NCBI GenBank assembly: GCA_947479935.1 | Contig: CANKBG010000007.1 | Location: forward strand, 29,264 to 93,263 | From: Comamonadaceae bacterium | GTDB lineage: Bacteria > Pseudomonadota > Gammaproteobacteria > Burkholderiales > Burkholderiaceae_C | Length of the DNA stretch: 64,000 bases | Direction: 5' to 3' | Shown: positions 1 through 64,000 of the stretch, piece after piece | Layout of the letters: the number at the start of each line of letters is the position of its first letter | Numbering within the stretch: position 1 is the stretch's first letter | Notes under the pieces: generated by a model | Told to the model about the DNA's origin: nothing | What the model saw: only the letters and a program-made list of their open reading frames with translations | The model's database searches: none | Made by a program: the position numbers and the translations under genes

Positions 1-1917
1 TGGGCTTTTACCGCGCGCCTGTTCAATAAGTGCATCTTGAAACCAAGTACGCACATCTTGTTCCAGGCCAATGCCATGCATGAAGTTGTAAATGGCTTTT
101 TTCAAACCCAATCCCAAAAGGTCGTGGTCCACCCCTGAGGGGTCGATGAAGCCAATGTCATTCTTGCCAAAACTTACCGACGGTAATGGGATGAGTTCAA
201 TCCCATATTCTTCGGGGTTCAAGCCCACAGGTGAATGAACGGTGCAGGTAAACCGATGAAAAAAGCCGCTTTGAATGCAACCGTTTTCAAACAATTGACG
301 CACGTACTCCAGTGCATCCACAGTATCCTGCACGGTTTGTGTGGGAAAGCCATACATCAGGTAAGCATGAACCAAAATACCCGCCTCTGAAAAGCCTTTG
401 GTGACTTGTGCTACTTGTTCTACAGTCACCCCTTTTTTCATGAGTTTGAGTAGACGGTCGGAGGCCACTTCAAGTCCGCCCGACATGGCAATGCAGCCAC
501 TCTCAGCCAACAGCTCGGCCAACTCAGGTGTGAAGGTTTTTTCAAAACGAATGTTGCCCCACCACGAGATGTGCACATTGCGGCGAATGAGTTCTTCGGC
601 CAATGCTTTGAGAGCTTTGGGTGGCGCGGCTTCATCTACAAAGTGGAAACCTGTTTGCCCTGTTTCTTTCACAATTTGCTCAATGCGGTCGACCAACAAA
701 GTTGCAGACGCTGTTTCGTAGCGCGAGATGTAGTCGAGACTCACATCGCAGAAACTGCATTTTTTCCAATAGCAGCCATGAGCTACTGTGAGTTTGTTCC
801 AGCGACCATCACTCCACAGTCGGTGCATGGGATTAAGCATGTCTAGCAATGACAAATAGTCCTGCAATGGCAGGCCATCCCAAGTGGCGGTGCCCACTTC
901 TTCAAACGGTACATCGGGCTCAGACCAATTGATGAGTTGAACGCGTTGCGAGTTGGCGGTAAAGTCGCTATTTCCTGCTTCATCCGCCGATTTCCGAATG
1001 AAAGTTCTAACCAAGCGTGAAGCAGACCGCTTGCCTTCTAAATGTTCTAGCAAAGCCAGCAGTGGCCGCTCGCCTGAATCGAGGGTGACGAAATCGACGT
1101 AATCAAACACGCGAGGTTCTGTCAGTTCACGCAATTCGGTATTCACGAAGCCACCTCCCATCGCTATTTGAATGCTGGGATGGTGTTGCTTGACGCACTG
1201 CGCAATTCTGAAGGCTGCATAAACAGCGCCAGGGAAGGGCACAGAGAGCAGGACCAAGGTGGGTTGGTGTTGATCAATGGCCTGCAGCGTGAGAGCTTGT
1301 AATTTCTCATCCATCAAGGTAAGGGGTGCTGCAAGTGCTTCGGCCAAGGGCTCAAAGGTGGCTTGACTGCCAGCCAATGATTCGCCGTAGCGAACAAATT
1401 CAAACCGAGAGTCGACAGCATCGCGCAACACGTCGGCTAAATCGTTCAAATACAAAGTGGCCAAGTGGCGTGCGCGGTCTTGCTGGCCCAGCGCACCAAA
1501 TGCCCAAGACAAAGGATCGCCCGATTCGCTGTCGTCGTAAGCGTCCAGCGCTGCAAAGCGCGGGCCTTCGGGTAAGAACCCGCGACCCGCAATACGATGA
1601 CTTAATGTGCTGTCCTTGCCTTGTAAAAAAGCAATGGTGGGTTGGATGGTGTGAACGTAGCGCGCAAAGAAATCGAGAAAGAAATTAACGCTGGCACTGC
1701 GCTCAGCTTCTGGCAATCGCAACGCGCGAACCTTCACGTCCTCCAAGCCTTGTGTTGTCAACAAGCTTAAGACGAGTTTGAGTGCCAAATCTTCTTGAAC
1801 AGCAGAGACCCCACGAGAACGCAAAAAGCCCGTCAGGTAGGCCGTTGACGGGTAGGGGGTATTGAGTTGCGTCATCGGTGGAATGACGCTTAAGACGCGA
1901 ATAGGATATGGGTTCAT
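1..1917 (-). CDS. B12-binding domain radical SAM protein (3' end cut off by window)
   Basis: The ORF track omits this gene because it has no stop inside the window; I read it open for 639 codons from ATG at 1917 to base 1. The first ~330 residues look like a cobalamin-binding Rossmann region (LVLLSVPFPGA, MGGGFVNTE), followed by a radical SAM core with GCYWKKCSFCD near residue 390. The Fe-S cysteines are spaced CX4CX2C rather than the usual CX3CX2C. Later motifs (SGGLEVASDRLLKLMKKG) fit the radical SAM TIM barrel. B12-radical SAM enzymes generally do radical methylations or rearrangements; I cannot name the substrate. It lies 13 bp downstream of the GNAT gene on the same strand. Confidence 0.8.
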   Translation of the reverse strand, partial: MNPYPIRVLSVIPPMTQLNTPYPSTAYLTGFLRSRGVSAVQEDLALKLVLSLLTTQGLEDVKVRALRLPEAERSASVNFFLDFFARYVHTIQPTIAFLQGKDSTLSHRIAGRGFLPEGPRFAALDAYDDSESGDPLSWAFGALGQQDRARHLATLYLNDLADVLRDAVDSRFEFVRYGESLAGSQATFEPLAEALAAPLTLMDEKLQALTLQAIDQHQPTLVLLSVPFPGAVYAAFRIAQCVKQHHPSIQIAMGGGFVNTELRELTEPRVFDYVDFVTLDSGERPLLALLEHLEGKRSASRLVRTFIRKSADEAGNSDFTANSQRVQLINWSEPDVPFEEVGTATWDGLPLQDYLSLLDMLNPMHRLWSDGRWNKLTVAHGCYWKKCSFCDVSLDYISRYETASATLLVDRIEQIVKETGQTGFHFVDEAAPPKALKALAEELIRRNVHISWWGNIRFEKTFTPELAELLAESGCIAMSGGLEVASDRLLKLMKKGVTVEQVAQVTKGFSEAGILVHAYLMYGFPTQTVQDTVDALEYVRQLFENGCIQSGFFHRFTCTVHSPVGLNPEEYGIELIPLPSVSFGKNDIGFIDPSGVDHDLLGLGLKKAIYNFMHGIGLEQDVRTWFQDALIEQARGKSP

Positions 1918-1930
1918 TCAACCCCTGACT

Positions 1931-2416
1931 TTACAGCCACTTTTGCATGAATTGAGCTTGTCCTGCGGCCGCAGCGAGTTCGTATTGGGTAAATCCAAAG
2001 CGTTTGTAACTGGACAAGGCCGGTGCATTGCCACTCAGCACCTCTAGGGTGAGCTTGCAGCAGCCACGCAAGCGGGCGTAATCTTCTGCCGCTTTGAGCA
2101 GGGCTTGTCCAACGCCTTGGCCTCGATGGTCCGCCAAGACGGCAATGTCGTGCACGTTGAGCAGAGGTTTGGCCTTGAAGGTGGAATAGCCTTCAAAGCA
2201 GTTGATCAAGCCCACAGGTTTGTCTTCAAACCAAGCGATGAAACTGGCTGCACCTGCAATGCGGGCCATGTCTTTGCACAAGCGCGCTGCAGCTTCTGGG
2301 TTGAGTGCATCGCCACCGCCCATGGGGTCTTGAGCGTAGGCATCGAGCAAAAAAACCAGAGCTTGCGCATCTTGCGCATTCAAATAATCGACGCGCTTGA
2401 TTTGGAAAGCGCTCAT
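1931..2416 (-). CDS. GNAT family N-acetyltransferase
   Basis: 161 residues, the usual length of a single-domain GNAT enzyme. The acetyl-CoA binding motif A is visible as [15 protein letters not shown], preceded by the β4 strand HDIAVL and followed by [19 protein letters not shown], a typical motif B. It would transfer an acetyl group to an unknown amine. The start ATG overlaps the gcvP stop (ATGA), so it is translationally coupled to the glycine cleavage operon; a link to glycine metabolism is only inferred from this position. Confidence 0.85.
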
Positions 2417-5316
2417 GAAGCGTAGTCACTCATGGGGACGCAGCTACAGAACAAGTTGCGATCGCCATACACGTTGTCAACCCGGCCCACTTGTGGCCAA
2501 TACTTCACGCTGCTTAAGGGACGACCAGCTTGGGCTGCACCTACTTCGCGTGAATAGGGGCGGTTCCAATCAGCACCCATCAAACTGGCCGCGGTGTGCG
2601 GTGCATGTTTGAGTGGGTTGTTATCTTGCGGCCAAACACCGTTTTCAATGAGGCGCACTTCTTCGCGAATGGCAATCATGGCATCGATGAAACGGTCTAA
2701 CTCTTCAAGCGTTTCGCTTTCGGTGGGTTCCACCATGAGGGTGTTGACCACAGGGAAAGACAAAGTGGGTGCATGGAAACCATAGTCCATCAAGCGCTTG
2801 GCCACGTCTTCTGCCATCACGCCGCTGGTTTCTTTCAGGCCTCGCAAATCCAAAATGCACTCGTGGGCCACATGACCGGCTTTGCCATTCTCACCTGCGC
2901 TGGCATACAGCGTAGGGTAATGATCGGCCAAGCGATGACTGATGTAGTTGGCCGCCAAAATAGCCGCTTCGGTGGCGTGCTTCAAGCCTTCGGCGCCCAT
3001 CATGCGGCAGTACATCCAGCTGATGGGCAACACGGCCGCGTTGCCCAAAGGTGCCGCTGAAACGGCGCCCACGCCATTCACTTTCAAGCCACCTGTGGCG
3101 TGGCCTGGCAAATAGGGTACCAAGTCTGCCACCACACAAACGGGGCCCACGCCTGGGCCGCCGCCGCCATGAGGAATGCAGAAGGTTTTGTGCAGATTAA
3201 GGTGGCTCACATCGCCACCAAATTCGCCGGGGGCTGCCACACCCACCAAAGCATTCATGTTGGCACCGTCTACATACACGCGGCCGCCGTGTTGGTGAAC
3301 CAATTCACACAGTGCTTTCACTTGGGTTTCAAACACGCCATGTGTGCTGGGGTAGGTAATCATGGCTGCGGCCAAGTTGGCGCTGTGTTGTTCGCACTTG
3401 GCCTTCAGATCGGCCATGTCGACGTTGCCTTGCGCATCGCAAGCGGTGACCACCACTTGCATGCCCACCATTTGTGCGCTGGCGGGGTTGGTGCCGTGCG
3501 CACTGGAAGGAATGATGCAAATGTTGCGATGGCCTTGGCCCTTGGCTTCGTGAAATGCCTTGATGACCAAGAGGCCTGCGTATTCACCTTGAGAACCTGC
3601 GTTGGGTTGCAAGCTGATGCCTGCGTAGCCTGTGGCTTGGCACAACCACTCGCGCAGTTGCTCATCGAGCAGTGCATAGCCCTTGAGCTGATCGGCGGGA
3701 GCGAAGGGGTGCATGTTGGCAAACTCGGGCCAGGTGATGGGAATCATCTCGCTGGTGGCATTGAGCTTCATGGTGCAAGAGCCCAGCGGAATCATGCTTC
3801 TGTCAAGCGCCAAATCTTTGTCGCTCAATTGACGGATGTAACGCAGCATGCCAGTTTCGGAATGGTACCGATTGAACACGGGATGTGTGAGAAACGTGCT
3901 GGTACGGCGCAGGCCTGTTGGGATGAGAGTGTCGCGACCTTTTTCAAAAGGTGTCCATTCGGGCAGGGATTGACCGCCTTCTGCAAAGCTAGACCAGAGT
4001 GCTTCGATGTCGTCGCGCAATGTGGTTTCATCTAAAGAAACGCCAATGCTGTCGGCGCTTAATTTGCGTAAGTTCAAGCCTTTGAGTACAGCTTTTTGTA
4101 GGATGGCTTCGGTGCGTGCGCCGGTGCTAATTTGCAAAGTGTCAAAGGCGGATTTGTGTGCCAATTTGAAACCGAGTTGTTCCAAACCTTCTGCCAAAAT
4201 GGCAGTGAAACTGGCCACGCGTTGGGCAATGCGCTTCAAACCTACAGGGCCGTGATAGACCGCATACATGCTGGCCACCACCGCGGGCAAAACTTGCGCT
4301 GTGCAAATGTTGGAAGTTGCTTTTTCGCGGCGAATGTGTTGCTCGCGCGTTTGCAAAGCCAAGCGATACGCCGTGTTGCCATGCACGTCCACACTCACAC
4401 CCACCAAACGTCCTGGCATAGAACGTTTGTAATCATCACGACAAGCCAAGTAAGCCGCGTGAGGACCGCCAGCGCCCATGGGCATGCCAAAGCGCTGAGT
4501 TGTACCCACCACAATGTCAGCGTCCATTTCGCCAGGTGGCGTGAGCAGTGTCAATGCCAACAAATCAGCGGCCACAATGAACGCTGATTGAGCAGCATGT
4601 GCTTGTGCAATGACGTCTTTCAAATTGTGCGTCATGCCTGAAGTAGCGGGATATTGCGCCACCACTGCAAAGTAATCGTTTTGCTGCATGAGATCGGGGG
4701 CAAAGCCCACCAACACCTTCAAGCCTAAAGGCGCTGCACGCGTTTGAATGACTTCAATGGTTTGCGGATGGCAGTCACTGGCCACAATGATGTTGTTGCT
4801 TTTTGATTTAACCGAGCGCTTGGCCAAGGTCATGGCTTCTGCAGCAGCCGTGGCCTCGTCCAACATGGAGGCGTTGGCAATCGGCATGGCCGTTAAATCG
4901 CAAATCATGGTTTGAAAATTGACCAAAGCTTCCATGCGGCCTTGGCTGATCTCGGCTTGGTAAGGTGTGTAGGCGGTGTACCAAGCGGGGTTTTCCAAAA
5001 TATTCCGCAAAATCACGCCCGGCGTGTGCGTGCCGTAATAGCCTTGTCCAATGAAACTTTTGAGTATTTTGTTTTGTTGCGCCATGGCTTTGAGTTCTGC
5101 CAATGCACCTGCCTCGGTCACAGGCGCTGGCAGATTCATGGCCTGACTGCGTGCAATGGAGGTGGGCACGATGCTGTCAATGAGCGCACGGCGTGAAGCC
5201 AGGCCAATGACCGACAACATGTGTTTTTCATCTGCTTCACTGATACCAATGTGGCGTGCAATGAATTCACTCTCGTTTTCGAGAAGACTTAAAGGGGCGG
5301 CAGAGGACATCAACAT
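2413..5316 (-). CDS. gcvP: glycine dehydrogenase (decarboxylating), P protein
   Basis: 967 residues, the normal length of the single-chain proteobacterial P protein. It decarboxylates glycine with PLP and transfers aminomethylene to the lipoyl arm of GcvH. The PLP lysine is in [16 protein letters not shown] (K710 counting from this start), and the N-terminal half carries EATAAAEAM and [14 protein letters not shown]-type Shine-Dalgarno bases lie just upstream of ATG 5316. It is third in the riboswitch-gcvT-gcvH-gcvP operon and overlaps the following GNAT gene by 4 bp. Confidence 0.98.
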
Positions 5317-5365
5317 AGGGGGCCTTCAAACTTAATGTTCGATCAACAGAAATTGAGCAGAGGTT

Positions 5366-5737
5366 TTAATGCGCAGCAGAAAATGCTGTGTAGGCTGTTT
5401 CGTCCAACAACGCATTCACCTGCGATGCATCAGATAACTTCACCTTGAAGAACCAACCCGCGCCCAATGGATCGGTGTTGGCCAAGGAAGGATTGTCACG
5501 CAGTGCTTCATTCACTTCCGTAATTTCACCGCTGATGGGCATGTATACATCGGCAGCCGCCTTCACAGACTCCACCACACCCGCCACAGCCTTTTGTTCA
5601 AAGCTACTTCCAACTTCAGGCAATTCAACAAATACCACATCCCCCAACGCATCTTGTGCGTGGTGCGTAATGCCCACCGTGGCCACATCGCCATTCACCA
5701 AAATCCATTCATGCTCTTCCGTGTACTTCAAACTCAT
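5366..5737 (-). CDS. gcvH: glycine cleavage system H protein
   Basis: 123 residues, standard for GcvH. The lipoylated lysine is K59 in [14 protein letters not shown], and the fold ends with the usual WFFKVKLSD segment. It shuttles the aminomethyl group between P, T and L proteins in the cytoplasm. ATG 5737 is preceded by AAGGAG at good spacing. The region immediately upstream of that ribosome site is occupied by an AT-rich repeat (see 5752-5802), so its leader within the operon is atypical. Confidence 0.98.
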
Positions 5738-5751
5738 TTCTCACTCCTTGT

Positions 5752-5802
5752 TTAATTTGGGTCAGTTAATTTTTTAATTGGGGTCAGATCACAATTAATT
5801 TT
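5752..5802. repeat. TTAATT-GGGGTCAGATC repeat, one intact and one deleted copy
   Basis: The gcvT-gcvH spacer holds an intact unit around GGGGTCAGATCACAATTAAT (5775-5802) and beside it a shorter unit (TTAATTTGGGTCAG, 5752-5775) that lacks the middle bases. The intact unit recurs twice, inverted, at 28848-28959. This looks like a dispersed REP-like element; no mobilising gene is in the window. Confidence 0.75.
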
Positions 5803-5817
5803 AAAAATCTTCGTGTT

Positions 5818-6945
5818 TCAGCCGCGGTAATAACGATTGGGCACAAACGGCATGGCGCTCACGGTCATCGGCACAGCCTTGCCGCGCACCATCGCGTTGA
5901 CCACAGTTCCTAAGCCTGCGCTTGCCACATCGACATAGCCCATAGCCACAGGCACGTTGGCGGTGGGGCCAAGCAAGCCGCTAGAAACTTCGCCAATTTT
6001 GGCGCCCTGAATGTTCTGCAATTCAACATGCTCACGCACGGGCACACGCTCCTGCGCAATGAGCCCCACACGCTTTCGTGTGAGGGCGCGGGTGCCATCT
6101 ATTTGGCCCAACACAATGTCGGCGCCAGGAAAACCACCTGCGCGTGCGCCACCTGTGCGGCGAACTTTTTGAATGGCCCAATTGAGGCTGGCTTCAATGG
6201 GCGTGGTGCTGGTGTCAATGTCGTTGCCATACAAACACAAGCCAGCTTCAAGTCGCAAAGAGTTGCGAGCGCCTAAACCAATCGGCTTGATCTCTGATTG
6301 CGATAACAAAGCGCGCGCAAAATGGTCGGCATGATCGTTGTGAACGGAAATTTCAAAACCATCTTCACCGGTGTAGCCAGATCGCGTAATGAACAAATCA
6401 GCACCTTGCCACGCAAATGATGCGCCCGTCATAAAGACCCCTTTTTCAACGTCAGGCACCATGCGCGATAAAGCATCGACAGCCTTGGGGCCTTGCAAAG
6501 CCAAGAGCGAACGCTCGGGCATGGGAATCACTTGGCATTGGGAACCTATGCGCGCTTGAATGTGAGCGATGTCGTTCACTTTGCAAGCACCATTCACAAT
6601 GACAAAAATATCGGTACCGCGATTGACAAACATCAAATCGTCAATGATGGTACCTTCGTCTGTGAGTAGCAATCCATATCGCTGTTTGCCCACGGGTAAA
6701 TCGATCACATCAACAGGCATGAGGGATTCAAACGCTGCTGCAGCACCAGGCCCCACCAAGCGCAACTGGCCCATGTGAGACACATCAAACAACCCAGCCT
6801 CAGAGCGCGTGTGGTGGTGTTCGGCCATCAAGCCCATAGGGTATTGCACGGGCATGCTGTAGCCAGCGAAGGGCACCATGCGTGCGCCCAATTCGAGGTG
6901 CAAACCATTGAGGGGGGTATTGAGCAATGAGGTATCAGCGGACAA
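5818..6945 (-). CDS. gcvT: aminomethyltransferase (glycine cleavage T protein)
   Basis: T protein transfers the methylene group from aminomethyl-lipoyl GcvH to tetrahydrofolate and releases ammonia. Family motifs are FDVSHMGQ near the N terminus, SGYTGEDGFEI in the middle and SGLLGPTANVPVAMGY near the C terminus. The ORF track starts at 6987, but that start lies in the riboswitch expression region. I choose TTG at 6945 because GGAGAA sits 5 bases upstream and the protein then begins SADTSLLNTPLNGLHLELGARM, as in homologues (about 375 residues). First gene of the gcv operon, regulated by the riboswitch just upstream. Confidence 0.93.
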   Translation of the reverse strand: MSADTSLLNTPLNGLHLELGARMVPFAGYSMPVQYPMGLMAEHHHTRSEAGLFDVSHMGQLRLVGPGAAAAFESLMPVDVIDLPVGKQRYGLLLTDEGTIIDDLMFVNRGTDIFVIVNGACKVNDIAHIQARIGSQCQVIPMPERSLLALQGPKAVDALSRMVPDVEKGVFMTGASFAWQGADLFITRSGYTGEDGFEISVHNDHADHFARALLSQSEIKPIGLGARNSLRLEAGLCLYGNDIDTSTTPIEASLNWAIQKVRRTGGARAGGFPGADIVLGQIDGTRALTRKRVGLIAQERVPVREHVELQNIQGAKIGEVSSGLLGPTANVPVAMGYVDVASAGLGTVVNAMVRGKAVPMTVSAMPFVPNRYYRG

Positions 6946-6950
6946 ATAAA

Positions 6951-6996
6951 TTCTCCAAGGGCAATGTAAAACCATGACCGAAGTCATGGGTTGCCC
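6951..6996 (-). promoter_or_regulatory. riboswitch expression platform and gcvT ribosome site
   Basis: Read on the minus strand, GGGCAA (6996-6991) can pair with TTGCCC (6964-6959). They enclose a perfect inner hairpin CATGAC-TTCG-GTCATG with a UUCG loop. The outer pair ends two bases before the GGAGAA ribosome site of gcvT, and GGGC also borders the end of aptamer II. This suggests folding linked to exposure of the ribosome site or to termination (TTTT follows the inner stem). Structure is seen; mechanism is inferred. Confidence 0.6.
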
Positions 6997-7230
6997 TCGC
7001 TGTCCGCTTTACCTGAGCGATTCGCCGGTTGGGCCCTTCAAACAGAAAGTCCCAATGCGGGTTGCGCCTTCGGTGGAGGGTACGACCGGATGGTCCGCCC
7101 TCTCTCTCCAGTGAGGAAGCGCTCATGGCCAAACCATGAACGTTTGTCAGTCCTTTGTACCTGAGCGTTCAGAAACACATTGGTTTCCTGCGCCTTCGGT
7201 GGCGGTCTTTCAAAGACCGCGCTCTCCTGA
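6993..7230 (-). ncRNA. tandem glycine riboswitch (gcvT element, two aptamers)
   Basis: On the minus strand two similar units follow one another. Unit I begins GGAGAGCGCGGTC with the conserved ACCGAAGGCGCA and ends near CTCAGGTACAAAGGAC. Unit II begins GGAGAGAGGGCGG with CCACCGAAGGCGCAA and ends CTCAGGTAAAGCGGACAG. GGAGAG, CCGAAGG-GCAA and CUCAGGUA-AAGGAC are the hallmark blocks of the gcvT RNA motif. The tandem arrangement directly before gcvT makes glycine-activated expression of gcvTHP the expected role. Confidence 0.95.
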
Positions 7231-7272
7231 CGTTGAAATTATAAACAGGTCTTTAAGGCCTGCACGCATTTT

Positions 7273-8970
7273 TTACATGCCCGCGTAATTAGGACCCCCG
7301 CCGCCTTCTGGTGTGACCCAGACAATGTTTTGGGTGGGGTCTTTGATGTCACAGGTTTTGCAATGCACGCAATTTTGGGCGTTGATTTGCAATCGATCGG
7401 ATTGGTCTTCGTTTTTCACATATTCGTACACGCCAGCAGGGCAGTAGCGCGCTTCGGGCCCAGCAAATTTGGCCAAATTCACACCCACAGGAACACTGGC
7501 ATCCTTCAAGGTGAGGTGAGCGGGTTGGTTTTCTTCATGGTTGGTGTTGCTGATGAACACGCTGGACAAGCGGTCAAAAGTGAGCTTGCCATCTGGCTTG
7601 GGATATTGAATAGGCGTGCACTCAGCCGCAGGCTTTAAATAAGTGTGGTCGGCCGCTGTTCGGCGAATGGTCCATGGCACATGGCCGCGCAACAAGAACT
7701 GCTCAACACCAGTCATGAGGGTGCCCACAGTGCGACCCTTTTTGAACCATTGCTTGAAGTTACGAGCTTTGTTCAACTCGGTGTACAACCAACTGCTTTC
7801 GAAGGCCTCGGGGTAGGCGGTGAGTTCGTCGTGTTGACGGCCCGCTTGCAATGCATCGTAAGCCGCTTCAGCCGCCAACATACCCGTTTTAATGGCGGCA
7901 TGACTGCCTTTGATGCGGCTGGCATTGAGATAGCCAGCTTCGCATCCAATGAGGGCGCCGCCAGGAAATACTGTTTTGGGCAATGACAAAATGCCGCCAG
8001 CCGTGATGGCGCGCGCACCATAAGAAATGCGTTTGGCCGGTGCAATACCTTTGGCTTCGTCGCCCTCAAAGTACCAGCGGATGTTGGGGTGAGTTTTAAA
8101 GCGTTGGAATTCTTCGAAGGGACTGAGCCATGGGTTGGTGTAGTCGAGGCCCACCACAAAACCCACCACCACTTTGTTGCCTTCCATGTGATACAGGAAA
8201 GAGCCGCCGTAGGTCATTTCATCTAAAGGCCAGCCAGCACTGTGCAAAGCCAAGCCAGCTTTGTGACGGGCAGGGTCGATTTCCCACAATTCTTTGATGC
8301 CAATGCCGTAGCTTTGAGGATCTTTGCCTTCGTCTAGCTTGAAGCGAGAAATGACTTGCTTGCCCAAGTGGCCGCGCGCACCTTCTGCAAATACGGTGTA
8401 TTTGGCGTGCAGTTCCATGCCCAGTTGAAAGTTGTCTGTGGGCTTGCCGTCTTTGCCGATACCCAGGTTGCCAGTGGCCACACCTTTGACGGCGCCATTT
8501 TCGTTGTACAAAACTTCAGCGGCTGTAAAGCCTGGAAAAATTTCAACGCCCAAAGCCTCAGCTTGTTCACCTAACCAACGCGTGAAGTTGCCTAAGCTGA
8601 TGATGTAGTTGCCATCGTTGTGAAAGCAGGGGGGCAATGAGAAGTTGGGCACGCGTGTTGCGCCCTTCTCGGTGGTCATCAAGAAAATATCTTCTGTGAC
8701 GGGTTGATTCAGTGGTGCACCCATTGCTTTCCAATTTGGAAAGAGCTCAGTCAAAGCAATAGGATCCATGATGGCGCCAGACAAAATGTGTGCGCCAGGT
8801 TCTGAGCCTTTTTCCAAAACCACCACAGAAACGTCATTGCCTTTTTCTTGAGCCAACTGCTTCAAGCGAATGGCCGCGGACAAACCTGCAGGACCCCCGC
8901 CCACCACGACCACGTCGTATTCCATGGATTCACGGGGGCCGTGTGCGTTCAAAATCTCTTCGGGTGTCAT
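7273..8970 (-). CDS. electron-transfer flavoprotein:ubiquinone oxidoreductase
   Basis: About 565 residues, the usual length of ETF-QO. The FAD-binding Rossmann motif VVVVGGGPAGLSAAIRL is at the N terminus. The C-terminal 4Fe-4S cluster is supplied by YCPAGVYEY and NCVHCKTCDIKDPTQNIVW. The membrane-associated enzyme passes electrons from ETF (acyl-CoA and other dehydrogenases) to ubiquinone. The track uses GTG 8982; ATG 8970 gives MTPEEILNAHGPRESMEYD, which fits homologues better, but no strong ribosome site decides between them. Monocistronic in appearance. Confidence 0.95.
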   Translation of the reverse strand: MTPEEILNAHGPRESMEYDVVVVGGGPAGLSAAIRLKQLAQEKGNDVSVVVLEKGSEPGAHILSGAIMDPIALTELFPNWKAMGAPLNQPVTEDIFLMTTEKGATRVPNFSLPPCFHNDGNYIISLGNFTRWLGEQAEALGVEIFPGFTAAEVLYNENGAVKGVATGNLGIGKDGKPTDNFQLGMELHAKYTVFAEGARGHLGKQVISRFKLDEGKDPQSYGIGIKELWEIDPARHKAGLALHSAGWPLDEMTYGGSFLYHMEGNKVVVGFVVGLDYTNPWLSPFEEFQRFKTHPNIRWYFEGDEAKGIAPAKRISYGARAITAGGILSLPKTVFPGGALIGCEAGYLNASRIKGSHAAIKTGMLAAEAAYDALQAGRQHDELTAYPEAFESSWLYTELNKARNFKQWFKKGRTVGTLMTGVEQFLLRGHVPWTIRRTAADHTYLKPAAECTPIQYPKPDGKLTFDRLSSVFISNTNHEENQPAHLTLKDASVPVGVNLAKFAGPEARYCPAGVYEYVKNEDQSDRLQINAQNCVHCKTCDIKDPTQNIVWVTPEGGGGPNYAGM

Positions 8971-9112
8971 TGGGAGACTCACATTAAGTTAGGGGTCGAA
9001 TGGCCAAATGTCGGCAGGGTGACTCATTTTAAACTCGGAACAGGCAGAATCTACTTACAAGCAGGTGGTGAATTCACATCCATTCTTTGCTATAAATCAG
9101 AGACAAAGTCAT

Positions 9113-9535
9113 ATGAAATTTGAAATACCTGAAATCAAGAAAAAAGTTAACGAAATGATTATCCCCATTCGCTGGGGCGACATGGATGCCATGAAGCATG
9201 TGAATAACACCGTTTATTTTCGATATTTAGAAACGGTGCGCATCGATTATTTTCAATCAATTGGCTGCGAACCTAATCCGCAAGGTCAAGGGCCGGTCAT
9301 CGTCAATGCGTTCTGTAATTTTTACAAACAACTGGAATACCCTGGCAATGTGTTGGCCAAAATGTATGTGAGCGACCCCGCCCGTACTACTTTTGAAAGC
9401 TGGTGCACCTTGGAGTTGGTGAATGAGCCAGGTGTGATTTACGCGGCCGGCGGTGCTACCACCATTTGGGTTGATTTCCCACTTCAAAAAGCAGTGTCGC
9501 TGCCCGATCGAATTAGAGCGATGGTCACACCCTGA
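9113..9535 (+). CDS. acyl-CoA thioesterase, 4HBT hotdog fold
   Basis: 140 residues from ATG 9113. The hotdog active-site region is RWGDMDAMKHVNNTVYFRYLETVR, with the catalytic-type aspartate and the helix HVNNTVY of the YbgC/4-hydroxybenzoyl-CoA thioesterase group. It should hydrolyse an acyl-CoA thioester in the cytoplasm; the acyl group is not predictable. The track start at 9065 adds 16 residues with no family resemblance. It is convergent with the next gene and divergent from ETF-QO. Confidence 0.85.
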   Translation: MKFEIPEIKKKVNEMIIPIRWGDMDAMKHVNNTVYFRYLETVRIDYFQSIGCEPNPQGQGPVIVNAFCNFYKQLEYPGNVLAKMYVSDPARTTFESWCTLELVNEPGVIYAAGGATTIWVDFPLQKAVSLPDRIRAMVTP

Positions 9536-9559
9536 ATGATTTGAAATGAGTTGATCCCA

Positions 9560-10174
9560 TTACTTTTGCTTGGGTACTCTGCCCATTAAATAAAACTCCG
9601 GGTTGGGCATCATGCCGCTGAAACTGGCCATTCGGTTGGACAGTCCAAAGAACGCCGTAATGGCCGCAATGTCCCAAATGTCTTCATCGTCAAAGCCATG
9701 CGCATGCAGATGCGCAAAGTCGGCATCCTCAATTTGGTCGCTGTGCAAACAAACTTTCATGGCGAAATCGAGCATGGCGCGTTGCTTGTCTGAAATGTCT
9801 GCCTTGCGGTAGTTCACTGCTACCTGATCAGCCACCAAGGGTTTCTTTTCGTAAATTCTCAAAATAGCGCCATGCGCCACAACACAGTACAAACAGTTGT
9901 TGGCAGCACTGGTTGTGGTCACAATCATTTCCCGATCGCCTTTGGTGAGGTGGCTGGTGCGGCCCACCGATTCAGGCACCATCAGGGCATCGTGATAGGC
10001 AAAAAAAGCACGCCATTCGGCCGGTCTTCGCGCAAAAGCCAAAAACACTTGCGGTACAAACCCTGCCTTTTCTTGGACTTCCAAAATTTTGGCACGGATG
10101 TCTTCGGGCACATCTTTCAGCTCTGGCACAGGATACCGCTGTGTTTTTCCGCTATTTGAGGAGGGGCCGGTCAT
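9560..10174 (-). CDS. AhpD-like / carboxymuconolactone decarboxylase family peroxidase-related protein
   Basis: About 204 residues. The AhpD-type redox motif is NNCLYCVVAHGAILR, with CXXC and the downstream histidine, followed by the all-helical segment VNYRKADISDKQRAMLDFAMKVC. Such proteins are thought to reduce peroxides or act as thiol oxidoreductases; the substrate is unknown. ATG 10174 is chosen over the track start at 10207 because AAGGAAA lies at proper distance before it. It is divergent from the CoA-transferase genes. Confidence 0.8.
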   Translation of the reverse strand: MTGPSSNSGKTQRYPVPELKDVPEDIRAKILEVQEKAGFVPQVFLAFARRPAEWRAFFAYHDALMVPESVGRTSHLTKGDREMIVTTTSAANNCLYCVVAHGAILRIYEKKPLVADQVAVNYRKADISDKQRAMLDFAMKVCLHSDQIEDADFAHLHAHGFDDEDIWDIAAITAFFGLSNRMASFSGMMPNPEFYLMGRVPKQK

Positions 10175-10253
10175 GGATTTCCTTGTCAGTTCCCTGATTC
10201 TAATCACCTATTACACTACACACTTTGAAGATTTCCCCTCTTAGGAGAGCCCT

Positions 10254-10961
10254 GTGAATAAGATATTCCCTTCTGCTGCCGAGGCGCTGAAAGGCGTCGT
10301 GTCAGATGGCCAATTGCTGGCCGTGGGTGGCTTTGGCCTCTGCGGTATTCCCGAAGCTTTGATCGAAGCCCTGCGCGATTCTGGCGTGAAAAATCTCACC
10401 GCCATCTCCAATAACGCGGGTGTCGATGGCTTTGGTTTGGGCAAGCTGCTCGAAACACGTCAGATCAAAAAAATGATCTCCTCCTATGTTGGCGAAAACA
10501 AAGAGTTTGAGCGTCAGTTCTTGGCAGGCGAGCTTGAGTTGGAATTCACGCCACAAGGCACCTTGGCCGAAAAGCTGCGCGCTGGCGGTGCGGGCATCCC
10601 AGCCTTCTTTACCAAAACGGGTGTGGGCACCGTGGTGGCCGATGGCAAAGAATTGCGTGATTTCGATGGCGAAACTTACGTCATGGAACGCTCCTTGGTG
10701 CCTGATGTGTCGTTGGTGAAAGCCTGGCGTGCAGACAAATCGGGCAACTTGCAATTCCGTTTAACGGCTCGCAACTTCAACCCCGCTGTGGCCATGGCTG
10801 GCAAGCTGTGCATTGTGGAAGTAGAAGAGATTGTGGAAACAGGTGACATGATCCCTGACCATATTCACTTGCCCGGTATTTACGTCCACCGATTGGTTCT
10901 CAACAAGCACCCTGAAAAGCGCATTGAGAAACGCACCATCACTGAGAAAGCAGGAGTCTAA
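10254..10961 (+). CDS. scoA: 3-oxoacid CoA-transferase subunit A
   Basis: 235 residues. The subunit A signature is [19 protein letters not shown] and [20 protein letters not shown], followed by [17 protein letters not shown]. Together with subunit B it moves CoA from succinyl-CoA to acetoacetate or another 3-oxoacid. The start is GTG at 10254 with AGGAGAG upstream. The gene ends 2 bases before subunit B, so the two are one operon. Confidence 0.93.
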
Positions 10962-10963
10962 GC

Positions 10964-11605
10964 ATGAGCTGGAGTCAAGACCAAATGGCGGCTCGTGCCG
11001 CACACGAACTGCAAGACGGCTTCTATGTCAATCTGGGCATTGGCATTCCCACCTTGGTGGCCAACCATGTGCCCAGCAACATTGAAGTGTGGCTGCAATC
11101 TGAAAACGGCATGTTGGGCATTGGCCCGTTTCCCACTGAAGATGAGGTCGATGCCGACCTGATCAATGCGGGCAAGCAAACCGTGACCACCATCAAGGGC
11201 ACCTCTATTTTTGGCAGTCACGACAGCTTTGCCATGATTCGCGGCGGCAAAATCAATCTGTCCATCTTGGGTGCCATGCAAGTGAGCGAGAAGGGTGACC
11301 TGGCCAACTGGATGATTCCAGGCAAGATGGTCAAGGGCATGGGCGGCGCCATGGATTTGGTGGCTGGTGTCAAGCGCGTGATTATTTTGATGGAACATGT
11401 GGCCAAGAAAAAAGATGGCACTGAAGATTTAAAAATCTTGAACCAATGCACTTTGCCATTAACCGGCGTGGGTGTGGTCGATCGCATCATCACCGACTTG
11501 GCCGTGATGGATGTGGTGCCTGAAGGACTCAAAGTGCTTGAGATGGCGCCTGGCGTCACACAAGAATTTTTGCAAAGTAAAACAGGCTGTCATCTGATCT
11601 TCTAA
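10964..11605 (+). CDS. scoB: 3-oxoacid CoA-transferase subunit B
   Basis: 213 residues. The catalytic glutamate is E47 in [12 protein letters not shown], the residue that forms the enzyme-CoA thioester in this family; [15 protein letters not shown] and [10 protein letters not shown] are further family blocks. It completes the heterodimer with the preceding subunit. The stop overlaps the start of the next dehydrogenase gene by one base (TAATG), so coupled translation is likely. Confidence 0.94.
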
Positions 11606-12672
11606 TGAAACAATTCAAAATTGCATGCATCCCAGGCGATGGCATCGGGCAGGAAGTGATTCCTGCTTCACAAGTGGTACTTGAGGCGCTTGCCGAAGGA
11701 CAAAGCCAGTTCAGTTTTGAATTTAAATCGTTTGATTGGGGCGGCGATTACTACCGACAACATGGCGTCATGATGCCCGCCGATGGCCTTGATGCACTGC
11801 GGCCCATGGATGCCATTTTGTTTGGTTCTGCGGGCGACCCACAAATTCCAGACCACATCACCTTGTGGGGACTGCGTCTCAAAATTTGCCAAGGTTTTGA
11901 TCAGTACGCCAATGTGCGCCCAACGCGCATTTTGCCGGGCATTGATGCCCCCCTAAAGCGATGCACTCCTGAGCAACTCAACTGGGTCATTGTCCGTGAA
12001 AATTCTGAAGGCGAATATGCGGGTGTGGGCGGTAGAGCTCATCAAGGCCACCCCATTGAAGTGGCCACCGATGTGTCCATGATGACCCGCGTGGGCGTGC
12101 AGCGCATCATGCGTTATGCCTTCAAGTTGGCGCAATCACGGCCGCGCAAGTTGCTCACCGTGGTCACCAAATCTAACGCGCAGCGCCATGCCATGGTGAT
12201 GTGGGATGAAATTGCCAAAGAGGTGAGCTTGGAGTTTCCGGATGTGCGATGGGACAAAGAACTGGTGGACGCGTGCACTGCGCGCATGGTGAATCGGCCT
12301 GCAACGCTAGACACCTTAGTGGCCACCAACTTGCATGCCGATATTCTGAGCGATTTGGCTGCGGCGCTGGCTGGCAGTTTGGGCATCGCGCCCACGGGCA
12401 ACATTGACCCCGAGCGCCGGTATCCCTCCATGTTTGAACCGATACACGGTTCCGCCTTTGACATTATGGGTAAAGGTCTCGCAAACCCTATTGGCAGTTT
12501 TTGGAGTTGTGTGATGATGTTGGAGCACATCGGACTGGATCAGCAGGCTCAGCGTTTAATGCAGGCCATTGAGGCGGTTACCGCCAACCCCAAGTTGCAC
12601 ACTCGCGACTTAGGCGGTGAGGCCACTACGCTACAAGTGACCGAGGCCGTGTGCCAGATGCTTCGGCCCTAA
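11605..12672 (+). CDS. tartrate/D-malate dehydrogenase, isocitrate-isopropylmalate dehydrogenase family
   Basis: 355 residues. The N-terminal IACIPGDGIGQEVIP, the substrate loop VRENSEGEYAGVGGR, and the metal site NLHADILSDLAAALAGSLG place it in the β-decarboxylating dehydrogenase family. FGSAGDPQIPDHITLWGLRLKICQGFDQY resembles TtuC/DmlA proteins more than LeuB. It would oxidise tartrate or D-malate with NAD. Neighbouring CoA-transferase and Bug receptors suggest use of an organic acid carbon source; the exact substrate is inference. Confidence 0.85.
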   Translation: MKQFKIACIPGDGIGQEVIPASQVVLEALAEGQSQFSFEFKSFDWGGDYYRQHGVMMPADGLDALRPMDAILFGSAGDPQIPDHITLWGLRLKICQGFDQYANVRPTRILPGIDAPLKRCTPEQLNWVIVRENSEGEYAGVGGRAHQGHPIEVATDVSMMTRVGVQRIMRYAFKLAQSRPRKLLTVVTKSNAQRHAMVMWDEIAKEVSLEFPDVRWDKELVDACTARMVNRPATLDTLVATNLHADILSDLAAALAGSLGIAPTGNIDPERRYPSMFEPIHGSAFDIMGKGLANPIGSFWSCVMMLEHIGLDQQAQRLMQAIEAVTANPKLHTRDLGGEATTLQVTEAVCQMLRP

Positions 12673-12705
12673 CAAATTCATCATCATCCAGATGCAGGAG
12701 ACAAA

Positions 12706-13683
12706 ATGGAAAAGAAAATAAAGTTTTGGTTGAGTGCAGTGAGCCTCAGTTTGACAAGCTTGATGCCGCATCAAGCATCGGCACAAGCCATGCCCGCTTG
12801 CCCAGAGAAAAACGTCATGTATTGGCAGGCATTTCCTCCGGGCGGCGAATCTGATTTGTCTGCAAGGCATCAGCAAGTGGTGCTTAAAAAGAAATGCGGC
12901 GCCATTGATACCATCATTCAATACAAGGCTGGCGCTGGCGGCGGCCTCATGTGGGCTCAAATGAACAATCTGCCAGGCGATGGCCTCAATGTGGTGGGCA
13001 TCAATTTGCCGCACATTGTGTTTCAGCCCATCGAAGGTGAAGTTCAATACAAAACCGCCGACATCACACCCGTTTTTTGGTTTCATTACACCCCTGATGT
13101 GTTGGTAGTTCCAGAAAGCAGTCCCATTAAAAACTTTGCTGAGTTCATTGCCGCGGCCAAACAGTCTCCCGGCAAAATGAACTTGGGTGGCTCGGGCTTG
13201 AACTCCGCTAACCATGCCGCGCATGAACGTTTGAATGCGGCCTTTGGTATCAAGAGCACCTATGTGCCCTACAAAGGCACTGGCGATATGTCGATGGCAG
13301 TTGTCGGCGCGCAAATCGATGGCGCTGTGACCTACACACCTTTTGCTATTGCCAATCGCGGCAAAGTTCGCGCCTTGGCTGTGGCCATGGAAAAACGCCA
13401 CCCCCTCATGCCAAACGTGCCTACCTTTAGAGAGCTGGGCGTCGATTGGATTGACGGCGCTTATCGCGGCGTGGGTGTGCCAAAGTCAACCTCACCAGAG
13501 GCGCGCAAAAAATTGTCAGACATGTGGCTGGCTTTGAACAACGATCCTGAAATGAAAGAGCTTGCCGCCAAGAGCGGCTTCGAGTTGGTCAACATTGGCA
13601 CCGATCAAATGGACGCCTTCATGAAAGAGCGAATTGCTTTGTACATTGAAGGCGCCAAACGTTTGGGCTTGGGTAAAAAGTAA
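12706..13683 (+). CDS. Bug family (TctC) periplasmic solute-binding receptor, atypical N terminus
   Basis: 325 residues with a signal peptide ending ...HQASAQA. The Bug signature after it is altered to WQAFPPGGESDLSARHQQVV, with a cysteine pair (PACPEKN and LKKKCGAID) not usual in the family. The remaining Bug blocks are present: GLNSANHAAHERLNAAFG and HPLMPNVPTFRELGVDW. Bug proteins bind small carboxylates in the periplasm; no TctA/TctB membrane partner genes are nearby. Strong ribosome site (GGAGAC) before ATG 12706. Confidence 0.85.
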   Translation: MEKKIKFWLSAVSLSLTSLMPHQASAQAMPACPEKNVMYWQAFPPGGESDLSARHQQVVLKKKCGAIDTIIQYKAGAGGGLMWAQMNNLPGDGLNVVGINLPHIVFQPIEGEVQYKTADITPVFWFHYTPDVLVVPESSPIKNFAEFIAAAKQSPGKMNLGGSGLNSANHAAHERLNAAFGIKSTYVPYKGTGDMSMAVVGAQIDGAVTYTPFAIANRGKVRALAVAMEKRHPLMPNVPTFRELGVDWIDGAYRGVGVPKSTSPEARKKLSDMWLALNNDPEMKELAAKSGFELVNIGTDQMDAFMKERIALYIEGAKRLGLGKK

Positions 13684-13705
13684 ACCTGTGAAACAAGGAG
13701 ACAAG

Positions 13706-14692
13706 ATGCGTTCAATTTTTTCAAAGTGGAAACAAATTTTCACGGGCACATTGATTGCGATGGCACTGCCGATCAGTGTCATGGCGCAGGCCTACCCCAC
13801 CAAACCCATCAAAATGATTGTGCCGTTCCCCGCGGGCGGTACCACTGACATCGTGGCTCGCATCATTGCGCAAAAGATGACTGAGTCGATGGGGCAACCC
13901 GTCACGGTTGACAACAAGGGTGGTGCTGGCGGCAACATTGGCGCAGACCTCATGGCCAAAGCCGCACCCGACGGTTACACCATCATGATGCACAACCTGT
14001 CCTTTCCATTGGCAGCAGTTGCACAAGCGCTGGCAAACCGTGCCCCCTTCAATGTGGACACAGATTTTGCAGGTGTTTCTATTGCGGTTTATGTGCCCTT
14101 CATTTGGACTTCCAGCCCATCAGTGCCAGCCAAAGACCTCAAAGAACTTGCCAACCTTTTGAAAAGCAACAAGGCTTTGCAATACAACTACGGCTCTACA
14201 GGCCCAGGCTCCACCATGCACGTACTGGGTGAAGCTTACAAAAAAGAAGCTGGCATCAGCATGGAGCACATCCCCTTCAAAGGTGCTGCGCCCTTAAAGC
14301 AAGAACTGTTGGCTGGCCGATTGCAAGTGGGTGGTGATCAGTTGTCCTCTTCTTTGGCAGAAGTAAAAGCTGGCACCTTGAAAGCCTTGGCCACAACCGC
14401 TTCTAAGCGCATTCCTGGTTTGCCTGATGTGCCTACTGTCAAAGAGTTGGGCTATCCCAACTTGGAATTGGAAGGCTGGAACGGTGTGTTTGCACCCGCC
14501 AAAACACCCAAAGACATCATTGACCGTTTGAACAAAGAAATTATTGCGGCCGTCAAGCATCCTGACGTGGTGAAACGCTTGAACGAACTGGGCGCTGAAG
14601 GCGTTGGCTCAACACCTGCTGCGCAAGATGCCATGTTGCGCAAGCAGATGGACCAATTCCGAGCCATCATCCGTGAGATGAAACTCGAATAA
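13706..14692 (+). CDS. Bug family (TctC) tripartite tricarboxylate transporter receptor
   Basis: 328 residues from ATG 13706, with AAGGAG 5 bases upstream; the track start at 13634 lies inside the preceding gene. A signal peptide ends ...SVMAQA and the mature protein starts with the classic YPTKPIKMIVPFPAGGTTDI. Other Bug blocks are GGAGGNIGADLMAKAAPDG and IPGLPDVPTVKELGYPN. It binds an organic acid in the periplasm. It sits 22 bp after another, divergent Bug gene, a tandem pair of receptors without a channel gene. Confidence 0.92.
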   Translation: MRSIFSKWKQIFTGTLIAMALPISVMAQAYPTKPIKMIVPFPAGGTTDIVARIIAQKMTESMGQPVTVDNKGGAGGNIGADLMAKAAPDGYTIMMHNLSFPLAAVAQALANRAPFNVDTDFAGVSIAVYVPFIWTSSPSVPAKDLKELANLLKSNKALQYNYGSTGPGSTMHVLGEAYKKEAGISMEHIPFKGAAPLKQELLAGRLQVGGDQLSSSLAEVKAGTLKALATTASKRIPGLPDVPTVKELGYPNLELEGWNGVFAPAKTPKDIIDRLNKEIIAAVKHPDVVKRLNELGAEGVGSTPAAQDAMLRKQMDQFRAIIREMKLE

Positions 14693-14710
14693 CCCACAAA
14701 CGCCAAGGCC

Positions 14711-15604
14711 TTACTTTGAGTGAGCGCCTTGGCCAAGCCACCAAACTGGCAGTTGCGTGCAGTCTTTGCCGTCTAGGCCAGCGTCTGCAGCCTGGTTAAA
14801 TTTTTGCAAGGCCATGGTGGTCAATGGCAACTCTCTTTGGTTTGTTTGTGCCAATGCAAGCATGGTTCGCATGTCTTTGCGCATGGTGGCCACATCAACA
14901 GTTACTGTGTCATTTTTTTGATGGCCCAAGGCTTGAACCAGCAAGGGGCCACGCACCTTCAGCATATTGGGTCCACCTGAACTTTCAGACAATATGTCGA
15001 CCACCCTTTGAGGATCAAGTTTCAGATGATCAATCAAGGACAGCGCTTCGCCCAAGGTTTGCCAGTAAACCATGAGGGGCAAGTTGACGGCCATCTTCAT
15101 GGTCGACCCAGCGCCGTAAGTACCCACATGTTCAACGCGTTTGCACAGGTGTTCTAACAAAGATTGAACCTTGGCCAGGTCGGCTGCATGACCACCTACA
15201 AACCCAAGCAATTTACCTTCCTTGGCGGGGCCAATGCTGCCACCCACAGGACACTCTAAATAAGCAGCGCCAACGGCTTGCACTCGCAACGCCAACTCTG
15301 GCGGCTTGGTAGGATTGACGGTACTCATGTCAATGAACATGGGATGTCCCCCTGCGCCAGACAAGAGGCCCTCTGCGCCAGAGTAAACATCGTCGATGGC
15401 GGCTTCATTGGTAAGAAGGGTGATGACGGTGTCCACCGACTCGGCCAACAACTTAGGCGTGTTTGCCCACTGTGCACCCGCACTCAAGAGGGCGCTGGCT
15501 TTGTCGGAGGTTCTGTTCCACACAGTGACCGAGTAGCCGAGCCCCAATAGGCGAGAACCAAGGGCATTGCCCATTTTGCCAATACCTGCGATACCAACTT
15601 TCAT
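14711..15604 (-). CDS. 3-hydroxyisobutyrate dehydrogenase-family NAD(P)-dependent oxidoreductase
   Basis: 297 residues. The N-terminal dinucleotide fold MKVGIAGIGKMGNALGSRLLGLG and VTVWNRTSDKAS, the substrate region FIDMSTVNPTKP, and CPVGGSIGPAKEGKL are hallmarks of β-hydroxyacid dehydrogenases. The catalytic-type lysine falls in STMKMAVNLPLMVYWQTLGEAL. ATG 15604 is preferred because TTGGAGAACAAT gives a good ribosome site; the track's TTG start contains that site. Convergent with the Bug genes; substrate unknown. Confidence 0.85.
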   Translation of the reverse strand: MKVGIAGIGKMGNALGSRLLGLGYSVTVWNRTSDKASALLSAGAQWANTPKLLAESVDTVITLLTNEAAIDDVYSGAEGLLSGAGGHPMFIDMSTVNPTKPPELALRVQAVGAAYLECPVGGSIGPAKEGKLLGFVGGHAADLAKVQSLLEHLCKRVEHVGTYGAGSTMKMAVNLPLMVYWQTLGEALSLIDHLKLDPQRVVDILSESSGGPNMLKVRGPLLVQALGHQKNDTVTVDVATMRKDMRTMLALAQTNQRELPLTTMALQKFNQAADAGLDGKDCTQLPVWWLGQGAHSK

Positions 15605-15828
15605 ATTGTTCTCCAATTGCGATGAATAGATTTACTTCGAAATATGACCCATTGGCCGTTGATCAATGCGTCTGTTTTAAGGAGAGGGGGGTCTTTGAGC
15701 AGGGCCAAAGGGGATATTTTCATGTCCATAGAAGTCTCCAAAGGGATTTTTGAGTCAAATCAATCCGTATTTGCAATCTTATAATGGAAAGTTGCGCCCA
15801 GTGCGGCTTTAAAAAAGATACCCCTGCC

Positions 15829-18453
15829 ATGAGCACACCTGTTATTTCTGTTGCTGAAATTCGCAAAACATTCCTCGACTTTTTTGCGTCCAAAGGACAT
15901 ACCGTGGTGGCGTCTAGCCCCTTGGTGCCTGGCAACGACCCCACCTTGATGTTCACCAACTCTGGAATGGTTCAGTTCAAGGATGTTTTTTTGGGCTCTG
16001 ACAAACGCAGTTATGTGCGAGCCGCTTCGGTTCAAGCTTGTTTGCGCGCAGGTGGCAAGCACAACGATTTGGAAAATGTGGGCTACACCGCACGTCACCA
16101 TACCTTTTTTGAAATGTTGGGAAACTGGAGCTTTGGCGATTACTTCAAGCGCGACAGTTTGAAGTGGGCTTGGGAATTGCTCACGCAGGTTTACAAATTG
16201 CCTGCCGACAAATTGTGGGCCACAGTCTACATTGAGGACGACGAAGCCTACGACATTTGGACTAAAGAAATTGGACTGCCTCCCGAGCGTGTGGTGCGGA
16301 TTGGCGACAACAAAGGCGGGCGCTACATGTCCGACAATTTTTGGATGATGGCTGACACCGGTCCGTGTGGCCCTTGCTCTGAAATTTTTTACGATCACGG
16401 CCCCGATATTGCGGGCGGCCCGCCTGGCAGCCCTGAGCAAGACGGCGATCGCTACATTGAAATTTGGAACAACGTGTTCATGCAGTTCGACATGCAACCT
16501 GACGGCAGTGTGAAAAACTTGCCCGCACCCTGCGTTGACACGGGCATGGGCTTAGAGCGATTGGCCGCCATTCTTCAGCACGTGCACAGCAATTACGAAA
16601 TTGATATTTTTGAGGCACTCATCAAAGCGGCATCGCGCGAAACGGGCTGCACCGATTTACAAAACAAATCATTGCGCGTGATTGCGGACCACATTCGCGC
16701 CACAGCCTTCTTGGTGAGTGATGGTGTGGTGCCCAGCAACGAAGGCCGCGGCTATGTGCAGCGCCGCATTGTGCGTCGTGCCATTCGTCATGGTTACAAA
16801 CTCGGTCAGAAAACACCTTTCTTTCACAAGTTGGTGCCTGACTTGGTCAAGCTGATGGGCGCGGCTTATCCCAGCTTGGCATCTCAAGAAAAACGCATCA
16901 CCGATATTTTGAAAGCGGAAGAAGAGCGCTTCTTTGAAACCCTTGAAGTAGGCATGCAGATTTTGGACGCAGCCCTTGAAGGCGGCGTCAAAGTGCTGCC
17001 TGGTGAAGTCGCCTTTAAGTTGCACGATACCTATGGCTTCCCATTGGACTTATCTGCCGACGTTTGCCGCGAGCGCGATTTGAGCGTCGACGAAGCTGGC
17101 TTTGCAGCGGCCATGGAGCGTCAAAAGTCCCAAGCCCGTGCGGCAGGTAAATTTAAAATGGACCGTGCCTTGGAATACACCGGCGCTGGCAACATCTTCG
17201 TTGGGTACGACGAATTGCAAGCTACCGCCAAAGTGTTGGCGCTGTATGTGGATGGCACACCTGCAAGTGAACTGAAGGCTGGCCAAAACGGCGTGGTGGT
17301 GTTGGACACCACCCCTTTCTATGCAGAGTCGGGCGGTCAAGTGGGTGATCAAGGTCTATTGCAAACTGCTGGGGCCAAATTTGAAGTGGCCGACACCTTG
17401 AAAATCAAAGCCGATGTGTTTGGTCATCATGGCGAGTTGCTGCAGGGTAGCTTGAAAGTGGGCGACGCTGTGCAAGCACAAGTCAATATTGAAGTGCGTG
17501 CAGCCACCGTGCGCAACCACTCCGCCACCCACTTGATGCACAAAGCGTTGCGTGAAGTGTTGGGCGATCATGTACAGCAAAAAGGCTCCTTGGTGAACGC
17601 AGAGCGGACTCGTTTTGACTTTGCGCATAACTCACCCATGACTGACGAACAAATTTTGGCCATTGAAGCCAAAGTGAATCAAGAAATTTGGGCCAATCCC
17701 GCCACGCACGCGCGCGTGATGGACATTGAGGCGGCTCAAAAAATCGGTGCCATGATGTTGTTTGGCGAGAAGTACGGCGAGACGGTGCGCGTCTTGGACA
17801 TCGGTTCTAGCCGAGAGTTGTGCGGTGGCGTGCACGTGAACCGCACCGGTGACATTGGTTTGTTCAAAGTGGTGGCAGAAAGCGGCGTGGCTGCGGGTGT
17901 GCGACGCATTGAAGCCGTGACGGGCGGTCATGCGCTTGCTTACTTGCAGTCATTGGAGTCTACAGTTTCCAAGGCTGCTGGCAGTCTGAAAGCATCGCCG
18001 GCTGAACTGAACAGCCGCATTGCCCAAGTCTTGGACCAAGTGAAATCCTTAGAAAAAGAAATGGCTGCGCTTAAAGGCAAATTGGCTTCGTCGCAAGGCG
18101 ATGAGATCATGACGCAGGCTGTAGATGTTAAAGGCGTCAAAGTGCTGTCAGCATTGTTGCCTGGAGCCGATGCCAAAACATTGCGCGACACCATGGACAA
18201 GTTGAAAGACAAACTCAAAACCGCCGTCATCGTTCTGGCCGCTGTGGATGGTGGCAAAGTTCAATTGGCGGCTGGCGTCACGTCAGATACCACAGGCAAA
18301 GTAAAGGCGGGTGAGTTGGTCAACTTTGTGGCTCAGCAAGTGGGCGGCAAAGGCGGCGGTAAGTCAGATATGGCCATGGCGGGTGGTACTGATGCCACCA
18401 ACCTGAATGCGGCTTTGGGCGGTGTGCAGGCTTGGGTGACAGAGCGTTTGTGA
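15829..18453 (+). CDS. alaS: alanyl-tRNA synthetase
   Basis: About 874 residues from ATG 15829, matching the usual ~875. It starts with the class II core ([39 protein letters not shown]) and carries the editing-domain zinc motif [13 protein letters not shown] with [18 protein letters not shown]-Ala domain closes the protein. The track start 15784 adds 15 residues absent from the family. Cytoplasmic charging of tRNA-Ala. Confidence 0.98.
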
Positions 18454-18456
18454 TTT

Positions 18457-19458
18457 TTATCGCAAAGCTGCCAATTGCCTTGAGCTTTGGAAACTTTTTG
18501 AAGTGCCAGTCACAGGATCTTTGAAAGCGATTGCTCTGGCTAACAGCTGCAAAGGCGCATTGAAATCATCGTCTTCATTAGCGTCTCTCAGTACTTCAGG
18601 ATAAAACTGATCGTTCATCAAAGGCAATCCTAAGGCATTCATATGGACGCGCAACTGATGGCGTTGACCGGTCACAGGTTTCAGTAAATATCTGGCCAGC
18701 GGCGTTGCGCTTGCGTTGTCATGGGTTGATTCAATCAAATGGGTGTGCAATCGCTCGACGCAATCCATCCAAGTTTCACTGTTGAACTCTGATGAGTCTT
18801 GATGCTCGAGGCTGGCAACTTCACGCATCCTGAAAAACTGCGAGTCTTCTAGCACCATGCTGCGATAAACAAGCGGAAATTGGAGAGGGCGTGCAGAAGT
18901 TTCAGGCGCCCCCGCAATGGCTTCATAGGTTTTCTCAACCTGCTGAAGTCTGAACAATTCTTGGTAGGCATTGCGATCTTGTGCACGAACACTGAACAGC
19001 ACCAAGCCAGCTGTTTCTCGGTCGATCCGGTGCAGGGGAGAGAGCTCTGGCAAATTCAATTGATGCTTGAGTTGAACCAACAAGCTTTGTTGAACATAAC
19101 GGCCGCCAGGCGTGACGGGCATGAAGTGCGGTTTGTCGGCCACCACCAAATGGTCATCTTGAAAAATAACTTTTGCTTGGAACGGTAAAACGGGTTCGTT
19201 TTGAATGCTGCGGTAGTAGTGAAGATGAGATTCAGGACGCAGACTGTCTTGTGGTGCCATTTCGCGCCCCGCAGCATTCAAAATTTCACCTGCTTCAAAT
19301 CTCTGCTGCCATTCTTCGCGAGAAATAGCACTGAATTTTTGCGTTAAAAATTCAATGGCACACAGCGTTGTGTTGGCGGGAATGCCCACCGTGCTGGGGC
19401 CCACACCATTTTTAACCGGCGGCTTAAATCCGTTTGAAGACGACATCCCACACACCAT
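18457..19458 (-). CDS. RluA-family RNA pseudouridine synthase
   Basis: About 330 residues. The catalytic aspartate motif is [19 protein letters not shown], with [14 protein letters not shown] before it and [21 protein letters not shown] after it, all typical of the RluA/RluC/RluD group. It isomerises uridine in rRNA or tRNA; the target cannot be told. There are two ATG candidates, 19458 and 19446, both inside the end of trmB, so the genes overlap and are probably co-expressed. The stop is only 3 bases from the alaS stop (convergent). Confidence 0.85.
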
Positions 19459-20161
19459 GTCCTAATTTTAAGCCACGATTTTCAAATTTGGTGAGAGGGC
19501 GATAGTCGGGTTTGACTGCATAGCCGCCTTGCTCGGCGGATGCGGTGTTCCGAAGCATAGGCTCCGCATTGAGCACTTCCAATATTTGCACCGCATAAGG
19601 TTCCCAATCGGTAGCGCAATGCATGTAAGCGCTGGGCTTTAAGCGTGCTGCCAATTTGGCGACCAGCGGACTCTGAATCAGGCGACGTTTGTTGTGTCGT
19701 GACTTGTGCCAAGGATCGGGAAAAAAAATATGTACGCCATCTAACGATGCCAATGGCAACATGTTATCGATTACCTCAACAGCATCGTGTTGCAAGATGC
19801 GAATGTTTTGAATGTCTTGTTCACCAATTCGTTTGAGCAAGGCGCCCACGCCGGGTTCGTGGACTTCGCAGCATAAAAAGTGATCGGAAGGGCGAATCTT
19901 GGCGATGTGAGCGGTGGCTTCGCCCATGCCAAAGCCAATTTCTAAAATGACTGGGGCTGGCGCCGCTGTTAAGTCCTGCACGGCAAACGCCTTGGCCATG
20001 TTCAAAGGTTCTGGTGCATAGGTCAGTAAAAACTCAGGGCCCCAAACTTCAAAAGCTTTGGCTTGGCCTGTAGTGGTGCGGCCAGCGCGCTTCACAAAGC
20101 TCTTGATGTTTTTGGGAAAAGCGACCGAGGCCGGCGCTAGGTTGAAAGAGTCAGAAGTCAT
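19424..20161 (-). CDS. trmB: tRNA (guanine-N7-)-methyltransferase
   Basis: 245 residues. The SAM-binding motif I is [19 protein letters not shown], and the TrmB signature [18 protein letters not shown] is intact. It makes m7G46 in tRNA variable loops. It overlaps the pseudouridine synthase downstream and follows gluQ closely, so three RNA-related genes form a minus-strand cluster. Confidence 0.96.
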
Positions 20162-20170
20162 GCACAGATT

Positions 20171-21094
20171 TTAAGGGGTGACGGGCACGTACTTTTGCGC
20201 CCAATCACGGGCCCAGATGCGGAGGGCTTCCTCGAGGGCTTGATGGTCGTCAGAAGACTTTGTCAGCCTGCTTAAGCCTAGTGCATTTGCCGCTGCCTGC
20301 AGTGCCAGCCAGACATCCTTCGGTGAATTTAAATTCAAAGCCTCGGCACTATGTTGCTTAGACAGCTTTTCGCCGTTGGCGGCCAATACCAATGGTGTGT
20401 GCAGGTAGTGTGGATGTTCAAAATCCAGCGCTTCTTGCAGTAAGTATTGACGTGCCGTGTTGTCCGTCAGGTCTTCACCTCGCACCACATGCGTGATGCC
20501 TTGTGCCGCATCGTCCACCACCACGGCCAGTTGATAAGCCCACAAGCCATCGGCGCGCTGTAAGACAAAGTCACCCACTTTTTCTTGAACATTTTGGAAC
20601 TGAGCGCCTAGTCGACGATCGGTCCAATGAACTTCAGGGCTGCCGCGCCATGCGCTCCATTGCGCCACGTTGAAGCGCCAAGCCCTTGCAGCTTTGCCGT
20701 TTAAACCACTTCTGCAGGTGCCGGGATAAACCGCTGCTTTGTGCCGTTCCAAACTCAAGCCTAGAGAAAATTGTTGGTCCTCAATTTCTTTGCGGGTGCA
20801 AGCACACGGATAGGCCAAGCCTTTTGCAATCAGTTGATCTAGTGCTTGTTGATAGTGTGTTTTTCTTTGTGACTGACAAACGACTTCGCCATCAGAGTGG
20901 AGTCCACACAAAGCAAGTTGTTTCAATATCGTGGCAGCAGCGCCGTCAATGCATCGTGGTCCATCCACATCTTCTATGCGAATCCACCACTCGCCTTGAT
21001 GAGCCCGAGCATCTAGCCAACTGGCCAGTGCCGCCACCAGCGAACCTGCATGCAACTCACCCGTGGGTGAGGGCGCAAATCTTCCGCGAACCAT
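20171..21094 (-). CDS. gluQ: glutamyl-Q tRNA(Asp) synthetase
   Basis: 307 residues, shorter than GluRS because the anticodon-binding part is missing. The class I motifs are [17 protein letters not shown] (HIGH equivalent) and GEKLSKQH (KMSKS equivalent). A zinc-type cysteine set lies in [10 protein letters not shown] and YPGTCRSG. It attaches glutamate to queuosine in tRNA-Asp. It begins 6 bases after the stop of the upstream oxidoreductase. Confidence 0.93.
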
Positions 21095-21100
21095 TCAGCG

Positions 21101-22165
21101 TTAAAGAGCTGCGAGCGCCAGTTCCAAGCCGGAAATGAACGCATCTTCCACACGGTTGCCAATGCACCAGTCGCCACACAAACCAATGCCTTGCGCTGTG
21201 CTTAGCATGTGTGTGGCACCTAAGGGTTGCAATGTTTTGGCAAAGCGCCACCGGTGCACCTTCACGTGTGCAGGTGTAGCGCGAATGCCAGTAATTTCTG
21301 AAAACGCTTTGAGCAATTTGGCTTCAACGCGTTCGGGCGCATCTTCCAAATGTTCTTGCGACCAAGCTGCACTGGCTTGTACGGTCCAGCGTTCAATCAG
21401 GTCGCGGCCAGGCTTGGACGATTCTCGTGCCAGCCATGCCACACGGTGATGCACGCTTCGTGCGGCGTTCCATTGTGGTCCTAGGGTAATGAGGCCGGGT
21501 TGGACTGCATTGGGAAATGCCACCATCAGGGTCCAGCAAGGTGCGACTTGCACCTTGGCCAGGGCCTCGGCGTTTTCCATTTTGATTTTCGAGTGGCGCA
21601 GCAAGTCAATCGCTTGATCGGAGGGAATGGCTAACAGCACTTGGTCAAAGCCACAGAACACCGATTGCGCGCCTTCAGGCTCTTCGCTGTGCAGCTGCCA
21701 TTGATTGGGGTGCAGTGTGTCGCGTTCTATTTTGAAAATGCGAGATTCAAAATGCAGGGTGTCTGTTTTGACCAAGGGCAGGGCCCAAGCTTTGACCAAG
21801 GCGTTCATGCCCGGTGTCGCCACCCAATGTTTGTCATGTGTGTTTCGCGCAGCTTCCACCAAACGGCCCATGGCATCTAAAACCCTCACCGCATTGGCAC
21901 TCCATGGCTTGCAAATGTTGGGGGTGGTGGCCAAAGCTTGTTCAAAGCGTTGATCACGCACAGTGAAATATTGCGCACCATGATCAAAATTGCCAAAAGT
22001 AGAAGCGCGAGTGGCCATCCGTCCACTGGTACCCTTGCTTTTTTCAAATACCGTCACCCGGTGTCCAGCTTGCATGAGGGTGCGTGCGCAGGCAATACCC
22101 GCCATACCGGCACCTATGATGGCGAAATTTTGCGTGGATTTTTGTGGTGCGTTTGGTTTTGTCAT
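21101..22165 (-). CDS. renalase-like FAD-dependent oxidoreductase
   Basis: 354 residues. The dinucleotide-binding motif is FAIIGAGMAGIACARTLMQAG with FEKSKGTSGRMATRAS, which is the pattern of bacterial renalase/NAD(P)-FAD amine-oxidase-like proteins. FDHGAQYFTVRDQRFE and the C-terminal GLCGDWCIGNRVEDAFISG support that group. These enzymes oxidise off-pathway dihydronicotinamide isomers in characterised cases; here the substrate is inferred only. Same strand as the LysR gene, 9 bp downstream of it. Confidence 0.85.
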   Translation of the reverse strand: MTKPNAPQKSTQNFAIIGAGMAGIACARTLMQAGHRVTVFEKSKGTSGRMATRASTFGNFDHGAQYFTVRDQRFEQALATTPNICKPWSANAVRVLDAMGRLVEAARNTHDKHWVATPGMNALVKAWALPLVKTDTLHFESRIFKIERDTLHPNQWQLHSEEPEGAQSVFCGFDQVLLAIPSDQAIDLLRHSKIKMENAEALAKVQVAPCWTLMVAFPNAVQPGLITLGPQWNAARSVHHRVAWLARESSKPGRDLIERWTVQASAAWSQEHLEDAPERVEAKLLKAFSEITGIRATPAHVKVHRWRFAKTLQPLGATHMLSTAQGIGLCGDWCIGNRVEDAFISGLELALAAL

Positions 22166-22174
22166 GGGGCTACT

Positions 22175-23119
22175 CTACACGCGATGGTGGGGTTGGAGCA
22201 ATGCTTGTTTGGTGATGTCTTGTTTCAACTGCGACAACCACCAAGTTAATGCATGCCCCTCGCTTTTGCGACCGGGATTGCGCCATGCAAATTCAACGGG
22301 GTTGATCCGAGTGACGCGACTGACTTTTTTGGCCACCAGACGCCCAGTATCGAGATAGGGCTTGGCCAAGCTCACGGGCAGAAAGCCACCGCCCAAGCCT
22401 CTCAGCTGGGCCTCTAGTTTGCTTGGCATGTCTGGGACAGTGAAGACATCCTGGCCGCCCAAAAGACCAATGGTGACCCCTTCACCTTGGGGAACCGAGT
22501 CGGCCACAGCCACGGCCCTGTGTTGCTGAATAACGGCGTCGCTTAAAGGTTCTGCGGCCTTGGCCAGCGGGTGATGGGGTGCAACTGCATAGACAAATTG
22601 AACTTGTCCCAATGATTCGTGCAGAATCCCAGTGTGACTGGCGGGCGTCATAAAAACACCGATCGCCAGGTCTGCCTGGCCCGATTTCAATGCCGCCAAA
22701 GTACCTGACAAAGTTTCATATCGAATACGCAGCCGCGTGGGGGGATTGAGGGCAAGAAAGCCTTCGCAAAGCTCCATCAGGACAGAGCGAGAAATGATGC
22801 TGTCGACGGCCACCGTAAAGACAGACTCCCAACCAGTGGCCACGCGTTTGACGCGGTTTGCCAAAGCGTCTACGTCGTGAATCAGCCGTTCAGCTTCCCT
22901 CAGCAATTCTTTGCCAGCCTCTGTGGGTTTGGCCTGACGGCTGCTTCGGTCAAACAGCAAGACATCAAGAGCATCTTCAATTTGCCTCACGCGGTAGGTG
23001 AGAGCGCTAGGGACCAGGCCCCTTTGCCTGGCAGCTGCGGCAAAGCTGCCATTGGCCTCAATGGCCAGCAACATACCCAGGGCGTCAGGTGTGAGGAGGT
23101 CGCGGGGCGGTGTGGACAT
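22175..23119 (-). CDS. LysR-family transcriptional regulator
   Basis: About 314 residues from ATG 23119. The winged helix-turn-helix is at residues ~10-70 (LAIEANGSFAAAARQRGLVPSALTYRVRQIEDAL, LFDRSS), followed by the periplasmic-binding-like effector domain. The track start at 23152 would place a 17-bp palindrome inside the coding region; starting at 23119 leaves it just upstream. It is divergent from pirin and flavodoxin-like genes, which are its most likely targets. Confidence 0.9.
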   Translation of the reverse strand: MSTPPRDLLTPDALGMLLAIEANGSFAAAARQRGLVPSALTYRVRQIEDALDVLLFDRSSRQAKPTEAGKELLREAERLIHDVDALANRVKRVATGWESVFTVAVDSIISRSVLMELCEGFLALNPPTRLRIRYETLSGTLAALKSGQADLAIGVFMTPASHTGILHESLGQVQFVYAVAPHHPLAKAAEPLSDAVIQQHRAVAVADSVPQGEGVTIGLLGGQDVFTVPDMPSKLEAQLRGLGGGFLPVSLAKPYLDTGRLVAKKVSRVTRINPVEFAWRNPGRKSEGHALTWWLSQLKQDITKQALLQPHHRV

Positions 23120-23124
23120 TGGTA

Positions 23125-23141
23125 ATTCAAATAATTTGAAT
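23125..23141. promoter_or_regulatory. 17-bp perfect palindrome, probable LysR operator
   Basis: ATTCAAAT-A-ATTTGAAT is a perfect inverted repeat 5 bases upstream of the preferred LysR start and ~84 bp before the divergent pirin gene. AT-rich dyads in such divergent spacers are usual LysR-type binding sites (T-N11-A). Which genes it controls is inferred. Confidence 0.55.
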
Positions 23142-23224
23142 GATAACGACAAATTATGATCTCTTTGTTGAAACTATTGCAATTTAAAGTTCAGCCATCG
23201 AATCTTTTTAAAGCAAAAAATTAA

Positions 23225-23929
23225 ATGATCCAAATTCGTTGTTCAGGTGAACGCGGTTATGCAGACCATGGCTGGCTCAAGTCGTTTCACAGTTTTTCAT
23301 TTGCGGGTTACTACGACCCCGCCTTCATGGGTTGGGGTAATTTGCGCGTCATCAATGAAGATCGCATTGCCCCAGGCACGGGCTTTGGAACCCATGGCCA
23401 CAAGGACATGGAAATCATCAGCTATGTGTTGTCTGGCAACTTGGCCCACAAAGACAACATGGGCAATGTCAAAGGCATTCCGCCAGGCGATGTGCAGCGC
23501 ATGAGCGCAGGCAAAGGCGTGATGCACAGCGAGTTCAACCATGCGGAGGGCGAGACCACGCACTTCTTTCAAATTTGGATTGAGCCCAATGTGCTGGGCA
23601 TTGCGCCCAGTTATGAACAAAAAACAGTACCCAATGCCACCAAGCGCGGCGCCTTGAAGGTGGTGGCGTCACCTCAGGGTGAAGGCGACGCCGTCAAAAT
23701 TTCAGCAGACGCTACTTTGTATGCGGGCTTGTTAGATGGCGATGAAAAAGCAACTTTGGCCTTGAGCCCAGAACGCAAGGCCTATGTGCATCTCATTCGC
23801 GGCGAATTACAGGTGAATGGCCAAGCTTTGAAGGGTGGCGATGCCGCGCTCATTCAGGCTGAAACAAATCTTGAACTGACACACGGCAAGGATGCCGAGG
23901 TCTTGGTTTTTGACTTGGCTTCCCATTAA
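23225..23929 (+). CDS. pirin family protein (quercetinase-like bicupin)
   Basis: 234 residues. The pirin signature is seen in HGWLKSFHSFSFAGYYDP, the metal-binding histidines in GTHGHKDMEIISYVLSG and GVMHSEFNHAE, and THFFQIWIEP follows. YhhW-type pirins can cleave quercetin, but the physiological role is generally unclear. No good Shine-Dalgarno precedes ATG 23225. It begins a probable two-gene operon with the flavodoxin-like gene and lies opposite a LysR gene. Confidence 0.92.
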   Translation: MIQIRCSGERGYADHGWLKSFHSFSFAGYYDPAFMGWGNLRVINEDRIAPGTGFGTHGHKDMEIISYVLSGNLAHKDNMGNVKGIPPGDVQRMSAGKGVMHSEFNHAEGETTHFFQIWIEPNVLGIAPSYEQKTVPNATKRGALKVVASPQGEGDAVKISADATLYAGLLDGDEKATLALSPERKAYVHLIRGELQVNGQALKGGDAALIQAETNLELTHGKDAEVLVFDLASH

Positions 23930-23968
23930 TTTTGAAGCTTTAATTTTTATTTTTTCAGGAGTACTCAC

Positions 23969-24502
23969 ATGGCTAAATCAGTCGTTATTTATCATTCAGG
24001 TTACGGTCACACACAGCGCGTGGCGCAGTTCGTGGCACAAGGGGCCAATGCAGCATTGATCGCCATCGATGCCGATGGCAACATCACCGATGTTGATTGG
24101 GAAGCTTTGGACGCAGCCGATGCCATCATCTTTGGGTCACCAACTTACATGGGCATGGCCTCTTGGCAATTTAAGAAGTTTGCCGATGCTTCTTCTAAGC
24201 GTTGGTTCACCAGTGCCTGGAAGGACAAAGTGGCCGGTGGCTTCACCATCTCAGCCAGCCCTAGCGGCGACAAGTTGTCCACTCTTCAATACTTCATTAC
24301 CTTGTCCATGCAACAAGCCATGATATGGGTCGGCCAGCCTTCGCTGAACGATGGCACGCTGAACCGCATTGGTTCTAATTCAGGCGTGATGGCCCAAGTG
24401 GGCCCAACTAGCCCAGCTGAAGACATTCCACAGGGTGACTTGGACACAGCCAAGGCATATGGTGCGCGTGTGGCTGCTGTTGCCGCCAAATTGCGCGGCT
24501 AA
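23969..24502 (+). CDS. flavodoxin-fold NAD(P)H:quinone oxidoreductase / FMN reductase
   Basis: 177 residues. The N-terminal FMN phosphate loop is VVIYHSGYGHTQRVAQFVA; the second flavin loop is IIFGSPTYMGMASWQFKKFAD, close to WrbA-like proteins. It probably reduces quinones or acts on flavin with NAD(P)H in the cytoplasm. CAGGAGTACTCAC gives a clear ribosome site for ATG 23969. It follows pirin by 39 bp on the same strand, a common pairing in Burkholderiales as I remember it. Confidence 0.88.
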   Translation: MAKSVVIYHSGYGHTQRVAQFVAQGANAALIAIDADGNITDVDWEALDAADAIIFGSPTYMGMASWQFKKFADASSKRWFTSAWKDKVAGGFTISASPSGDKLSTLQYFITLSMQQAMIWVGQPSLNDGTLNRIGSNSGVMAQVGPTSPAEDIPQGDLDTAKAYGARVAAVAAKLRG

Positions 24503-24555
24503 TCAGTTCTAAAACAGGTGCTGACATCAGTGCGTCCCACGTGGCCTCACTGTCT

Positions 24556-25311
24556 TTACTTTTGAAGCCCTTCAGTGGGCTTCACTGTTTCTAAAGAAGC
24601 GTTCACTGCACGGCGATCGTCAAACACAAAGCAATCGCCGTTATATTGCGAGCCATCAGTCTCTTCAAAATATTTCAAAATGCCACCCTCTAGTTGATAG
24701 GCGTGTGGCATTCCGTTTTGTTGCATGAAGATAGCCGCTTTTTCACAGCGAATACCGCCCGTGCAAAAACTGATGACCGTCTTGTCTTTCAACTCTTCCT
24801 TGTGGGCCATCAAGGCATCTGGAAATTCTGTGAATTTGGTGAGTCGCCAATCAATGGCGCCCTTGAAAGTGCCTTCGTCTACTTCATAGTCGTTGCGGGT
24901 GTCCAAAATGACCACAGGCCTGCCGTTGTCGTCAAAACCCTGATCTAGCCACCGCTTGGCCGTGGCCGGCGTCACGGCTGGCGCTCGGCCTTCAGTGGGT
25001 CGAATGGTGGGGTGGTTCATCCGGATGATCTCGCCCTTGACCTTGACCAGCATTTTGTGAAAGGGGGGTTCATCTGACCAACTTTCCTTGGGCTTGATGT
25101 CAGCAAACCTAGGATCTGTGTGGAGTTCAGCCACAAAACCTCTGACAGCCTCGGCGGGGCCTGCTAAAAATAAATTAATTCCTTCCTCGGCCAGCAAAAT
25201 CGTGCCTTTCAGCGCGCGCTTCAGGCAGCGTTCCAAGAGAACGAGGCGCAGTTCCGCAGCGTCCGGCAGGGGCACGAACTTGTATGTGGAAATATTAAGA
25301 ATTTTGTTCAC
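24556..25311 (-). CDS. trhO: tRNA uridine(34) hydroxylase, rhodanese domain
   Basis: About 251 residues from GTG 25311 (MNKILNISTYKFVPL). An N-terminal acylphosphatase-like domain (GTILLAEEGINLFLAG) is followed by a rhodanese domain with the active-site loop SFCTGGIRCEKAAIFM. TrhO/YceA hydroxylates U34 in tRNA. The track start 25449 runs through dnaE coding sequence on the other strand; ATG 25368 is another possibility. With GTG 25311 the start is 6 bases after a TACAAT box, so the mRNA may be leaderless. Confidence 0.88.
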   Translation of the reverse strand: MNKILNISTYKFVPLPDAAELRLVLLERCLKRALKGTILLAEEGINLFLAGPAEAVRGFVAELHTDPRFADIKPKESWSDEPPFHKMLVKVKGEIIRMNHPTIRPTEGRAPAVTPATAKRWLDQGFDDNGRPVVILDTRNDYEVDEGTFKGAIDWRLTKFTEFPDALMAHKEELKDKTVISFCTGGIRCEKAAIFMQQNGMPHAYQLEGGILKYFEETDGSQYNGDCFVFDDRRAVNASLETVKPTEGLQK

Positions 25312-25317
25312 CCCCGT

Positions 25318-25350
25318 ATTGTAGAAAACATCCAAAGCAGCTTCTACAAT
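25318..25350. promoter_or_regulatory. symmetrical divergent promoter pair for trhO and dnaE
   Basis: ATTGTAGAA and TTCTACAAT form a 9-bp inverted repeat. Each arm contains an outward-facing TACAAT -10 box (25345-25350 on plus; 25323-25318 on minus). Each box is exactly 6 bases before a start codon (ATG 25357 for dnaE, GTG 25311 for trhO). No good -35 box is obvious for either. Confidence 0.5.
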
Positions 25351-25356
25351 GGGCTC

Positions 25357-28300
25357 ATGTTTGTCCATTTGCGCCTCCATTCCGAGTTTTCCATTGTCGA
25401 TTCCACGTGTCGCATCGACGAAGTGGTGAAGGCTGCTGCAGACGATCATCAGCCTGCACTGGCCATCACCGATTTAAGCAACCTGTTCGGGGCCATTAAG
25501 TTTTACAAAGCAGCACGCGAACTGGGCGTGCAACCCATCTTGGGCGCAGAAATTTTCTTGGAAGGCTTGGGTGTTGAACCTCTGGCTTTGTCTCGGGTCA
25601 TGGTGTTGGTGCAAAGTTCTCAAGGCTATTTGAATTTATCTGAATTGCTGGCGCGGGCTTGGACGCAAAACATGGTCAAGACCAACGCCGTTGTGAAGTT
25701 GGCTTGGCTTGAAGAATTGTCTGAAGGCTTGATTTTGATTTCGGGCGCGCAAGCGGGCCCCGTGGGTCAAGCCTTGGTGCAAGGCGATACCTCGCGCGCC
25801 GCTGAAATTGCTTTGCAATTGGCTTCGATTTTTACCCACCGCTTTTATTTGGAGTTGCAGCGAACGGGCAGGCCTGAAGACAATGCCCATGTGATTGCAG
25901 CCGTCAAGTTGGCGGCCCGTTTGAATTTGCCTGTCGTCGCCACCCATCCCGTGCAGTTTTTGGCACCCGATGATTACGAATCACACGAGGCGCGTGTGTG
26001 TATTTCTGAGGGCGAAATTTTGGGCAATCAGCGTCGTGTGCGAAAGTTCACGCGTGATCAATATTTCAAATCGACTGAAGAAATGCAGGCACTTTTTGCG
26101 GATGTGCCAAGCGCCTTGGCCAATTCAGTCGAAATTGCCAAGCGGTGTAATTTAACGTTGGTGCTGGGCAAGCCGCAACTTCCCAATTACCCCACGCCTC
26201 TCACCGATGGCAAACCCATGCCCATTGAGGCGTATTTCCGTTTGCTTTCAGTTGAAGGTTTGGAGGAGCGCTTGGTGCACCTTTATCCAGACGCAGCCAA
26301 GAGAGAAATTGAGCGGCCTCGGTATGCGGAGCGTTTGGAATTTGAAATCAACACCATCTTGAACATGGGGTTCCCCGGTTACTTTTTAATCGTGGGCGAT
26401 TTCATCAATTGGGCGAAGAAGAATGGGTGCCCTGTGGGGCCAGGCCGAGGCTCAGGGGCAGGTTCGTTGGTTGCTTACTCTTTGAAAATTACCGATCTTG
26501 ACCCGTTGCAATACAACTTGCTGTTTGAGCGATTTTTAAATCCGGAGCGGGTTTCCATGCCCGACTTTGACATTGACTTTTGTCAGACCAATCGCGACCG
26601 TGTGATTGATTATGTGAAAGACAAGTATGGTCGCGATGCCGTGAGCCAAATTGCCACCTTTGGCACCATGGCAGCGCGGGCAGCCATTCGAGATGTTGGC
26701 CGTGTGCTCGACATGAGTTATATGTTTTGCGACGGCATTAGCAAGCTCATTCCGAACAAGCCAGGGCAGCACATTACCATCGATGGTGCCATCAAAGCTG
26801 AACCCATTTTGGCCGAGCGCTTGGAAAAAGAAGACGAAGTTAAAACCCTTTTAGCATTGGCGCAAAAACTCGAAGGCATGACGCGCAACGTGGGCATGCA
26901 TGCGGGAGGTGTTTTGATTGCCCCCGGTAAGCTCACAGATTTTTGTCCTTTGTACCAGCAACCCGGCAGTACTTCAGCGGTGAGCCAGTATGACAAAGAT
27001 GATGTGGAGGCTATTGGCCTGGTGAAGTTTGACTTCTTGGGCTTGGCCACCTTGACCATTTTGGAGTTGGCACGTGAGATGCTTGCCAAGCGTCATCAAG
27101 GCCAAGAGAATTTTGCGTTTGAGAATATTCCACTGAATGATGCTGCAACTTATAAGTTGTTTGCAGACGGGCGAACGGAGTCGGTGTTTCAATTTGAAAG
27201 TCGCGGCATGCAGGGCATGCTCAAGGATGCGCGGCCTTCACGATTGGAAGATTTGATTGCATTGAATGCGCTTTACCGTCCTGGCCCGATGGATTTGATT
27301 CCGAGTTTTGTGGCCCGCAAACACGGCCGTGAAGTGGTGGAGTATCCACATCCCTTGGTTGAGAAAGTGTTGTCTGAAACCTACGGCATCATGGTGTACC
27401 AAGAGCAGGTGATGCAAACGGCCCAAGTGCTAGGGGGTTATAGCTTGGGTGGCGCCGATTTGCTGCGTCGGGCCATGGGCAAGAAGAAGGCCGAGGAGAT
27501 GGCCGAGCATCGGGACATTTTCCGCAAAGGTGCTGGTGTCAATGGTTTGTCGGAAGCTAAAGCCGACGAAGTCTTCGACTTGATGGAAAAGTTTGCGGGA
27601 TACGGCTTCAACAAATCGCACGCTGCAGCTTATTCGTTGTTGGCCTATCACACGGGTTGGCTCAAGGTGCATTTCACTGCGGAATTTTTCTGCGCCAACA
27701 TGACCATTGAAATGGACGACACCGACAAACTGAAAGTGTTGTTTGAAGATGCGTTGAAGTTTGGCGTAAGCTTCGACCCACCTGATGTCAACCGTGGTAC
27801 ACATCGCTTTGAGCCAGTGTCCGATAAAGTAATTCGATATGGTTTGGGTGCCATCAAAGGCACAGGGCAGCAAGCCATCGACGCCATTGTGAAAGCGCGT
27901 GAAGAGGGCGGCCCTTTTACCAGTTTGTTTGATTTTTGTGTGCGTGTTGACCGCAGCCGATTGAACAAACGAAGCGTAGAGGCCTTGGTCAAGGCCGGTG
28001 CGTTTGACTCTTTGCAGCGCAACAGAGCATCCTTGGCGGCTTCTGTCGATCGCGCGTTTGAGTTTTCTGCCGCCACTGCAGCCAATGCCAATCAAGGCGG
28101 CTTGTTCGACATGATGGGCGACGATGCCCATGGGTCTAGCACCCAAGAACCCGATTTGGTTGACATGTTGCCGTGGGGTGTAAAGGAACAACTGACCCAA
28201 GAAAAGACAGCGGTCGGTTTTTATCTTTCTGGCCATTTATTTGATGCGGTAGAGCGCGAAGTACGGTTGTTTGCCAAACGCAAAATAGACGATTTAATAG

Positions 28301-28845
28301 ACAGTCGTGAACCTCAATTGTTGGCAGGCATTGTGGGTGACTTGCGCATCATCAATGGCCAACGGGGTAAGTTGGCCATCTTTAAATTAGACGACAAGAG
28401 TGCGGCGATGGAAGCCACGGCCGACGAGGCCATGATCAATGCCAACCGTCACTTGCTCAAAGACGATGAACTGATCATCGTCATGGCCAAGATGCAGCCC
28501 GATCGATTCTCGGGAGGTTATCGTTTGTCCATTCAGCAAGTTTGGGATCTGCCCTCTGCGCGTTGTCGCTTTGGCAAATACTTGCGCGTAGCAGTGAATG
28601 GCCGAGCCCCTGAGGTCGCGCAGTTGGTCAAGGCATTTCCGCCTCAACGAGAAATGACGGATCAAGGCGAGTTATTCAGAGGTTTGTCCGTTCGCTTAAA
28701 ACTAGAGCGCAAAGCTGACAACGTGTCGGCAAGTGCCGAACTGCTGTTGGGTGAACAAGCCAAATTCTTCCCCAGCGATGCAGCCCTTTCCAGCTGGATC
28801 GCCCAAGCCGACCAAGGGAAAGCCGAAATCGTCTACGAGAACTAA
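25357..28845 (+). CDS. dnaE: DNA polymerase III subunit alpha
   Basis: 1162 residues, standard for the replicative polymerase. It begins with the PHP domain (HLRLHSEFSIVDS), carries the polymerase metal motif MPDFDIDFCQTNRDRV and GPGRGSGAGSLVAYSL in the palm, then the HhH region and a C-terminal OB fold (ELLAGIVGDLRI-type). It replicates the chromosome. It has no visible ribosome site; a -10 box lies 6 bases before ATG. It ends just before a long inverted repeat that separates it from convergent tolA. Confidence 0.98.
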   Translation: MFVHLRLHSEFSIVDSTCRIDEVVKAAADDHQPALAITDLSNLFGAIKFYKAARELGVQPILGAEIFLEGLGVEPLALSRVMVLVQSSQGYLNLSELLARAWTQNMVKTNAVVKLAWLEELSEGLILISGAQAGPVGQALVQGDTSRAAEIALQLASIFTHRFYLELQRTGRPEDNAHVIAAVKLAARLNLPVVATHPVQFLAPDDYESHEARVCISEGEILGNQRRVRKFTRDQYFKSTEEMQALFADVPSALANSVEIAKRCNLTLVLGKPQLPNYPTPLTDGKPMPIEAYFRLLSVEGLEERLVHLYPDAAKREIERPRYAERLEFEINTILNMGFPGYFLIVGDFINWAKKNGCPVGPGRGSGAGSLVAYSLKITDLDPLQYNLLFERFLNPERVSMPDFDIDFCQTNRDRVIDYVKDKYGRDAVSQIATFGTMAARAAIRDVGRVLDMSYMFCDGISKLIPNKPGQHITIDGAIKAEPILAERLEKEDEVKTLLALAQKLEGMTRNVGMHAGGVLIAPGKLTDFCPLYQQPGSTSAVSQYDKDDVEAIGLVKFDFLGLATLTILELAREMLAKRHQGQENFAFENIPLNDAATYKLFADGRTESVFQFESRGMQGMLKDARPSRLEDLIALNALYRPGPMDLIPSFVARKHGREVVEYPHPLVEKVLSETYGIMVYQEQVMQTAQVLGGYSLGGADLLRRAMGKKKAEEMAEHRDIFRKGAGVNGLSEAKADEVFDLMEKFAGYGFNKSHAAAYSLLAYHTGWLKVHFTAEFFCANMTIEMDDTDKLKVLFEDALKFGVSFDPPDVNRGTHRFEPVSDKVIRYGLGAIKGTGQQAIDAIVKAREEGGPFTSLFDFCVRVDRSRLNKRSVEALVKAGAFDSLQRNRASLAASVDRAFEFSAATAANANQGGLFDMMGDDAHGSSTQEPDLVDMLPWGVKEQLTQEKTAVGFYLSGHLFDAVEREVRLFAKRKIDDLIDSREPQLLAGIVGDLRIINGQRGKLAIFKLDDKSAAMEATADEAMINANRHLLKDDELIIVMAKMQPDRFSGGYRLSIQQVWDLPSARCRFGKYLRVAVNGRAPEVAQLVKAFPPQREMTDQGELFRGLSVRLKLERKADNVSASAELLLGEQAKFFPSDAALSSWIAQADQGKAEIVYEN

Positions 28846-28847
28846 AT

Positions 28848-28959
28848 TTAATTGGGGGCATTAATTGGGGTCAGATCACAATTAATTTTTTAATCACATG
28901 TTGATCAGTGATCGAAGAAAATTAATTGTGATCTGACCCCAATTAATGCCCCCAATTAA
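28848..28959. repeat. 42-bp perfect inverted repeat (REP/BIME-like) between dnaE and tolA
   Basis: Left arm 28848-28889 and right arm 28918-28959 are exact reverse complements over 42 bases, with a 28-base loop. Each arm contains the GGGGTCAGATCACAATTAAT unit also found at 5775-5802. Starting 2 bases after the dnaE stop and ending 39 bases before the tolA stop, it can fold into a very stable hairpin and may act as a bidirectional terminator. Confidence 0.85.
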
Positions 28960-28998
28960 TGCTTTCCGGAACAGGGCAGGCCGGCTGCGCGAGTCTTA

Positions 28999-29955
28999 TC
29001 AGTCTTTGGGGCGGAAGCTGATTTCTAGAAAGGGTGGCACGCGGCCATCTTCATCTCTAGGCAGTGTGGCGGTTTTGTCGATGGCTTTGAGCACGGCTTC
29101 GTCCCAGGCTTTGTTGCCACTGCTGGACAACAATTTGCGGCTGATGATGGTGCCATCGGGAGAGGTGCGCACTTCGACTTCGGCTTTTGGATTGCCGGCC
29201 ACATCTTCAGTGAAGGTGATGTTGGGCTTGATGCGTGCGCGGATTCGGCCGGCGTAACTGGGCGACGGGCCAGAAGACTTCAGGGCGGTTCCTTTAGAGT
29301 TTTCATCGCCCGATGCACCAGCCATGCCTTGCATGCGTTTCAAGTTTTCGTTGCGAAGCGCCTCAGCGCGTTTTTCATCAGCGGCTGCTTTTTTCGCTTC
29401 CTCTTTGGCTTTGACGGCTGCTTGCTCTTTCTTCAGAGCCTCTTCCTTTTTCTTTTTCTCAATCTCTTTTACTTTTTCCCTCTCTTTTTCTTTGGCCTTT
29501 TCCTTGTCTAATTTTTCCTTCTCGAGCTTGTCTTTTTCAATCTTCTTTTTCTTTTCTAGCTCATCGGCTTTTTTCTCTTCCAGTTTCTTTTTCTCTTTTT
29601 CTTTTTTCAGTGCAATGTCAGCAGCCTCACGCTCAGCCTGTGCGTTGACTTTGGGTGCAACGGGTGGCGTTGGCTTGGGTTCTGGCTTGGGCTCTACAGC
29701 TTTGATGGGTTCTGGCGGCTTCACGGGTTCTGGGGGGGGAGTGGGCTCGGGCTCATTGGCGGCAGGCGCAGCCTCTTGTGGCAATGCTGACCACAATTCA
29801 GCAGATGCTGAAAGCGTGTTGGGTTCTGTTTTCCATTGAATACCCCAAGTCAGGGCCGCCAATAAAAGCAAGTGCATGAACAATGCAAACGACAACGATC
29901 TGCCAAAGCCCCCTGTGGGAGGTGGTGCAAATTCGGTGTAAGCAATGGCGTTCAT
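28999..29955 (-). CDS. tolA: cell envelope integrity protein TolA
   Basis: 318 residues. There is one N-terminal membrane helix (FALFMHLLLLAALTWGI), a proline-rich stretch (EPTPPPEPVKPPEP), a long Lys/Glu/Ala coiled coil (~residues 105-200) and a C-terminal TonB/TolA-type domain (YAGRIRARIKPNITF, VEVRTSPDGTI). It links the inner-membrane TolQR motor with TolB/Pal during outer-membrane constriction. Last gene of ybgC-tolQ-tolR-tolA; tolB and pal are not adjacent here. Confidence 0.92.
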   Translation of the reverse strand: MNAIAYTEFAPPPTGGFGRSLSFALFMHLLLLAALTWGIQWKTEPNTLSASAELWSALPQEAAPAANEPEPTPPPEPVKPPEPIKAVEPKPEPKPTPPVAPKVNAQAEREAADIALKKEKEKKKLEEKKADELEKKKKIEKDKLEKEKLDKEKAKEKEREKVKEIEKKKKEEALKKEQAAVKAKEEAKKAAADEKRAEALRNENLKRMQGMAGASGDENSKGTALKSSGPSPSYAGRIRARIKPNITFTEDVAGNPKAEVEVRTSPDGTIISRKLLSSSGNKAWDEAVLKAIDKTATLPRDEDGRVPPFLEISFRPKD

Positions 29956-29978
29956 GCGAAATGGTTCGTGCGAGCGAC

Positions 29979-30398
29979 TTAGGGTGCCAACTGGACAGAC
30001 AATCCCACACGCTGAATGCCTGCGCGCTGCAAAGTGTCCATGACCTTGACCACCGTTTCATATTTCACATTGCGATCAGCACTGATCACCACCGCAGAAT
30101 TTGCCTGGCCTGTTTGTGCCACACGCACTGAGTTGGCCAAACTGTCCAAGTTAATTTTGGAAGTTTTGCTGTCATTGACAATTTCTAAGCTATCGTCTTT
30201 TTGAACCAAAATTTGAATCACTTGGTCGGGCTGCTTGGTGGCTTTGCCTACGCTGGGCAAATCAATCACGCTGGGCGTGATCATGGGTGCGGTGACCATG
30301 AAAATAATGAGCAATACCAACATCACATCAATAAAGGGCACCATGTTGATTTCATTGATGGTACGCCGGCCTCGGCCGCGAGAGGAAAGAGCTGGCAT
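29979..30398 (-). CDS. tolR: TolR protein (ExbD/TolR family)
   Basis: 139 residues. A single membrane helix follows the motif INEINMVPFIDVMLVLLIIFMV, whose aspartate is the proton-path residue of TolR/ExbD. The periplasmic part ends with GIQRVGLSV. It works with TolQ as the proton-driven motor for TolA. It lies 18 bp after tolQ and 23 bp before tolA. Confidence 0.95.
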   Translation of the reverse strand: MPALSSRGRGRRTINEINMVPFIDVMLVLLIIFMVTAPMITPSVIDLPSVGKATKQPDQVIQILVQKDDSLEIVNDSKTSKINLDSLANSVRVAQTGQANSAVVISADRNVKYETVVKVMDTLQRAGIQRVGLSVQLAP

Positions 30399-30416
30399 GT
30401 ATGTGCTCCTAAAAGA

Positions 30417-31148
30417 TTAATGGCCAGATGCAGTGAAGCCTGTACCTGCAGGGTTGACACCACCTGCACCCGTTGACCCCCCCAGGCTTCTTTGCAAGAT
30501 ATTTGAAAATTCTTCAATGAAAGTTTCAAGCTTAATAGCCACTCGGTCAATGTCTCGTGCAAATCGGTTGTAAGCCACCACGGCTGGAATGGCCGCAAAC
30601 AGTCCGATGGCGGTGGCCACCAAGGCTTCGGCAATGCCGGGTGCCACTGTGGCCAGGGTTACTTGTTGCATATTGGCCAAGCCTGTGAAAGCGTGCATGA
30701 TGCCCCAAACGGTGCCAAATAAGCCAACATAGGGCGAGACGGAACCTACGGATGCCAAAAATGCCAATTGCGATTCAGCCACATCCATCTCTCTCTGAAA
30801 ACTGGCACGCATAGCGCGGCGAGCACCATCCAACAGCGTGCCCGCATCAGAGATGCGTCGCTCACGCAGTTTCTGATATTCACGCATGCCGCTGGCAAAA
30901 ATTCGCTCCATCGGTCCCGCTAGTTTTGAATTTTGTACTGCGCCTGAAAACAAATCATTTAAGCTGGTGCCCGACCAAAACTGCTGCTCAAACTCCTCGT
31001 TCAAAGTTTGGATACGTTTGATGGCAGTGAGTTTGCGCACGATGGCCGCCCAACTGGAGATAGAGATGGCCATGAGAATGACCATGACCAACTGGACCAC
31101 AAAACTGGCGTGCAAAACAAGTTGCAAAATGGACATGTCTTGGTTCAT
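30417..31148 (-). CDS. tolQ: TolQ protein (MotA/TolQ/ExbB proton channel)
   Basis: 243 residues. Three membrane helices are visible: near residues 15-35, and the pair LASVGSVSPYVGLFGTVWGIMHAF and IAEALVATAIGLFAAIPAVVAYN that is diagnostic for the family. It forms the inner-membrane channel of the Tol-Pal motor. ATG 31148 overlaps the ybgC stop by 4 bases. Confidence 0.95.
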   Translation of the reverse strand: MNQDMSILQLVLHASFVVQLVMVILMAISISSWAAIVRKLTAIKRIQTLNEEFEQQFWSGTSLNDLFSGAVQNSKLAGPMERIFASGMREYQKLRERRISDAGTLLDGARRAMRASFQREMDVAESQLAFLASVGSVSPYVGLFGTVWGIMHAFTGLANMQQVTLATVAPGIAEALVATAIGLFAAIPAVVAYNRFARDIDRVAIKLETFIEEFSNILQRSLGGSTGAGGVNPAGTGFTASGH

Positions 31149-31555
31149 TGAAGTACTTCCAAAATTTGGGCCGGAATGCGGCCAGGTTTCATGGTTTGGC
31201 TGTCTACCCAGCCAATTCTTATCGTGCCTTCAGCTAACAAATTGCGTTCACCCTTCGCATTTAACCAAGCTTGTTGAGTTAACACCAAGCTGGCGCGCCC
31301 TTTTTCTGTGGTTTGCGCCGTGACTTCCAACAAGTCATCGAGACGAGCCGGCAAAAAATATTTAATTTGAGTTTCACTGACCACAAAAATACCGCTACTT
31401 TGAGCCTTCAGCGATTGTTGTTCAATGCCCAGGGACCGCAGCCATTCAGTGCGTGCACGTTCAAAAAACTTCAAGTAGTTGGCGTAAAAAACAATGCCGC
31501 CAGCGTCGGTGTCTTCCCAGTAAATGCGAATTGGAAATTTAAATGCAGATTTCAT
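31145..31555 (-). CDS. ybgC: Tol-Pal system acyl-CoA thioesterase YbgC
   Basis: 136 residues from ATG 31555 ([20 protein letters not shown]). [27 protein letters not shown] is the YbgC hotdog active site. YbgC hydrolyses acyl-CoA and is almost always the first gene of the tol cluster. The track start at 31723 runs back into nusB; ATG 31555 overlaps the nusB stop by 4 bases, which is the likely coupled start. Confidence 0.93.
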
Positions 31556-32085
31556 GCGCGAGCGCGTCCTGCTTGCCGGTCCGCCAGTACTTCGTGAGGG
31601 CGAAGCTGTGGGGCTAAACCTTCTAACACCGCATTCACATATTTGTGGCCATCGGTACCGCCAAATTCTTTGGCCAACTCGATGCACTCGTTCAGACTCA
31701 CGCGCCATGGCACGTCGAGACATTGCTTCATTTCAAAAACACCAATCCACATGACGGCACGTTCAATGGGGGAGATTTCAGCCAAGCTGCGATCAAGCAA
31801 AGGCAATATCAAATTGTCGAGTTCTGTAGCTTGCTCAGCGCAACCATACAAAAGAGCATCGTAGTGCGCTGAGTCTGCTTTGTGAAAGCCAGACAAATCG
31901 CGCGTGAAGATATCCACGTCGGCGGCTTCGTTTTTGCCGACCAAAACTTGATAAAGCGCTTGGAGTGCAAATTCACGCGCACGACTGCGGGCCGATTTGC
32001 TGGCCGATTTGCCAGGCTTGCGCCCCACAGGTTTGACCGTGCTTGAAGGCTTGGATGGGGCCGAATGTTCTGTGGGCCCGCTCAT
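31552..32085 (-). CDS. nusB: transcription antitermination factor NusB
   Basis: 177 residues with a basic N-terminal extension ([24 protein letters not shown]). The NusB helices are clear in [21 protein letters not shown] and [34 protein letters not shown]. It binds boxA RNA with NusE. It overlaps ribH by 4 bases; ribH-nusB is a widespread pair. Confidence 0.97.
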
Positions 32086-32576
32086 GCCAGTTCCTCATCG
32101 TCCATGTCTTCGTCTTCAATCGACAAGTCTTCCAAAAGCATGGCCATCTCGACCGCCACACGCGCCGCATCGCGCCCTTTTTCCGTTTGACGCGCAACGG
32201 CTTGTTCTAAATTTTCAGTGGTCAAAATGGCGTTGGCAATGGGCACGTTGTAATCGAGAGCAATACGGCTCACGCCAGCCCCTGATTCATTGGCCACCAG
32301 TTCAAAATGATAGGTTTCGCCGCGAATGATGCAACCCAAGGCCACCAACGCATCGTATTCGCCCCGCTCAGCCATGGCTTGAAGTGCAATTGGCACTTCC
32401 AATGCACCTGGCACCAAGACGTGGTCAATGTCGTGCACGCCCAATTTTTCCAACTCGTGAATGCAAGCCACTGCCAAGGCATTGGTGATCTCTTCATTGA
32501 AGCGTGCTTGCACAATGCCAATGTGCAGACCCAAACCGTCCAACTCTTGTTCAATACCTTTGTTTGCGCCTAGCAT
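32082..32576 (-). CDS. ribH: 6,7-dimethyl-8-ribityllumazine synthase
   Basis: 164 residues. VARFNEEI-type N-terminal motif ([16 protein letters not shown]), [16 protein letters not shown] and the active-site histidine region [19 protein letters not shown] are intact. It condenses the ribityl pyrimidine with dihydroxybutanone phosphate in riboflavin synthesis. It ends in an acidic tail ([14 protein letters not shown]). Lies 2 bp after ribBA. Confidence 0.97.
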
Positions 32577-32578
32577 TT

Positions 32579-33712
32579 TTATTCCTTAGGGATGTAACCA
32601 GTGACCTCAACGCCATAACCCGCCATGCTGGGCATGCGTCGGGGTTGGCCCATGAGTTTCATTTTGTGCACGCCACACTCGCGAACAATCTGCACGCCGA
32701 CACCATAGGTGCGCAAGTCCATTTTGCTTTTGGCCGGCGCTTGCGCTGAACGCGCGCGACCTTCAAATTGAGCTAACAGCTGGTCCGCGCTTTCGCCGCA
32801 GTTCAATAACACTGCAACGCCTTGGCCTTGCTTGTTGATGTAGTTGAGGCTGTTTTCCAAACTCCATGAGTGCATTCTGCGGCCTACTTCCAGCATATCG
32901 AAAACCGACAAAGGTTCATGCACGCGCACAGGCACCTCTTCGTCGGCACCCCAAGATCCTTTGACCAACGCCAAGTGAAGCGATTGGCTGGGCTTGTCCT
33001 TGAAGGCGTGGGCAGTGAATTCGCCGTAGGCTGTTTGCAAAACACGGGTGCCCACTTTTTCGACCAAGGACTCAGTTCGATTGCGGTATTCGATGAGGTC
33101 GGCGATGGTGCCAATTTTGAGGCCGTGCTCGGCTGCAAAAATTTGCAGATCGGGCAAGCGCGCCATGGTGCCATCGTCTTTCATAATTTCGCAAATGACG
33201 GAAGAAGCGCTGCAACCGGCCATCAGGCCTAAATCGCAACCGGCTTCAGTGTGGCCCGCTCGCATGAGCACGCCGCCGTCGACGGCTTGCAAAGGAAACA
33301 CATGGCCTGGTTGTACCAAGTCGGTGGCTTTTGCATGGGCAGCCACCGCAGTCTTGACGGTCAAGGCGCGGTCTGCGGCTGAAATGCCGGTGGTCACGCC
33401 TTCAGCGGCCTCAATAGACACTGTGAATGCAGTGCTGTATACCGTGCCATTGTTGGCGGCCATGGGGGGTAGTTTTAAATGCTCGCAACGCTCGCGTGTG
33501 AGTGTGAGGCAAATCAGGCCGCGTCCAAAGCGCGCCATGAAGTTAATGGCTTCTGCGGTAATGTGGTCAGAGGCAATGATCAAGTCGCCTTCGTTTTCAC
33601 GGTCTTCGTCGTCCACCATGATGACAATTTTTCCTGCGCGCAAGTCGGCCACAATTTCTGCCACAGGCGAAATTTGGACGGGCGTCAGTTGACGGCTAGG
33701 ATTCGAGCTCAT
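32579..33712 (-). CDS. ribBA: 3,4-dihydroxy-2-butanone-4-phosphate synthase fused to degenerate GTP cyclohydrolase II domain
   Basis: 377 residues from ATG 33712. The RibB half is intact: [20 protein letters not shown], and [23 protein letters not shown]. The C-terminal RibA-like half lacks the zinc cysteines (normally HSECLTGD...RCDCG); here the segment is [20 protein letters not shown]. Only the DHBP synthase activity should therefore be present, and a separate ribA is predicted elsewhere. The track start at 33808 lies inside ribE coding sequence. No FMN riboswitch is seen. Confidence 0.93.
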
Positions 33713-33722
33713 GTCACTTCTT

Positions 33723-34388
33723 TCAATGTTGTGGTCCAGCCTTGAAGGCTGTAGCCGCCGAGTTGGCGGATGCATCATTGTTGAGCATGCGCTCAACATA
33801 TCGTGCAATCAAATCGATTTCCAAATTCACGGGGCTGCCTGTTTCAAGTGCACCCAGTGCGGTGTTTTCAACCGTGTGTGGAATGAGGTTGATGCTGAAC
33901 TCGCAACCATCAGACAGGTCCAAGACGGTGTTGACGGTAAGGCTCACGCCGTTGACGGTGATGGAGCCCTTGTAGGCTAAATATTTACCCAAGCTGGCGG
34001 GCGACTTGATGCGCAGTTCCCAGCTTTCGCCCACTTGGGCAAAGTGCGTGACCTGACCGATGCCATCAACATGACCCGACACAATATGGCCGCCCAAACG
34101 GTCGTGTGCGCGCAGCGCTTTTTCTAAATTGACTTTGCCAAGTTTGTTCAAGCCACAAGTTTTGTCCAGCGATTCTGCAGAGACGTCGATAGTGAATTGA
34201 TGGCCCTCAGCATGGAGCGTGGTCACAGTCATGCAAGCGCCGTTGATGGCAATGCTGTCACCCAGGCCAACGTCGTCCAAGTAGCCCGCGGGGACCTCAA
34301 GGGTGAGTCGCTTGCCATGGCTTAAAGAGCTACCCAGGTCGTGGAGGGCGGCGATGCGCCCCACGCCGGTGATGATTCCGGTAAACAT
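33723..34388 (-). CDS. ribE: riboflavin synthase alpha chain
   Basis: 221 residues. Starts with MFTGIITGVGRI, the invariant N terminus, and shows the two repeated lumazine-binding barrels (DSIAINGACMTVT and GSITVNGVSLTVN). It dismutates two lumazines to riboflavin. Between ribD and ribBA in the same-strand riboflavin cluster. Confidence 0.97.
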   Translation of the reverse strand: MFTGIITGVGRIAALHDLGSSLSHGKRLTLEVPAGYLDDVGLGDSIAINGACMTVTTLHAEGHQFTIDVSAESLDKTCGLNKLGKVNLEKALRAHDRLGGHIVSGHVDGIGQVTHFAQVGESWELRIKSPASLGKYLAYKGSITVNGVSLTVNTVLDLSDGCEFSINLIPHTVENTALGALETGSPVNLEIDLIARYVERMLNNDASANSAATAFKAGPQH

Positions 34389-34419
34389 AGGGCGCTATTT
34401 TCGCAGGGATTGGGCCTGT

Positions 34420-35544
34420 TTAGACCCTGATCCTGGCTAAAACCCGCAAATCTTTGCCGATTAATTGTGTTTCGGTGAACTCGAGCGCCAAGCCTTGTGA
34501 CAAGTCCTCCAAGGGCCCCCATTGCGCCATGCCTTGCCCAAGTCCCAGTATCTGTGGTGCTAAGTAGACTAAAAATTCGTCAACGCAGCCTTCTCGAATG
34601 AGCGATCCGTTCAGTTTGTAACCAGCTTCAACATGCAATTCGTTCACTTCTCTTTGGGCCAAATGCTTGAAGAGGGCTGGCAAATCAACCTTGCCGTGAG
34701 AATTGGGCAGCAAGGTGACATGCGCTCCCTTGGCCTCTAAGGCCGCGCGTTTTTCTGGATGATCAACAGCTGCATAAATCCAAATTTGCCGAGGCGTGTT
34801 GGCCTGAGGTTCTGTGTGCTGAAACAGCTTGGCATTCGGGGGTGTTTCGAGGCGGCTGTCTACAATGACCAAGTGAGGCAATCGGGCTTGCGTGCCAAGC
34901 CCAGACCAGAGCCTTAAATCTAGGAGGGGATCGTCTTGCAGTACGGTTCCAATGCCCGTGAGGATGGCGCATGCGCGGGCGCGCCAAGCGTGACCATCGG
35001 CCCGGGCATCGGTCCCCGTGATCCACTGACTTTTGCCGTTTTGAAGCGCCGTTTGTCCATCCAAGGAGGCTGCGATTTTCATGCGCACCCACGGTCGTTG
35101 GCGGGTCATGCGGCTGTGAAAGCCTAGGTTTTGCTGTGTTGCCAGTTGAGCGCCATCGCCCAGACTGACTTGAATGCCGGCGGCGCTTAATTTTTCAAAC
35201 CCCTTACCCGCAACAAGAGGGTTGGGGTCAGACAGGGCGGCCACCACTTTGCCGACTTGTGCTTTCACCAGTGCATCGCAGCAGGGGCCTGTTTTACCTT
35301 GATGAGCGCAGGGCTCAAGGGTGACATAAACCGTGGCGCCTTTGAGGTTGTGGCCTTGGCGGGTGGCTTCTTGCATGGCCATGATTTCGGCATGCGCCCC
35401 ACCTGATTGTTGTGTGTGGCCCTGACCCAAAATTTCACCTTGTGCGTTCACAATGACACAGCCCACCCGAGGGTTGGGTGAGGTGATGTTCATGGCTTGA
35501 GTGGCCAAGTCCAAGGCTTTCTGCATGAAGGGGCTGGCTGACAT
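34420..35544 (-). CDS. ribD: bifunctional pyrimidine deaminase/reductase RibD
   Basis: 374 residues. The N-terminal deaminase zinc motif is GGAHAEIMAMQEA with LEPCAHQGKTGPCCDAL; the C-terminal reductase starts near MKIAASLDGQTALQNGKSQWITG. It performs the second and third steps of riboflavin synthesis. First of ribD-ribE-ribBA-ribH-nusB on the minus strand, downstream of the pilin cluster. Confidence 0.97.
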   Translation of the reverse strand: MSASPFMQKALDLATQAMNITSPNPRVGCVIVNAQGEILGQGHTQQSGGAHAEIMAMQEATRQGHNLKGATVYVTLEPCAHQGKTGPCCDALVKAQVGKVVAALSDPNPLVAGKGFEKLSAAGIQVSLGDGAQLATQQNLGFHSRMTRQRPWVRMKIAASLDGQTALQNGKSQWITGTDARADGHAWRARACAILTGIGTVLQDDPLLDLRLWSGLGTQARLPHLVIVDSRLETPPNAKLFQHTEPQANTPRQIWIYAAVDHPEKRAALEAKGAHVTLLPNSHGKVDLPALFKHLAQREVNELHVEAGYKLNGSLIREGCVDEFLVYLAPQILGLGQGMAQWGPLEDLSQGLALEFTETQLIGKDLRVLARIRV

Positions 35545-35590
35545 GGGGCTTTAAGTTGGCAAATTCAATTCATTGCAAGGATACGACAAC

Positions 35591-36046
35591 TCAGAGCCCT
35601 GCCCAAGAGGGGGTGCTGGCGCGTCTATGGCGCCAGACCAATTCTGATCCCTGAGGATGCCCACGGCCGTCTGGCCAACGCACCGTCACCCTCAACTCTT
35701 GCAAACTCCAGGCAGGGGCTCCTGGGATGGGAATGGCTGAAATCTGCCATGTGCGTGTGAACAAAAGTGTGGGATCGTTAGAAAGCGAAGACCATTGCGA
35801 ACTTGAAAACTGTTGCGTGCAAATGGCCGTTTGCACGCCCCAGCACTCGGCCAAATCTTGGGCCAAGCCGCTGGCCAAATCAAGGTTTCGATGGGCTTGT
35901 GTCGCTGTAAGGCTGGCACTGCTTAGCCGCACGGAGCCCGCCAAACTCATGGCCAGAACTGCACTTGCCAATACGGCCTCTAGCACCGTAAATCCTTGGG
36001 ATGACTTGCTCAAAATAGCTTGATTTTTAATTTCAATAAGCAGCAT
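35591..36046 (-). CDS. minor pilin, PilV/PilI-type
   Basis: 151 residues from ATG 36046. A prepilin peptidase site is clear: SSQG|FTVLEAVLASAVLAMSLAGS, with glycine at -1 and glutamate at +5 and a hydrophobic helix. The remainder resembles PilV-type minor pilins that prime type IV pilus assembly. TTGGAAAA before ATG 36046 is a weak ribosome site. Overlaps the end of the preceding PilX-like gene by 14 bases. Confidence 0.75.
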   Translation of the reverse strand: MLLIEIKNQAILSKSSQGFTVLEAVLASAVLAMSLAGSVRLSSASLTATQAHRNLDLASGLAQDLAECWGVQTAICTQQFSSSQWSSLSNDPTLLFTRTWQISAIPIPGAPAWSLQELRVTVRWPDGRGHPQGSELVWRHRRASTPSWAGL

Positions 36047-36971
36047 TTTTCCAACTTCCCGAGATGCGTTGCACCTTTGAGGTGTCAATGCCTTCAGGCC
36101 AAGAAAAAGTCAAAGCTGGGTTGGCTTTCTCAGCAGTGTTGAAAAAGTGGGCACATTGACTTTGAAAAAACACAGTGCCAATTACCGCCGCACTGCTGGC
36201 AAGCTGGGGGCATTGAGGTGAGCAAGCCAACTCAGAAAAAACCAAAACAACGGGCGCCAAGGTGGTGCCTAAACTTGAGGTCCAAGTCAAGGGACTGTCT
36301 GTCCAGTAAATAGAACGTGCAGGAAAAGAATGGGCGCTTAAACCACTTTGTGTTTGGGCCAATGAGATGGCTTTCAGTTGTGATGGGCTTAAGTTTCCAA
36401 ATGCCTTCTGCCACTGCAAAGGCGGGCAATCTGTGGTTGTTTGGCTATCTTGTGTTGTAGAAACTTCCTGCAGCGGCATAAATGGCGTAGTCAGAGGAAT
36501 CCAGAGACCCTGTTGAACCGTTGCGCGACTGCCGGCGCCAGGATGTTGATTGTTCAATGTCACTTCAACTGAAATTTTAATTTTGTGAGGCGCATATCGA
36601 ACATCGCGGAGCAGTCGAACTTGAGAGGCCGTGACGTCTATAAATTCTGGCAAGGGTAAATCTGTCAAAGACCATCTCAAGCATTGCCATTGGGGTGAGG
36701 GTTTTGTGGCAGGACAGTGTGCGGCAAGGGCTTGGGACCAAACGAGAGCATCAATGCCCACGTCGTTGTGAGCGTAAGCACTTTCAAGTGTGGCCAGCAC
36801 TGTTTCTAGCAGTGCCTCGCTGGTGGCCAAGGCTTGCGCTGCAAACATTTGTTGTTGGCTTCGGGTGCTTTCAGAAAAAATAGACTGGAGCGTCATCCAG
36901 CCCAACACAGTGGTGGCAATCACCAAGAGTGTGGTTACCCAAAGTGTGACCATGCCTTGAGATGGATTCAT
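36033..36971 (-). CDS. PilX-like pilus assembly protein
   Basis: 312 residues from ATG 36971; the track start at 37208 lies inside the upstream gene. The N terminus MNPSQGMVTLWVTTLLVIATTVLGWM is PilX-like: a short leader, QG before a hydrophobic helix, but with T at +4 and no glutamate at +5. The long periplasmic part has cysteines (LACSPQCPQLAS) but no domain I recognise. It overlaps the preceding gene by 4 bases. Role in minor pilin complexes is inferred from position. Confidence 0.65.
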   Translation of the reverse strand: MNPSQGMVTLWVTTLLVIATTVLGWMTLQSIFSESTRSQQQMFAAQALATSEALLETVLATLESAYAHNDVGIDALVWSQALAAHCPATKPSPQWQCLRWSLTDLPLPEFIDVTASQVRLLRDVRYAPHKIKISVEVTLNNQHPGAGSRATVQQGLWIPLTTPFMPLQEVSTTQDSQTTTDCPPLQWQKAFGNLSPSQLKAISLAQTQSGLSAHSFPARSIYWTDSPLTWTSSLGTTLAPVVLVFSELACSPQCPQLASSAAVIGTVFFQSQCAHFFNTAEKANPALTFSWPEGIDTSKVQRISGSWKNAAY

Positions 36972-37576
36972 GCGCTGGTATCTGTGCAGTCTGGCTGCAG
37001 ATTGCCTGTTTGCCCTGTGTTGTTTCTCAAGCGCACAACTCTTTGCCAAGTGCTTGGTACTTTCTCTGAACTTGATTGACTGCGAATAGAAATGAGCAAT
37101 GAATGGCCCTGATGGAGCGCACTGTTGTTGCATTGAAAACGAAAATTGAGTTCTAGGACTTGTAAATTTTTGCTGTCGCTCAGGGAGGTCCATACCGCAG
37201 GTTGACAAGATGTTTTGGTTTGAAGTTCTTTGGCATTCAATCTAAAACCGCTGCACTCATTGTTGTCTTTCATGCCGTTGTCGTTGCGATCAATGCTGAA
37301 CAGTATTTGGTGAGCACTGAATTGAAAATCTTCAACGGCTCCGCAAAAATCGGAGGGGCATGAGCCGATGTCTAGGCTGCCATTGGCGCCAAAATGACCT
37401 TGAAAATTGGCTCGCTTTAAATCATGCACCAAGGTGTCCATGAGGGCTCTTGTATCTTGTTGAGTATGACTCCGCAGCAATATTTGCCGATCGTTGCGCC
37501 ATTGAAAATTGACCCACACAGCCGCTGCACTTAACAAGCTTAAGCCCATGGCCAAGCCGACCCATAAGTTCAGCAT
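36968..37576 (-). CDS. PilW-like minor pilin without a recognisable prepilin signal
   Basis: 202 residues. The N-terminal helix LWVGLAMGLSLLSAAAVWV aligns with the PilW helix (usually LIELMVALAIGLLL), but the G/FTLxE cleavage site is missing and no in-frame start lies upstream before the previous stop. The rest (QDTRALMDTLVHDLKRANFQGHFG) fits PilW. It sits between PilE-like and PilX-like genes. Either it works uncleaved, or the signal has degenerated. Confidence 0.65.
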   Translation of the reverse strand: MLNLWVGLAMGLSLLSAAAVWVNFQWRNDRQILLRSHTQQDTRALMDTLVHDLKRANFQGHFGANGSLDIGSCPSDFCGAVEDFQFSAHQILFSIDRNDNGMKDNNECSGFRLNAKELQTKTSCQPAVWTSLSDSKNLQVLELNFRFQCNNSALHQGHSLLISIRSQSSSEKVPSTWQRVVRLRNNTGQTGNLQPDCTDTSA

Positions 37577-37583
37577 TTCGAAC

Positions 37584-38030
37584 TCACCATTTCCAACACC
37601 GACTGGGGTCGCCTAGCAGAAATGCGTTGCTGGTTCTGAGGACGGCGGCATTTTCAGAAACTCGCAGTGTCATGCTGGCGCAGGGCGTGTCCCTTGATTG
37701 CAAGCCAATGGCCGTAGCTTCTAGGACATAGCCTTGCGCACTGACATTCTGCAAACGGAGGCTGTAATACCCTGAAGTCGATTCCAAATTAGGCCACCCT
37801 AATTCGGATAAAGCGTTGGCATATTGTGGATACAGGCCGCGCCATTGCAATTGACGTAAATGCAATTGCAACAAGGTATTTTGCGCATCTTGTCGGCGTG
37901 TTTTTTGCCATTGCAATTCAAGGCTGGGTAGTGCAATGCCCATGAGCAAGCCGATCAGCGCTAGGCTAATCAGGGTTTCAATCAGGGTGAAGCCCTTGTT
38001 GGCAGAATGAGTGTGGCGGCCAGTAGTCAT
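37584..38030 (-). CDS. type IV pilin-like protein (PilE family)
   Basis: 148 residues from ATG 38030. The prepilin site is HSANKG|FTLIETLISLALIGLLMGIALPS. The remainder (GYYSLRLQNVSAQGYVLEATAIG) is characteristic of PilE-type minor pilins. The track start 38168 lies inside the divergent fimT-like gene. First gene of a four-gene minus-strand pilin cluster. No pilY1 is present, unlike the usual arrangement. Confidence 0.8.
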   Translation of the reverse strand: MTTGRHTHSANKGFTLIETLISLALIGLLMGIALPSLELQWQKTRRQDAQNTLLQLHLRQLQWRGLYPQYANALSELGWPNLESTSGYYSLRLQNVSAQGYVLEATAIGLQSRDTPCASMTLRVSENAAVLRTSNAFLLGDPSRCWKW

Positions 38031-38132
38031 AGGGCCTAGCCTGAACTGGTTTTGCCAATGCCTGTTCTCATTCGCTTGCAATTGCCAGAAAAAGAAAGTG
38101 CGTGTCACGCTGTTTTTTTTAAGCTTGTGTTC

Positions 38133-38792
38133 ATGAAGCAAGCTGCCAATCCAAACATCGATCAGCACCCATCGCGCTGTGCCTTGCGCGGCGCCTTAGG
38201 TCAATCATCCCACCAAGGTCAAAGCTTGATTGAGAGTTTGTTTGTGCTGTTCATCATTGCCATGCTGTGCGGTACCGCGGCAACTTCCATGCAAATGCTC
38301 ATGACCCGCATCGACATTCAGTCTGCCTCGGAGGAAATGCTCAGTGCGGTGCTAACAGCCAGAACCGAAGCTTTGAGACGTGAACGGCGTGTCACTCTGT
38401 GTGTGGCTGCGCCTGTTGCCAATGTGAATTTGTCCGCAGAAAATCCGTTGCCGATTGCGTGCGCTACTTCTGGCATATCGGCAACTTCTTGGCAACAGGG
38501 TTGGCTGATGTTTGAAGACGTCAACAACAATGGCTTGTGGGATGTGGGGGAGGTGTTGCTCCAACAGCACGCAGCCTTAAAAGCGCCTATCTCAGCCACT
38601 GGCAATGCGACTGTCAGTCGCTATGTGTCGTTTGGTGCCAGCGGCCGAAGCTTGGCCTTGAATGGCGCTTTTCAGGCGGGGACAATCACTTTTTGCGAAC
38701 ATAAAGCCAGCGCTGGCAGTGCTTGGTTGTTGGTGGTCAATGCGGTAGGCCGGCCCCGACTGGACAAAGTGCCATTGAGCAGTTGCTCTTGA
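38133..38792 (+). CDS. GspH/FimT family pseudopilin
   Basis: 219 residues from ATG 38133. A class III signal is present: SSHQG|QSLIESLFVLFIIAMLCG with glutamate at +5. The body has the FimT features SASEEMLSAVLTARTEALRRERRVTLCV and NNNGLWDVGEVLL. It is divergent from the pilin cluster, ~100 bp away, and likely part of the same minor pilin system. It ends 1 base before the nrdR stop (convergent). Confidence 0.8.
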   Translation: MKQAANPNIDQHPSRCALRGALGQSSHQGQSLIESLFVLFIIAMLCGTAATSMQMLMTRIDIQSASEEMLSAVLTARTEALRRERRVTLCVAAPVANVNLSAENPLPIACATSGISATSWQQGWLMFEDVNNNGLWDVGEVLLQQHAALKAPISATGNATVSRYVSFGASGRSLALNGAFQAGTITFCEHKASAGSAWLLVVNAVGRPRLDKVPLSSCS

Positions 38793-38793
38793 A

Positions 38794-39243
38794 TTATTTG
38801 CTCACTTCGTCGACCAGCAACTTGAAATCGTCAATGTCTTCGAAGCTGCGGTAAACGCTGGCGAAGCGCACATAGGCCACTTTGTCGAGTTTCTTTAATT
38901 CGCGCATGACCAGCTCGCCAATTTTGTTGGAAGCAACTTCACGCATAGCCAAGTTTAAAAGTTTTTCTTCAATGCGTTCGATGGCAGAGTCAACTTGCTC
39001 TGTGCTCACGGGACGTTTGCGCAAAGCCAAGTTCATGCTGGCGCGCAATTTGTCGCGCTCGTATTCAATGCGGCGACCATCTTTTTTAACGATGGCCGGA
39101 AAATTCACTTCGGGCCGCTCGTAAGTGGTAAAGCGTTTTTCGCAGGCACCACATTGACGGCGCCGACGAATGAGGTCGCCGTCTTCAGCCAGACGAGTTT
39201 CCACCACCTGGGTTTCGTTATTGCTACAGAACGGACACTTCAT
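38794..39243 (-). CDS. nrdR: transcriptional repressor NrdR
   Basis: 149 residues. A zinc ribbon [17 protein letters not shown]...[18 protein letters not shown] is followed by an ATP-cone domain ([21 protein letters not shown]). It represses ribonucleotide reductase operons in response to (d)ATP. It overlaps glyA by 4 bases, a conserved pairing in beta- and gammaproteobacteria. Confidence 0.97.
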
Positions 39244-40484
39244 TTGTAAACAGGAAAGCGTGCGGTCAAGGCATTGACTTTGGCGCGAACTGATTCAATG
39301 TTGACGGCGTCAAGTGGATTGTCGAGTACATCGGCAATGAGGTTGGCGGTAAGGCGAGCTTCCTCGTCCTTAAAGCCACGCGTGGTCATTGCGGGTGTGC
39401 CTATGCGAATGCCGCTGGTCACCATGGGTTTTTCGGGATCGTTAGGGATCGAATTTTTGTTGATGGTCATGTGAGCCTGACCCAACGCAGTTTCGGCCAC
39501 CTTGCCCGTGATGCCCTTGGAGCGCAAATCAACCAACATGACATGGCTTTGAGTGCCGCCACTCACAATGCGCAAGCCACGTTGCGTGAGGACGTCTGCC
39601 ACAATTTGTGCGTTCTTCACCACTTGATGCTGATAAGCCTTGAATTCAGGTGCCAATGCTTCTTTAAAAGCCACAGCCTTGGCCGCAATCACGTGCATGA
39701 GTGGCCCGCCTTGCAGGCCAGGGAAGATGGCACTGTTGATGGCTTTTTCGTGGACTGACTTCATCAGGATAATGCCGCCACGAGGGCCGCGCAAACTTTT
39801 GTGGGTGGTGGAAGTGACCACATCGGCATAAGGCACTGGATTGGGGTAAGCGCCTGCGGCAATGAGGCCGGCGTAATGCGCCATGTCGACCAAGAAAATG
39901 GCACCCACATCTTTGGCTACTTTGGCGAAGCGCGCAAAGTCGATGTGCAAACTGTAGGCAGAAGCGCCGGCAATGATCAGCTTGGGTTTGCTTTCGTGCG
40001 CCTTCTTTTCCATGGCGTCGTAGTCGATGGCTTCTTTGGCGTCTAGGCCATAGCTCACCACGTTGAACCACTTGCCGCTCATGTTCAAAGGCATGCCATG
40101 TGTGAGGTGGCCGCCTTCTGCCAAGCTCATGCCCATGATGGTGTCGCCAGGTTTTAGGAAAGCCAAGAAAACGGCTTCGTTGGCGGATGCGCCGCAGTGG
40201 GGTTGAACATTGGCCGCTTCGGCGCCAAAAATTTGTTTGACGCGATCGATGGCCAATTGCTCAACGATGTCGACATATTCGCAACCGCCATAGTAGCGCT
40301 TACCAGGATAGCCCTCGGCATATTTGTTGGTCAGTTGTGAGCCCTGTGCAGCCAGAACGGCGGGCGAGGCGTAGTTTTCGCTGGCGATCAACTCAATGTG
40401 ATGCTCTTGGCGGGCATTTTCTGCCTGAATGGCAGCAAAAATTTCGGGATCGGTTTGTTCAATCAGAATGTTTCTTGAATACAT
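39240..40484 (-). CDS. glyA: serine hydroxymethyltransferase
   Basis: 414 residues. The PLP lysine lies in [19 protein letters not shown]; the N-terminal [21 protein letters not shown] is intact. It interconverts serine and glycine with tetrahydrofolate, feeding the same C1 pool as GcvTHP. GAAGG stands before ATG 40484. First gene of glyA-nrdR, downstream of a structured RNA region. Confidence 0.98.
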
Positions 40485-40539
40485 GGCAGGCCTTCAATCG
40501 ATGGTTCCTTGTTGATTTGAGGGTTTGAGGCCTCAACAT

Positions 40540-40700
40540 GACAAGGGCTGCCCAGGCGAACGGCTGAAACCATGTGCTTCAAAAGCCAGCGCATGGTGCA
40601 CGCTCCCCAGTGGTTGAGGGTGGGGCTCAGCCCACCACTGCCCACGTCAGAGGCTGGCTTGCTTGAACAGCTTTGGCCAGGCTCCTATCGCCAGTTGCGT
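40540..40700 (-). ncRNA. ssrS: probable 6S RNA
   Basis: The glyA-transglycosylase spacer (254 bp) has no credible protein but, on the minus strand, folds as a long interrupted rod. GCCAGC and TTCAA in the 5' half pair with GCTGGC and TTGAA in the 3' half. A terminal arm is closed by CAGTGGT/ACCACTG and GGTGGG/CCCACC. A central part with GGGCTGAGCCCC and GGGGAGCGTGCACC resembles the 6S open-bubble region as I remember it. A possible promoter (TACACT/CTATGG) lies upstream. Ends are approximate; identity is inference. Confidence 0.55.
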
Positions 40701-40738
40701 ACCCATAGAGTGTATCCGAGCCCAAGGCCGGTGGGCGC

Positions 40739-41527
40739 CTATTTGGCCCGTTTAGGGGCTTCTGGTTTAAGGGTTTTGTTAGCTGAGGGGAGGGAATCTT
40801 TGAGCCGAGCCTGTTCTGCCAGAACTCGGTTGATGTATTCCGTTTCCATGGAAACTGATTCATCGCCAGCCTTGTAAAGGCGAAGACCTTCTTCTTGGCT
40901 GCCCGTGAGGTCGATGCACTCTTTTAAAATTTTGACGCCAATTCGGATATTGGTTTTGGGGTCAAAAATGGCCATGGCGCCACCGTAAGGCGTGAACTGC
41001 TCTGAGTGCACATCAGGCAACACTTGCATCAGGCCTTTGGCGCCCGTGGGGCTGTTGGCAAAAGGGTTGTAGTTGGATTCAACCCCAATGACCGCCAAAA
41101 TCAGAGTGGGGTCTAAATTGGCCCGATTGGCCAAGTCAAAAACCTCCAAGATAAGCGCATTCAGAGGCTCAGGCGCTATCCGGTACTTGGCTTTGACCGC
41201 CTGCACCAAGGCCAATTGATGTGAATCAAGGTCGGTTGATTTGGCTGCCAAGCTTCTCAGCAGAACCTGTTGACCTTCGTCTTCTTCAGAAGAAATGTTC
41301 AGCCGAGTGAAAAGCCAGCCCTGCACACCCTGAATGGTCTGCGTCCTCATTTCAGGCCGGGCCAATGCCAACATGCTCAAGAGCACCGCCAGCAGACCCA
41401 GCAGTGCAAAACTGTGATGAGAGATGTTGACAAAACCACGCCCAATGTCACCTGCAAAGGTCTGCAGACCTCGCCAGAAGCGATGCGCCCAATGGCTGGC
41501 AGTCTCATGAAGGGTATGGGTGGTCAC
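40739..41527 (-). CDS. lytic transglycosylase, SLT domain, membrane anchored
   Basis: 262 residues from GTG 41527. An N-terminal membrane helix (SFALLGLLAVLLSMLALA) is followed by the SLT domain with catalytic glutamate in ILAVIGVESNYNPFANS and TGAKGLMQVLPDVH. It cleaves peptidoglycan glycan strands with 1,6-anhydro product. The track start (41572) includes a TATAAT promoter box, so GTG 41527 is preferred. Ends with a basic tail. Confidence 0.88.
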   Translation of the reverse strand: MTTHTLHETASHWAHRFWRGLQTFAGDIGRGFVNISHHSFALLGLLAVLLSMLALARPEMRTQTIQGVQGWLFTRLNISSEEDEGQQVLLRSLAAKSTDLDSHQLALVQAVKAKYRIAPEPLNALILEVFDLANRANLDPTLILAVIGVESNYNPFANSPTGAKGLMQVLPDVHSEQFTPYGGAMAIFDPKTNIRIGVKILKECIDLTGSQEEGLRLYKAGDESVSMETEYINRVLAEQARLKDSLPSANKTLKPEAPKRAK

Positions 41528-41555
41528 AGTTGGACGGGGAGTGGTAGAACTCGAG

Positions 41556-41561
41556 ATTATA
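41556..41561 (-). promoter_or_regulatory. -10 box of the lytic transglycosylase gene
   Basis: TATAAT reads on the minus strand 28 bases before GTG 41527, inside the track's longer ORF. This decides for the shorter protein. Confidence 0.5.
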
Positions 41562-41642
41562 AAAAAAATCAAAAATAGATGGATTCAGCATATTAGCGGC
41601 ACTCTTCATCGGTGAAAATACCGTCTTTACCTTTTTTGTGTT

Positions 41643-44642
41643 GTGACTGTGACTCATTCTTCTTCTAAGACCCCAGACGTTCAAGCCCTTGACACCTTGA
41701 CCGGGGGCGCATTTGCCGCTCAAACATCGGGCGAGCGTGCTTCTAAATTGCGCGATTGGTTGCTGACAGATCCTTCGCAGGAAGATTTGCAACATGTGTT
41801 CAAAGAAATTTCTACACGCGACAAAGGCGCTGCCAAAGTGATTCGCGAAAAGCTGGATGAATTAAAGCGAGCCCATGGTCAAGATGTTTTGGCAGCTGAA
41901 TGGGCCGAACGTGCCCATGCCATGCTCACAGCCTCACGTTTGAACATTGCCGACGCCATGGCCTGGCAACGTGATGCTGCCAAGGCGGGTGCACCACTTT
42001 CACGTGAACCTCTGGCCAGTCTAAAAGTTCAGTTGAATGAAAAAATAAAAGCGGTTGAAGACTTGCAGCATCAAGTCATGGTGCAGCGGGAAACAGCTGT
42101 GCTATTGGCGCAACGCATTGAAGTGCTGTCGACCAAAAGTTTGAAAGAAGCCGATGCGGCCAATGAGGTTTTGCAAGCGGATGTGGCCAATTGGCAGCTA
42201 CAAGCGAATGCTCTGACGGAAGATGCGGCCTGGCAAAGTGTTGATTTGAAATTTCCACCGCAACTCGAGGCCTCACGCCATCAGCTAAACAGTGTTTGGG
42301 AGGCTTTTGAGGCTGCATTGCTCCAAGCCAAAGCTGCTCGCGAAGATGCCAATGAAACCTTGCCTTCTGTTCCCGTGTGGGCGGAAGAATTGCGCTTGGC
42401 CAGAGGCGGACACAGTGTGCAGACTGAATCTGCGCATGCCGTTGCTCAAAACCCGCTTGAAGCTCACAAAGAGACGGGAGCATCCCAAGCAGAACCTAGC
42501 GCCGCAGAAGATAAGCCGATAAAGACGGCTAAGCTTAGCAATACCAAAATGGATCCGGCGCAGCGTTTGGCTTTGCGCGAAGCGGCCAATCAAGTTGTGA
42601 CAGGCGCCCTGACGGTGCTGGCCGCAGAACCCAATGAAGCCAACTTGGTGGCACTGCGTCAAACTCTGAAAGATCATGGCCGCAACATGGACACCAACAT
42701 GGACTTGAAAGTTCATGAGGCCTTGGTCGCTGCGGGCGATGCAGCAGGTTGGCAGCGCTATGTGGCCGATCAGCTTCGCTTGGCCTTGGTTTTGAAGGCT
42801 GAGGGTTTGTTTAAAAAGGTGCCCGTGAAGGTGCCAGAGTCAACCGATATCCCCGCCGTGGCGCAAAGCAATGATTCGCAAGCTGAAACGTCAGCCAATG
42901 CGGAAGTGAATGCGGAAGTGAACGCAGAACCGGTACCAGAATCGGTGCCAGAAGTGCTAGCGTTAGCGGAGGCGGAGTCGCCCAAGCTGGCATCAGCGCC
43001 TGCAGTTAAAGAAGCTTTCACGTTGGAGCCCACCGTGGGTGGCCGCAAGATGCAAGATGCATTGCGTCAGTTGCGCGAAGAATGGAAGCAAGCCGATCAA
43101 GGTGGTTTGCCCAACCATGCCTTGTGGAAGCGATTTGATGCTGCCTGCAACAACGCTTACAAAGTGGTTCAAAACTGGCTGGACAAAATCAAGCATGAAG
43201 CCAGTGAGCACCGCGCACAGCGTTTGGCACTCATTGAAGAGGTAAAGACCTGGGGCGAAGCCAATGCGCAAAACGCCGATTGGCGTGCGCACCTTCGGGC
43301 CTTGCATCAGTTTGGCGATCGCTGGCGCTCTGCCGGTCATTTGAGCGAAAAAGCTTTTGCCGAATTGCAACCTCTGTGGAGGCAAGCTTTGCACAATGCT
43401 GCGCAGCCTCTAGAGACAGCGCAGAAAGCCAGCATGGCACGCCGACAAGCGCTGATTGCGGAAGCCGAACAATTGGGCGCTGCACCGCAATTGCGTGTCG
43501 ATGCTGTGAAAGCCTTGCAGCTCAGCTGGCAAACAGAGGCGCAAAGCGTGCCCATGGATCGCCGTATCGAACAAAAAATGTGGGAAGCTTTTCGCCAACC
43601 CATAGACGAAGCATTCAGTCGCAAAACCAATTCGCGTGAGCATCACACAACGGCGCCACTGTCAGCGCATGATCGTTTGGTGCTCGATGCCTCCAACGAA
43701 CTGAAAGCTGCCAATGCCTCTGGTGATGTGCAAAAAATCAAAGCCGCCATGGCGGGTTTGGATGCCGCACTCAAAGGGCAAGCCAAGGCCGTGGCCGCAG
43801 AGACAGTTGCGCCGCCAATACCGGCAGCGCCAGAGGTTGACGCTGAAAAAGTAACTGAGCCTGCCTCTGAATCAGCTGCTGAATCTTCGGCCCAAGCTGC
43901 CAATGAAGGCGCTGAGCCAAATGCAGAATCGGTACCTGCACTAGAGGGCGAAGAAAGCCCGCCAGCGCCTGTGAAAGTGGCAGAGCCGGCCAAACCCGCT
44001 CGCCCATTGGTGGCCATGCGTGGCGATGACCGTCCAGGTCAAAAGAAATCTGTGCCTGCGCCTGCAGGTCGTGGTGGTCCTGGTGATCGCCGCGATGGCA
44101 AGGGTGGCTTCGGCGACAAAGGTGGCAAGTTTGGTGATCGCGGTGGCGATCGAGGGTTTAGAGAAGAACGCCCAGACCGAGGCCCCCGTCTAAGCGAAAC
44201 TGCTTTCAGAGCGCAGCGAGATGCCATGGAGCACGCTGAAATGGCGCTGCGTAAATTGGCAGCAGAGGCGCATGGTGAATCTTTAACGCACTTGCTGACG
44301 GCCTGGGAAAAGCGTCAAGCTGACTTGGTGCCTACCGCACAAGATTTAGGTCGCAATGTAAATTCAGCTGCCCGCGCAGCTTGGTCGCAAGCTGTGAGTC
44401 AAGCGCCCACAGCAGCGGCTGGCGAAGCCATTCTGCGTCTTGAAATGGCGGCAGAAATACCAACGCCAGCAGAAAACTTGAACGAGCGCCGTGCGTTGCA
44501 GCTTCAATTGCTCACGCGTAAGAATCAACCGGGCCCTGAGCAAACTTGGGCATTGGATGTGACGGCAGTTTTGTCTTCGGCGCACGACGCCAAGGTGGCG
44601 CGCCGTTTGCAAAATGCCTTGAAGAATTTGTTGCGCAGTTAA
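41643..44642 (+). CDS. large DUF349 domain protein with RGG-like linker
   Basis: 999 residues. Several helical DUF349-type repeats are visible (LRDWLLTDPSQEDLQHVFKEI; LREEWKQADQGGLPNHALWKRFDAACNNAY; AQRLALIEEVKTW). Acidic Ala/Glu-rich linkers include NAEVNAEVNAEP. Near residues 808-840 a Gly/Asp/Arg segment (GRGGPGDRRDGKGGFGDKGG) resembles RNA-binding RGG stretches. Function of the family is poorly known. GTG 41643 has no ribosome site; GTG 41649 is an alternative. Confidence 0.8.
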   Translation: MTVTHSSSKTPDVQALDTLTGGAFAAQTSGERASKLRDWLLTDPSQEDLQHVFKEISTRDKGAAKVIREKLDELKRAHGQDVLAAEWAERAHAMLTASRLNIADAMAWQRDAAKAGAPLSREPLASLKVQLNEKIKAVEDLQHQVMVQRETAVLLAQRIEVLSTKSLKEADAANEVLQADVANWQLQANALTEDAAWQSVDLKFPPQLEASRHQLNSVWEAFEAALLQAKAAREDANETLPSVPVWAEELRLARGGHSVQTESAHAVAQNPLEAHKETGASQAEPSAAEDKPIKTAKLSNTKMDPAQRLALREAANQVVTGALTVLAAEPNEANLVALRQTLKDHGRNMDTNMDLKVHEALVAAGDAAGWQRYVADQLRLALVLKAEGLFKKVPVKVPESTDIPAVAQSNDSQAETSANAEVNAEVNAEPVPESVPEVLALAEAESPKLASAPAVKEAFTLEPTVGGRKMQDALRQLREEWKQADQGGLPNHALWKRFDAACNNAYKVVQNWLDKIKHEASEHRAQRLALIEEVKTWGEANAQNADWRAHLRALHQFGDRWRSAGHLSEKAFAELQPLWRQALHNAAQPLETAQKASMARRQALIAEAEQLGAAPQLRVDAVKALQLSWQTEAQSVPMDRRIEQKMWEAFRQPIDEAFSRKTNSREHHTTAPLSAHDRLVLDASNELKAANASGDVQKIKAAMAGLDAALKGQAKAVAAETVAPPIPAAPEVDAEKVTEPASESAAESSAQAANEGAEPNAESVPALEGEESPPAPVKVAEPAKPARPLVAMRGDDRPGQKKSVPAPAGRGGPGDRRDGKGGFGDKGGKFGDRGGDRGFREERPDRGPRLSETAFRAQRDAMEHAEMALRKLAAEAHGESLTHLLTAWEKRQADLVPTAQDLGRNVNSAARAAWSQAVSQAPTAAAGEAILRLEMAAEIPTPAENLNERRALQLQLLTRKNQPGPEQTWALDVTAVLSSAHDAKVARRLQNALKNLLRS

Positions 44643-44674
44643 ATGAGGCTGAAGCCTGCCCAGTGGGTGGGCGT

Positions 44675-45460
44675 TTACCTTAATAAGTTGACGCGATCAA
44701 CTTTGCCAGAGGCATGCCGGCGCAATACCTCAGCGCGAGGCCTTACACCTACTGCGTCCCAATCACTTAAAACAATGCGTTTCAAATTTTGGGGTGCCCC
44801 TAGAACATGGTTGGCCGGTTTGTGAGTATGACCATGAACCAAACAACTGCTTTGAGTTTGCATGAGCAGTTGAAGTGCCCAAGCATCATCGACATCGGCA
44901 TACTCAGAAGTGGATTCTTTTTTGCGCAATTCGCTTTCAGTGCGCAATTGGCGTGCAATAACTTCACGCTCTGCCAAGGGCTTGGATAAAAAATTCTGCT
45001 GCCATGGTGCTGTGCGCACCATTTGTCTAAATGCTTGGTAGTTCACGTCATCCAAACAACCTTCATCGCCATGAGAAATCAGCCAGGATTCAGACGCAAA
45101 GCTGAGCACAGTGGGGTCTTGCAAGTCATGCACATGGCAGTCACGCAAAAACTGAGGGCCGACTAAAAAGTCTCGATTGCCCCGCATGAAACCAACATGC
45201 TTGTGCCGTGCTGTACTTTTCAAAATATTTTGGCATTGCTGCAAAAATACATGCTGTTGAACAGCATCATCGCCCACCCAAACTTCAAACAAATCGCCCA
45301 AAATAAAGACCGCATCAGCGGTCGTATTTTGCATATATCGTTGCCACACTTCAAATGTGGCGTGTTCATTTTCCTGTAAGTGCAGGTCTGAAATGAAATC
45401 AACCGTTCGCCAATGTTCAGGCGCTTTGATGACCTGAATTGGCAACACGGATGAGGTCAT
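44675..45460 (-). CDS. lpxH: UDP-2,3-diacylglucosamine hydrolase
   Basis: 261 residues from ATG 45460. Calcineurin-like metal motifs are in order: DFISDLHLQ, FILGDLFEVWVGDD, FMRGNRDFLVG and LVHGHTHKPAN. It makes lipid X in lipid A synthesis. The track start at 45505 lies inside ppiB. Last gene of a TPR-ppiA-ppiB-lpxH run on the minus strand; the ppiB-lpxH pair is common in proteobacteria. Confidence 0.96.
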   Translation of the reverse strand: MTSSVLPIQVIKAPEHWRTVDFISDLHLQENEHATFEVWQRYMQNTTADAVFILGDLFEVWVGDDAVQQHVFLQQCQNILKSTARHKHVGFMRGNRDFLVGPQFLRDCHVHDLQDPTVLSFASESWLISHGDEGCLDDVNYQAFRQMVRTAPWQQNFLSKPLAEREVIARQLRTESELRKKESTSEYADVDDAWALQLLMQTQSSCLVHGHTHKPANHVLGAPQNLKRIVLSDWDAVGVRPRAEVLRRHASGKVDRVNLLR

Positions 45461-45482
45461 ATCAATCTGATGAGCGCAACCC

Positions 45483-45989
45483 TTAAATTGCGACCGCCTT
45501 CTCAATCAAAATGGCCTCTACTGGGACATCGTCGTGAAAACCATTGCGGCCAGTTTTGACCTCTTCAATGCTGTCCACAAGTTCAGTGCCCGACACTACA
45601 TGACCAAACACGGCATAACCCCAGCCTTGCAGTGAGGGTGCGGTGTGGTTTAAAAATTCGTTATCGGCTGTATTGATAAAAAACTGCGCAGTGGCCGAGT
45701 GGGGTGATTGGGTGCGCGCCATGGCCAATGTGTACTTGTTATTTTTCAAGCCGTTGTTGCCTTCATTTTGAATGGCTGCATCGGCATCTTTTTGTTCCAT
45801 GCTGGGTTCAAAACCACCACCTTGAATCATGAAGCCGGGAATCACACGGTGAAAAATGGTGTTGTCGTAATGACCTTTGTTCACGTAGTGCAAAAAGTTT
45901 TCAGTGCTCAAGGGTGCTTTTTCAGCATCGAGTTCAATGAGGATGACGCCCTTGCCGGCGATGTGTAGTTCTACTTGAGGGTTGCTCAT
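45483..45989 (-). CDS. ppiB: cytoplasmic peptidyl-prolyl cis-trans isomerase B
   Basis: 168 residues. Cyclophilin motifs are complete: [27 protein letters not shown] and [10 protein letters not shown]. No signal peptide, so cytoplasmic. It follows a secreted paralogue by 2 bp and precedes lpxH. Confidence 0.96.
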
Positions 45990-45991
45990 GT

Positions 45992-46684
45992 TTATGGGGC
46001 CAAAGTGATTGAATTGATAACAACGGGGGTCTTGGGAACATCTGTCCTAAAGGGACCCCCCATGCCTGTGGGGGTGGATCTTATCTTATTGACAATATCC
46101 ATGCCGGATGTGACTTTGCCAAAAACCGTATAACCAAATAATTGCAAGGCATTTAGCAAGTTTTCACGGGGCACATTTTCATAAACTTGGCCCCGGTATT
46201 CAAACCGTTTCACGGGGTCGCCTTCAGGTATGGCTGTAGGGTCTAGAAACGCATTGTCCACAGTGTTGATGAAAAACTGGGCCGTGGCAGACTGAGGGTC
46301 GTTGGTTCTGGCCATGGCCAAATAACCCGTCTGGTTCTTCAGACCCGCGGTCATGGCTTGCCGACCTTCGTGCTGAACAGGCGCTCTGGTGGCGCGCTCT
46401 TTGTACTGCGTATCGAAACCGCCACCTTGAATCATGAAATTGGCAATGACGCGGTGAAAAATGGTGCCGTCGTAATGCTTGTCTTTGACATACTGAAGAA
46501 AATTGGCCACGGTTTTGGGCGCTTTGTCGGGGTACAACTCAACCGTGATGTCGCCCATGTTGGTGGCAATTTTGACCTTGGGGGCCTCTTGGGCTTGGCT
46601 GAGACTTGGCAATGCAAGGCAGGACCAAAGCGCAATCGTACTGATGAGTTTCAAAGAATTGTGGCGAAGGGCGGTGTGCGTCAT
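45992..46684 (-). CDS. periplasmic cyclophilin-type peptidyl-prolyl isomerase
   Basis: 230 residues with a signal peptide ending ...LPSLSQAQE. Cyclophilin motifs are [28 protein letters not shown] and [11 protein letters not shown] short insertion ([26 protein letters not shown]) precedes the last β region and is absent from the cytoplasmic paralogue. It would assist folding in the periplasm. PpiA-like by location, but I do not claim orthology. Confidence 0.92.
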
Positions 46685-46688
46685 GTCT

Positions 46689-47225
46689 TCAGCGCAATGT
46701 GCGCGTATTGGTCGAGGTGGTGGTAGCTGCTGCGGGAGATGGCAAGGGCAGAAGAGATTTGTCTTGGTTCAAATTTTTGGCTTGGTTGTAGGCTTGCTGT
46801 GCCATGGCTGTGTACAAATCACCTAAGTTTTGCAAAGCAAGCTTGTAATTGGGGCGCGCTTGAATAGCGGCGGTGAGGGCGGAAGCCGCTGCGTCAAATT
46901 GGCCCTGCGCTGCCAACAAAACACCCAAATTATTGTAGGGCTCAGGCAACTCGGGAAATTCCTGAATGAGGGCCTGCAGATTTGTGATGGCTTCTGCAAT
47001 TTGTCCTTGGCCAGCCCATATTTGGCTGCGCATGAGGCGCCACTGGGGTGAATCAGCCGATGCGGGGTTTTGCTTTGTAGCCAGTTGAATTCGCTGTTGA
47101 GCCTGCGCCCATTGTTTGTTTTGAATGAGTTCTTCTACCTCTGCAGTGGCATCGGCCCTGGCCATTGCGCAGGCAAAGCACAGCAACACAGGGAAAATAC
47201 GGCTAATAGCCCAATGAAGGTGCAT
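46689..47225 (-). CDS. periplasmic tetratricopeptide repeat protein
   Basis: About 178 residues. A signal peptide ([20 protein letters not shown]) is followed by TPR units: [55 protein letters not shown] and [26 protein letters not shown]. Likely a protein-protein scaffold in the periplasm. ATG 47258 is another possible start; no ribosome site decides. It precedes the two cyclophilin genes on the same strand. Confidence 0.75.
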
Positions 47226-47359
47226 TTTGAAAGGTTTTAAGGAAAGAAAAGGCGTCATGGGGGCTTGCAAAAGTGGCTTGTTCAGTGACTTGTTTGGGCC
47301 TTATACTGAGCCAAATTGTAACGGAGGCCTTGCGTTCAGGCAGTCCTTGCAATACCAAT

Positions 47360-47378
47360 GGGGCCGAGGCCCCTTTTT
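47360..47378 (+). terminator. intrinsic terminator in the cysS leader
   Basis: GGGGC-CGAG-GCCCC-TTTTT lies 26 bases before the cysS ATG on the plus strand. A promoter-like TATACT (47302-47307) with TTGTTC upstream precedes it, so it would stop a ~65-nt leader transcript. It may be an attenuator or the end of a small RNA. Confidence 0.6.
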
Positions 47379-47403
47379 GCACCCGAACAAAAATTAGTTA
47401 TTC

Positions 47404-48780
47404 ATGAGTTTGCGCATTTACAACACGCTCTCACGCGCTGTTGCCGATTTTTCTCCTTTGGAGCCGGGTCACGTCCGCATGTATGTTTGCGGCATGACGG
47501 TTTACGACCTGTGCCACATAGGGCATGCCCGTTCTAATGTGGCCTTTGATTTGGTGCAGCGCTGGCTCAAAGCCAGTGGCTACAAGGTCACCCACATCCG
47601 AAACATCACGGACATTGACGACAAAATCATCAAACGGGCGGTGGAGAATGGGGAAACCATTCGCGTGATGACGGACCGCATGATTGAAGCCATGCATACC
47701 GATTTTGATTTGCTGGGCATAGCACGCCCCGATTCTGAACCGCGTGCCACTGAGTTTGTGCCGCAAATGCTAGACATGATCGGTCGCTTGGAGCAAAAGG
47801 GCTTGGCCTATCGCACGCCACAAGGCGACGTCAATTACGCAGTGCGTAAGTTTCCGGGCTACGGCAAGTTGTCGGGCAAATCCTTGGACGAATTGCATGC
47901 AGGGGAGCGCGTGGCTGTGCTGGACGGCAAGGAAGACCCGCTCGATTTTGTGTTGTGGAAGGGCGCTAAGGCATCCGAACCCGCCGATGTGAAATGGGAC
48001 AGCGCATTTGGCCCCGGCCGCCCCGGCTGGCACATTGAATGCTCGGCCATGGCTTGCCAGATGTTGGGCAACAGCTTTGACATTCATGGCGGCGGTGCTG
48101 ACTTGCAGTTTCCTCATCACGAAAACGAAATTGCCCAAAGCGAAGGCGCTACAGGCCAAACCTTTGCGCGGTTTTGGATGCACAACGGCTTCATCAATGT
48201 GGACAACGAAAAAATGTCCAAAAGCTTGGGCAACTTTTTCACCATTCGCGAAGTGCTCAAGGCTTTTGACGCCGAAACCGTTCGCTTTTTCTTGGTTCGT
48301 AGCCACTATCGCACGCCCTTGAATTATTCGGACGTGCACTTGAATGATGCACGTGGTGGCCTCAAGCGACTCTACACTGCTTTGCAGGCGGCCACGCCAG
48401 CGAAGCTTGAAATCGATTGGACAAACCCTTACGCAGCACGCTTTAAAACTGCCATGGACGAAGACTTTGGAACGCCCGAGGCGGTGGCCGTTTTGTTCGA
48501 TTTGGCGGGCGAAGTGAATCGCAGTAAATCGGAGGCGCAAGCTGGTTTGCTCAAAGCCTTGGGCGGCATATTAGGGCTTTTACAAGCAGATCCACAAACC
48601 TATTTGCAAGCGGGTGCGGGTTTAGATGAGGCGGCCATTCAAGCGCACATTCATGCGCGGGCTGAAGCCAAAGCGGCCAAGAATTTTGCCGAGGCCGATC
48701 GCATTCGCAAACTTTTGTTAGAACAAGGTATTGAGCTCAAAGATTCAGCCGCCGGCACCACATGGGAAGCATCCCAATGA
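47404..48780 (+). CDS. cysS: cysteinyl-tRNA synthetase
   Basis: 458 residues. Zinc and HIGH motifs are [17 protein letters not shown]; the KMSKS loop is [25 protein letters not shown] and [12 protein letters not shown] complete the active site. Charges tRNA-Cys. Preceded by a leader with a terminator-like hairpin. Its last bases overlap the start of the glycosylase gene (ATGA). Confidence 0.98.
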
Positions 48781-49415
48781 TCGCAAAAGACGCCGTCATG
48801 ACACCTGAATATTGGGCAACAGCCTGTGCCCATTTGTCTAAAAAAGACAGGGTGATGAAGCGCCTCATTCCTCAATTTGGAGATGCGTGTTTGGTGTCAA
48901 GGGGTGATGCTTTCGTCACCTTGTCCCGAAGCATTGTGGGCCAACAAATTTCGGTCAAGGCCGCACAGTCTGTTTGGAATAAATTTTCTGCTTTGAGTAA
49001 AAAAATGACGCCAGCGGGTGTCTTGAAGCTCAAAGTAGACGACATGCGGGCTGCTGGATTGTCGGCACGCAAGGTGGAATATTTGGTTGACTTGGCCTTG
49101 CACTTTCATGGCAAAACCGTGCACGTGAAGGACTGGCAAACCATGGATGACGAAGCCATCATCGATGAGTTGGTGGCCATTCGAGGCATCGGTCGCTGGA
49201 CGGCTGAAATGTTTCTCATCTTCCATTTGATGCGACCCAACGTGCTGCCCCTCGATGATGTGGGCTTAATTAACGGCATCAGCAAGAACTATTTTTCAGG
49301 TGAGCCGGTGAGCCGAAGCGATGCCCGCGAGGTGGCTCAAGCCTGGCAACCCTACAGTACCGTCGCAACTTGGTATATTTGGCGGTCGCTCGACCCTTTA
49401 CCGGTTGAGTATTGA
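48777..49415 (+). CDS. DNA-3-methyladenine glycosylase II-like protein (HhH-GPD)
   Basis: 212 residues from ATG 48777, which overlaps the cysS stop. The helix-hairpin-helix is [18 protein letters not shown] and the catalytic aspartate follows in [13 protein letters not shown]. It is the short AlkA-like form without the N-terminal domain of E. coli AlkA. It would remove alkylated bases from DNA. The following accA has its own ribosome site. Confidence 0.9.
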
Positions 49416-49436
49416 GATCCATAAAGGAGGCCCATT

Positions 49437-50411
49437 TTGGCCAAGCGCACATTCCTAGACTTTGAGCAGCCCGTGGCGGAACTCGAAGGCAAAATTGAAG
49501 AACTTCGCTACGTGCAAAGCGAATCAGCCGTTGATATTTCGGAAGAAATTGACCAACTCAGTAAAAAGAGCCAACAGCTGACCAAGGACATTTACTCTGA
49601 TTTGACGGCTTGGCAAATTACCAAAATTGCCCGTCATCCCGAGCGTCCTTACACCTTGGATTACATCCGTGAAATTTTCACTGACTTTGTGGAAATGCAC
49701 GGTGATCGCCACTTTGCCGACGATTTGTCGATTGTGGGCGGTCTGGCCCGTTTTAACGGTTCGCCGTGCATGGTCTTGGGTCATCAAAAAGGCCGCGACA
49801 CCAAAGAGCGTACGCAGCGCAACTTTGGCATGAGTAAGCCTGAGGGCTATCGAAAAGCTTTGCGTCTTATGAAAACCGCCGAGAAATTCAAACTCCCGGT
49901 ATTCACTTTTGTGGACACCCCTGGCGCCTATCCTGGCATTGATGCCGAAGAGCGCAGCCAATCGGAAGCCATTGGCCGTAATATTTTCGAAATGGCCCAA
50001 CTTGAAGTGCCTATCATCACCACCATCATTGGCGAAGGTGGCTCGGGTGGTGCTTTGGCCATTTCGGTGGCCGACTCTGTGCTGATGCTGCAGTACGCCG
50101 TTTACTCGGTCATTAGCCCTGAAGGATGCGCTTCCATTTTGTGGAAAACATCCGACAAAGCCGAAGAGGCTGCAGAAGCCCTGGGTATCACGGCCCATCG
50201 CTTAAAGGCACTCAACTTGGTCGACAAAATTGTGAACGAACCTGTGGGTGGTGCGCACCGCGACCCTGCCCAAATGGCTGCATTTTTAAAGCGCGCGTTG
50301 GGGGATGCTTGGCGTCAAGTGACGGACCTGAAACCCAAAGAATTGCTTGAGCGTCGCTACGAGCGTTTGCAAAGCTATGGCCGTTTCACCGACACCAAAG
50401 CCAGCAAGTAA
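49437..50411 (+). CDS. accA: acetyl-CoA carboxylase carboxyltransferase subunit alpha
   Basis: 324 residues. [39 protein letters not shown] and [19 protein letters not shown] are the family blocks. The start is TTG 49437 with a near-perfect AAAGGAGG six bases upstream, so a TTG start is firm. It forms malonyl-CoA with AccD and biotinylated AccB. Its 3' end overlaps the tilS start. Confidence 0.97.
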
Positions 50412-51381
50412 TTCTGAAGTGGCAGGTTCAGAAATTAATCTGCTGCCTACCAACTTTCAGCCTCAACTGCCTTTGGCCGTTGCACTGAGTGGCGGGGCCG
50501 ATTCCACGGCGCTTCTTTTGGCTTGTGTGCGCAAATGGCCGAGTCAAGTTCGGGCCATACACATTCATCACGGATTGCAAGCTGCAGCCGATTTATTTGC
50601 CGAGCATTGCCAAACACTTTGTCATACATTGAGCGTGCCATTGGTACTGTGCAAGGTGAATGCGCACCATGCACCAGGCCAAAGCCCTGAAGATGCTGCA
50701 AGGCGTGCAAGATATTCGGCATTGACTTCTGCAGTGCATCAAGATCTGGCATTGAGGGGCGTGCGCAGTGTTGTCTTGGCGCAGCATGCCGATGATCAGG
50801 TAGAAACTTTGTTGCTGGCGCTGTCTCGTGGGGCGGGGTTGCCTGGTTTGGCAAGCATGCCGGCGCAATGGGAGCGAGATGGATTGAAATGGTACCGGCC
50901 GTGGTTGGATGTGCCAGGTGCTGTGTTGCGTGACTATTTAAATTCTGAAAAGATAAGTTGGGTAGAAGACCCCACCAACCAAGATCAGCAATTGACACGC
51001 AATCGAATTCGGGCTCAATTGTTGCCAGCTTTAGAGCGTTCGTTTCCGCAGTTTCGGGACACCTTTGCACGCAGTGCATCGCATGCGGCACAAGCACAAG
51101 AAATTTTGAATGAGGTGGCCGCTGCTGATTTGTTGGCAGTGATGTTGACAGGGCAACCTTCGATTGCACTGCTGCAAAAACTCAGCTCGGCCAGGCAGTC
51201 CTTGGTATTGCGGCATTGGCTTAAAACGGGATTTCAAACCACGCCCAGTGCTGTGCAGTTGAATGAACTCGTCTCTCAAATTGCGGCTTGCACCACCCGC
51301 GGTCATCAATTGCATTTGAAGGTGGGACGGGGTTTTGTGCGTCGTGATGAGCAAGTTTTGATTTGGGCGCCTGAGGGCTAG
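50377..51381 (+). CDS. tilS: tRNA(Ile)-lysidine synthetase
   Basis: 334 residues from ATG 50377. The PP-loop ATPase motif is [48 protein letters not shown] and [16 protein letters not shown] are TilS signatures. It modifies C34 of tRNA-Ile(CAU). The start lies 35 bases inside accA in another frame; the track start 50347 lies further inside with no extra support. accA-tilS adjacency is common in proteobacteria. Confidence 0.93.
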
Positions 51382-51465
51382 CCTCCAAAAAACCCCGCTT
51401 TTTTAGGGTTCTCCCGAGTACAATCATCGGGTTTTGCTGGATTTTCCCTTTCATAACTTTAAAAA

Positions 51466-52728
51466 ATGGCACTGATCGTTCATAAATACGGCGGCACTTC
51501 CATGGGCTCGACAGAGCGCATTCGAAATGTAGCCAAACGCGTCGCTAAATGGGCACGGGCTGGCCACCAAATGGTGGTGGTTCCCAGCGCCATGAGCGGT
51601 GAAACCAATCGCCTGTTGGGTTTGGCCAAAGAATTGGCTCCCGCAAAAACAGACACGGCTTACGACCGTGAACTTGACATGTTGGCCGCCACGGGCGAGC
51701 AAGCTTCTTCTGCGTTGTTGGCCATTGCATTGCAATCTGAAGGCATGGAATCGGTCAGCTATGCTGGCTGGCAAGTTCCCATTAAAACCAACAGCGCTTT
51801 TACCAAGGCTCGCATTGAATCGATTGACGATGTGCGTGTGCGCAAAGATTTGGCGGCTGGCCGCGTGGTGATTGTGACGGGCTTCCAAGGCATGGATCCT
51901 GATGGCAACATCACCACGCTGGGTCGGGGTGGATCTGACACCTCTGCGGTGGCTGTGGCTGCGGCCATGAAAGCCGATGAGTGCTTGATCTATACCGACG
52001 TGGATGGCGTGTACACCACCGACCCCCGCGTTGTGCCTGAAGCGCGCCGCCTCACGACGGTGAGTTTTGAGGAGATGCTGGAAATGGCATCTCTCGGCTC
52101 CAAAGTTTTGCAAATTCGCTCTGTTGAATTTGCAGGTAAATACAAAGTCCCCATGCGCGTTTTGTCTAGCTTCACGCCTTGGGACATCGACATTCATGAA
52201 GAAGCCAAATCTGGCACGCTGATCACTTTTGAGGAAGACGAAAAAATGGAACAAGCCGTAGTCTCCGGCATCGCCTTTAACCGCGATGAAGCCAAAATTT
52301 CTGTGGTGGGCGTGCCCGACAAGCCGGGTATCGCTTATCAAATTTTGGGTGCAGTGGCCGATGCCAACATTGAAGTTGACATGATCATTCAGAACATCAG
52401 CAAAGAGGGCAAGACGGATTTCAGCTTCACTGTGCACCGCAATGACTTTGTGCGCACCATGGACCTGTTAAAAGAGAAGGTCGTTCCGGCTTTGGGTGCC
52501 ACCGAGGTGACGGGTGATGCCAAAATTTGCAAGGTGTCCATTGTGGGCATCGGCATGCGAAGCCATGTGGGTATCGCCAGCAAGATGTTCCGCTCGCTGA
52601 GCGAAGAGGGCATCAACATTCAGATGATTTCGACGTCTGAAATTAAAACCTCTGTGGTGATTGATGAGAAATACATGGAATTGGCAGTCCGAGCGCTGCA
52701 CAAGGCTTTTGATTTGGACCAAGCCTGA
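51466..52728 (+). CDS. lysC: aspartate kinase
   Basis: 420 residues. [17 protein letters not shown] at the N terminus, [17 protein letters not shown] in the kinase domain, and two C-terminal ACT domains ([37 protein letters not shown]). It commits aspartate to the lysine/threonine/methionine pathway and is likely feedback-inhibited through the ACT domains. A TACAAT box (51419-51424) inside CCCGA-N9-TCGGG lies ~41 bases upstream. The 3' end contains the -10 region of tRNA-Ser. Confidence 0.97.
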
Positions 52729-52734
52729 TATAAT
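52729..52734 (+). promoter_or_regulatory. -10 box of tRNA-Ser
   Basis: A consensus TATAAT begins at the first base after the lysC stop codon, 11 bases before the tRNA 5' end. No strong -35 is seen. Confidence 0.55.
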
Positions 52735-52745
52735 TTTTGTGTGCT

Positions 52746-52838
52746 GGAATCGTGACCGAGTGGCCGAAGGTGCTCCCCTGCTAAGGGAGTATAGGGTGTA
52801 GAGCCTTATCGAGAGTTCGAATCTCTCCGATTCCGCCA
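52746..52838 (+). tRNA. tRNA-Ser(GCU)
   Basis: The acceptor GGAATCG pairs with CGATTCC and an encoded GCCA end follows. The anticodon stem-loop CTCCCCTGCTAAGGGAG gives anticodon GCT. A long variable arm (class II tRNA) and the T loop GAGAGTTCGAATCTCTC are present. It stands exactly at the border between core genes and the accessory island, a common integration site; no second copy of its 3' end was found in the window. Confidence 0.97.
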
Positions 52839-52851
52839 GTACAAAGACCTC

Positions 52852-52870
52852 AAACCTGCTCAGCAGGTTT
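52852..52870 (+). terminator. hairpin after tRNA-Ser
   Basis: AAACCTGC-TCA-GCAGGTTT is a perfect hairpin 13 bases after the tRNA, without a T tract. It may help 3' processing. Confidence 0.4.
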
Positions 52871-52883
52871 CGAGGCAGCCTCA

Positions 52884-52908
52884 GGCCCCGCACCACGCGG
52901 GGCTTTTT
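52884..52908 (+). terminator. intrinsic terminator of the tRNA-Ser transcript
   Basis: GCCCCGC-ACCA-CGCGGGGC followed by TTTTT. A strong GC stem with T tract; ends the lysC/tRNA-Ser transcript. Confidence 0.85.
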
Positions 52909-53190
52909 GCTTTGGGCTCCTGACTGCGACCTCATGCAGCGGCCCGGCAAAGACGTCTCAAACCGCGTTTGTCTCAAAACCTCATGACTTTTTCGGACTT
53001 GGTTCCGAGCCGTGAATTTGCGGCTTTCGGCAAGACAGGCTGTGAACCAAGCTGAATGAAATTTGGCCGACAAGTAAGACTTGATATGAACTTAAAAATG
53101 AAAAATTTGAGCACTCATACAAGTCTCCTTGGGCTTGAAGAGTCCACCTTGAAATCTTGATCTTCATGAAAAGAGATCGGCAAATAGGGC
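52909..53190. other. non-coding spacer at the island edge
   Basis: No credible protein or RNA is seen in these ~280 bases. Composition shifts from GC-rich to AT-rich across it. The listed minus ORFs (52468-53073, 52982-53167) have no family features. It may hold the left junction of a transferred segment. Confidence 0.4.
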
Positions 53191-53248
53191 TTGGTCACAA
53201 TCAAGTATCTGGGTAAAATGAGTGACATAGAATCACTCATTTAACCCA
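53191..53248 (+). promoter_or_regulatory. dcm promoter with a 16-bp inverted-repeat operator
   Basis: TTGGTC (53191-53196) and TAAAAT (53214-53219) are 17 bases apart. Arms 53210-53225 (TGGGTAAAATGAGTGA) and 53233-53248 (TCACTCATTTAACCCA) pair at 15 of 16 positions with a 7-base loop, covering the -10 box and predicted transcription start. A repressor binding here would shut off dcm-vsr. Confidence 0.7.
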
Positions 53249-53263
53249 GCGAAAAAACAAGAT

Positions 53264-54613
53264 ATGACATCCGAAAAAGATGACCTTGAACTCATCAACA
53301 AACTTTTGGAAATTTACGACCAAAAGTACTTGGGTGAATTTTTGAATCAGGTCTCGCCAGGCCAGTGGTGCCGCGAAACGATAAACCGCTGGGTAAAGGG
53401 AAAAGCTTCTCCAAGGTTAAGTCACCGGGAGTTTGAAGCGTTGCAAGAACTTTTCCCAAAGCCCCCCTTGAGCCATCCAAACTATGATTTTGATTTTGTA
53501 GATTTGTTTGCTGGAATTGGCGGCATCAGACGGGGTTTTGAGCTGGCTGGTGGCCGTTGCGTTTTCACAAGTGAATGGAATAAATATGCAATCAAAACAT
53601 ACAAGGCCAATCACTACTCTGACCCAGATAAACATACATTCAATGAAGATATCAGGGCAGTGACACTCAGCGATAAGGATGACGTATCTGAAGCGGTTGT
53701 TGTTAAAAACATTAATTCACTCATTCCTGATCATGATGTTTTACTTGCAGGATTCCCATGTCAGCCATTCTCAATAGCGGGTGTATCCAAGAAAAACTCA
53801 TTGGGTAAGGCTCACGGTTTCGAATGTAAGACCCAAGGCACGCTGTTCTTTGATGTCGCAAAGATTATTGAAGTTAAGAGACCCGCAGCTTTTTTATTAG
53901 AAAACGTAAAGAATCTGAAAAGCCACGACAAGGGGAAAACATTTAAAGTAATTATGGAAACTTTAGACGAGCTTGGTTATTGGGTCGCCGATGTTGACTC
54001 TGATTCAAAAGCTGATCCAAAGGTCATTGATGCGCAAAATTTTGTGCCACAACATAGAGAACGCATCGCACTAGTTGGATTTAGAAAAGATCTCAATGTA
54101 CATGACGGATTTTCCCTGAAGGAAATAAGCAAGTTTTATCCGAAGGTTAAGCCGAAGTTAGGTGATATCTTAGATGCTGATTTTGATGAGAAATACATAC
54201 TTACACCCAGACTGTGGGAATACCTGTTTAATTATTCAATTAAGCACAAGGCCAAAGGCAATGGATTCGGGTATGGTTTGGTGGGTGAGCAAGATGTGAC
54301 TCGAACCCTCTCAGCCCGCTACTACAAGGATGGATCGGAAATCCTTATTGATCGTGGCTTTAACCCCGATAAAGATTTTTACAGCGTAAAAAATCAGAAG
54401 AACAGACCGCGCAGGCTAACCCCGCGCGAGTGCGCGAGACTGATGGGGTACGACGAGGCAGGTAAAGCAAACTTCAATATCCCTGTATCAGATATGCAGG
54501 CCTATAAACAGTTTGGAAACTCAGTGGTAGTTCCGGTTTTCGCTGCTGTAGCTAAGCTGATGAAGCCTCGGATCAAGCAAGCGATTGCAGTACGTAAAAA
54601 ACAGTCCAAATGA
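53264..54613 (+). CDS. dcm: DNA cytosine-5 methyltransferase, Dcm type
   Basis: 449 residues. C5-methylase motifs run in order: [38 protein letters not shown] (catalytic C166), [32 protein letters not shown], and [17 protein letters not shown] and [17 protein letters not shown]. Overall it follows remembered E. coli Dcm closely, including the N-terminal helical region (LLEIYD...LNQV...FPKPP) and the target-recognition part ([21 protein letters not shown]). CCWGG specificity is therefore likely but inferred. Overlaps vsr (ATGA). AT-richer than the core genes. Confidence 0.95.
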
Positions 54614-55074
54614 CCGATGTCCATTCACCTGCCGTTCGATCGAAGAACATGCAGGCGATTCGTTCAAAGAACACCCGTCCAGAAATCACTGTCCGGTCTC
54701 TGCTGCATGCCGCAGGTTTTCGATATCGGCTTCATGTTTCTGACCTCCCGGGAAAGCCGGATCTGGTCTTTCCTAAATATCGGGCCGTAATCATGGTGAA
54801 CGGATGTTTCTGGCATGGGCATGACTGCCAGTTTTTTAAACTACCTTCAACGCGAATTGATTTTTGGAAGCAGAAAATTGAAAAAAATCGGGCTAATGAT
54901 GAGAGGTCATCACTCGCCTTGAGGTCCGCAGAGTGGAGGATTGCAATAGTGTGGGAGTGCGCGTTGCGTAAAAAGAAAGCGGATAGTTTTGAAAATGTGA
55001 CGCAAAAACTGAGTGACTGGCTTAGATCTTTAGATGCCTCCATGGAGCTGCCAAAAACAGAACCGGTTCGTTAA
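54610..55074 (+). CDS. vsr: very short patch repair endonuclease
   Basis: 154 residues. [27 protein letters not shown], the catalytic D51 in GKPDLVFP, and H69/H71/C73 in [10 protein letters not shown] correspond to the numbered active-site and zinc residues of E. coli Vsr. It nicks at T:G mismatches formed by deamination of 5-methylcytosine in the methylase target. It overlaps dcm by 4 bases and is convergent with the restriction operon, 50 bp away. Confidence 0.97.
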
Positions 55075-55124
55075 AACGGCTGCAAATAGTCTTTATATTT
55101 TTATTGTATTGAAAGACACAAAGT

Positions 55125-55979
55125 TCAATCTAAATCGATTTTTTTAGAATTTACTAGTTGAGCCTTAAGCTCTTCAACTGAGAGTGGCGGATTTTTTCTA
55201 TGCATCATTGCGTGGCAATTACCGCACACGGGTACAAGATCGGTAACCGGGTCAACTCGATACGCTCCCCCCATGGAGGAAACGGGAACTCTGTGGTGAA
55301 CCTCAATGTAATCTTGACCTATTTGCCCATAGAAGGATCCAAAATCAAAACTGCAAACTTGGCAGGTTGGACCGTAATGTGAAATGCAGGCCGCCCGGTT
55401 TGCCGGACTTCGTTCGTATTTGTTGACAACAATTTGAATTTTCGCGCCCTCTGGCAGACCTGCTTCGAACCCCTGCATTACTTCGGTAACGTCTTCCACC
55501 TGGAGAAGTGAAAGCACTAGCCCAAAGCAAGTTGATGCAGTTTCTAAAGCGAGACTTTGATATTGTTCTTGCGAGGGCTTGCTGCTACCTAACCGCTTGT
55601 CACAGTCAAGCTCAAGTTTGGTCCAGTCTCCTCGAGGCAAGTCCCCGGGAGAGTCAATATGATTCCCGTTCACACTGATCGAAACTCGAAATCCATCGGC
55701 TACAGCTTTCTGCGCCAAAGTTGAAAATGTTGTCTTTGCTTCCTCATCCGCTTCTGCCATATGGCGCAGCAGACTTCTTGTGAAGGCATCAGCTTTGAAA
55801 CTGGCTTCTATCAGACGAGGCGTTCTTGCAAGAACGATGCCGAAACCATTTGGGTATTCAAGGTCGATGGGGCGAAGTACAACAAATGTTCCACCATCTA
55901 TTTCCTCGCTGCCACCTGAAACACCAAGGCCAAAACGCGTCTGAATTTTTTCAGCCAGTTCGCCCGCGTCTAGCATAGT
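55125..55979 (-). CDS. HNH endonuclease, McrA-like C-terminal domain
   Basis: About 284 residues. The C-terminal nuclease is complete: two zinc-type cysteine pairs (TCQVCSFDFG and VCGNCHAMMH) around YIEVHHRVPVSS and DLVPVCGNCHAMMHRKNP. The ~200-residue N-terminal part (FVVLRPIDLEYPNGFGIVLARTPRLIEASF) I do not recognise; it may bind partners or DNA. The start meets the preceding ATPase stop (TAATG; start near 55982). Last gene of the minus-strand operon, so it is probably the nuclease subunit of the restriction system. Confidence 0.88.
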   Translation of the reverse strand, partial: TMLDAGELAEKIQTRFGLGVSGGSEEIDGGTFVVLRPIDLEYPNGFGIVLARTPRLIEASFKADAFTRSLLRHMAEADEEAKTTFSTLAQKAVADGFRVSISVNGNHIDSPGDLPRGDWTKLELDCDKRLGSSKPSQEQYQSLALETASTCFGLVLSLLQVEDVTEVMQGFEAGLPEGAKIQIVVNKYERSPANRAACISHYGPTCQVCSFDFGSFYGQIGQDYIEVHHRVPVSSMGGAYRVDPVTDLVPVCGNCHAMMHRKNPPLSVEELKAQLVNSKKIDLD

Positions 55980-55981
55980 CA

Positions 55982-56650
55982 TTACAGTGCTCCAGCCTCC
56001 GGTGGATCGGGAAGATCTGCAACGAGCTTTTTAAGGTTTCTGGAGACCTCAATTCTGAATTCTTCAAAGGCATCTTTGTTTTCGTCGTTGACGTTATTTA
56101 ATTCCGCCTGAGCAAGTGCCCACAACATAAAGTCCAGAGCTTGAACGGCAACGCTGTCTCCCTTGCTCGGAAGATATGCCTTTGGATAAAAAGGGTGCCC
56201 AGTGTTTAAGGTTACACCTGCGCCACCGTTGATGAGTGCTGGTTCCCAAAGTACGCCGTTATCAAGCGTTCCGCTTGTTGAAATATGCATCAGGCTCGGT
56301 TCGTTGGTCGTAACGATCTTGAGCTTGGTGGTGGAGTGGCCGGAATTGTTTGTGATGCCTACTTCGCCACTCGCCGAATTCACGTCGGTTACTGTGGCAA
56401 CCTTCAAAGCCCCAACCTTTTGATGAATCGCATTTCCTGAGGCTGTATGCAACAGCACAGCGGAGCCAGTGATCGCACCAGCAGCCCCTTTTCTGTACCT
56501 CGTCTCCGCCTCACGGCGGGGGGCTGCGAGAAAAGTGTCCCGCAACCATTCGTATAGTTGTTCATTTAGCAGGATGCGCGACTTCTTGATATCTACCTGA
56601 AACGCATCATCGAGCTTGTGGTCGAATGACAACTCGACGCGAAGCAGCGA
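55982..56650 (-). CDS. GHKL ATPase, C-terminal part (out of frame with N-terminal part)
   Basis: The track shows an independent 216-residue ORF from TTG 56632, but its frame continues upstream as SLLRVELSFDHKLDDAF without a start, directly continuing the ATPase N-terminal ORF. As a stand-alone gene it has no ribosome site. The region is the transducer-like and C-terminal part of a MORC/MutL-type ATPase (FDHKLDDAFQVDIKKSRILL). It ends at the HNH start (TAATG). I regard it as the second half of one broken gene. Confidence 0.8.
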   Translation of the reverse strand, partial: SLLRVELSFDHKLDDAFQVDIKKSRILLNEQLYEWLRDTFLAAPRREAETRYRKGAAGAITGSAVLLHTASGNAIHQKVGALKVATVTDVNSASGEVGITNNSGHSTTKLKIVTTNEPSLMHISTSGTLDNGVLWEPALINGGAGVTLNTGHPFYPKAYLPSKGDSVAVQALDFMLWALAQAELNNVNDENKDAFEEFRIEVSRNLKKLVADLPDPPEAGAL

Positions 56651-57585
56651 AAGTGCGGTTCCTGTTTGTACATCCCCAACCAGTCCGGGCCATGAATAAG
56701 GCGGTTTTCACGGTAAACGTAAACACCTTGGCGTTCATTGGAAATTTTGGCTGCATTCCGGTTTTCAGTGGAAGAGAACTCTTCTTTTCTTGGAAGAATA
56801 AATGCACGAATAGAAAACGTGGCACTTTGTCCGTTGGGTAGCTGAACCGGAATGGTTTTGTCCACCGCCGGAGCACTCACCTCCGCGATACAGAAAGGAT
56901 CCCACGCACTGACAGGTGCGCCATTTAGCTTGATAGTCAGTGTCCTTGACCGAGCATCAGTGGGGTCTAGAAATCGTTGGTACACCGTAGCAATATGTTC
57001 CCTCAGGGAATCTTCCTGGCGTTTGAGAGCGTTTTTCAAGGGCTTGCCATCAGGTCTTGTGTAATCAGAAAGCAACCGGTCTACTTTTTCCCAAATAACA
57101 ACCGTTCCTGATTTCTCCTGTGCACTTTCATTTAGCAATTGAACTTCGTGAGGTGCTGCAGATGCCAGTTCGAGTCCCCAACTATTTGACTGGCCCAAAA
57201 AATCAAGGTCCCATGCAGCGCGCAGAGCAGCAGACTGTCCATCAGGACGTGAAACCAATGCTAGACGCTTGCAAAAAGCGGTTGACGCGGTTTTAAGGCC
57301 CAAACCGAATTTACCTAAACTGGCTGCATCCGCACGTCTCTTGGATCCGTATTTCATCGCGTTGATGAGACCATCTCTGTCCATGCCGCAACCATCATCT
57401 GCGACTGAAACTGAAATATTTCCAATAAAGTCCGCGCCAAAACGGACGTCCACATTGGAAGCGCCAGCTGCAATAGAGTTGTCGATAATGTCGGCAATCG
57501 CGGTATTGAATTCATATCCGGTATCACGCAGGCCTTCACTGATACGCGCTACGTCTGGTTGGACTTCAATAGTTTCAGTTGTCAT
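56593..57585 (-). CDS. GHKL (MORC/MutL-like) ATPase, N-terminal part, frameshifted
   Basis: From ATG 57585 (AAGGGG ribosome site) the Bergerat-fold motifs are clear: N box FNTAIADIIDNSIAAGASNV, G1 VADDGCGMDRDGLINAM and G2 LGKFGLGLKTASTAF. A transducer-type region with RENRLIHGPDWLGMY follows. Such ATPases clamp on DNA in MutL, MORC and some restriction systems. The reading frame breaks at ~56650 and the correct continuation is in 55982-56650. The track start 57606 is a TTG inside the upstream gene. Confidence 0.88.
   Translation of the reverse strand: MTTETIEVQPDVARISEGLRDTGYEFNTAIADIIDNSIAAGASNVDVRFGADFIGNISVSVADDGCGMDRDGLINAMKYGSKRRADAASLGKFGLGLKTASTAFCKRLALVSRPDGQSAALRAAWDLDFLGQSNSWGLELASAAPHEVQLLNESAQEKSGTVVIWEKVDRLLSDYTRPDGKPLKNALKRQEDSLREHIATVYQRFLDPTDARSRTLTIKLNGAPVSAWDPFCIAEVSAPAVDKTIPVQLPNGQSATFSIRAFILPRKEEFSSTENRNAAKISNERQGVYVYRENRLIHGPDWLGMYKQEPHFRCFASSCHSTTSSMMRFR
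56648..56653 (-). other. one-base frameshift in the GHKL ATPase gene
   Basis: Minus-strand reading ...GAA CCG CAC TTT | CGC TGC gives a stop after ~20 odd residues (FRCFASSCHSTTSS). Adding one T to the TTT run gives ...EPHF-SLLRVELSFDHKLDD, which joins both halves into a 541-residue protein. It is a real mutation, a sequencing error in a homopolymer, or recoding; no classical slippery heptamer is present. Confidence 0.85.
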
Positions 57586-57602
57586 TTTTGTTGCCCCTTG
57601 GT

Positions 57603-58028
57603 TCAAGAATTAATAATTTTCCAGCCGCCGCTGAGTACCAATACACCGTCGTCGTTGAGCTTTGCCGAAGTGCTATTTGCACGAACGTGATCGACGAAAA
57701 TTGATCCGTTTTCATCTTTTGAAAATGTGAGATCGTCACCGACTTTTGCATCGATAGCCCGTAAATACTTGGTCATGCAAGTGAGGCGGTATTCGTTTCG
57801 GGTCCCGCCGAAAAGCGCATTGTTGTAATAGATGAAGTTAAATTCCCATTTCGAGCCGTCGGCAAGTTCGCGGACCAACAAAGTCATTCTGGGGTTTTTG
57901 ATTGCAGCATTCAAATCAGGGAAAAATGACAGAATGTCTTTCGCTTTTGGTACCAGAATTCCCGCTTGATGTGCACCGTTGATGCCAATGTCATTGGCAC
58001 TCAGTTTTTTTGAAATTGTTGTCGTCAT
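57603..58028 (-). CDS. stand-alone EcoRII-N (B3-like) DNA-binding domain protein
   Basis: 141 residues. KKLSANDIGINGAHQAGILVPK and FNFIYYNNALFGGTRNEYRLT closely follow remembered blocks of the EcoRII N-terminal effector domain (LSANDTGATGGHQ...YYN-A-FG-TRNE-R), which binds CCWGG; the TRNExR segment lies in its DNA-contacting loop. In EcoRII this domain is joined to a PD-(D/E)XK nuclease; here no nuclease is attached. It overlaps the SNF2 stop (ATGA), so the two subunits are probably made together. Confidence 0.85.
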   Translation of the reverse strand: MTTTISKKLSANDIGINGAHQAGILVPKAKDILSFFPDLNAAIKNPRMTLLVRELADGSKWEFNFIYYNNALFGGTRNEYRLTCMTKYLRAIDAKVGDDLTFSKDENGSIFVDHVRANSTSAKLNDDGVLVLSGGWKIINS

Positions 58029-59932
58029 TTTTCGTTTTCCTGAAATTTTGACAGTGGTGAAATTTGTAGGGCTCTGACTATTATTGATGCATCAATTTCA
58101 CCATCGTGACCAACAACAGCCTCTGTCGCCAGGCCCCGTTTGAATTGGGCGCGATCCAGCATGACCTCTTCAACGCTGTCCGCGTAATACAGGTGGTGAA
58201 TTGTCACGGGTAGTTTTTGCTTACGACGGTATGCTCTTGCCGACGCCTGATCCGTGAGAGCCGGATTCCATTCCGGGTTGTAATGAATGACGTGGTTGGC
58301 CGCTGTAATGTTTAAGCCTGCGCCTGCCGCCTTTGGATTCAAGAACAACGCTCCAGATCCGTTGAACTCATAAAACTGATCAACAGTTGGCTGCCTCTCG
58401 GTAACAGGCACTCGTCCATCAATAAACCTGAAAAATCCGGCAGGCCAACGCTGAGGGATGTCTCGCATGAACAGATCGGCCATTCCCTGGTAGGTTGTAA
58501 ACACAAGAGCTTTTTGGTTGGACTCAAAAATCTCTGTGAGGAGTTCTATAAGTCGAATGTACTTGTCTACATCAAGGGATGGATTGCCTAGCGCCTTACT
58601 GACCAGACTTGGATGTGTGCAAAACATTCGCAGTCGCCCGGTCGCAACCATGCCTGCAGCAGGTCCGTATTCAGCCAACGTACTCAGTCGTAGCGATTCA
58701 TAGGCATCAGCAAGTGAAGGACTCATCGTAATTGCCTGAGGCACTTCGATCTTCTCAGGCAGATCCTTTGCAACGTCCCTGACTTTTCGCCTTAAAAGAA
58801 TTGGTGAAACAATCGGACTTAGCCGACTTGCGTCATTCAGATCATCAGTGAAACTTGCCCGGAACTCGCTCACCGATCCGAGCAATCCTGGAAGCGCAAA
58901 ATCTGCAAGGGACCAAAGATCGTCAAGTCGGTTTTCAACAGGGGTCCCCGTCACAGCTAAAGAGACTCGGCGGGGAAGTCTCTTGACAGCTTTTGTTCTT
59001 TGCGCATCCGGATTTTTTATCGCCTGTGCCTCATCAAGCACCAATAAGTTCCATTCGACTGATCCCAGCAGAGGCTCATCCCGAATTGCTGTATCAAACG
59101 AAGTCACTACAACGTCAAACGGCGTCAGTCGCTCTGCAATACCGGCTCTTCCCGGTCCTGCATGAACGTGTACGCTGAGTGAGGGGGCGAACTGTGCAAT
59201 TTCACGCCTCCAGTTTTCAACGATAGTAGCTGGCGCAACTACCAGTGAAGGCGTACAGCCCCGGTTTGTTTCAGATAGTAGCAATGCGATGACTTGCAGT
59301 GTTTTTCCAAGTCCCATTTCATCGGCAAGAATGCAGCCAATCTCTTGCTGAGCAATCACTTGCAAAAAACCGACGCCGTCAACTTGGTACGGGTAAAGCT
59401 GGGCATTAAGGCCTTGAATCTCACCGATCCCGCCACCTGCAGCAGATGCAACATCGGAAGCAATAACTACAGATTCATCAATTAGTTTTGCAGGTGCATC
59501 TTTTGTACTTCGTAACTCGATTAATTTGCCGAATGAAAGCGAGCCCCCCTCAACCACACCACGGGCAGTTAACCAGTCTTTTGCAGATTGGATTGCATCT
59601 GTACTAACGGGGTACCATTTGCTACCAATAATTATTTGATCGTAGCCAACGGGCAAATCGCAGTACTCATTGTCTGTCCAGATACCAACATTGACAATGA
59701 TCGAACTGGGAGTGACGTTGCTAATTCTGATGGCTGGTTCTGCCGGAAACCGAGAAAAAATCAAATCTGGGACCACAGATGTCAAAGGTCGATCAAGTTG
59801 CTGCCCGTGAAATTCTTTTGTGTCGGAGAAAATAGCTGAGTAAACGTCTAACGCACTTGGGAAAACGGTCGCACCCATGTGATCTTTTATTGAGATCCGA
59901 TCGCCTTCCAAAAACCAATGCGCCTTATTCAT
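58025..59932 (-). CDS. SNF2-family DNA translocase/helicase
   Basis: 635 residues. The first ~170 residues are unrecognised. Then come Walker A CILADEMGLGKTLQVIALLL, motif Ia VVAPATIVENWRREI, DEAQ box LLVLDEAQAIKN, motif III LAVTGTPVENRLDDLW, and motifs V-VI LNPKAAGAGLNITAANHVIHY and DQASARAYRRKQ. SWI2/SNF2 ATPases move along duplex DNA without unwinding it. It begins 2 bp after the WYL gene and overlaps the EcoRII-N gene, so it is the motor of this system. Confidence 0.95.
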   Translation of the reverse strand: MNKAHWFLEGDRISIKDHMGATVFPSALDVYSAIFSDTKEFHGQQLDRPLTSVVPDLIFSRFPAEPAIRISNVTPSSIIVNVGIWTDNEYCDLPVGYDQIIIGSKWYPVSTDAIQSAKDWLTARGVVEGGSLSFGKLIELRSTKDAPAKLIDESVVIASDVASAAGGGIGEIQGLNAQLYPYQVDGVGFLQVIAQQEIGCILADEMGLGKTLQVIALLLSETNRGCTPSLVVAPATIVENWRREIAQFAPSLSVHVHAGPGRAGIAERLTPFDVVVTSFDTAIRDEPLLGSVEWNLLVLDEAQAIKNPDAQRTKAVKRLPRRVSLAVTGTPVENRLDDLWSLADFALPGLLGSVSEFRASFTDDLNDASRLSPIVSPILLRRKVRDVAKDLPEKIEVPQAITMSPSLADAYESLRLSTLAEYGPAAGMVATGRLRMFCTHPSLVSKALGNPSLDVDKYIRLIELLTEIFESNQKALVFTTYQGMADLFMRDIPQRWPAGFFRFIDGRVPVTERQPTVDQFYEFNGSGALFLNPKAAGAGLNITAANHVIHYNPEWNPALTDQASARAYRRKQKLPVTIHHLYYADSVEEVMLDRAQFKRGLATEAVVGHDGEIDASIIVRALQISPLSKFQENEK

Positions 59933-59934
59933 TT

Positions 59935-60855
59935 TCAGCCTTGCGCGGTTTGTGAAGTTGCTGTCACTGAGTTGTATCCCGGCGCAAGCGCTGCGCTCTC
60001 AACGCCATAAAGTGTTTGCGGGTTGTTCAGCCATAAATGATGCTCTTTTGGATCAAGGCTGTGTTCAGGTGAGCAATCCACTGACCATCGCCGCAGTGCA
60101 TATCCAACCAATGGAGCTCGCATGTCAAGCGCCAGCATGCCGTTGTGCATCATGAAGTCGGCCTCGATCGCCTTTGGGTGGGCAATGCCTGGGTGGGGCA
60201 CTAGCTCGATATGGACCAGTCGTGCCCACTGCACATCTGACTCAATTTGTTCTTCGACTGGGATGGGCTGCTCAATGGCCTTGGCTTTGACGATTCGTGT
60301 CAATGAAAAGTCGGCAAAGCGGCCTCGCTCACGGTCATATGCGCGCAAATGCCAACGTAGGCCAGTGTCGGCCAAGGCTAGGGGGCACAGCGTCTTTGTT
60401 GAGGCTCCAGAGGTCAAAGACAGGTAATTGACCTTGACCTGGCGTCTTCCGGCAATGGCGCGAGTGAGCGTCGCCAGTGTTTCGATTTCGGGTTTAACCA
60501 GGTCGCTGGCGCTTTCACAGGGGACAGAGCGCTTGAGCTTTTGGTCCATGTTGTCGCCAAAGCCTGCTCGGAACCAGGTGAGCACACGCTCTGCTGAGTG
60601 TTCAAACAAGGGTGTGAAGCGGTCGGTCGTTGCGTACTTGCGTTGACCGGCGTCGTAGAAGAGGTTGATTGGTGCCAGGCGACGGTAGGTGCTTAGGTCG
60701 CGTGCTGAAGCAGCAGGCTTGACCCCAAAGCGTCTCTCAATATCCGCGCGGGTTAGATCGCCACAGAAGAAAGCTTTGACTTCAATGTAGAAAAGTCGCT
60801 CTCTTTGCGTCTGCGTCAGGTCGTCAAGTGCAGCAGCGACACGTTTGTTGACCAC
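59935..60855 (-). CDS. WYL-domain transcriptional regulator, first gene of the restriction operon
   Basis: 306 residues from GTG 60855, with GGAGA ahead. An N-terminal winged-helix region (LTRADIERRFGVKPAASARDLSTYR) precedes a WYL domain (RRQVKVNYLSLTSG, GLRWHLRAYDRERGRFADFSLTRI). Proteins of this layout (BrxR, CapW) are known repressors of defence operons. As first gene in the operon, immediately before SNF2, it most likely controls this operon, perhaps through the operator-like sequence at 60907. Confidence 0.9.
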   Translation of the reverse strand: MVNKRVAAALDDLTQTQRERLFYIEVKAFFCGDLTRADIERRFGVKPAASARDLSTYRRLAPINLFYDAGQRKYATTDRFTPLFEHSAERVLTWFRAGFGDNMDQKLKRSVPCESASDLVKPEIETLATLTRAIAGRRQVKVNYLSLTSGASTKTLCPLALADTGLRWHLRAYDRERGRFADFSLTRIVKAKAIEQPIPVEEQIESDVQWARLVHIELVPHPGIAHPKAIEADFMMHNGMLALDMRAPLVGYALRRWSVDCSPEHSLDPKEHHLWLNNPQTLYGVESAALAPGYNSVTATSQTAQG

Positions 60856-60906
60856 GGATTTGTCTCCACCTTATTTGCGAATGTTCCACTCTAGCATATT
60901 CAATGA

Positions 60907-60930
60907 CTGCACTTAATCATTTTGATGCAG
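60907..60930. promoter_or_regulatory. possible WYL-regulator operator in the divergent spacer
   Basis: CTGCA...TGCAG (outer arms 60907-60911 and 60926-60930) enclose ATCA-TTT-TGAT, an imperfect dyad in the 160-bp spacer between the WYL gene and the plus-strand gene at 61017. Placement fits an operator; identity is inference. Confidence 0.35.
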
Positions 60931-61016
60931 ATAGGCGTCATTGGTGCTAGAATTTTTTGAACGAAAAGGTCGTACCCGGTCGCTTGGACCGAAATCATCA
61001 CTTTTAGGAGATGAAC

Positions 61017-61307
61017 ATGTCTTTTTGGCAAATCTTGGGGCGATTCGCTGTCTCCGATTCAGGGGAGACTTTGCAAAAAGTCTCGGATACCACCAGCGTA
61101 TCGTCCGACGGCACGACCTACACAAAGATGGGCTCAACCACCTTTGGGTCAGATGGGTCTGTTTTCACTCAGATGGGAAGCTTCAGCACTGACGGCAGCA
61201 CCCGCATGGGCAGCACGGCGACTGGCCTTGGTGCCGTGTTCAACAACTCGAGCGACGACTTTGGGATCGGTTCCAAAAAATCCAGAAATGACTTGGACGA
61301 TTTTTAA
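61017..61307 (+). CDS. small Gly/Ser/Thr repeat protein of unknown function
   Basis: 96 residues from ATG 61017, chosen because AGGAG is six bases upstream (ATG 61011 touches it). The protein consists of about three degenerate repeats: SSDGTTYTKMGSTTFG, SDGSVFTQMGSFST and DGSTRMGSTATG, i.e. a DGS/T-X3-5-MGS pattern. It ends in an acidic, charged tail. No signal peptide or membrane segment. I do not recognise the family. It lies 14 bp before a macrodomain gene, on the same strand. Confidence 0.7.
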   Translation: MSFWQILGRFAVSDSGETLQKVSDTTSVSSDGTTYTKMGSTTFGSDGSVFTQMGSFSTDGSTRMGSTATGLGAVFNNSSDDFGIGSKKSRNDLDDF

Positions 61308-61321
61308 GGTACTTAAACTTC

Positions 61322-61843
61322 ATGCAAATTGAAATCGTCATCGGCAACATCGTCCAGCAACCGGATGTCGATGCCCTAGTTAATTCGGCCAACGCAAATC
61401 TTCGCTTTGGATCAGGAGTCGCCGGTGCCATTCATACTGCCGCCGGGCCAGAACTCGAGCAGTATTGCCGTCGCCATTCACCAATTGCGCTGGGTGAAGC
61501 CGTTGTAACCCCGGGCTTTGAACTTCCAAACCCTTATGTGATTCACGCGAGGGCGGCAAGTTTCATCAATGACGATCATCCTGAGAAATACCTCGACCTT
61601 GCCGTTGCTCAGGCTCTCCGAGTAGCCAAAGAAGCAGGGATCAAATCAATGGCCATGCCCGCGATCGGAACTGGCGTTTTCAAGTTCCCACCAGAGTTGT
61701 CTGCTGAAATCATCATTAACGGCCTAGTGAGTCGAAGTGAGGACTACCCAGAGATCCATTTGGTACGGATTTGCGTTGGCACGCAAGAAATGAAGGCCGT
61801 TTTCGCTTCTACTTTGGCCGCAAAAATATCTTCTCCTGCATAG
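61322..61843 (+). CDS. macrodomain protein (ADP-ribose binding/hydrolase)
   Basis: 173 residues. Macrodomain motifs are clear: IEIVIGNIVQQPDVDALVNSANANLRFGSGVAGAIHTAAG and the phosphate loop MAMPAIGTGVFKFPPE. It would bind or hydrolyse ADP-ribose or derivatives in the cytoplasm. VNSANANLRFGSGVA is close to MacroD-type enzymes. Paired with the repeat protein upstream; a link to ADP-ribosylation-based defence is possible but unproved. Confidence 0.92.
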   Translation: MQIEIVIGNIVQQPDVDALVNSANANLRFGSGVAGAIHTAAGPELEQYCRRHSPIALGEAVVTPGFELPNPYVIHARAASFINDDHPEKYLDLAVAQALRVAKEAGIKSMAMPAIGTGVFKFPPELSAEIIINGLVSRSEDYPEIHLVRICVGTQEMKAVFASTLAAKISSPA

Positions 61844-61898
61844 ACCATTTGATTTTAGAAATGGCTTTTTCCTTTGTCATAAATCGTAAACCTAGGGC

Positions 61899-62333
61899 TT
61901 GAGTTTGATAAATTCTTCTGTAATTTCTCCTGAGACCATACAGGCATACCGTGAGACAGAATTCCGTGTTTTTTCAGAAGCTTCGTTTGTCCTGAAGATC
62001 TTTGAAAAATGTGAAGATTTGATGGGCTTGTACAAAAAGCACCGAAGCGAGACCTGCGCCTTCATCACTGCCTGCAATCCTTTTGGCGAGGTTCTCAGTA
62101 ATGAGCAAAATTCTGATTTGCAAAAGCAGCTTGAAGAAGAGATCCAATTCAGGGGTCTAGTGCTCATTGCCGGAGAAGGCAAACACCCTGTTGGGGATTG
62201 GCCCGGTGAACCAAGCTACCTCGTCTTTGACCTCTCTTTAGAGGCGGCAAAAACGCTGGGCAGAAAATTCAATCAGAACGCCATTGTTTGGTGCGGTCCA
62301 GATGCTGTACCTCAATTGATTTTGCTTCGATGA
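61899..62333 (+). CDS. DUF3293 domain protein
   Basis: 144 residues. ETIQAYRETEFRVF, CAFITACNPFGEVLSNEQN and WPGEPSYLVFDLSLEAAKTLGRKFNQNAIVW match my memory of DUF3293. Function unknown. The start TTG 61899 is weakly supported; another TTG lies at 61905 with AGGG at better distance. Independent of the macrodomain gene by 55 bp. Confidence 0.75.
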   Translation: MSLINSSVISPETIQAYRETEFRVFSEASFVLKIFEKCEDLMGLYKKHRSETCAFITACNPFGEVLSNEQNSDLQKQLEEEIQFRGLVLIAGEGKHPVGDWPGEPSYLVFDLSLEAAKTLGRKFNQNAIVWCGPDAVPQLILLR

Positions 62334-62418
62334 AAATTTCACCTACGTCCCCAAAAATCCAAGCAGAAGGCCATTCGGAAATGGTTTGCTGTTGTCGACA
62401 CAAAAGCAAAGGCACCAA

Positions 62419-63234
62419 ATGACCCTTCGGGAAATGCTTCACAAGGACTTTGGAATTGATTTTCCAATAGCTGGGGGGTGGGGCCAATCCGCTGATGACC
62501 CTATTGTGTTGACCTCGCAAGATCCTGATGAGGCAGCTCTTGTTCAATTTGAAATCGCGAGACGTATCTATGGTGTGCAGGGATGGTATTGGCGGCAAAT
62601 TGAACGAACATCCGCTGGAGTAGTTGGAGCAGATATCGAAAAATTTTCAAGTGAAGTCAAATACATTGAAGGCGACCAGATCGTCACTGAGAAAAGAAAC
62701 TTATATTTCGATTTGAGTTCAGTCATCAGTGCTGATGCTGCACGTCTAGAAAATCCATCTGTACCAGTTGGTCCACCCGCAGAGCTTAATTTTCCGAGAC
62801 AAATCGGATGGTTTCACTTTGACGGCATTACCAACAATGAACCGGAACACCCTGGGCTTGGGGTCTCGGTTGCGTACTCCGCTCCCAAAGCAAAAATGAT
62901 GGTCTACGCCTACGACAAGGGCATCTCGGATCAAATTCGCGATAGACCTGATGAATACGCATCCTTGGAGTACGCCCAAGCTATTGCAGACTTTCGGTCC
63001 GTGAATCCTGAAGCGCGACCTGCACGTGAGCATGAACAAGGTGGCGTTCGCTTAACAATTTTTGAAAACGGTGAGATCTTGTCAGTTGTACTGGTATCGC
63101 CATTTCGCGATTTTTTCTTCAAGTTACGACTGACCCTTGACGATCGCAGCGAGCAGTACATGGTCGACTGTGTCATGAGCACATTGGCAAATTTTGTGTC
63201 AATGGTCGGAACAAGCAATCAGACAAAGCATTGA
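62419..63234 (+). CDS. hypothetical protein
   Basis: 271 residues from ATG 62419 (MTLREMLHKDFGIDFPI), preferred over the track's 62386 because AAAGG lies just ahead. No signal peptide, membrane helix or motif I recognise. Features: repeated aromatic/acidic segments, and a run VGPPAELNFPRQIGWFHFDGITNNEPEHPGLGVSVAYSAP. Ends 8 bp before the next gene in the same direction, so the two may form a pair. Confidence 0.65.
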   Translation: MTLREMLHKDFGIDFPIAGGWGQSADDPIVLTSQDPDEAALVQFEIARRIYGVQGWYWRQIERTSAGVVGADIEKFSSEVKYIEGDQIVTEKRNLYFDLSSVISADAARLENPSVPVGPPAELNFPRQIGWFHFDGITNNEPEHPGLGVSVAYSAPKAKMMVYAYDKGISDQIRDRPDEYASLEYAQAIADFRSVNPEARPAREHEQGGVRLTIFENGEILSVVLVSPFRDFFFKLRLTLDDRSEQYMVDCVMSTLANFVSMVGTSNQTKH

Positions 63235-63242
63235 GGAATGTG

Positions 63243-64000
63243 ATGCACAACATTGAAATGGCTGAAGTGACCGAGGACTTTGCTCGTTGCTGGAAAGCGG
63301 CTGGTTTACACATTCAAAATCAAGCACAAGGTCAATTACAGAGCTGGCTTCGATCGCACCTCAACCCTCCATTTTTAGAACACCTCTCTTTTCGTCTCGG
63401 CAACCAGTTGTTCTACATTCAAGTTGAAGATGTTGAAGGCGTTCTTCAAACTCCGGGCAGCCAGGAAGGGTTGCTGACGATCGCAGATGGTTGCGCAGGC
63501 CATGCGTGTTTGATGCCTATGAAACGAGTTGGCCAAGACTGGGAGCCCACTGAAAGTGGCTGGGGTCTTATCGACGCGCGAACACGACTACCTGTTAATC
63601 CGCCTGCGCTGATTACCGATGAGATGTTGGAGATGACCGATTGGGAGCTGCAAGACCTTGCGGTACAAGTTGTACGGCAGCAAATTGAAAAAGAGGGGCA
63701 TCAGCTTATGTCGTGGAATGGTGATCCACGCATTGATCCCTCTGTATGGTTTGTCGGTTCCTCTGGTGGCCCAGAGTGGGTACTCGTTCGAGCTGTTCGC
63801 CACCCGGAAAAAGAAGCCACTGAGCCAGAAAATAAGTCTGAACTCAAATCGCATTTCGGCAAGATGGGCTTTCCTGGACACTCTGCTTCAGTAGCCGTAG
63901 CGAGTGCTGATGATCCTTTTGATCCCGGTGCTAAAAGCAATGGAAATTACGTTCCCCTTTTCAGGGGTGTTGGCATGCGCATTCGTTATGAAGGTCTGAG
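63243..64000 (+). CDS. hypothetical protein, 3' end beyond the window
   Basis: Missing from the ORF track because it has no stop within the window; I read 252 codons open from ATG 63243 to base 64000. It starts MHNIEMAEVTEDFARCWKAAG and contains WLRSHLNPPFLEHLSFRLGNQLFYIQVED and WELQDLAVQVVRQQIEKEGHQLMSWNGDP. GAGGAATG precedes ATG as a modest ribosome site. No family recognised; it follows the previous unknown gene by 8 bp. Confidence 0.7.
   Translation, partial: MHNIEMAEVTEDFARCWKAAGLHIQNQAQGQLQSWLRSHLNPPFLEHLSFRLGNQLFYIQVEDVEGVLQTPGSQEGLLTIADGCAGHACLMPMKRVGQDWEPTESGWGLIDARTRLPVNPPALITDEMLEMTDWELQDLAVQVVRQQIEKEGHQLMSWNGDPRIDPSVWFVGSSGGPEWVLVRAVRHPEKEATEPENKSELKSHFGKMGFPGHSASVAVASADDPFDPGAKSNGNYVPLFRGVGMRIRYEGL

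Follow-up and report, generated by a model that had tools for sequence, protein, structure and literature searches.

The 41-bp dyad in front of dcm in the analysed window (the whole stretch of 64,000 nucleotides) is very probably the autogenous operator of the M.EcoRII-type methylase that this gene encodes, and would be bound by the methylase's own predicted N-terminal helix-turn-helix (HTH) domain. This reading draws on sequence comparison and on analogy with M.EcoRII.

The dyad and promoter in front of dcm

The dcm gene (53264..54613, + strand) encodes a 449-aa EcoRII-type C5-cytosine methyltransferase with the domains PF00145 and PF18284 (E-values 1.7e-79 and 3.2e-23) and with 3me5 as the closest solved structure. 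The methylase is 63–65% identical to plasmid EcoRII-like methylases, and CCWGG as its methylation target fits the stand-alone EcoRII-N domain encoded in the facing operon. The vsr gene (54610..55074, + strand, PF03852) overlaps the dcm stop codon and is presumably co-transcribed with dcm. A tRNA-Ser(GCT) gene (52746-52838) lies just upstream of the dcm-vsr locus and is a possible insertion point; no island-boundary repeat of the tRNA 3' end was found within the window.

The dyad spans 53209..53249 and ends 14 nt before the dcm ATG (53264), and its 17-nt arms are complementary at 16 of 17 positions across a 7-nt gap. The left half-site CTGGGTAAAATGAGTGA (53209..53225, + strand) contains an outer box, GGGT, and an inner box, GTGA, and the right half-site TCACTCATTTAACCCAG (53233..53249, + strand) is its inverted copy. 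The centre, CATAGAA (53226..53232, + strand), is without the extended −10 element TGATAnnnT that is usual in relatives. A possible −35 hexamer, TTGGTC (53191..53196, + strand), recognised by a consensus match only (3/6), is separated by a 17-nt spacer from a possible −10 hexamer, TAAAAT (53214..53219, + strand), which lies within the left half-site and is assigned by sequence; L059, the closest relative, has GGGTAAAATG too. The proposed −10 and the probable start point are both under the dyad. The original prediction of a TTGGTC-N17-TAAAAT promoter whose −10 box is covered by a near-perfect palindrome is thus borne out, with arms of 17 nt rather than 16. An alternative −10 hexamer, TAGAAT (53228..53233, + strand), is located at the dyad centre, at a position similar to the central −10 of the relatives, and either of the two hexamers may be the true −10 of dcm.

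Nowhere else in the 64-kb window do 17-nt arms pair at 16 or more positions with a gap of 0–20 nt. The window site matches the family consensus at 32/34 positions, while the highest score was 22/34 both among 1.17 million non-operator positions of the related loci and among 2000 shuffled promoters; the dyad is therefore beyond chance. As the original prediction also noted, the arms are free of CCWGG: none occurs inside the dyad, and the nearest one, at 53357, is within dcm.

The same operator across relatives

A methylase-based scan of genome contigs yielded 54 related loci, and their upstream regions contain the same element, with the same arms and the same 7-nt gap (consensus CTGGGTCAAATGAGTGA-N7-TCACTCATTTGACCCAG). 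In beta- and gammaproteobacteria, the operator lies directly in front of EcoRII-type methylase genes. The original prediction named a search for the same dyad at other dcm-vsr loci as a check; the dyad is found before EcoRII-type methylases in many genera. There is one operator per locus, and in most of them 9–17 nt separate its end from the start codon. In the enterobacterial relatives, it is directly followed by GGAGG and by an upstream start codon, which is the true start of a longer M.EcoRII-type protein. Most operators score 23–33/34; the weakest accepted ones, in L039 and L010, score 21 each, overlap the background, and were taken for their position and symmetry. Loci obtained once the consensus had been fixed agree with it: L059 (83% identity) scores 30/34, L057, from the same order, scores 29/34, and most other loci of the viral collection score 28–29/34.

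The operator is present whatever the partner of the methylase, be it an EcoRII-like nuclease, Vsr alone, an operon of the window type, or none found. It is matched by 461 plasmid records, of which 440 are typed as conjugative, and in the two records inspected it lies directly before an EcoRII-like methylase gene with a convergent type II nuclease gene. When 399 genomes from the order and 369 from the class were sampled for PF18284, only two new loci came to light; the methylase gene is sporadic.

Three other interpretations of these sites were rejected. A regulon is contradicted by the genome (2.79 Mb), which contains no second site at up to 3 mismatches, and by the lack of a convincing second copy in any related locus. 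L054, a candidate for a lone N-terminal regulator, is a broken methylase remnant (L054:2680-2950, 92% identical to residues 1–86 of the window methylase) from which the operator is gone. L089, which has a perfect dyad and no methylase, is no evidence for a free-standing operator, since this viral contig ends 13 nt past the dyad, where the methylase would begin.

The methylase helix and the owner of the operator

The presence of the operator follows a motif in the methylase itself. Among 54 distinct proteins, the operator accompanies 44 of the 46 methylases with an RExxNR helix and none of the 8 without it (Fisher p 4e-8, a descriptive value since the sequences are related). On the tree, the label needs 3 changes, versus a mean of 9.4 in shuffles. 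The two RExxNR exceptions are L079, whose site has a gap of 10 nt, and L040, whose dyad has diverged. In the window, the N-terminal DNA_meth_N domain (PF18284, residues 9–63, 53288..53452, + strand) has a predicted four-helix HTH fold, and the AlphaFold2 model of this domain (pLDDT 77) places RETINRWV, the predicted recognition helix (residues 37–44, 53372..53395, + strand), as the third of four helices. The RExxNR motif sits in this helix; Arg37, Glu38, and Arg42 are invariant and Asn41 is nearly so. The best Foldseek match of the domain is Shigella Dcm (3me5, probability 1.00). Matches to its HTH neighbours, the P22 c2 repressor and C.Csp231I, are weak (E-values from 0.46 upwards). HTH_3 was found in 8 of 29 members, also weakly (E at best 0.007).

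The solitary Dcm of E. coli K-12 (L056) keeps the domain, and its helix region reads SAAILKRA, without RExxNR; the upstream region of its gene scores at background and has no operator. Since this Dcm branches inside the operator-bearing clade (96/83 support), it has probably lost both the helix motif and the operator, which suggests that self-repression was dropped in the solitary enzyme. L086, with neither motif nor operator, is a similar case.

M.EcoRII represses its own gene and leaves the nuclease gene unaffected (PMC3978073, PMC12707154), and methylases of this sort are described as autorepressors that use an N-terminal HTH on a promoter-overlapping operator (review PMC3874152). By analogy, the predicted N-terminal HTH domain of the window methylase, with its helix RETINRWV, would bind the 41-bp dyad over the dcm promoter and block RNA polymerase. 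When the methylase is scarce, or when many unmethylated sites occupy it, dcm and probably vsr would be freely transcribed. Early after entry into a cell, unmethylated sites would occupy the enzyme and dcm-vsr would be expressed; once the sites are methylated, free enzyme would accumulate and shut its own promoter. We infer binding, repression, and stoichiometry at the window locus, and the titration of the methylase by its substrate sites is extrapolated from the published M.EcoRII work.

The original prediction named two candidate repressors, the methylase's own N-terminal region and the WYL protein encoded by the facing operon. The former is strongly supported by the way the operator follows the N-terminal HTH motif across genera and whatever the partner genes, and by the published autorepression of M.EcoRII; the latter is disfavoured. 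The facing operon (55125-60855, − strand) is convergent with dcm and encodes the WYL regulator (59935..60855, − strand, PF13280), an SNF2 helicase, a stand-alone EcoRII-N protein (PF09217), an MzaB-like GHKL ATPase, an unknown 216-aa protein, and an HNH protein. It resembles the SNF2-type MORC restriction operons (PMC2292703), and its CCWGG-reading domain is detached from the nuclease. Past the point where the WYL operon starts, 61322-61843 encodes a protein that, by its sequence, looks like a macrodomain (VNSANANLRFGSGVAGAIH). The same gene set without a detected WYL gene is found in L001, L039, L040, and L041; among the loci sharing this facing operon, L001 is the nearest, and its contig stops before the position of the WYL gene.

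Repression of dcm by the WYL protein, which would coordinate the methylase with the nuclease operon, has points in its favour: the WYL gene starts about 7.6 kb from the dyad, in the window, and in defence loci, BrxR-type WYL proteins bind pseudo-palindromic sites that cover promoters (PMC9122589). However, the operator follows the methylase HTH motif instead, and tblastn at 1e-4 detected no relative of the window WYL protein near the other operator-bearing loci, a threshold at which remote WYL proteins could be missed. The WYL promoter is also without a copy of the dyad (60800-61050, best score 17/34, a background value). While BrxR/CapW-type repressors resemble the window in that a palindrome covers a promoter within a defence locus, the published BrxR site is located at the regulator's own promoter and consists of 10-bp half-sites 5 nt apart (PMC9122589), unlike the 41-bp dyad. 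We consider binding of the dyad by the WYL protein very unlikely. The accompanying notion of a dyad that sets the relative timing of methylase and nuclease expression is only partly apt, since no operator copy is found near the promoter of the facing operon and the EcoRII nuclease gene is unaffected by its methylase.

Nothing specific speaks for a different host repressor, unlinked to the locus, or for a palindrome of a mobile element as the source of the dyad. Each locus has a single copy, in every case in front of the methylase, and the hosts belong to many bacterial families; plasmids carry it as well. Since a host factor would stay behind when the gene moves and a mobile element would recur, this origin is highly improbable.

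The bases that are conserved within the operator also bear on what recognizes it. In each half-site, conservation across 42 distinct operators peaks at GGG and GTGA, which lie about one helical turn apart. Because of these two boxes per half, two dimers or an extended contact on the operator seem likely. At 41 bp and with two boxes to each half-site, the operator is long for a single HTH dimer, a point of stoichiometry that counts against autorepression by the methylase. The half-sites mispair at positions 8, 9, and 13 in 18–32 of 41 distinct operators while the GGG and GTGA boxes are nearly invariant, and this conservation of sequence, not just of pairing, indicates a protein site rather than an RNA hairpin. 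A dcm leader hairpin that controls translation or termination is scarcely credible: the 16/17 pairing and the adjoining ribosome-binding region in relatives would suit it, but a transcript from either candidate promoter would start inside the dyad and would not contain both arms, no T-run follows the dyad, and no Rfam family scores above threshold.

The centre of the operator begins with TA in 36 of the 42 distinct operators and reads TAnnnT in 30. Together with TG at positions 15–16, TA at 18–19 and T at 23 give TGATAnnnT in most relatives, which is likely an extended −10 at the dyad centre. The window and L059 have no TGATAnnnT and carry TAAAAT in the left arm instead. At L041:9924-9964, the outer GGGACA/TGTCCC boxes are kept at the same spacing and the inner boxes are not, and the N-terminal HTH of the methylase is different; this site is possibly an operator with altered inner specificity.

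Known systems, the LexA-like box, and wider meaning

Autogenous control of M.EcoRII was reportedly described by Som and Friedman in 1993 and 1994 (cited in PMC3978073, PMC3874152, PMC12707154). M.EcoRII is homologous to the window methylase and has the same N-terminal domain and RExxNR helix, and the operator sequence of the window recurs in enterobacterial loci that combine an M.EcoRII-like methylase with an EcoRII-like nuclease (e.g. L022-L034). In both systems, the site lies over the promoter and is free of CCWGG, and the restriction genes are convergent and without their own copy. The M.EcoRII footprint reportedly protects a region of 47–49 bp, and the 41-bp dyad is probably the same site. 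The window differs in that its partner is the facing operon (HNH to WYL) rather than R.EcoRII, and in that vsr follows dcm. It also has no LexA-like box, and its probable −10 is shifted.

M.SsoII and M.Ecl18kI are C5 methylases with an N-terminal HTH, which binds an inverted repeat and represses the methylase's own gene (PMC3978073, PMC3874152). Their site lies between divergent methylase and restriction genes, and its occupation favours the restriction gene by promoter competition, whereas the restriction-side genes of the window are convergent. C proteins such as C.Csp231I control restriction-modification genes as HTH proteins on symmetric boxes; they are separate small regulators, while the predicted HTH of the window is part of the methylase. 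Autorepression of the M.EcoRII type is already published, and dcm of the window would add another case. New are the base-resolved GGGT/GTGA boxes, the likely extended −10 at the centre in most relatives, the LexA-like box in many relatives, and the apparent joint loss of helix motif and operator in E. coli Dcm.

A LexA-like box, CTG-N10-CAG, is located upstream of the operator in many relatives (L035, L019, L012, L015, L011, L007, and most enterobacterial loci; e.g. CTGTTTAAATATCCAG and CTGTACACATATACAG), several of which have the perfect core CTGT-N8-ACAG. The box lies 12–23 bp upstream of the operator, mostly 12–15 bp before the dyad, and hence at a nearly fixed distance, and perfect cores number only 24 in 1.17 Mb. 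No such box is found at the window operator. Its position in the relatives suggests an SOS input to EcoRII-type methylases, and a limited open-literature search found no report of such an input.

The comparison shows to which of the two candidate regulators the operator most likely belongs, and it extends the autorepression of M.EcoRII, a single-plasmid observation, to a clade. The base-resolved operator and the candidate recognition helix are direct targets for mutation. We tentatively raise the possibility, doubtful at present, that the single, nearly unchanged operator shared by the M.EcoRII clade leads to cross-repression between elements and that, combined with the LexA-like box, it makes expression respond to free methylase and DNA damage. 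If so, any EcoRII-family element that enters a cell would have its methylase gene silenced by the methylase of an element already there, even between elements as different as the chromosomal locus of the window and enterobacterial conjugative plasmids, and in relatives with the LexA-like box, DNA damage as well as free methylase would govern the methylase genes.

Follow-up and report, generated by a model that had tools for sequence, protein, structure and literature searches.

A Dcm-type locus with a free EcoRII-N reader, an SNF2 motor, a MORC-type ATPase and an HNH nuclease as a likely restriction-modification system

Within a stretch of 64,000 nucleotides from a Comamonadaceae bacterium (this whole stretch is called the window in the following), we found a locus which is likely to be a Dcm-type (CCWGG) restriction-modification (R-M) system, with a restriction arm consisting of a four-protein, ATP-dependent machine directed against unmethylated CCWGG. 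The R-M reading is based on the co-occurrence of a C5 methylase, a matching reader, a nuclease and a motor, and on the mobile locations of such loci. The features of the locus are listed in Table 1.

Table 1. Features of the locus, with positions in the window
Feature	Position	Strand	Evidence
tRNA-Ser(gct), left border of the variable region with the locus	52746..52838	+	ARAGORN
Dcm-type C5 methylase, expected site CCWGG	53264..54613	+	NCBIfam NF007772, 769.6 bits (cut-off 710)
Vsr mismatch endonuclease	54610..55074	+	Pfam PF03852, 2.5e-33; TIGR00632, 157 bits (cut-off 97.85)
HNH nuclease, McrA-like HNH at residues ~207-262	55125..55982	-	PF01844, 1.1e-5
C-terminal part of the MORC-type GHKL gene, shifted frame	55982..56632	-	alignment with the C-terminal part (to residue ~531) of intact orthologues
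N-terminal part of the MORC-type GHKL ATPase (GHKL and S5 domains)	56593..57606	-	HATPase_c_3, 1.7e-27
Free EcoRII-N (B3-fold) site reader, 141 aa	57603..58028	-	PF09217, 1.6e-16
SNF2-family motor ATPase	58025..59932	-	SNF2-rel_dom, 5.2e-56; Helicase_C, 4.4e-15
WYL-domain regulator, 2 bp upstream of SNF2	59935..60855	-	PF13280, 1.3e-12

The ORF listing and the profile searches agree with the first-pass annotation in placing Dcm and Vsr on the forward strand, facing HNH, EcoRII-N, SNF2 and WYL, which are all on the reverse strand. The tight packing claimed for the latter genes was found as well: WYL and SNF2 are separated by 2 bp, SNF2 and EcoRII-N overlap by 4 bp, GHKL and HNH by 1 bp, and between EcoRII-N and GHKL there is either a gap of 17 bp or an overlap of 4 bp, depending on the choice of the start codon. 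The dcm and vsr genes overlap by 4 bp; the gap between HNH and Vsr is 50 bp. DNA similarity to six congeners stops at the 3' end of the tRNA-Ser gene or at most about 30 bp past it, and the genes downstream of this tRNA differ in most of the six. G+C content is 0.42-0.50 over much of the locus, as compared to 0.51-0.54 upstream. The loci with the module are either plasmid-borne or located at a tRNA site which is variable; a comparison with 50,697 phage records gave no match for carriage of the module. Intact orthologous modules are present, for example, in Azoarcus sp. L1K30, on the Rhizobium gallicum plasmid pRgalIE4872a and on the 19-kb Pseudomonas putida plasmid NZ_CP043577. In the window, CCWGG was observed 97 times with 122 occurrences expected, a mild deficit which decides nothing. 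Near the contig end, a 282-aa protein (62386-63234) has no match in Pfam, PADLOC or NCBIfam, and a macro-domain protein resembling ADP-ribose deacetylases (61322-61843) with no evident partner is encoded just past the WYL gene.

Further loci came from a single genome scan, from records of plasmids and from searches of genomes. Enough neighbourhood was available for 17 loci (the window, L002-L005, L007, L009, L010, L012-L018, L035 and L036), of which L013 and L014 are close relatives and not independent. Three more (L006, L008, L037) are cut by contig ends and were left out; in L008, SNF2-EcoRII-N is present with no GHKL-HNH after it. SNF2, free EcoRII-N, MORC-type GHKL and HNH occur beside Dcm in all 17 covered loci, the SNF2 gene of L002 being cut by a contig end, and this association of the module with Dcm is far from chance. 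Vsr accompanies the genes in 16 of the 17 and had no match in L018. The hosts are Pseudomonadota, a spirochaete and a planctomycete. Thus, the proposed co-occurrence of the gene set holds for four genes, but not for WYL: this gene, which had been counted as a component of the operon, gave no tblastn match in any other locus. WYL was therefore ruled out as a core component, and the conserved unit consists of SNF2, EcoRII-N, GHKL and HNH; WYL is a local neighbour and probably a local regulator. In the planctomycete locus (L010), the module is directly followed by a gene (L010:12879-15245) whose product has AIPR and GreA/GreB C-terminal domains. A few genes upstream of the module of Rhizobium sp. 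SRDI969 there is a Z1-domain gene (L014:1-669), perhaps part of a second defence system.

Two gene orders were observed. The window type is SNF2-EcoRIIN-GHKL-HNH; in L016, L017, L018 and L036, the order is GHKL-HNH-SNF2-EcoRIIN. The pairs SNF2-EcoRIIN and GHKL-HNH are kept together in both orders, which suggests two subunits, one consisting of SNF2 and the reader and the other of MORC and HNH.

The 141-aa protein proved to be a genuine free EcoRII-N domain (60.9 bits with the Pfam model, cut-off 25). No other domain was matched in this protein, in line with the proposal that the reader is a separate subunit. Its best solved relatives are EcoRII (PDB codes 1na6/3hqf, 2e-9), followed by plant B3 domains. 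Residues H20, Q21, R77, N78, E79 and R81 of the window protein correspond to H36, Q37, R94, N95, E96 and R98 of EcoRII; the equivalents of these six do not vary among the 17 free domains aligned and are mostly common to the enzymes of classical Dcm-Vsr-EcoRII loci. We take H36, R94, E96 and R98 of EcoRII (plus Q37 and N95) to be DNA-contacting residues of the effector cleft. At the positions of EcoRII Y41, K92 and K97 the window reader differs. Free EcoRII-N domains are rare: among 369 genomes of the class, a free-domain profile matched 3, and in two of these the frame was short and free; among 399 genomes of the phylum there were 12 with a match, one of which was clearly free. Most other matches are EcoRII enzymes of about 400 aa.

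The Dcm of the window shares 62% of its residues with E. coli Dcm and 63% with an M.EcoRII-like enzyme. The target-recognition stretch is common to all three and likewise to all loci aligned; Vsr is 45% identical to E. coli Vsr. Judged by this stretch and by the curated cut-off of the E. coli Dcm family, which its score exceeds, the methylase appears to be of the Dcm type with CCWGG as predicted site. With the methylase above the family cut-off and H36, R94, E96 and R98 of EcoRII kept in the reader, the idea that both are aimed at the same CCWGG-like site has stood up; both look CCWGG-specific. In the methylase tree, the long-type Dcm proteins, E. coli Dcm and the M.EcoRII-like enzyme group together in a single clade (support 100/100), but the loci encoding them (the window, L015 and L016) occupy three separate, well-supported places in the module tree. 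The methylase has therefore been exchanged, each time within the same family. This argument is drawn from supported branches; as there are three long-Dcm rows only, clustering statistics carry no weight. L018, from the same genus as the window, has a permuted module, a Dcm of another lineage and no detectable Vsr; consequently, this genus has two separately acquired versions.

In the SNF2 protein, the motor motifs DEMGLGKT, DEAQ and GAGLN are intact; its N-terminal region of about 170 aa is uncharacterised. The HNH protein has C207, C210, H229, H230, C253, C256, H257 and H261, metal-binding and catalytic residues which are invariant in 16 orthologues. Its AlphaFold2 model was usable (pLDDT 76), and searches of PDB and viral structures with this model gave no match at E ≤ 0.001 for the fold of the N-terminal domain; 2a8e, which ranked first (4.6e-3), and 3mqz (DUF1054 by its description), which ranked lower, were rejected as too weak. 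In a further Dcm-Vsr locus, the third gene (L038:7977-8915) codes for a protein in which EcoRII-N and an HNH_2 nuclease are fused. This fusion may be seen as the single-chain equivalent of the separate reader and nuclease in the module, and it supports HNH as a cutting domain acting with this reader. The earlier assignment of cutting to HNH is thus backed by the fusion, with the restriction that HNH is not the sole nuclease in about half of the sister loci.

In the mechanism we propose, Dcm would methylate CCWGG sites of the host, and Vsr would repair the T:G mismatches arising from this methylation. SNF2 and the free EcoRII-N domain would act as one unit, which finds unmethylated CCWGG and moves along the DNA; the MORC-type GHKL ATPase and HNH would act as a second unit, which closes on the DNA and cuts it. 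Restriction as such, movement powered by ATP, the closing of a clamp and cleavage by HNH are inferred, and the four-gene machine probably destroys unmarked DNA. It would replace the one-protein EcoRII enzyme and, in some sister loci, be added to it. A more far-reaching interpretation is that the EcoRII effector domain has become a detachable sensor on an SNF2 motor, which loads a MORC clamp bearing an HNH nuclease, the whole being a distinct ATP-dependent machine. We put this forward tentatively and lean somewhat against it. If this is true, prokaryotic MORC proteins would have a defined job for the first time, and the machine would be a second restriction arm which, within a single locus, relies on the same methylase as EcoRII. 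A working system would connect site reading as in EcoRII with SNF2/MORC machines of the sort which later turned into chromatin factors. E. coli K-12 methylates CCWGG, the site expected for the locus; because this site, the solved relatives of the reader and the protecting methylase are known, a comparison of dcm-plus and dcm-minus laboratory strains would be direct.

The GHKL gene is not a single open frame: its N-terminal and C-terminal parts are in different frames, and a Legionella orthologue aligns to the window gene in two frames with the junction near 56,640. In 15 of 17 relatives, the whole gene can be read in a single frame. It is also broken in L002 (L002:1198-2785) and L012 (L012:9427-11015), in both cases elsewhere in the gene; no comparable break was noticed in SNF2, EcoRII-N or HNH. 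A programmed frameshift is not favoured, since the frame is intact in most relatives and the breaks in L002 and L012 lie at other positions. Directly before and directly after the break, identity to L002 is about 77%; the break in the window is therefore recent or an assembly error. If it is real, this genome probably has no active restriction arm. The locus may accordingly be a dead remnant, in which the Dcm-Vsr pair alone still works and restriction has been silenced by the GHKL break. We consider this to be close to an even chance, and it is compatible with the other readings. It fits the junction near 56,640 and the differently placed breaks in L002 and L012, the latter having a broken EcoRII gene in addition. 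On the other hand, differences of a single base in draft assemblies may be errors, and GHKL on both sides of the break as well as all other genes are as conserved as in intact relatives (for example about 77% identity to L002 on either side of the break).

Apart from the break, the GHKL motifs DIIDN, DDGCG and GKFGLGLK and the MORC motif GVYVYRENRL are present. With the family profile, the best PDB relative is MORC2, followed by MutL. The gene carries the GHKL motifs and the S5 motif GhXhhpXXRhl by which Iyer et al. (2008) defined prokaryotic MORC proteins; in this genome, its reading frame is split in two instead of complete. The predicted model is poor (52.7), which, together with the HNH N-terminal domain lacking a confident fold match, counts among the weak points of the R-M reading. 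In L087 (G083), a lone GHKL gene (8521-10077) is 79% identical to that of the P. putida module, the final part of the match being missing. Despite this high identity and the absence of EcoRII-N, a reader swap was rejected for L087, as this locus has the GHKL gene alone, beside unrelated genes and without SNF2, HNH or Dcm nearby.

The frame breaks in three loci would also fit a costly function, as expected if the module raised an alarm leading to abortive infection: unmethylated CCWGG would be sensed on incoming DNA, and MORC-HNH would degrade DNA without sequence choice, killing or arresting the cell. As HNH and the reader are not one protein, cleavage could take place away from the site, and in L010 the adjoining AIPR gene is of an abortive-infection type. 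However, the strict link to Dcm (17 of 17) and the EcoRII-N-HNH_2 fusion fit self/non-self restriction equally well, and no feature specific to cell killing was found in the module; we regard abortive infection as unlikely.

An apparently intact EcoRII-C nuclease gene was found in six loci (L005, L007, L010, L013, L014 and L015), in three of which (L007, L013, L014) it lies between HNH and Vsr; the enzyme of L010 is a complete EcoRII (8e-44 to 1na6). L009 and L012 contain EcoRII-type remnants. The notion that HNH stands in place of a PD-(D/E)XK nuclease therefore applies to the window, which has no EcoRII-C gene, but is not general, as about half of the sister loci have an EcoRII-type nuclease. 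The latter fact and the GHKL breaks in the window, L002 and L012 are points against the R-M reading, and the module could have another role beside such a nuclease. It might, for example, be a helper of EcoRII or of Vsr repair, a MORC/MutL-like ATPase and a nuclease working at Dcm sites with no restriction arm of its own, which would suit the EcoRII-type genes in about half of the loci, the presence of Vsr in 16 of 17 and the relationship of GHKL to MutL. We consider such a role improbable: the module is kept in 9 of 17 loci without an EcoRII-C gene, the window included, and in L018 without a Vsr match, and dcm-vsr-EcoRII loci exist in which no gene of the module was seen within the short stretch examined.

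The least probable alternative, a Type IV-like system in which a McrA-like HNH protein attacks modified foreign DNA, can draw on EcoKMcrA, which among solved structures is the best relative for the HNH domain, and on mREase_IV as the only PADLOC hit, but the match to EcoKMcrA (6ghc) covers the HNH part and not the methyl-reading N-terminal domain, the reader belongs to the type of EcoRII, an enzyme which cuts unmethylated sites, and an enzyme against methylated CCWGG would destroy the host, as every covered locus makes 5-methylcytosine via Dcm.

Returning to the R-M reading, the closest precedent is computational. Iyer, Abhiman and Aravind (2008, PMC2292703) described, as a union of neighbourhoods, Group-2 operons with a prokaryotic MORC and a SWI2/SNF2 helicase, often with HNH or EcoRII-like nucleases and sometimes with a VP1/RAV (B3) DNA-binding protein, DNA cytosine methylases (DCM) and VSR. 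All these kinds of genes and the motif GhXhhpXXRhl are found in the window. By its gene content, the locus is thus a member of an operon class already predicted in 2008, in agreement with the surmise of the first-pass annotation that similar loci had been noted computationally. What is added here is that the B3-type protein is a free EcoRII-N domain with intact recognition residues, that the genes form two pairs occurring in two orders, that the methylase was exchanged repeatedly, that some loci have both arms, that an EcoRII-N-HNH_2 fusion exists, and that the frame is broken in the window. A literature search, with most subscription papers outside its reach, found no experimental study of such operons.

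With EcoRII (Type IIE, CCWGG), the locus shares the reader family (PF09217, 1na6/3hqf), a Dcm-like methylase and Vsr, which is found beside EcoRII in many classical loci; in contrast, the window has no EcoRII-C PD-(D/E)XK nuclease, its reader and its nuclease are different proteins, and there are two additional ATPases. CglI and NgoAVII (PMC4267653, PMC5737866) combine a C5 methylase and a B3-type reader with a helicase-like ATPase needed for cleavage, as the window does in terms of gene kinds; however, their nuclease is a PLD domain fused to the reader and their ATPase is of the DEAD family with Z1, whereas HNH, SNF2 and MORC in the window are each separate proteins, and neither PLD nor Z1 is among the Pfam matches of any locus protein. 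The SNF2 motor core is related to Zorya ZorD, DISARM DrmD and Dpd DpdE, with 413 bits for the ZorD profile in PADLOC, but the scores stay below the NCBIfam cut-offs (ZorD 233 of 1500, DrmD 79 of 950), and no other Zorya or DISARM genes are present. Membership in the EcoKMcrA Type IV group is contradicted by the alignment to 6ghc, which is confined to the HNH region, and by the constant presence of Dcm beside the module. The window GHKL is also related to MzaB of the MZA system (194 bits); this score compares with a cut-off of 850 for a window protein which is truncated, and the locus has neither a Z1 nor an AIPR gene. More distant GHKL relatives (L088-L098) are found in other operons, several of them near Vsr and C5-methylase genes.
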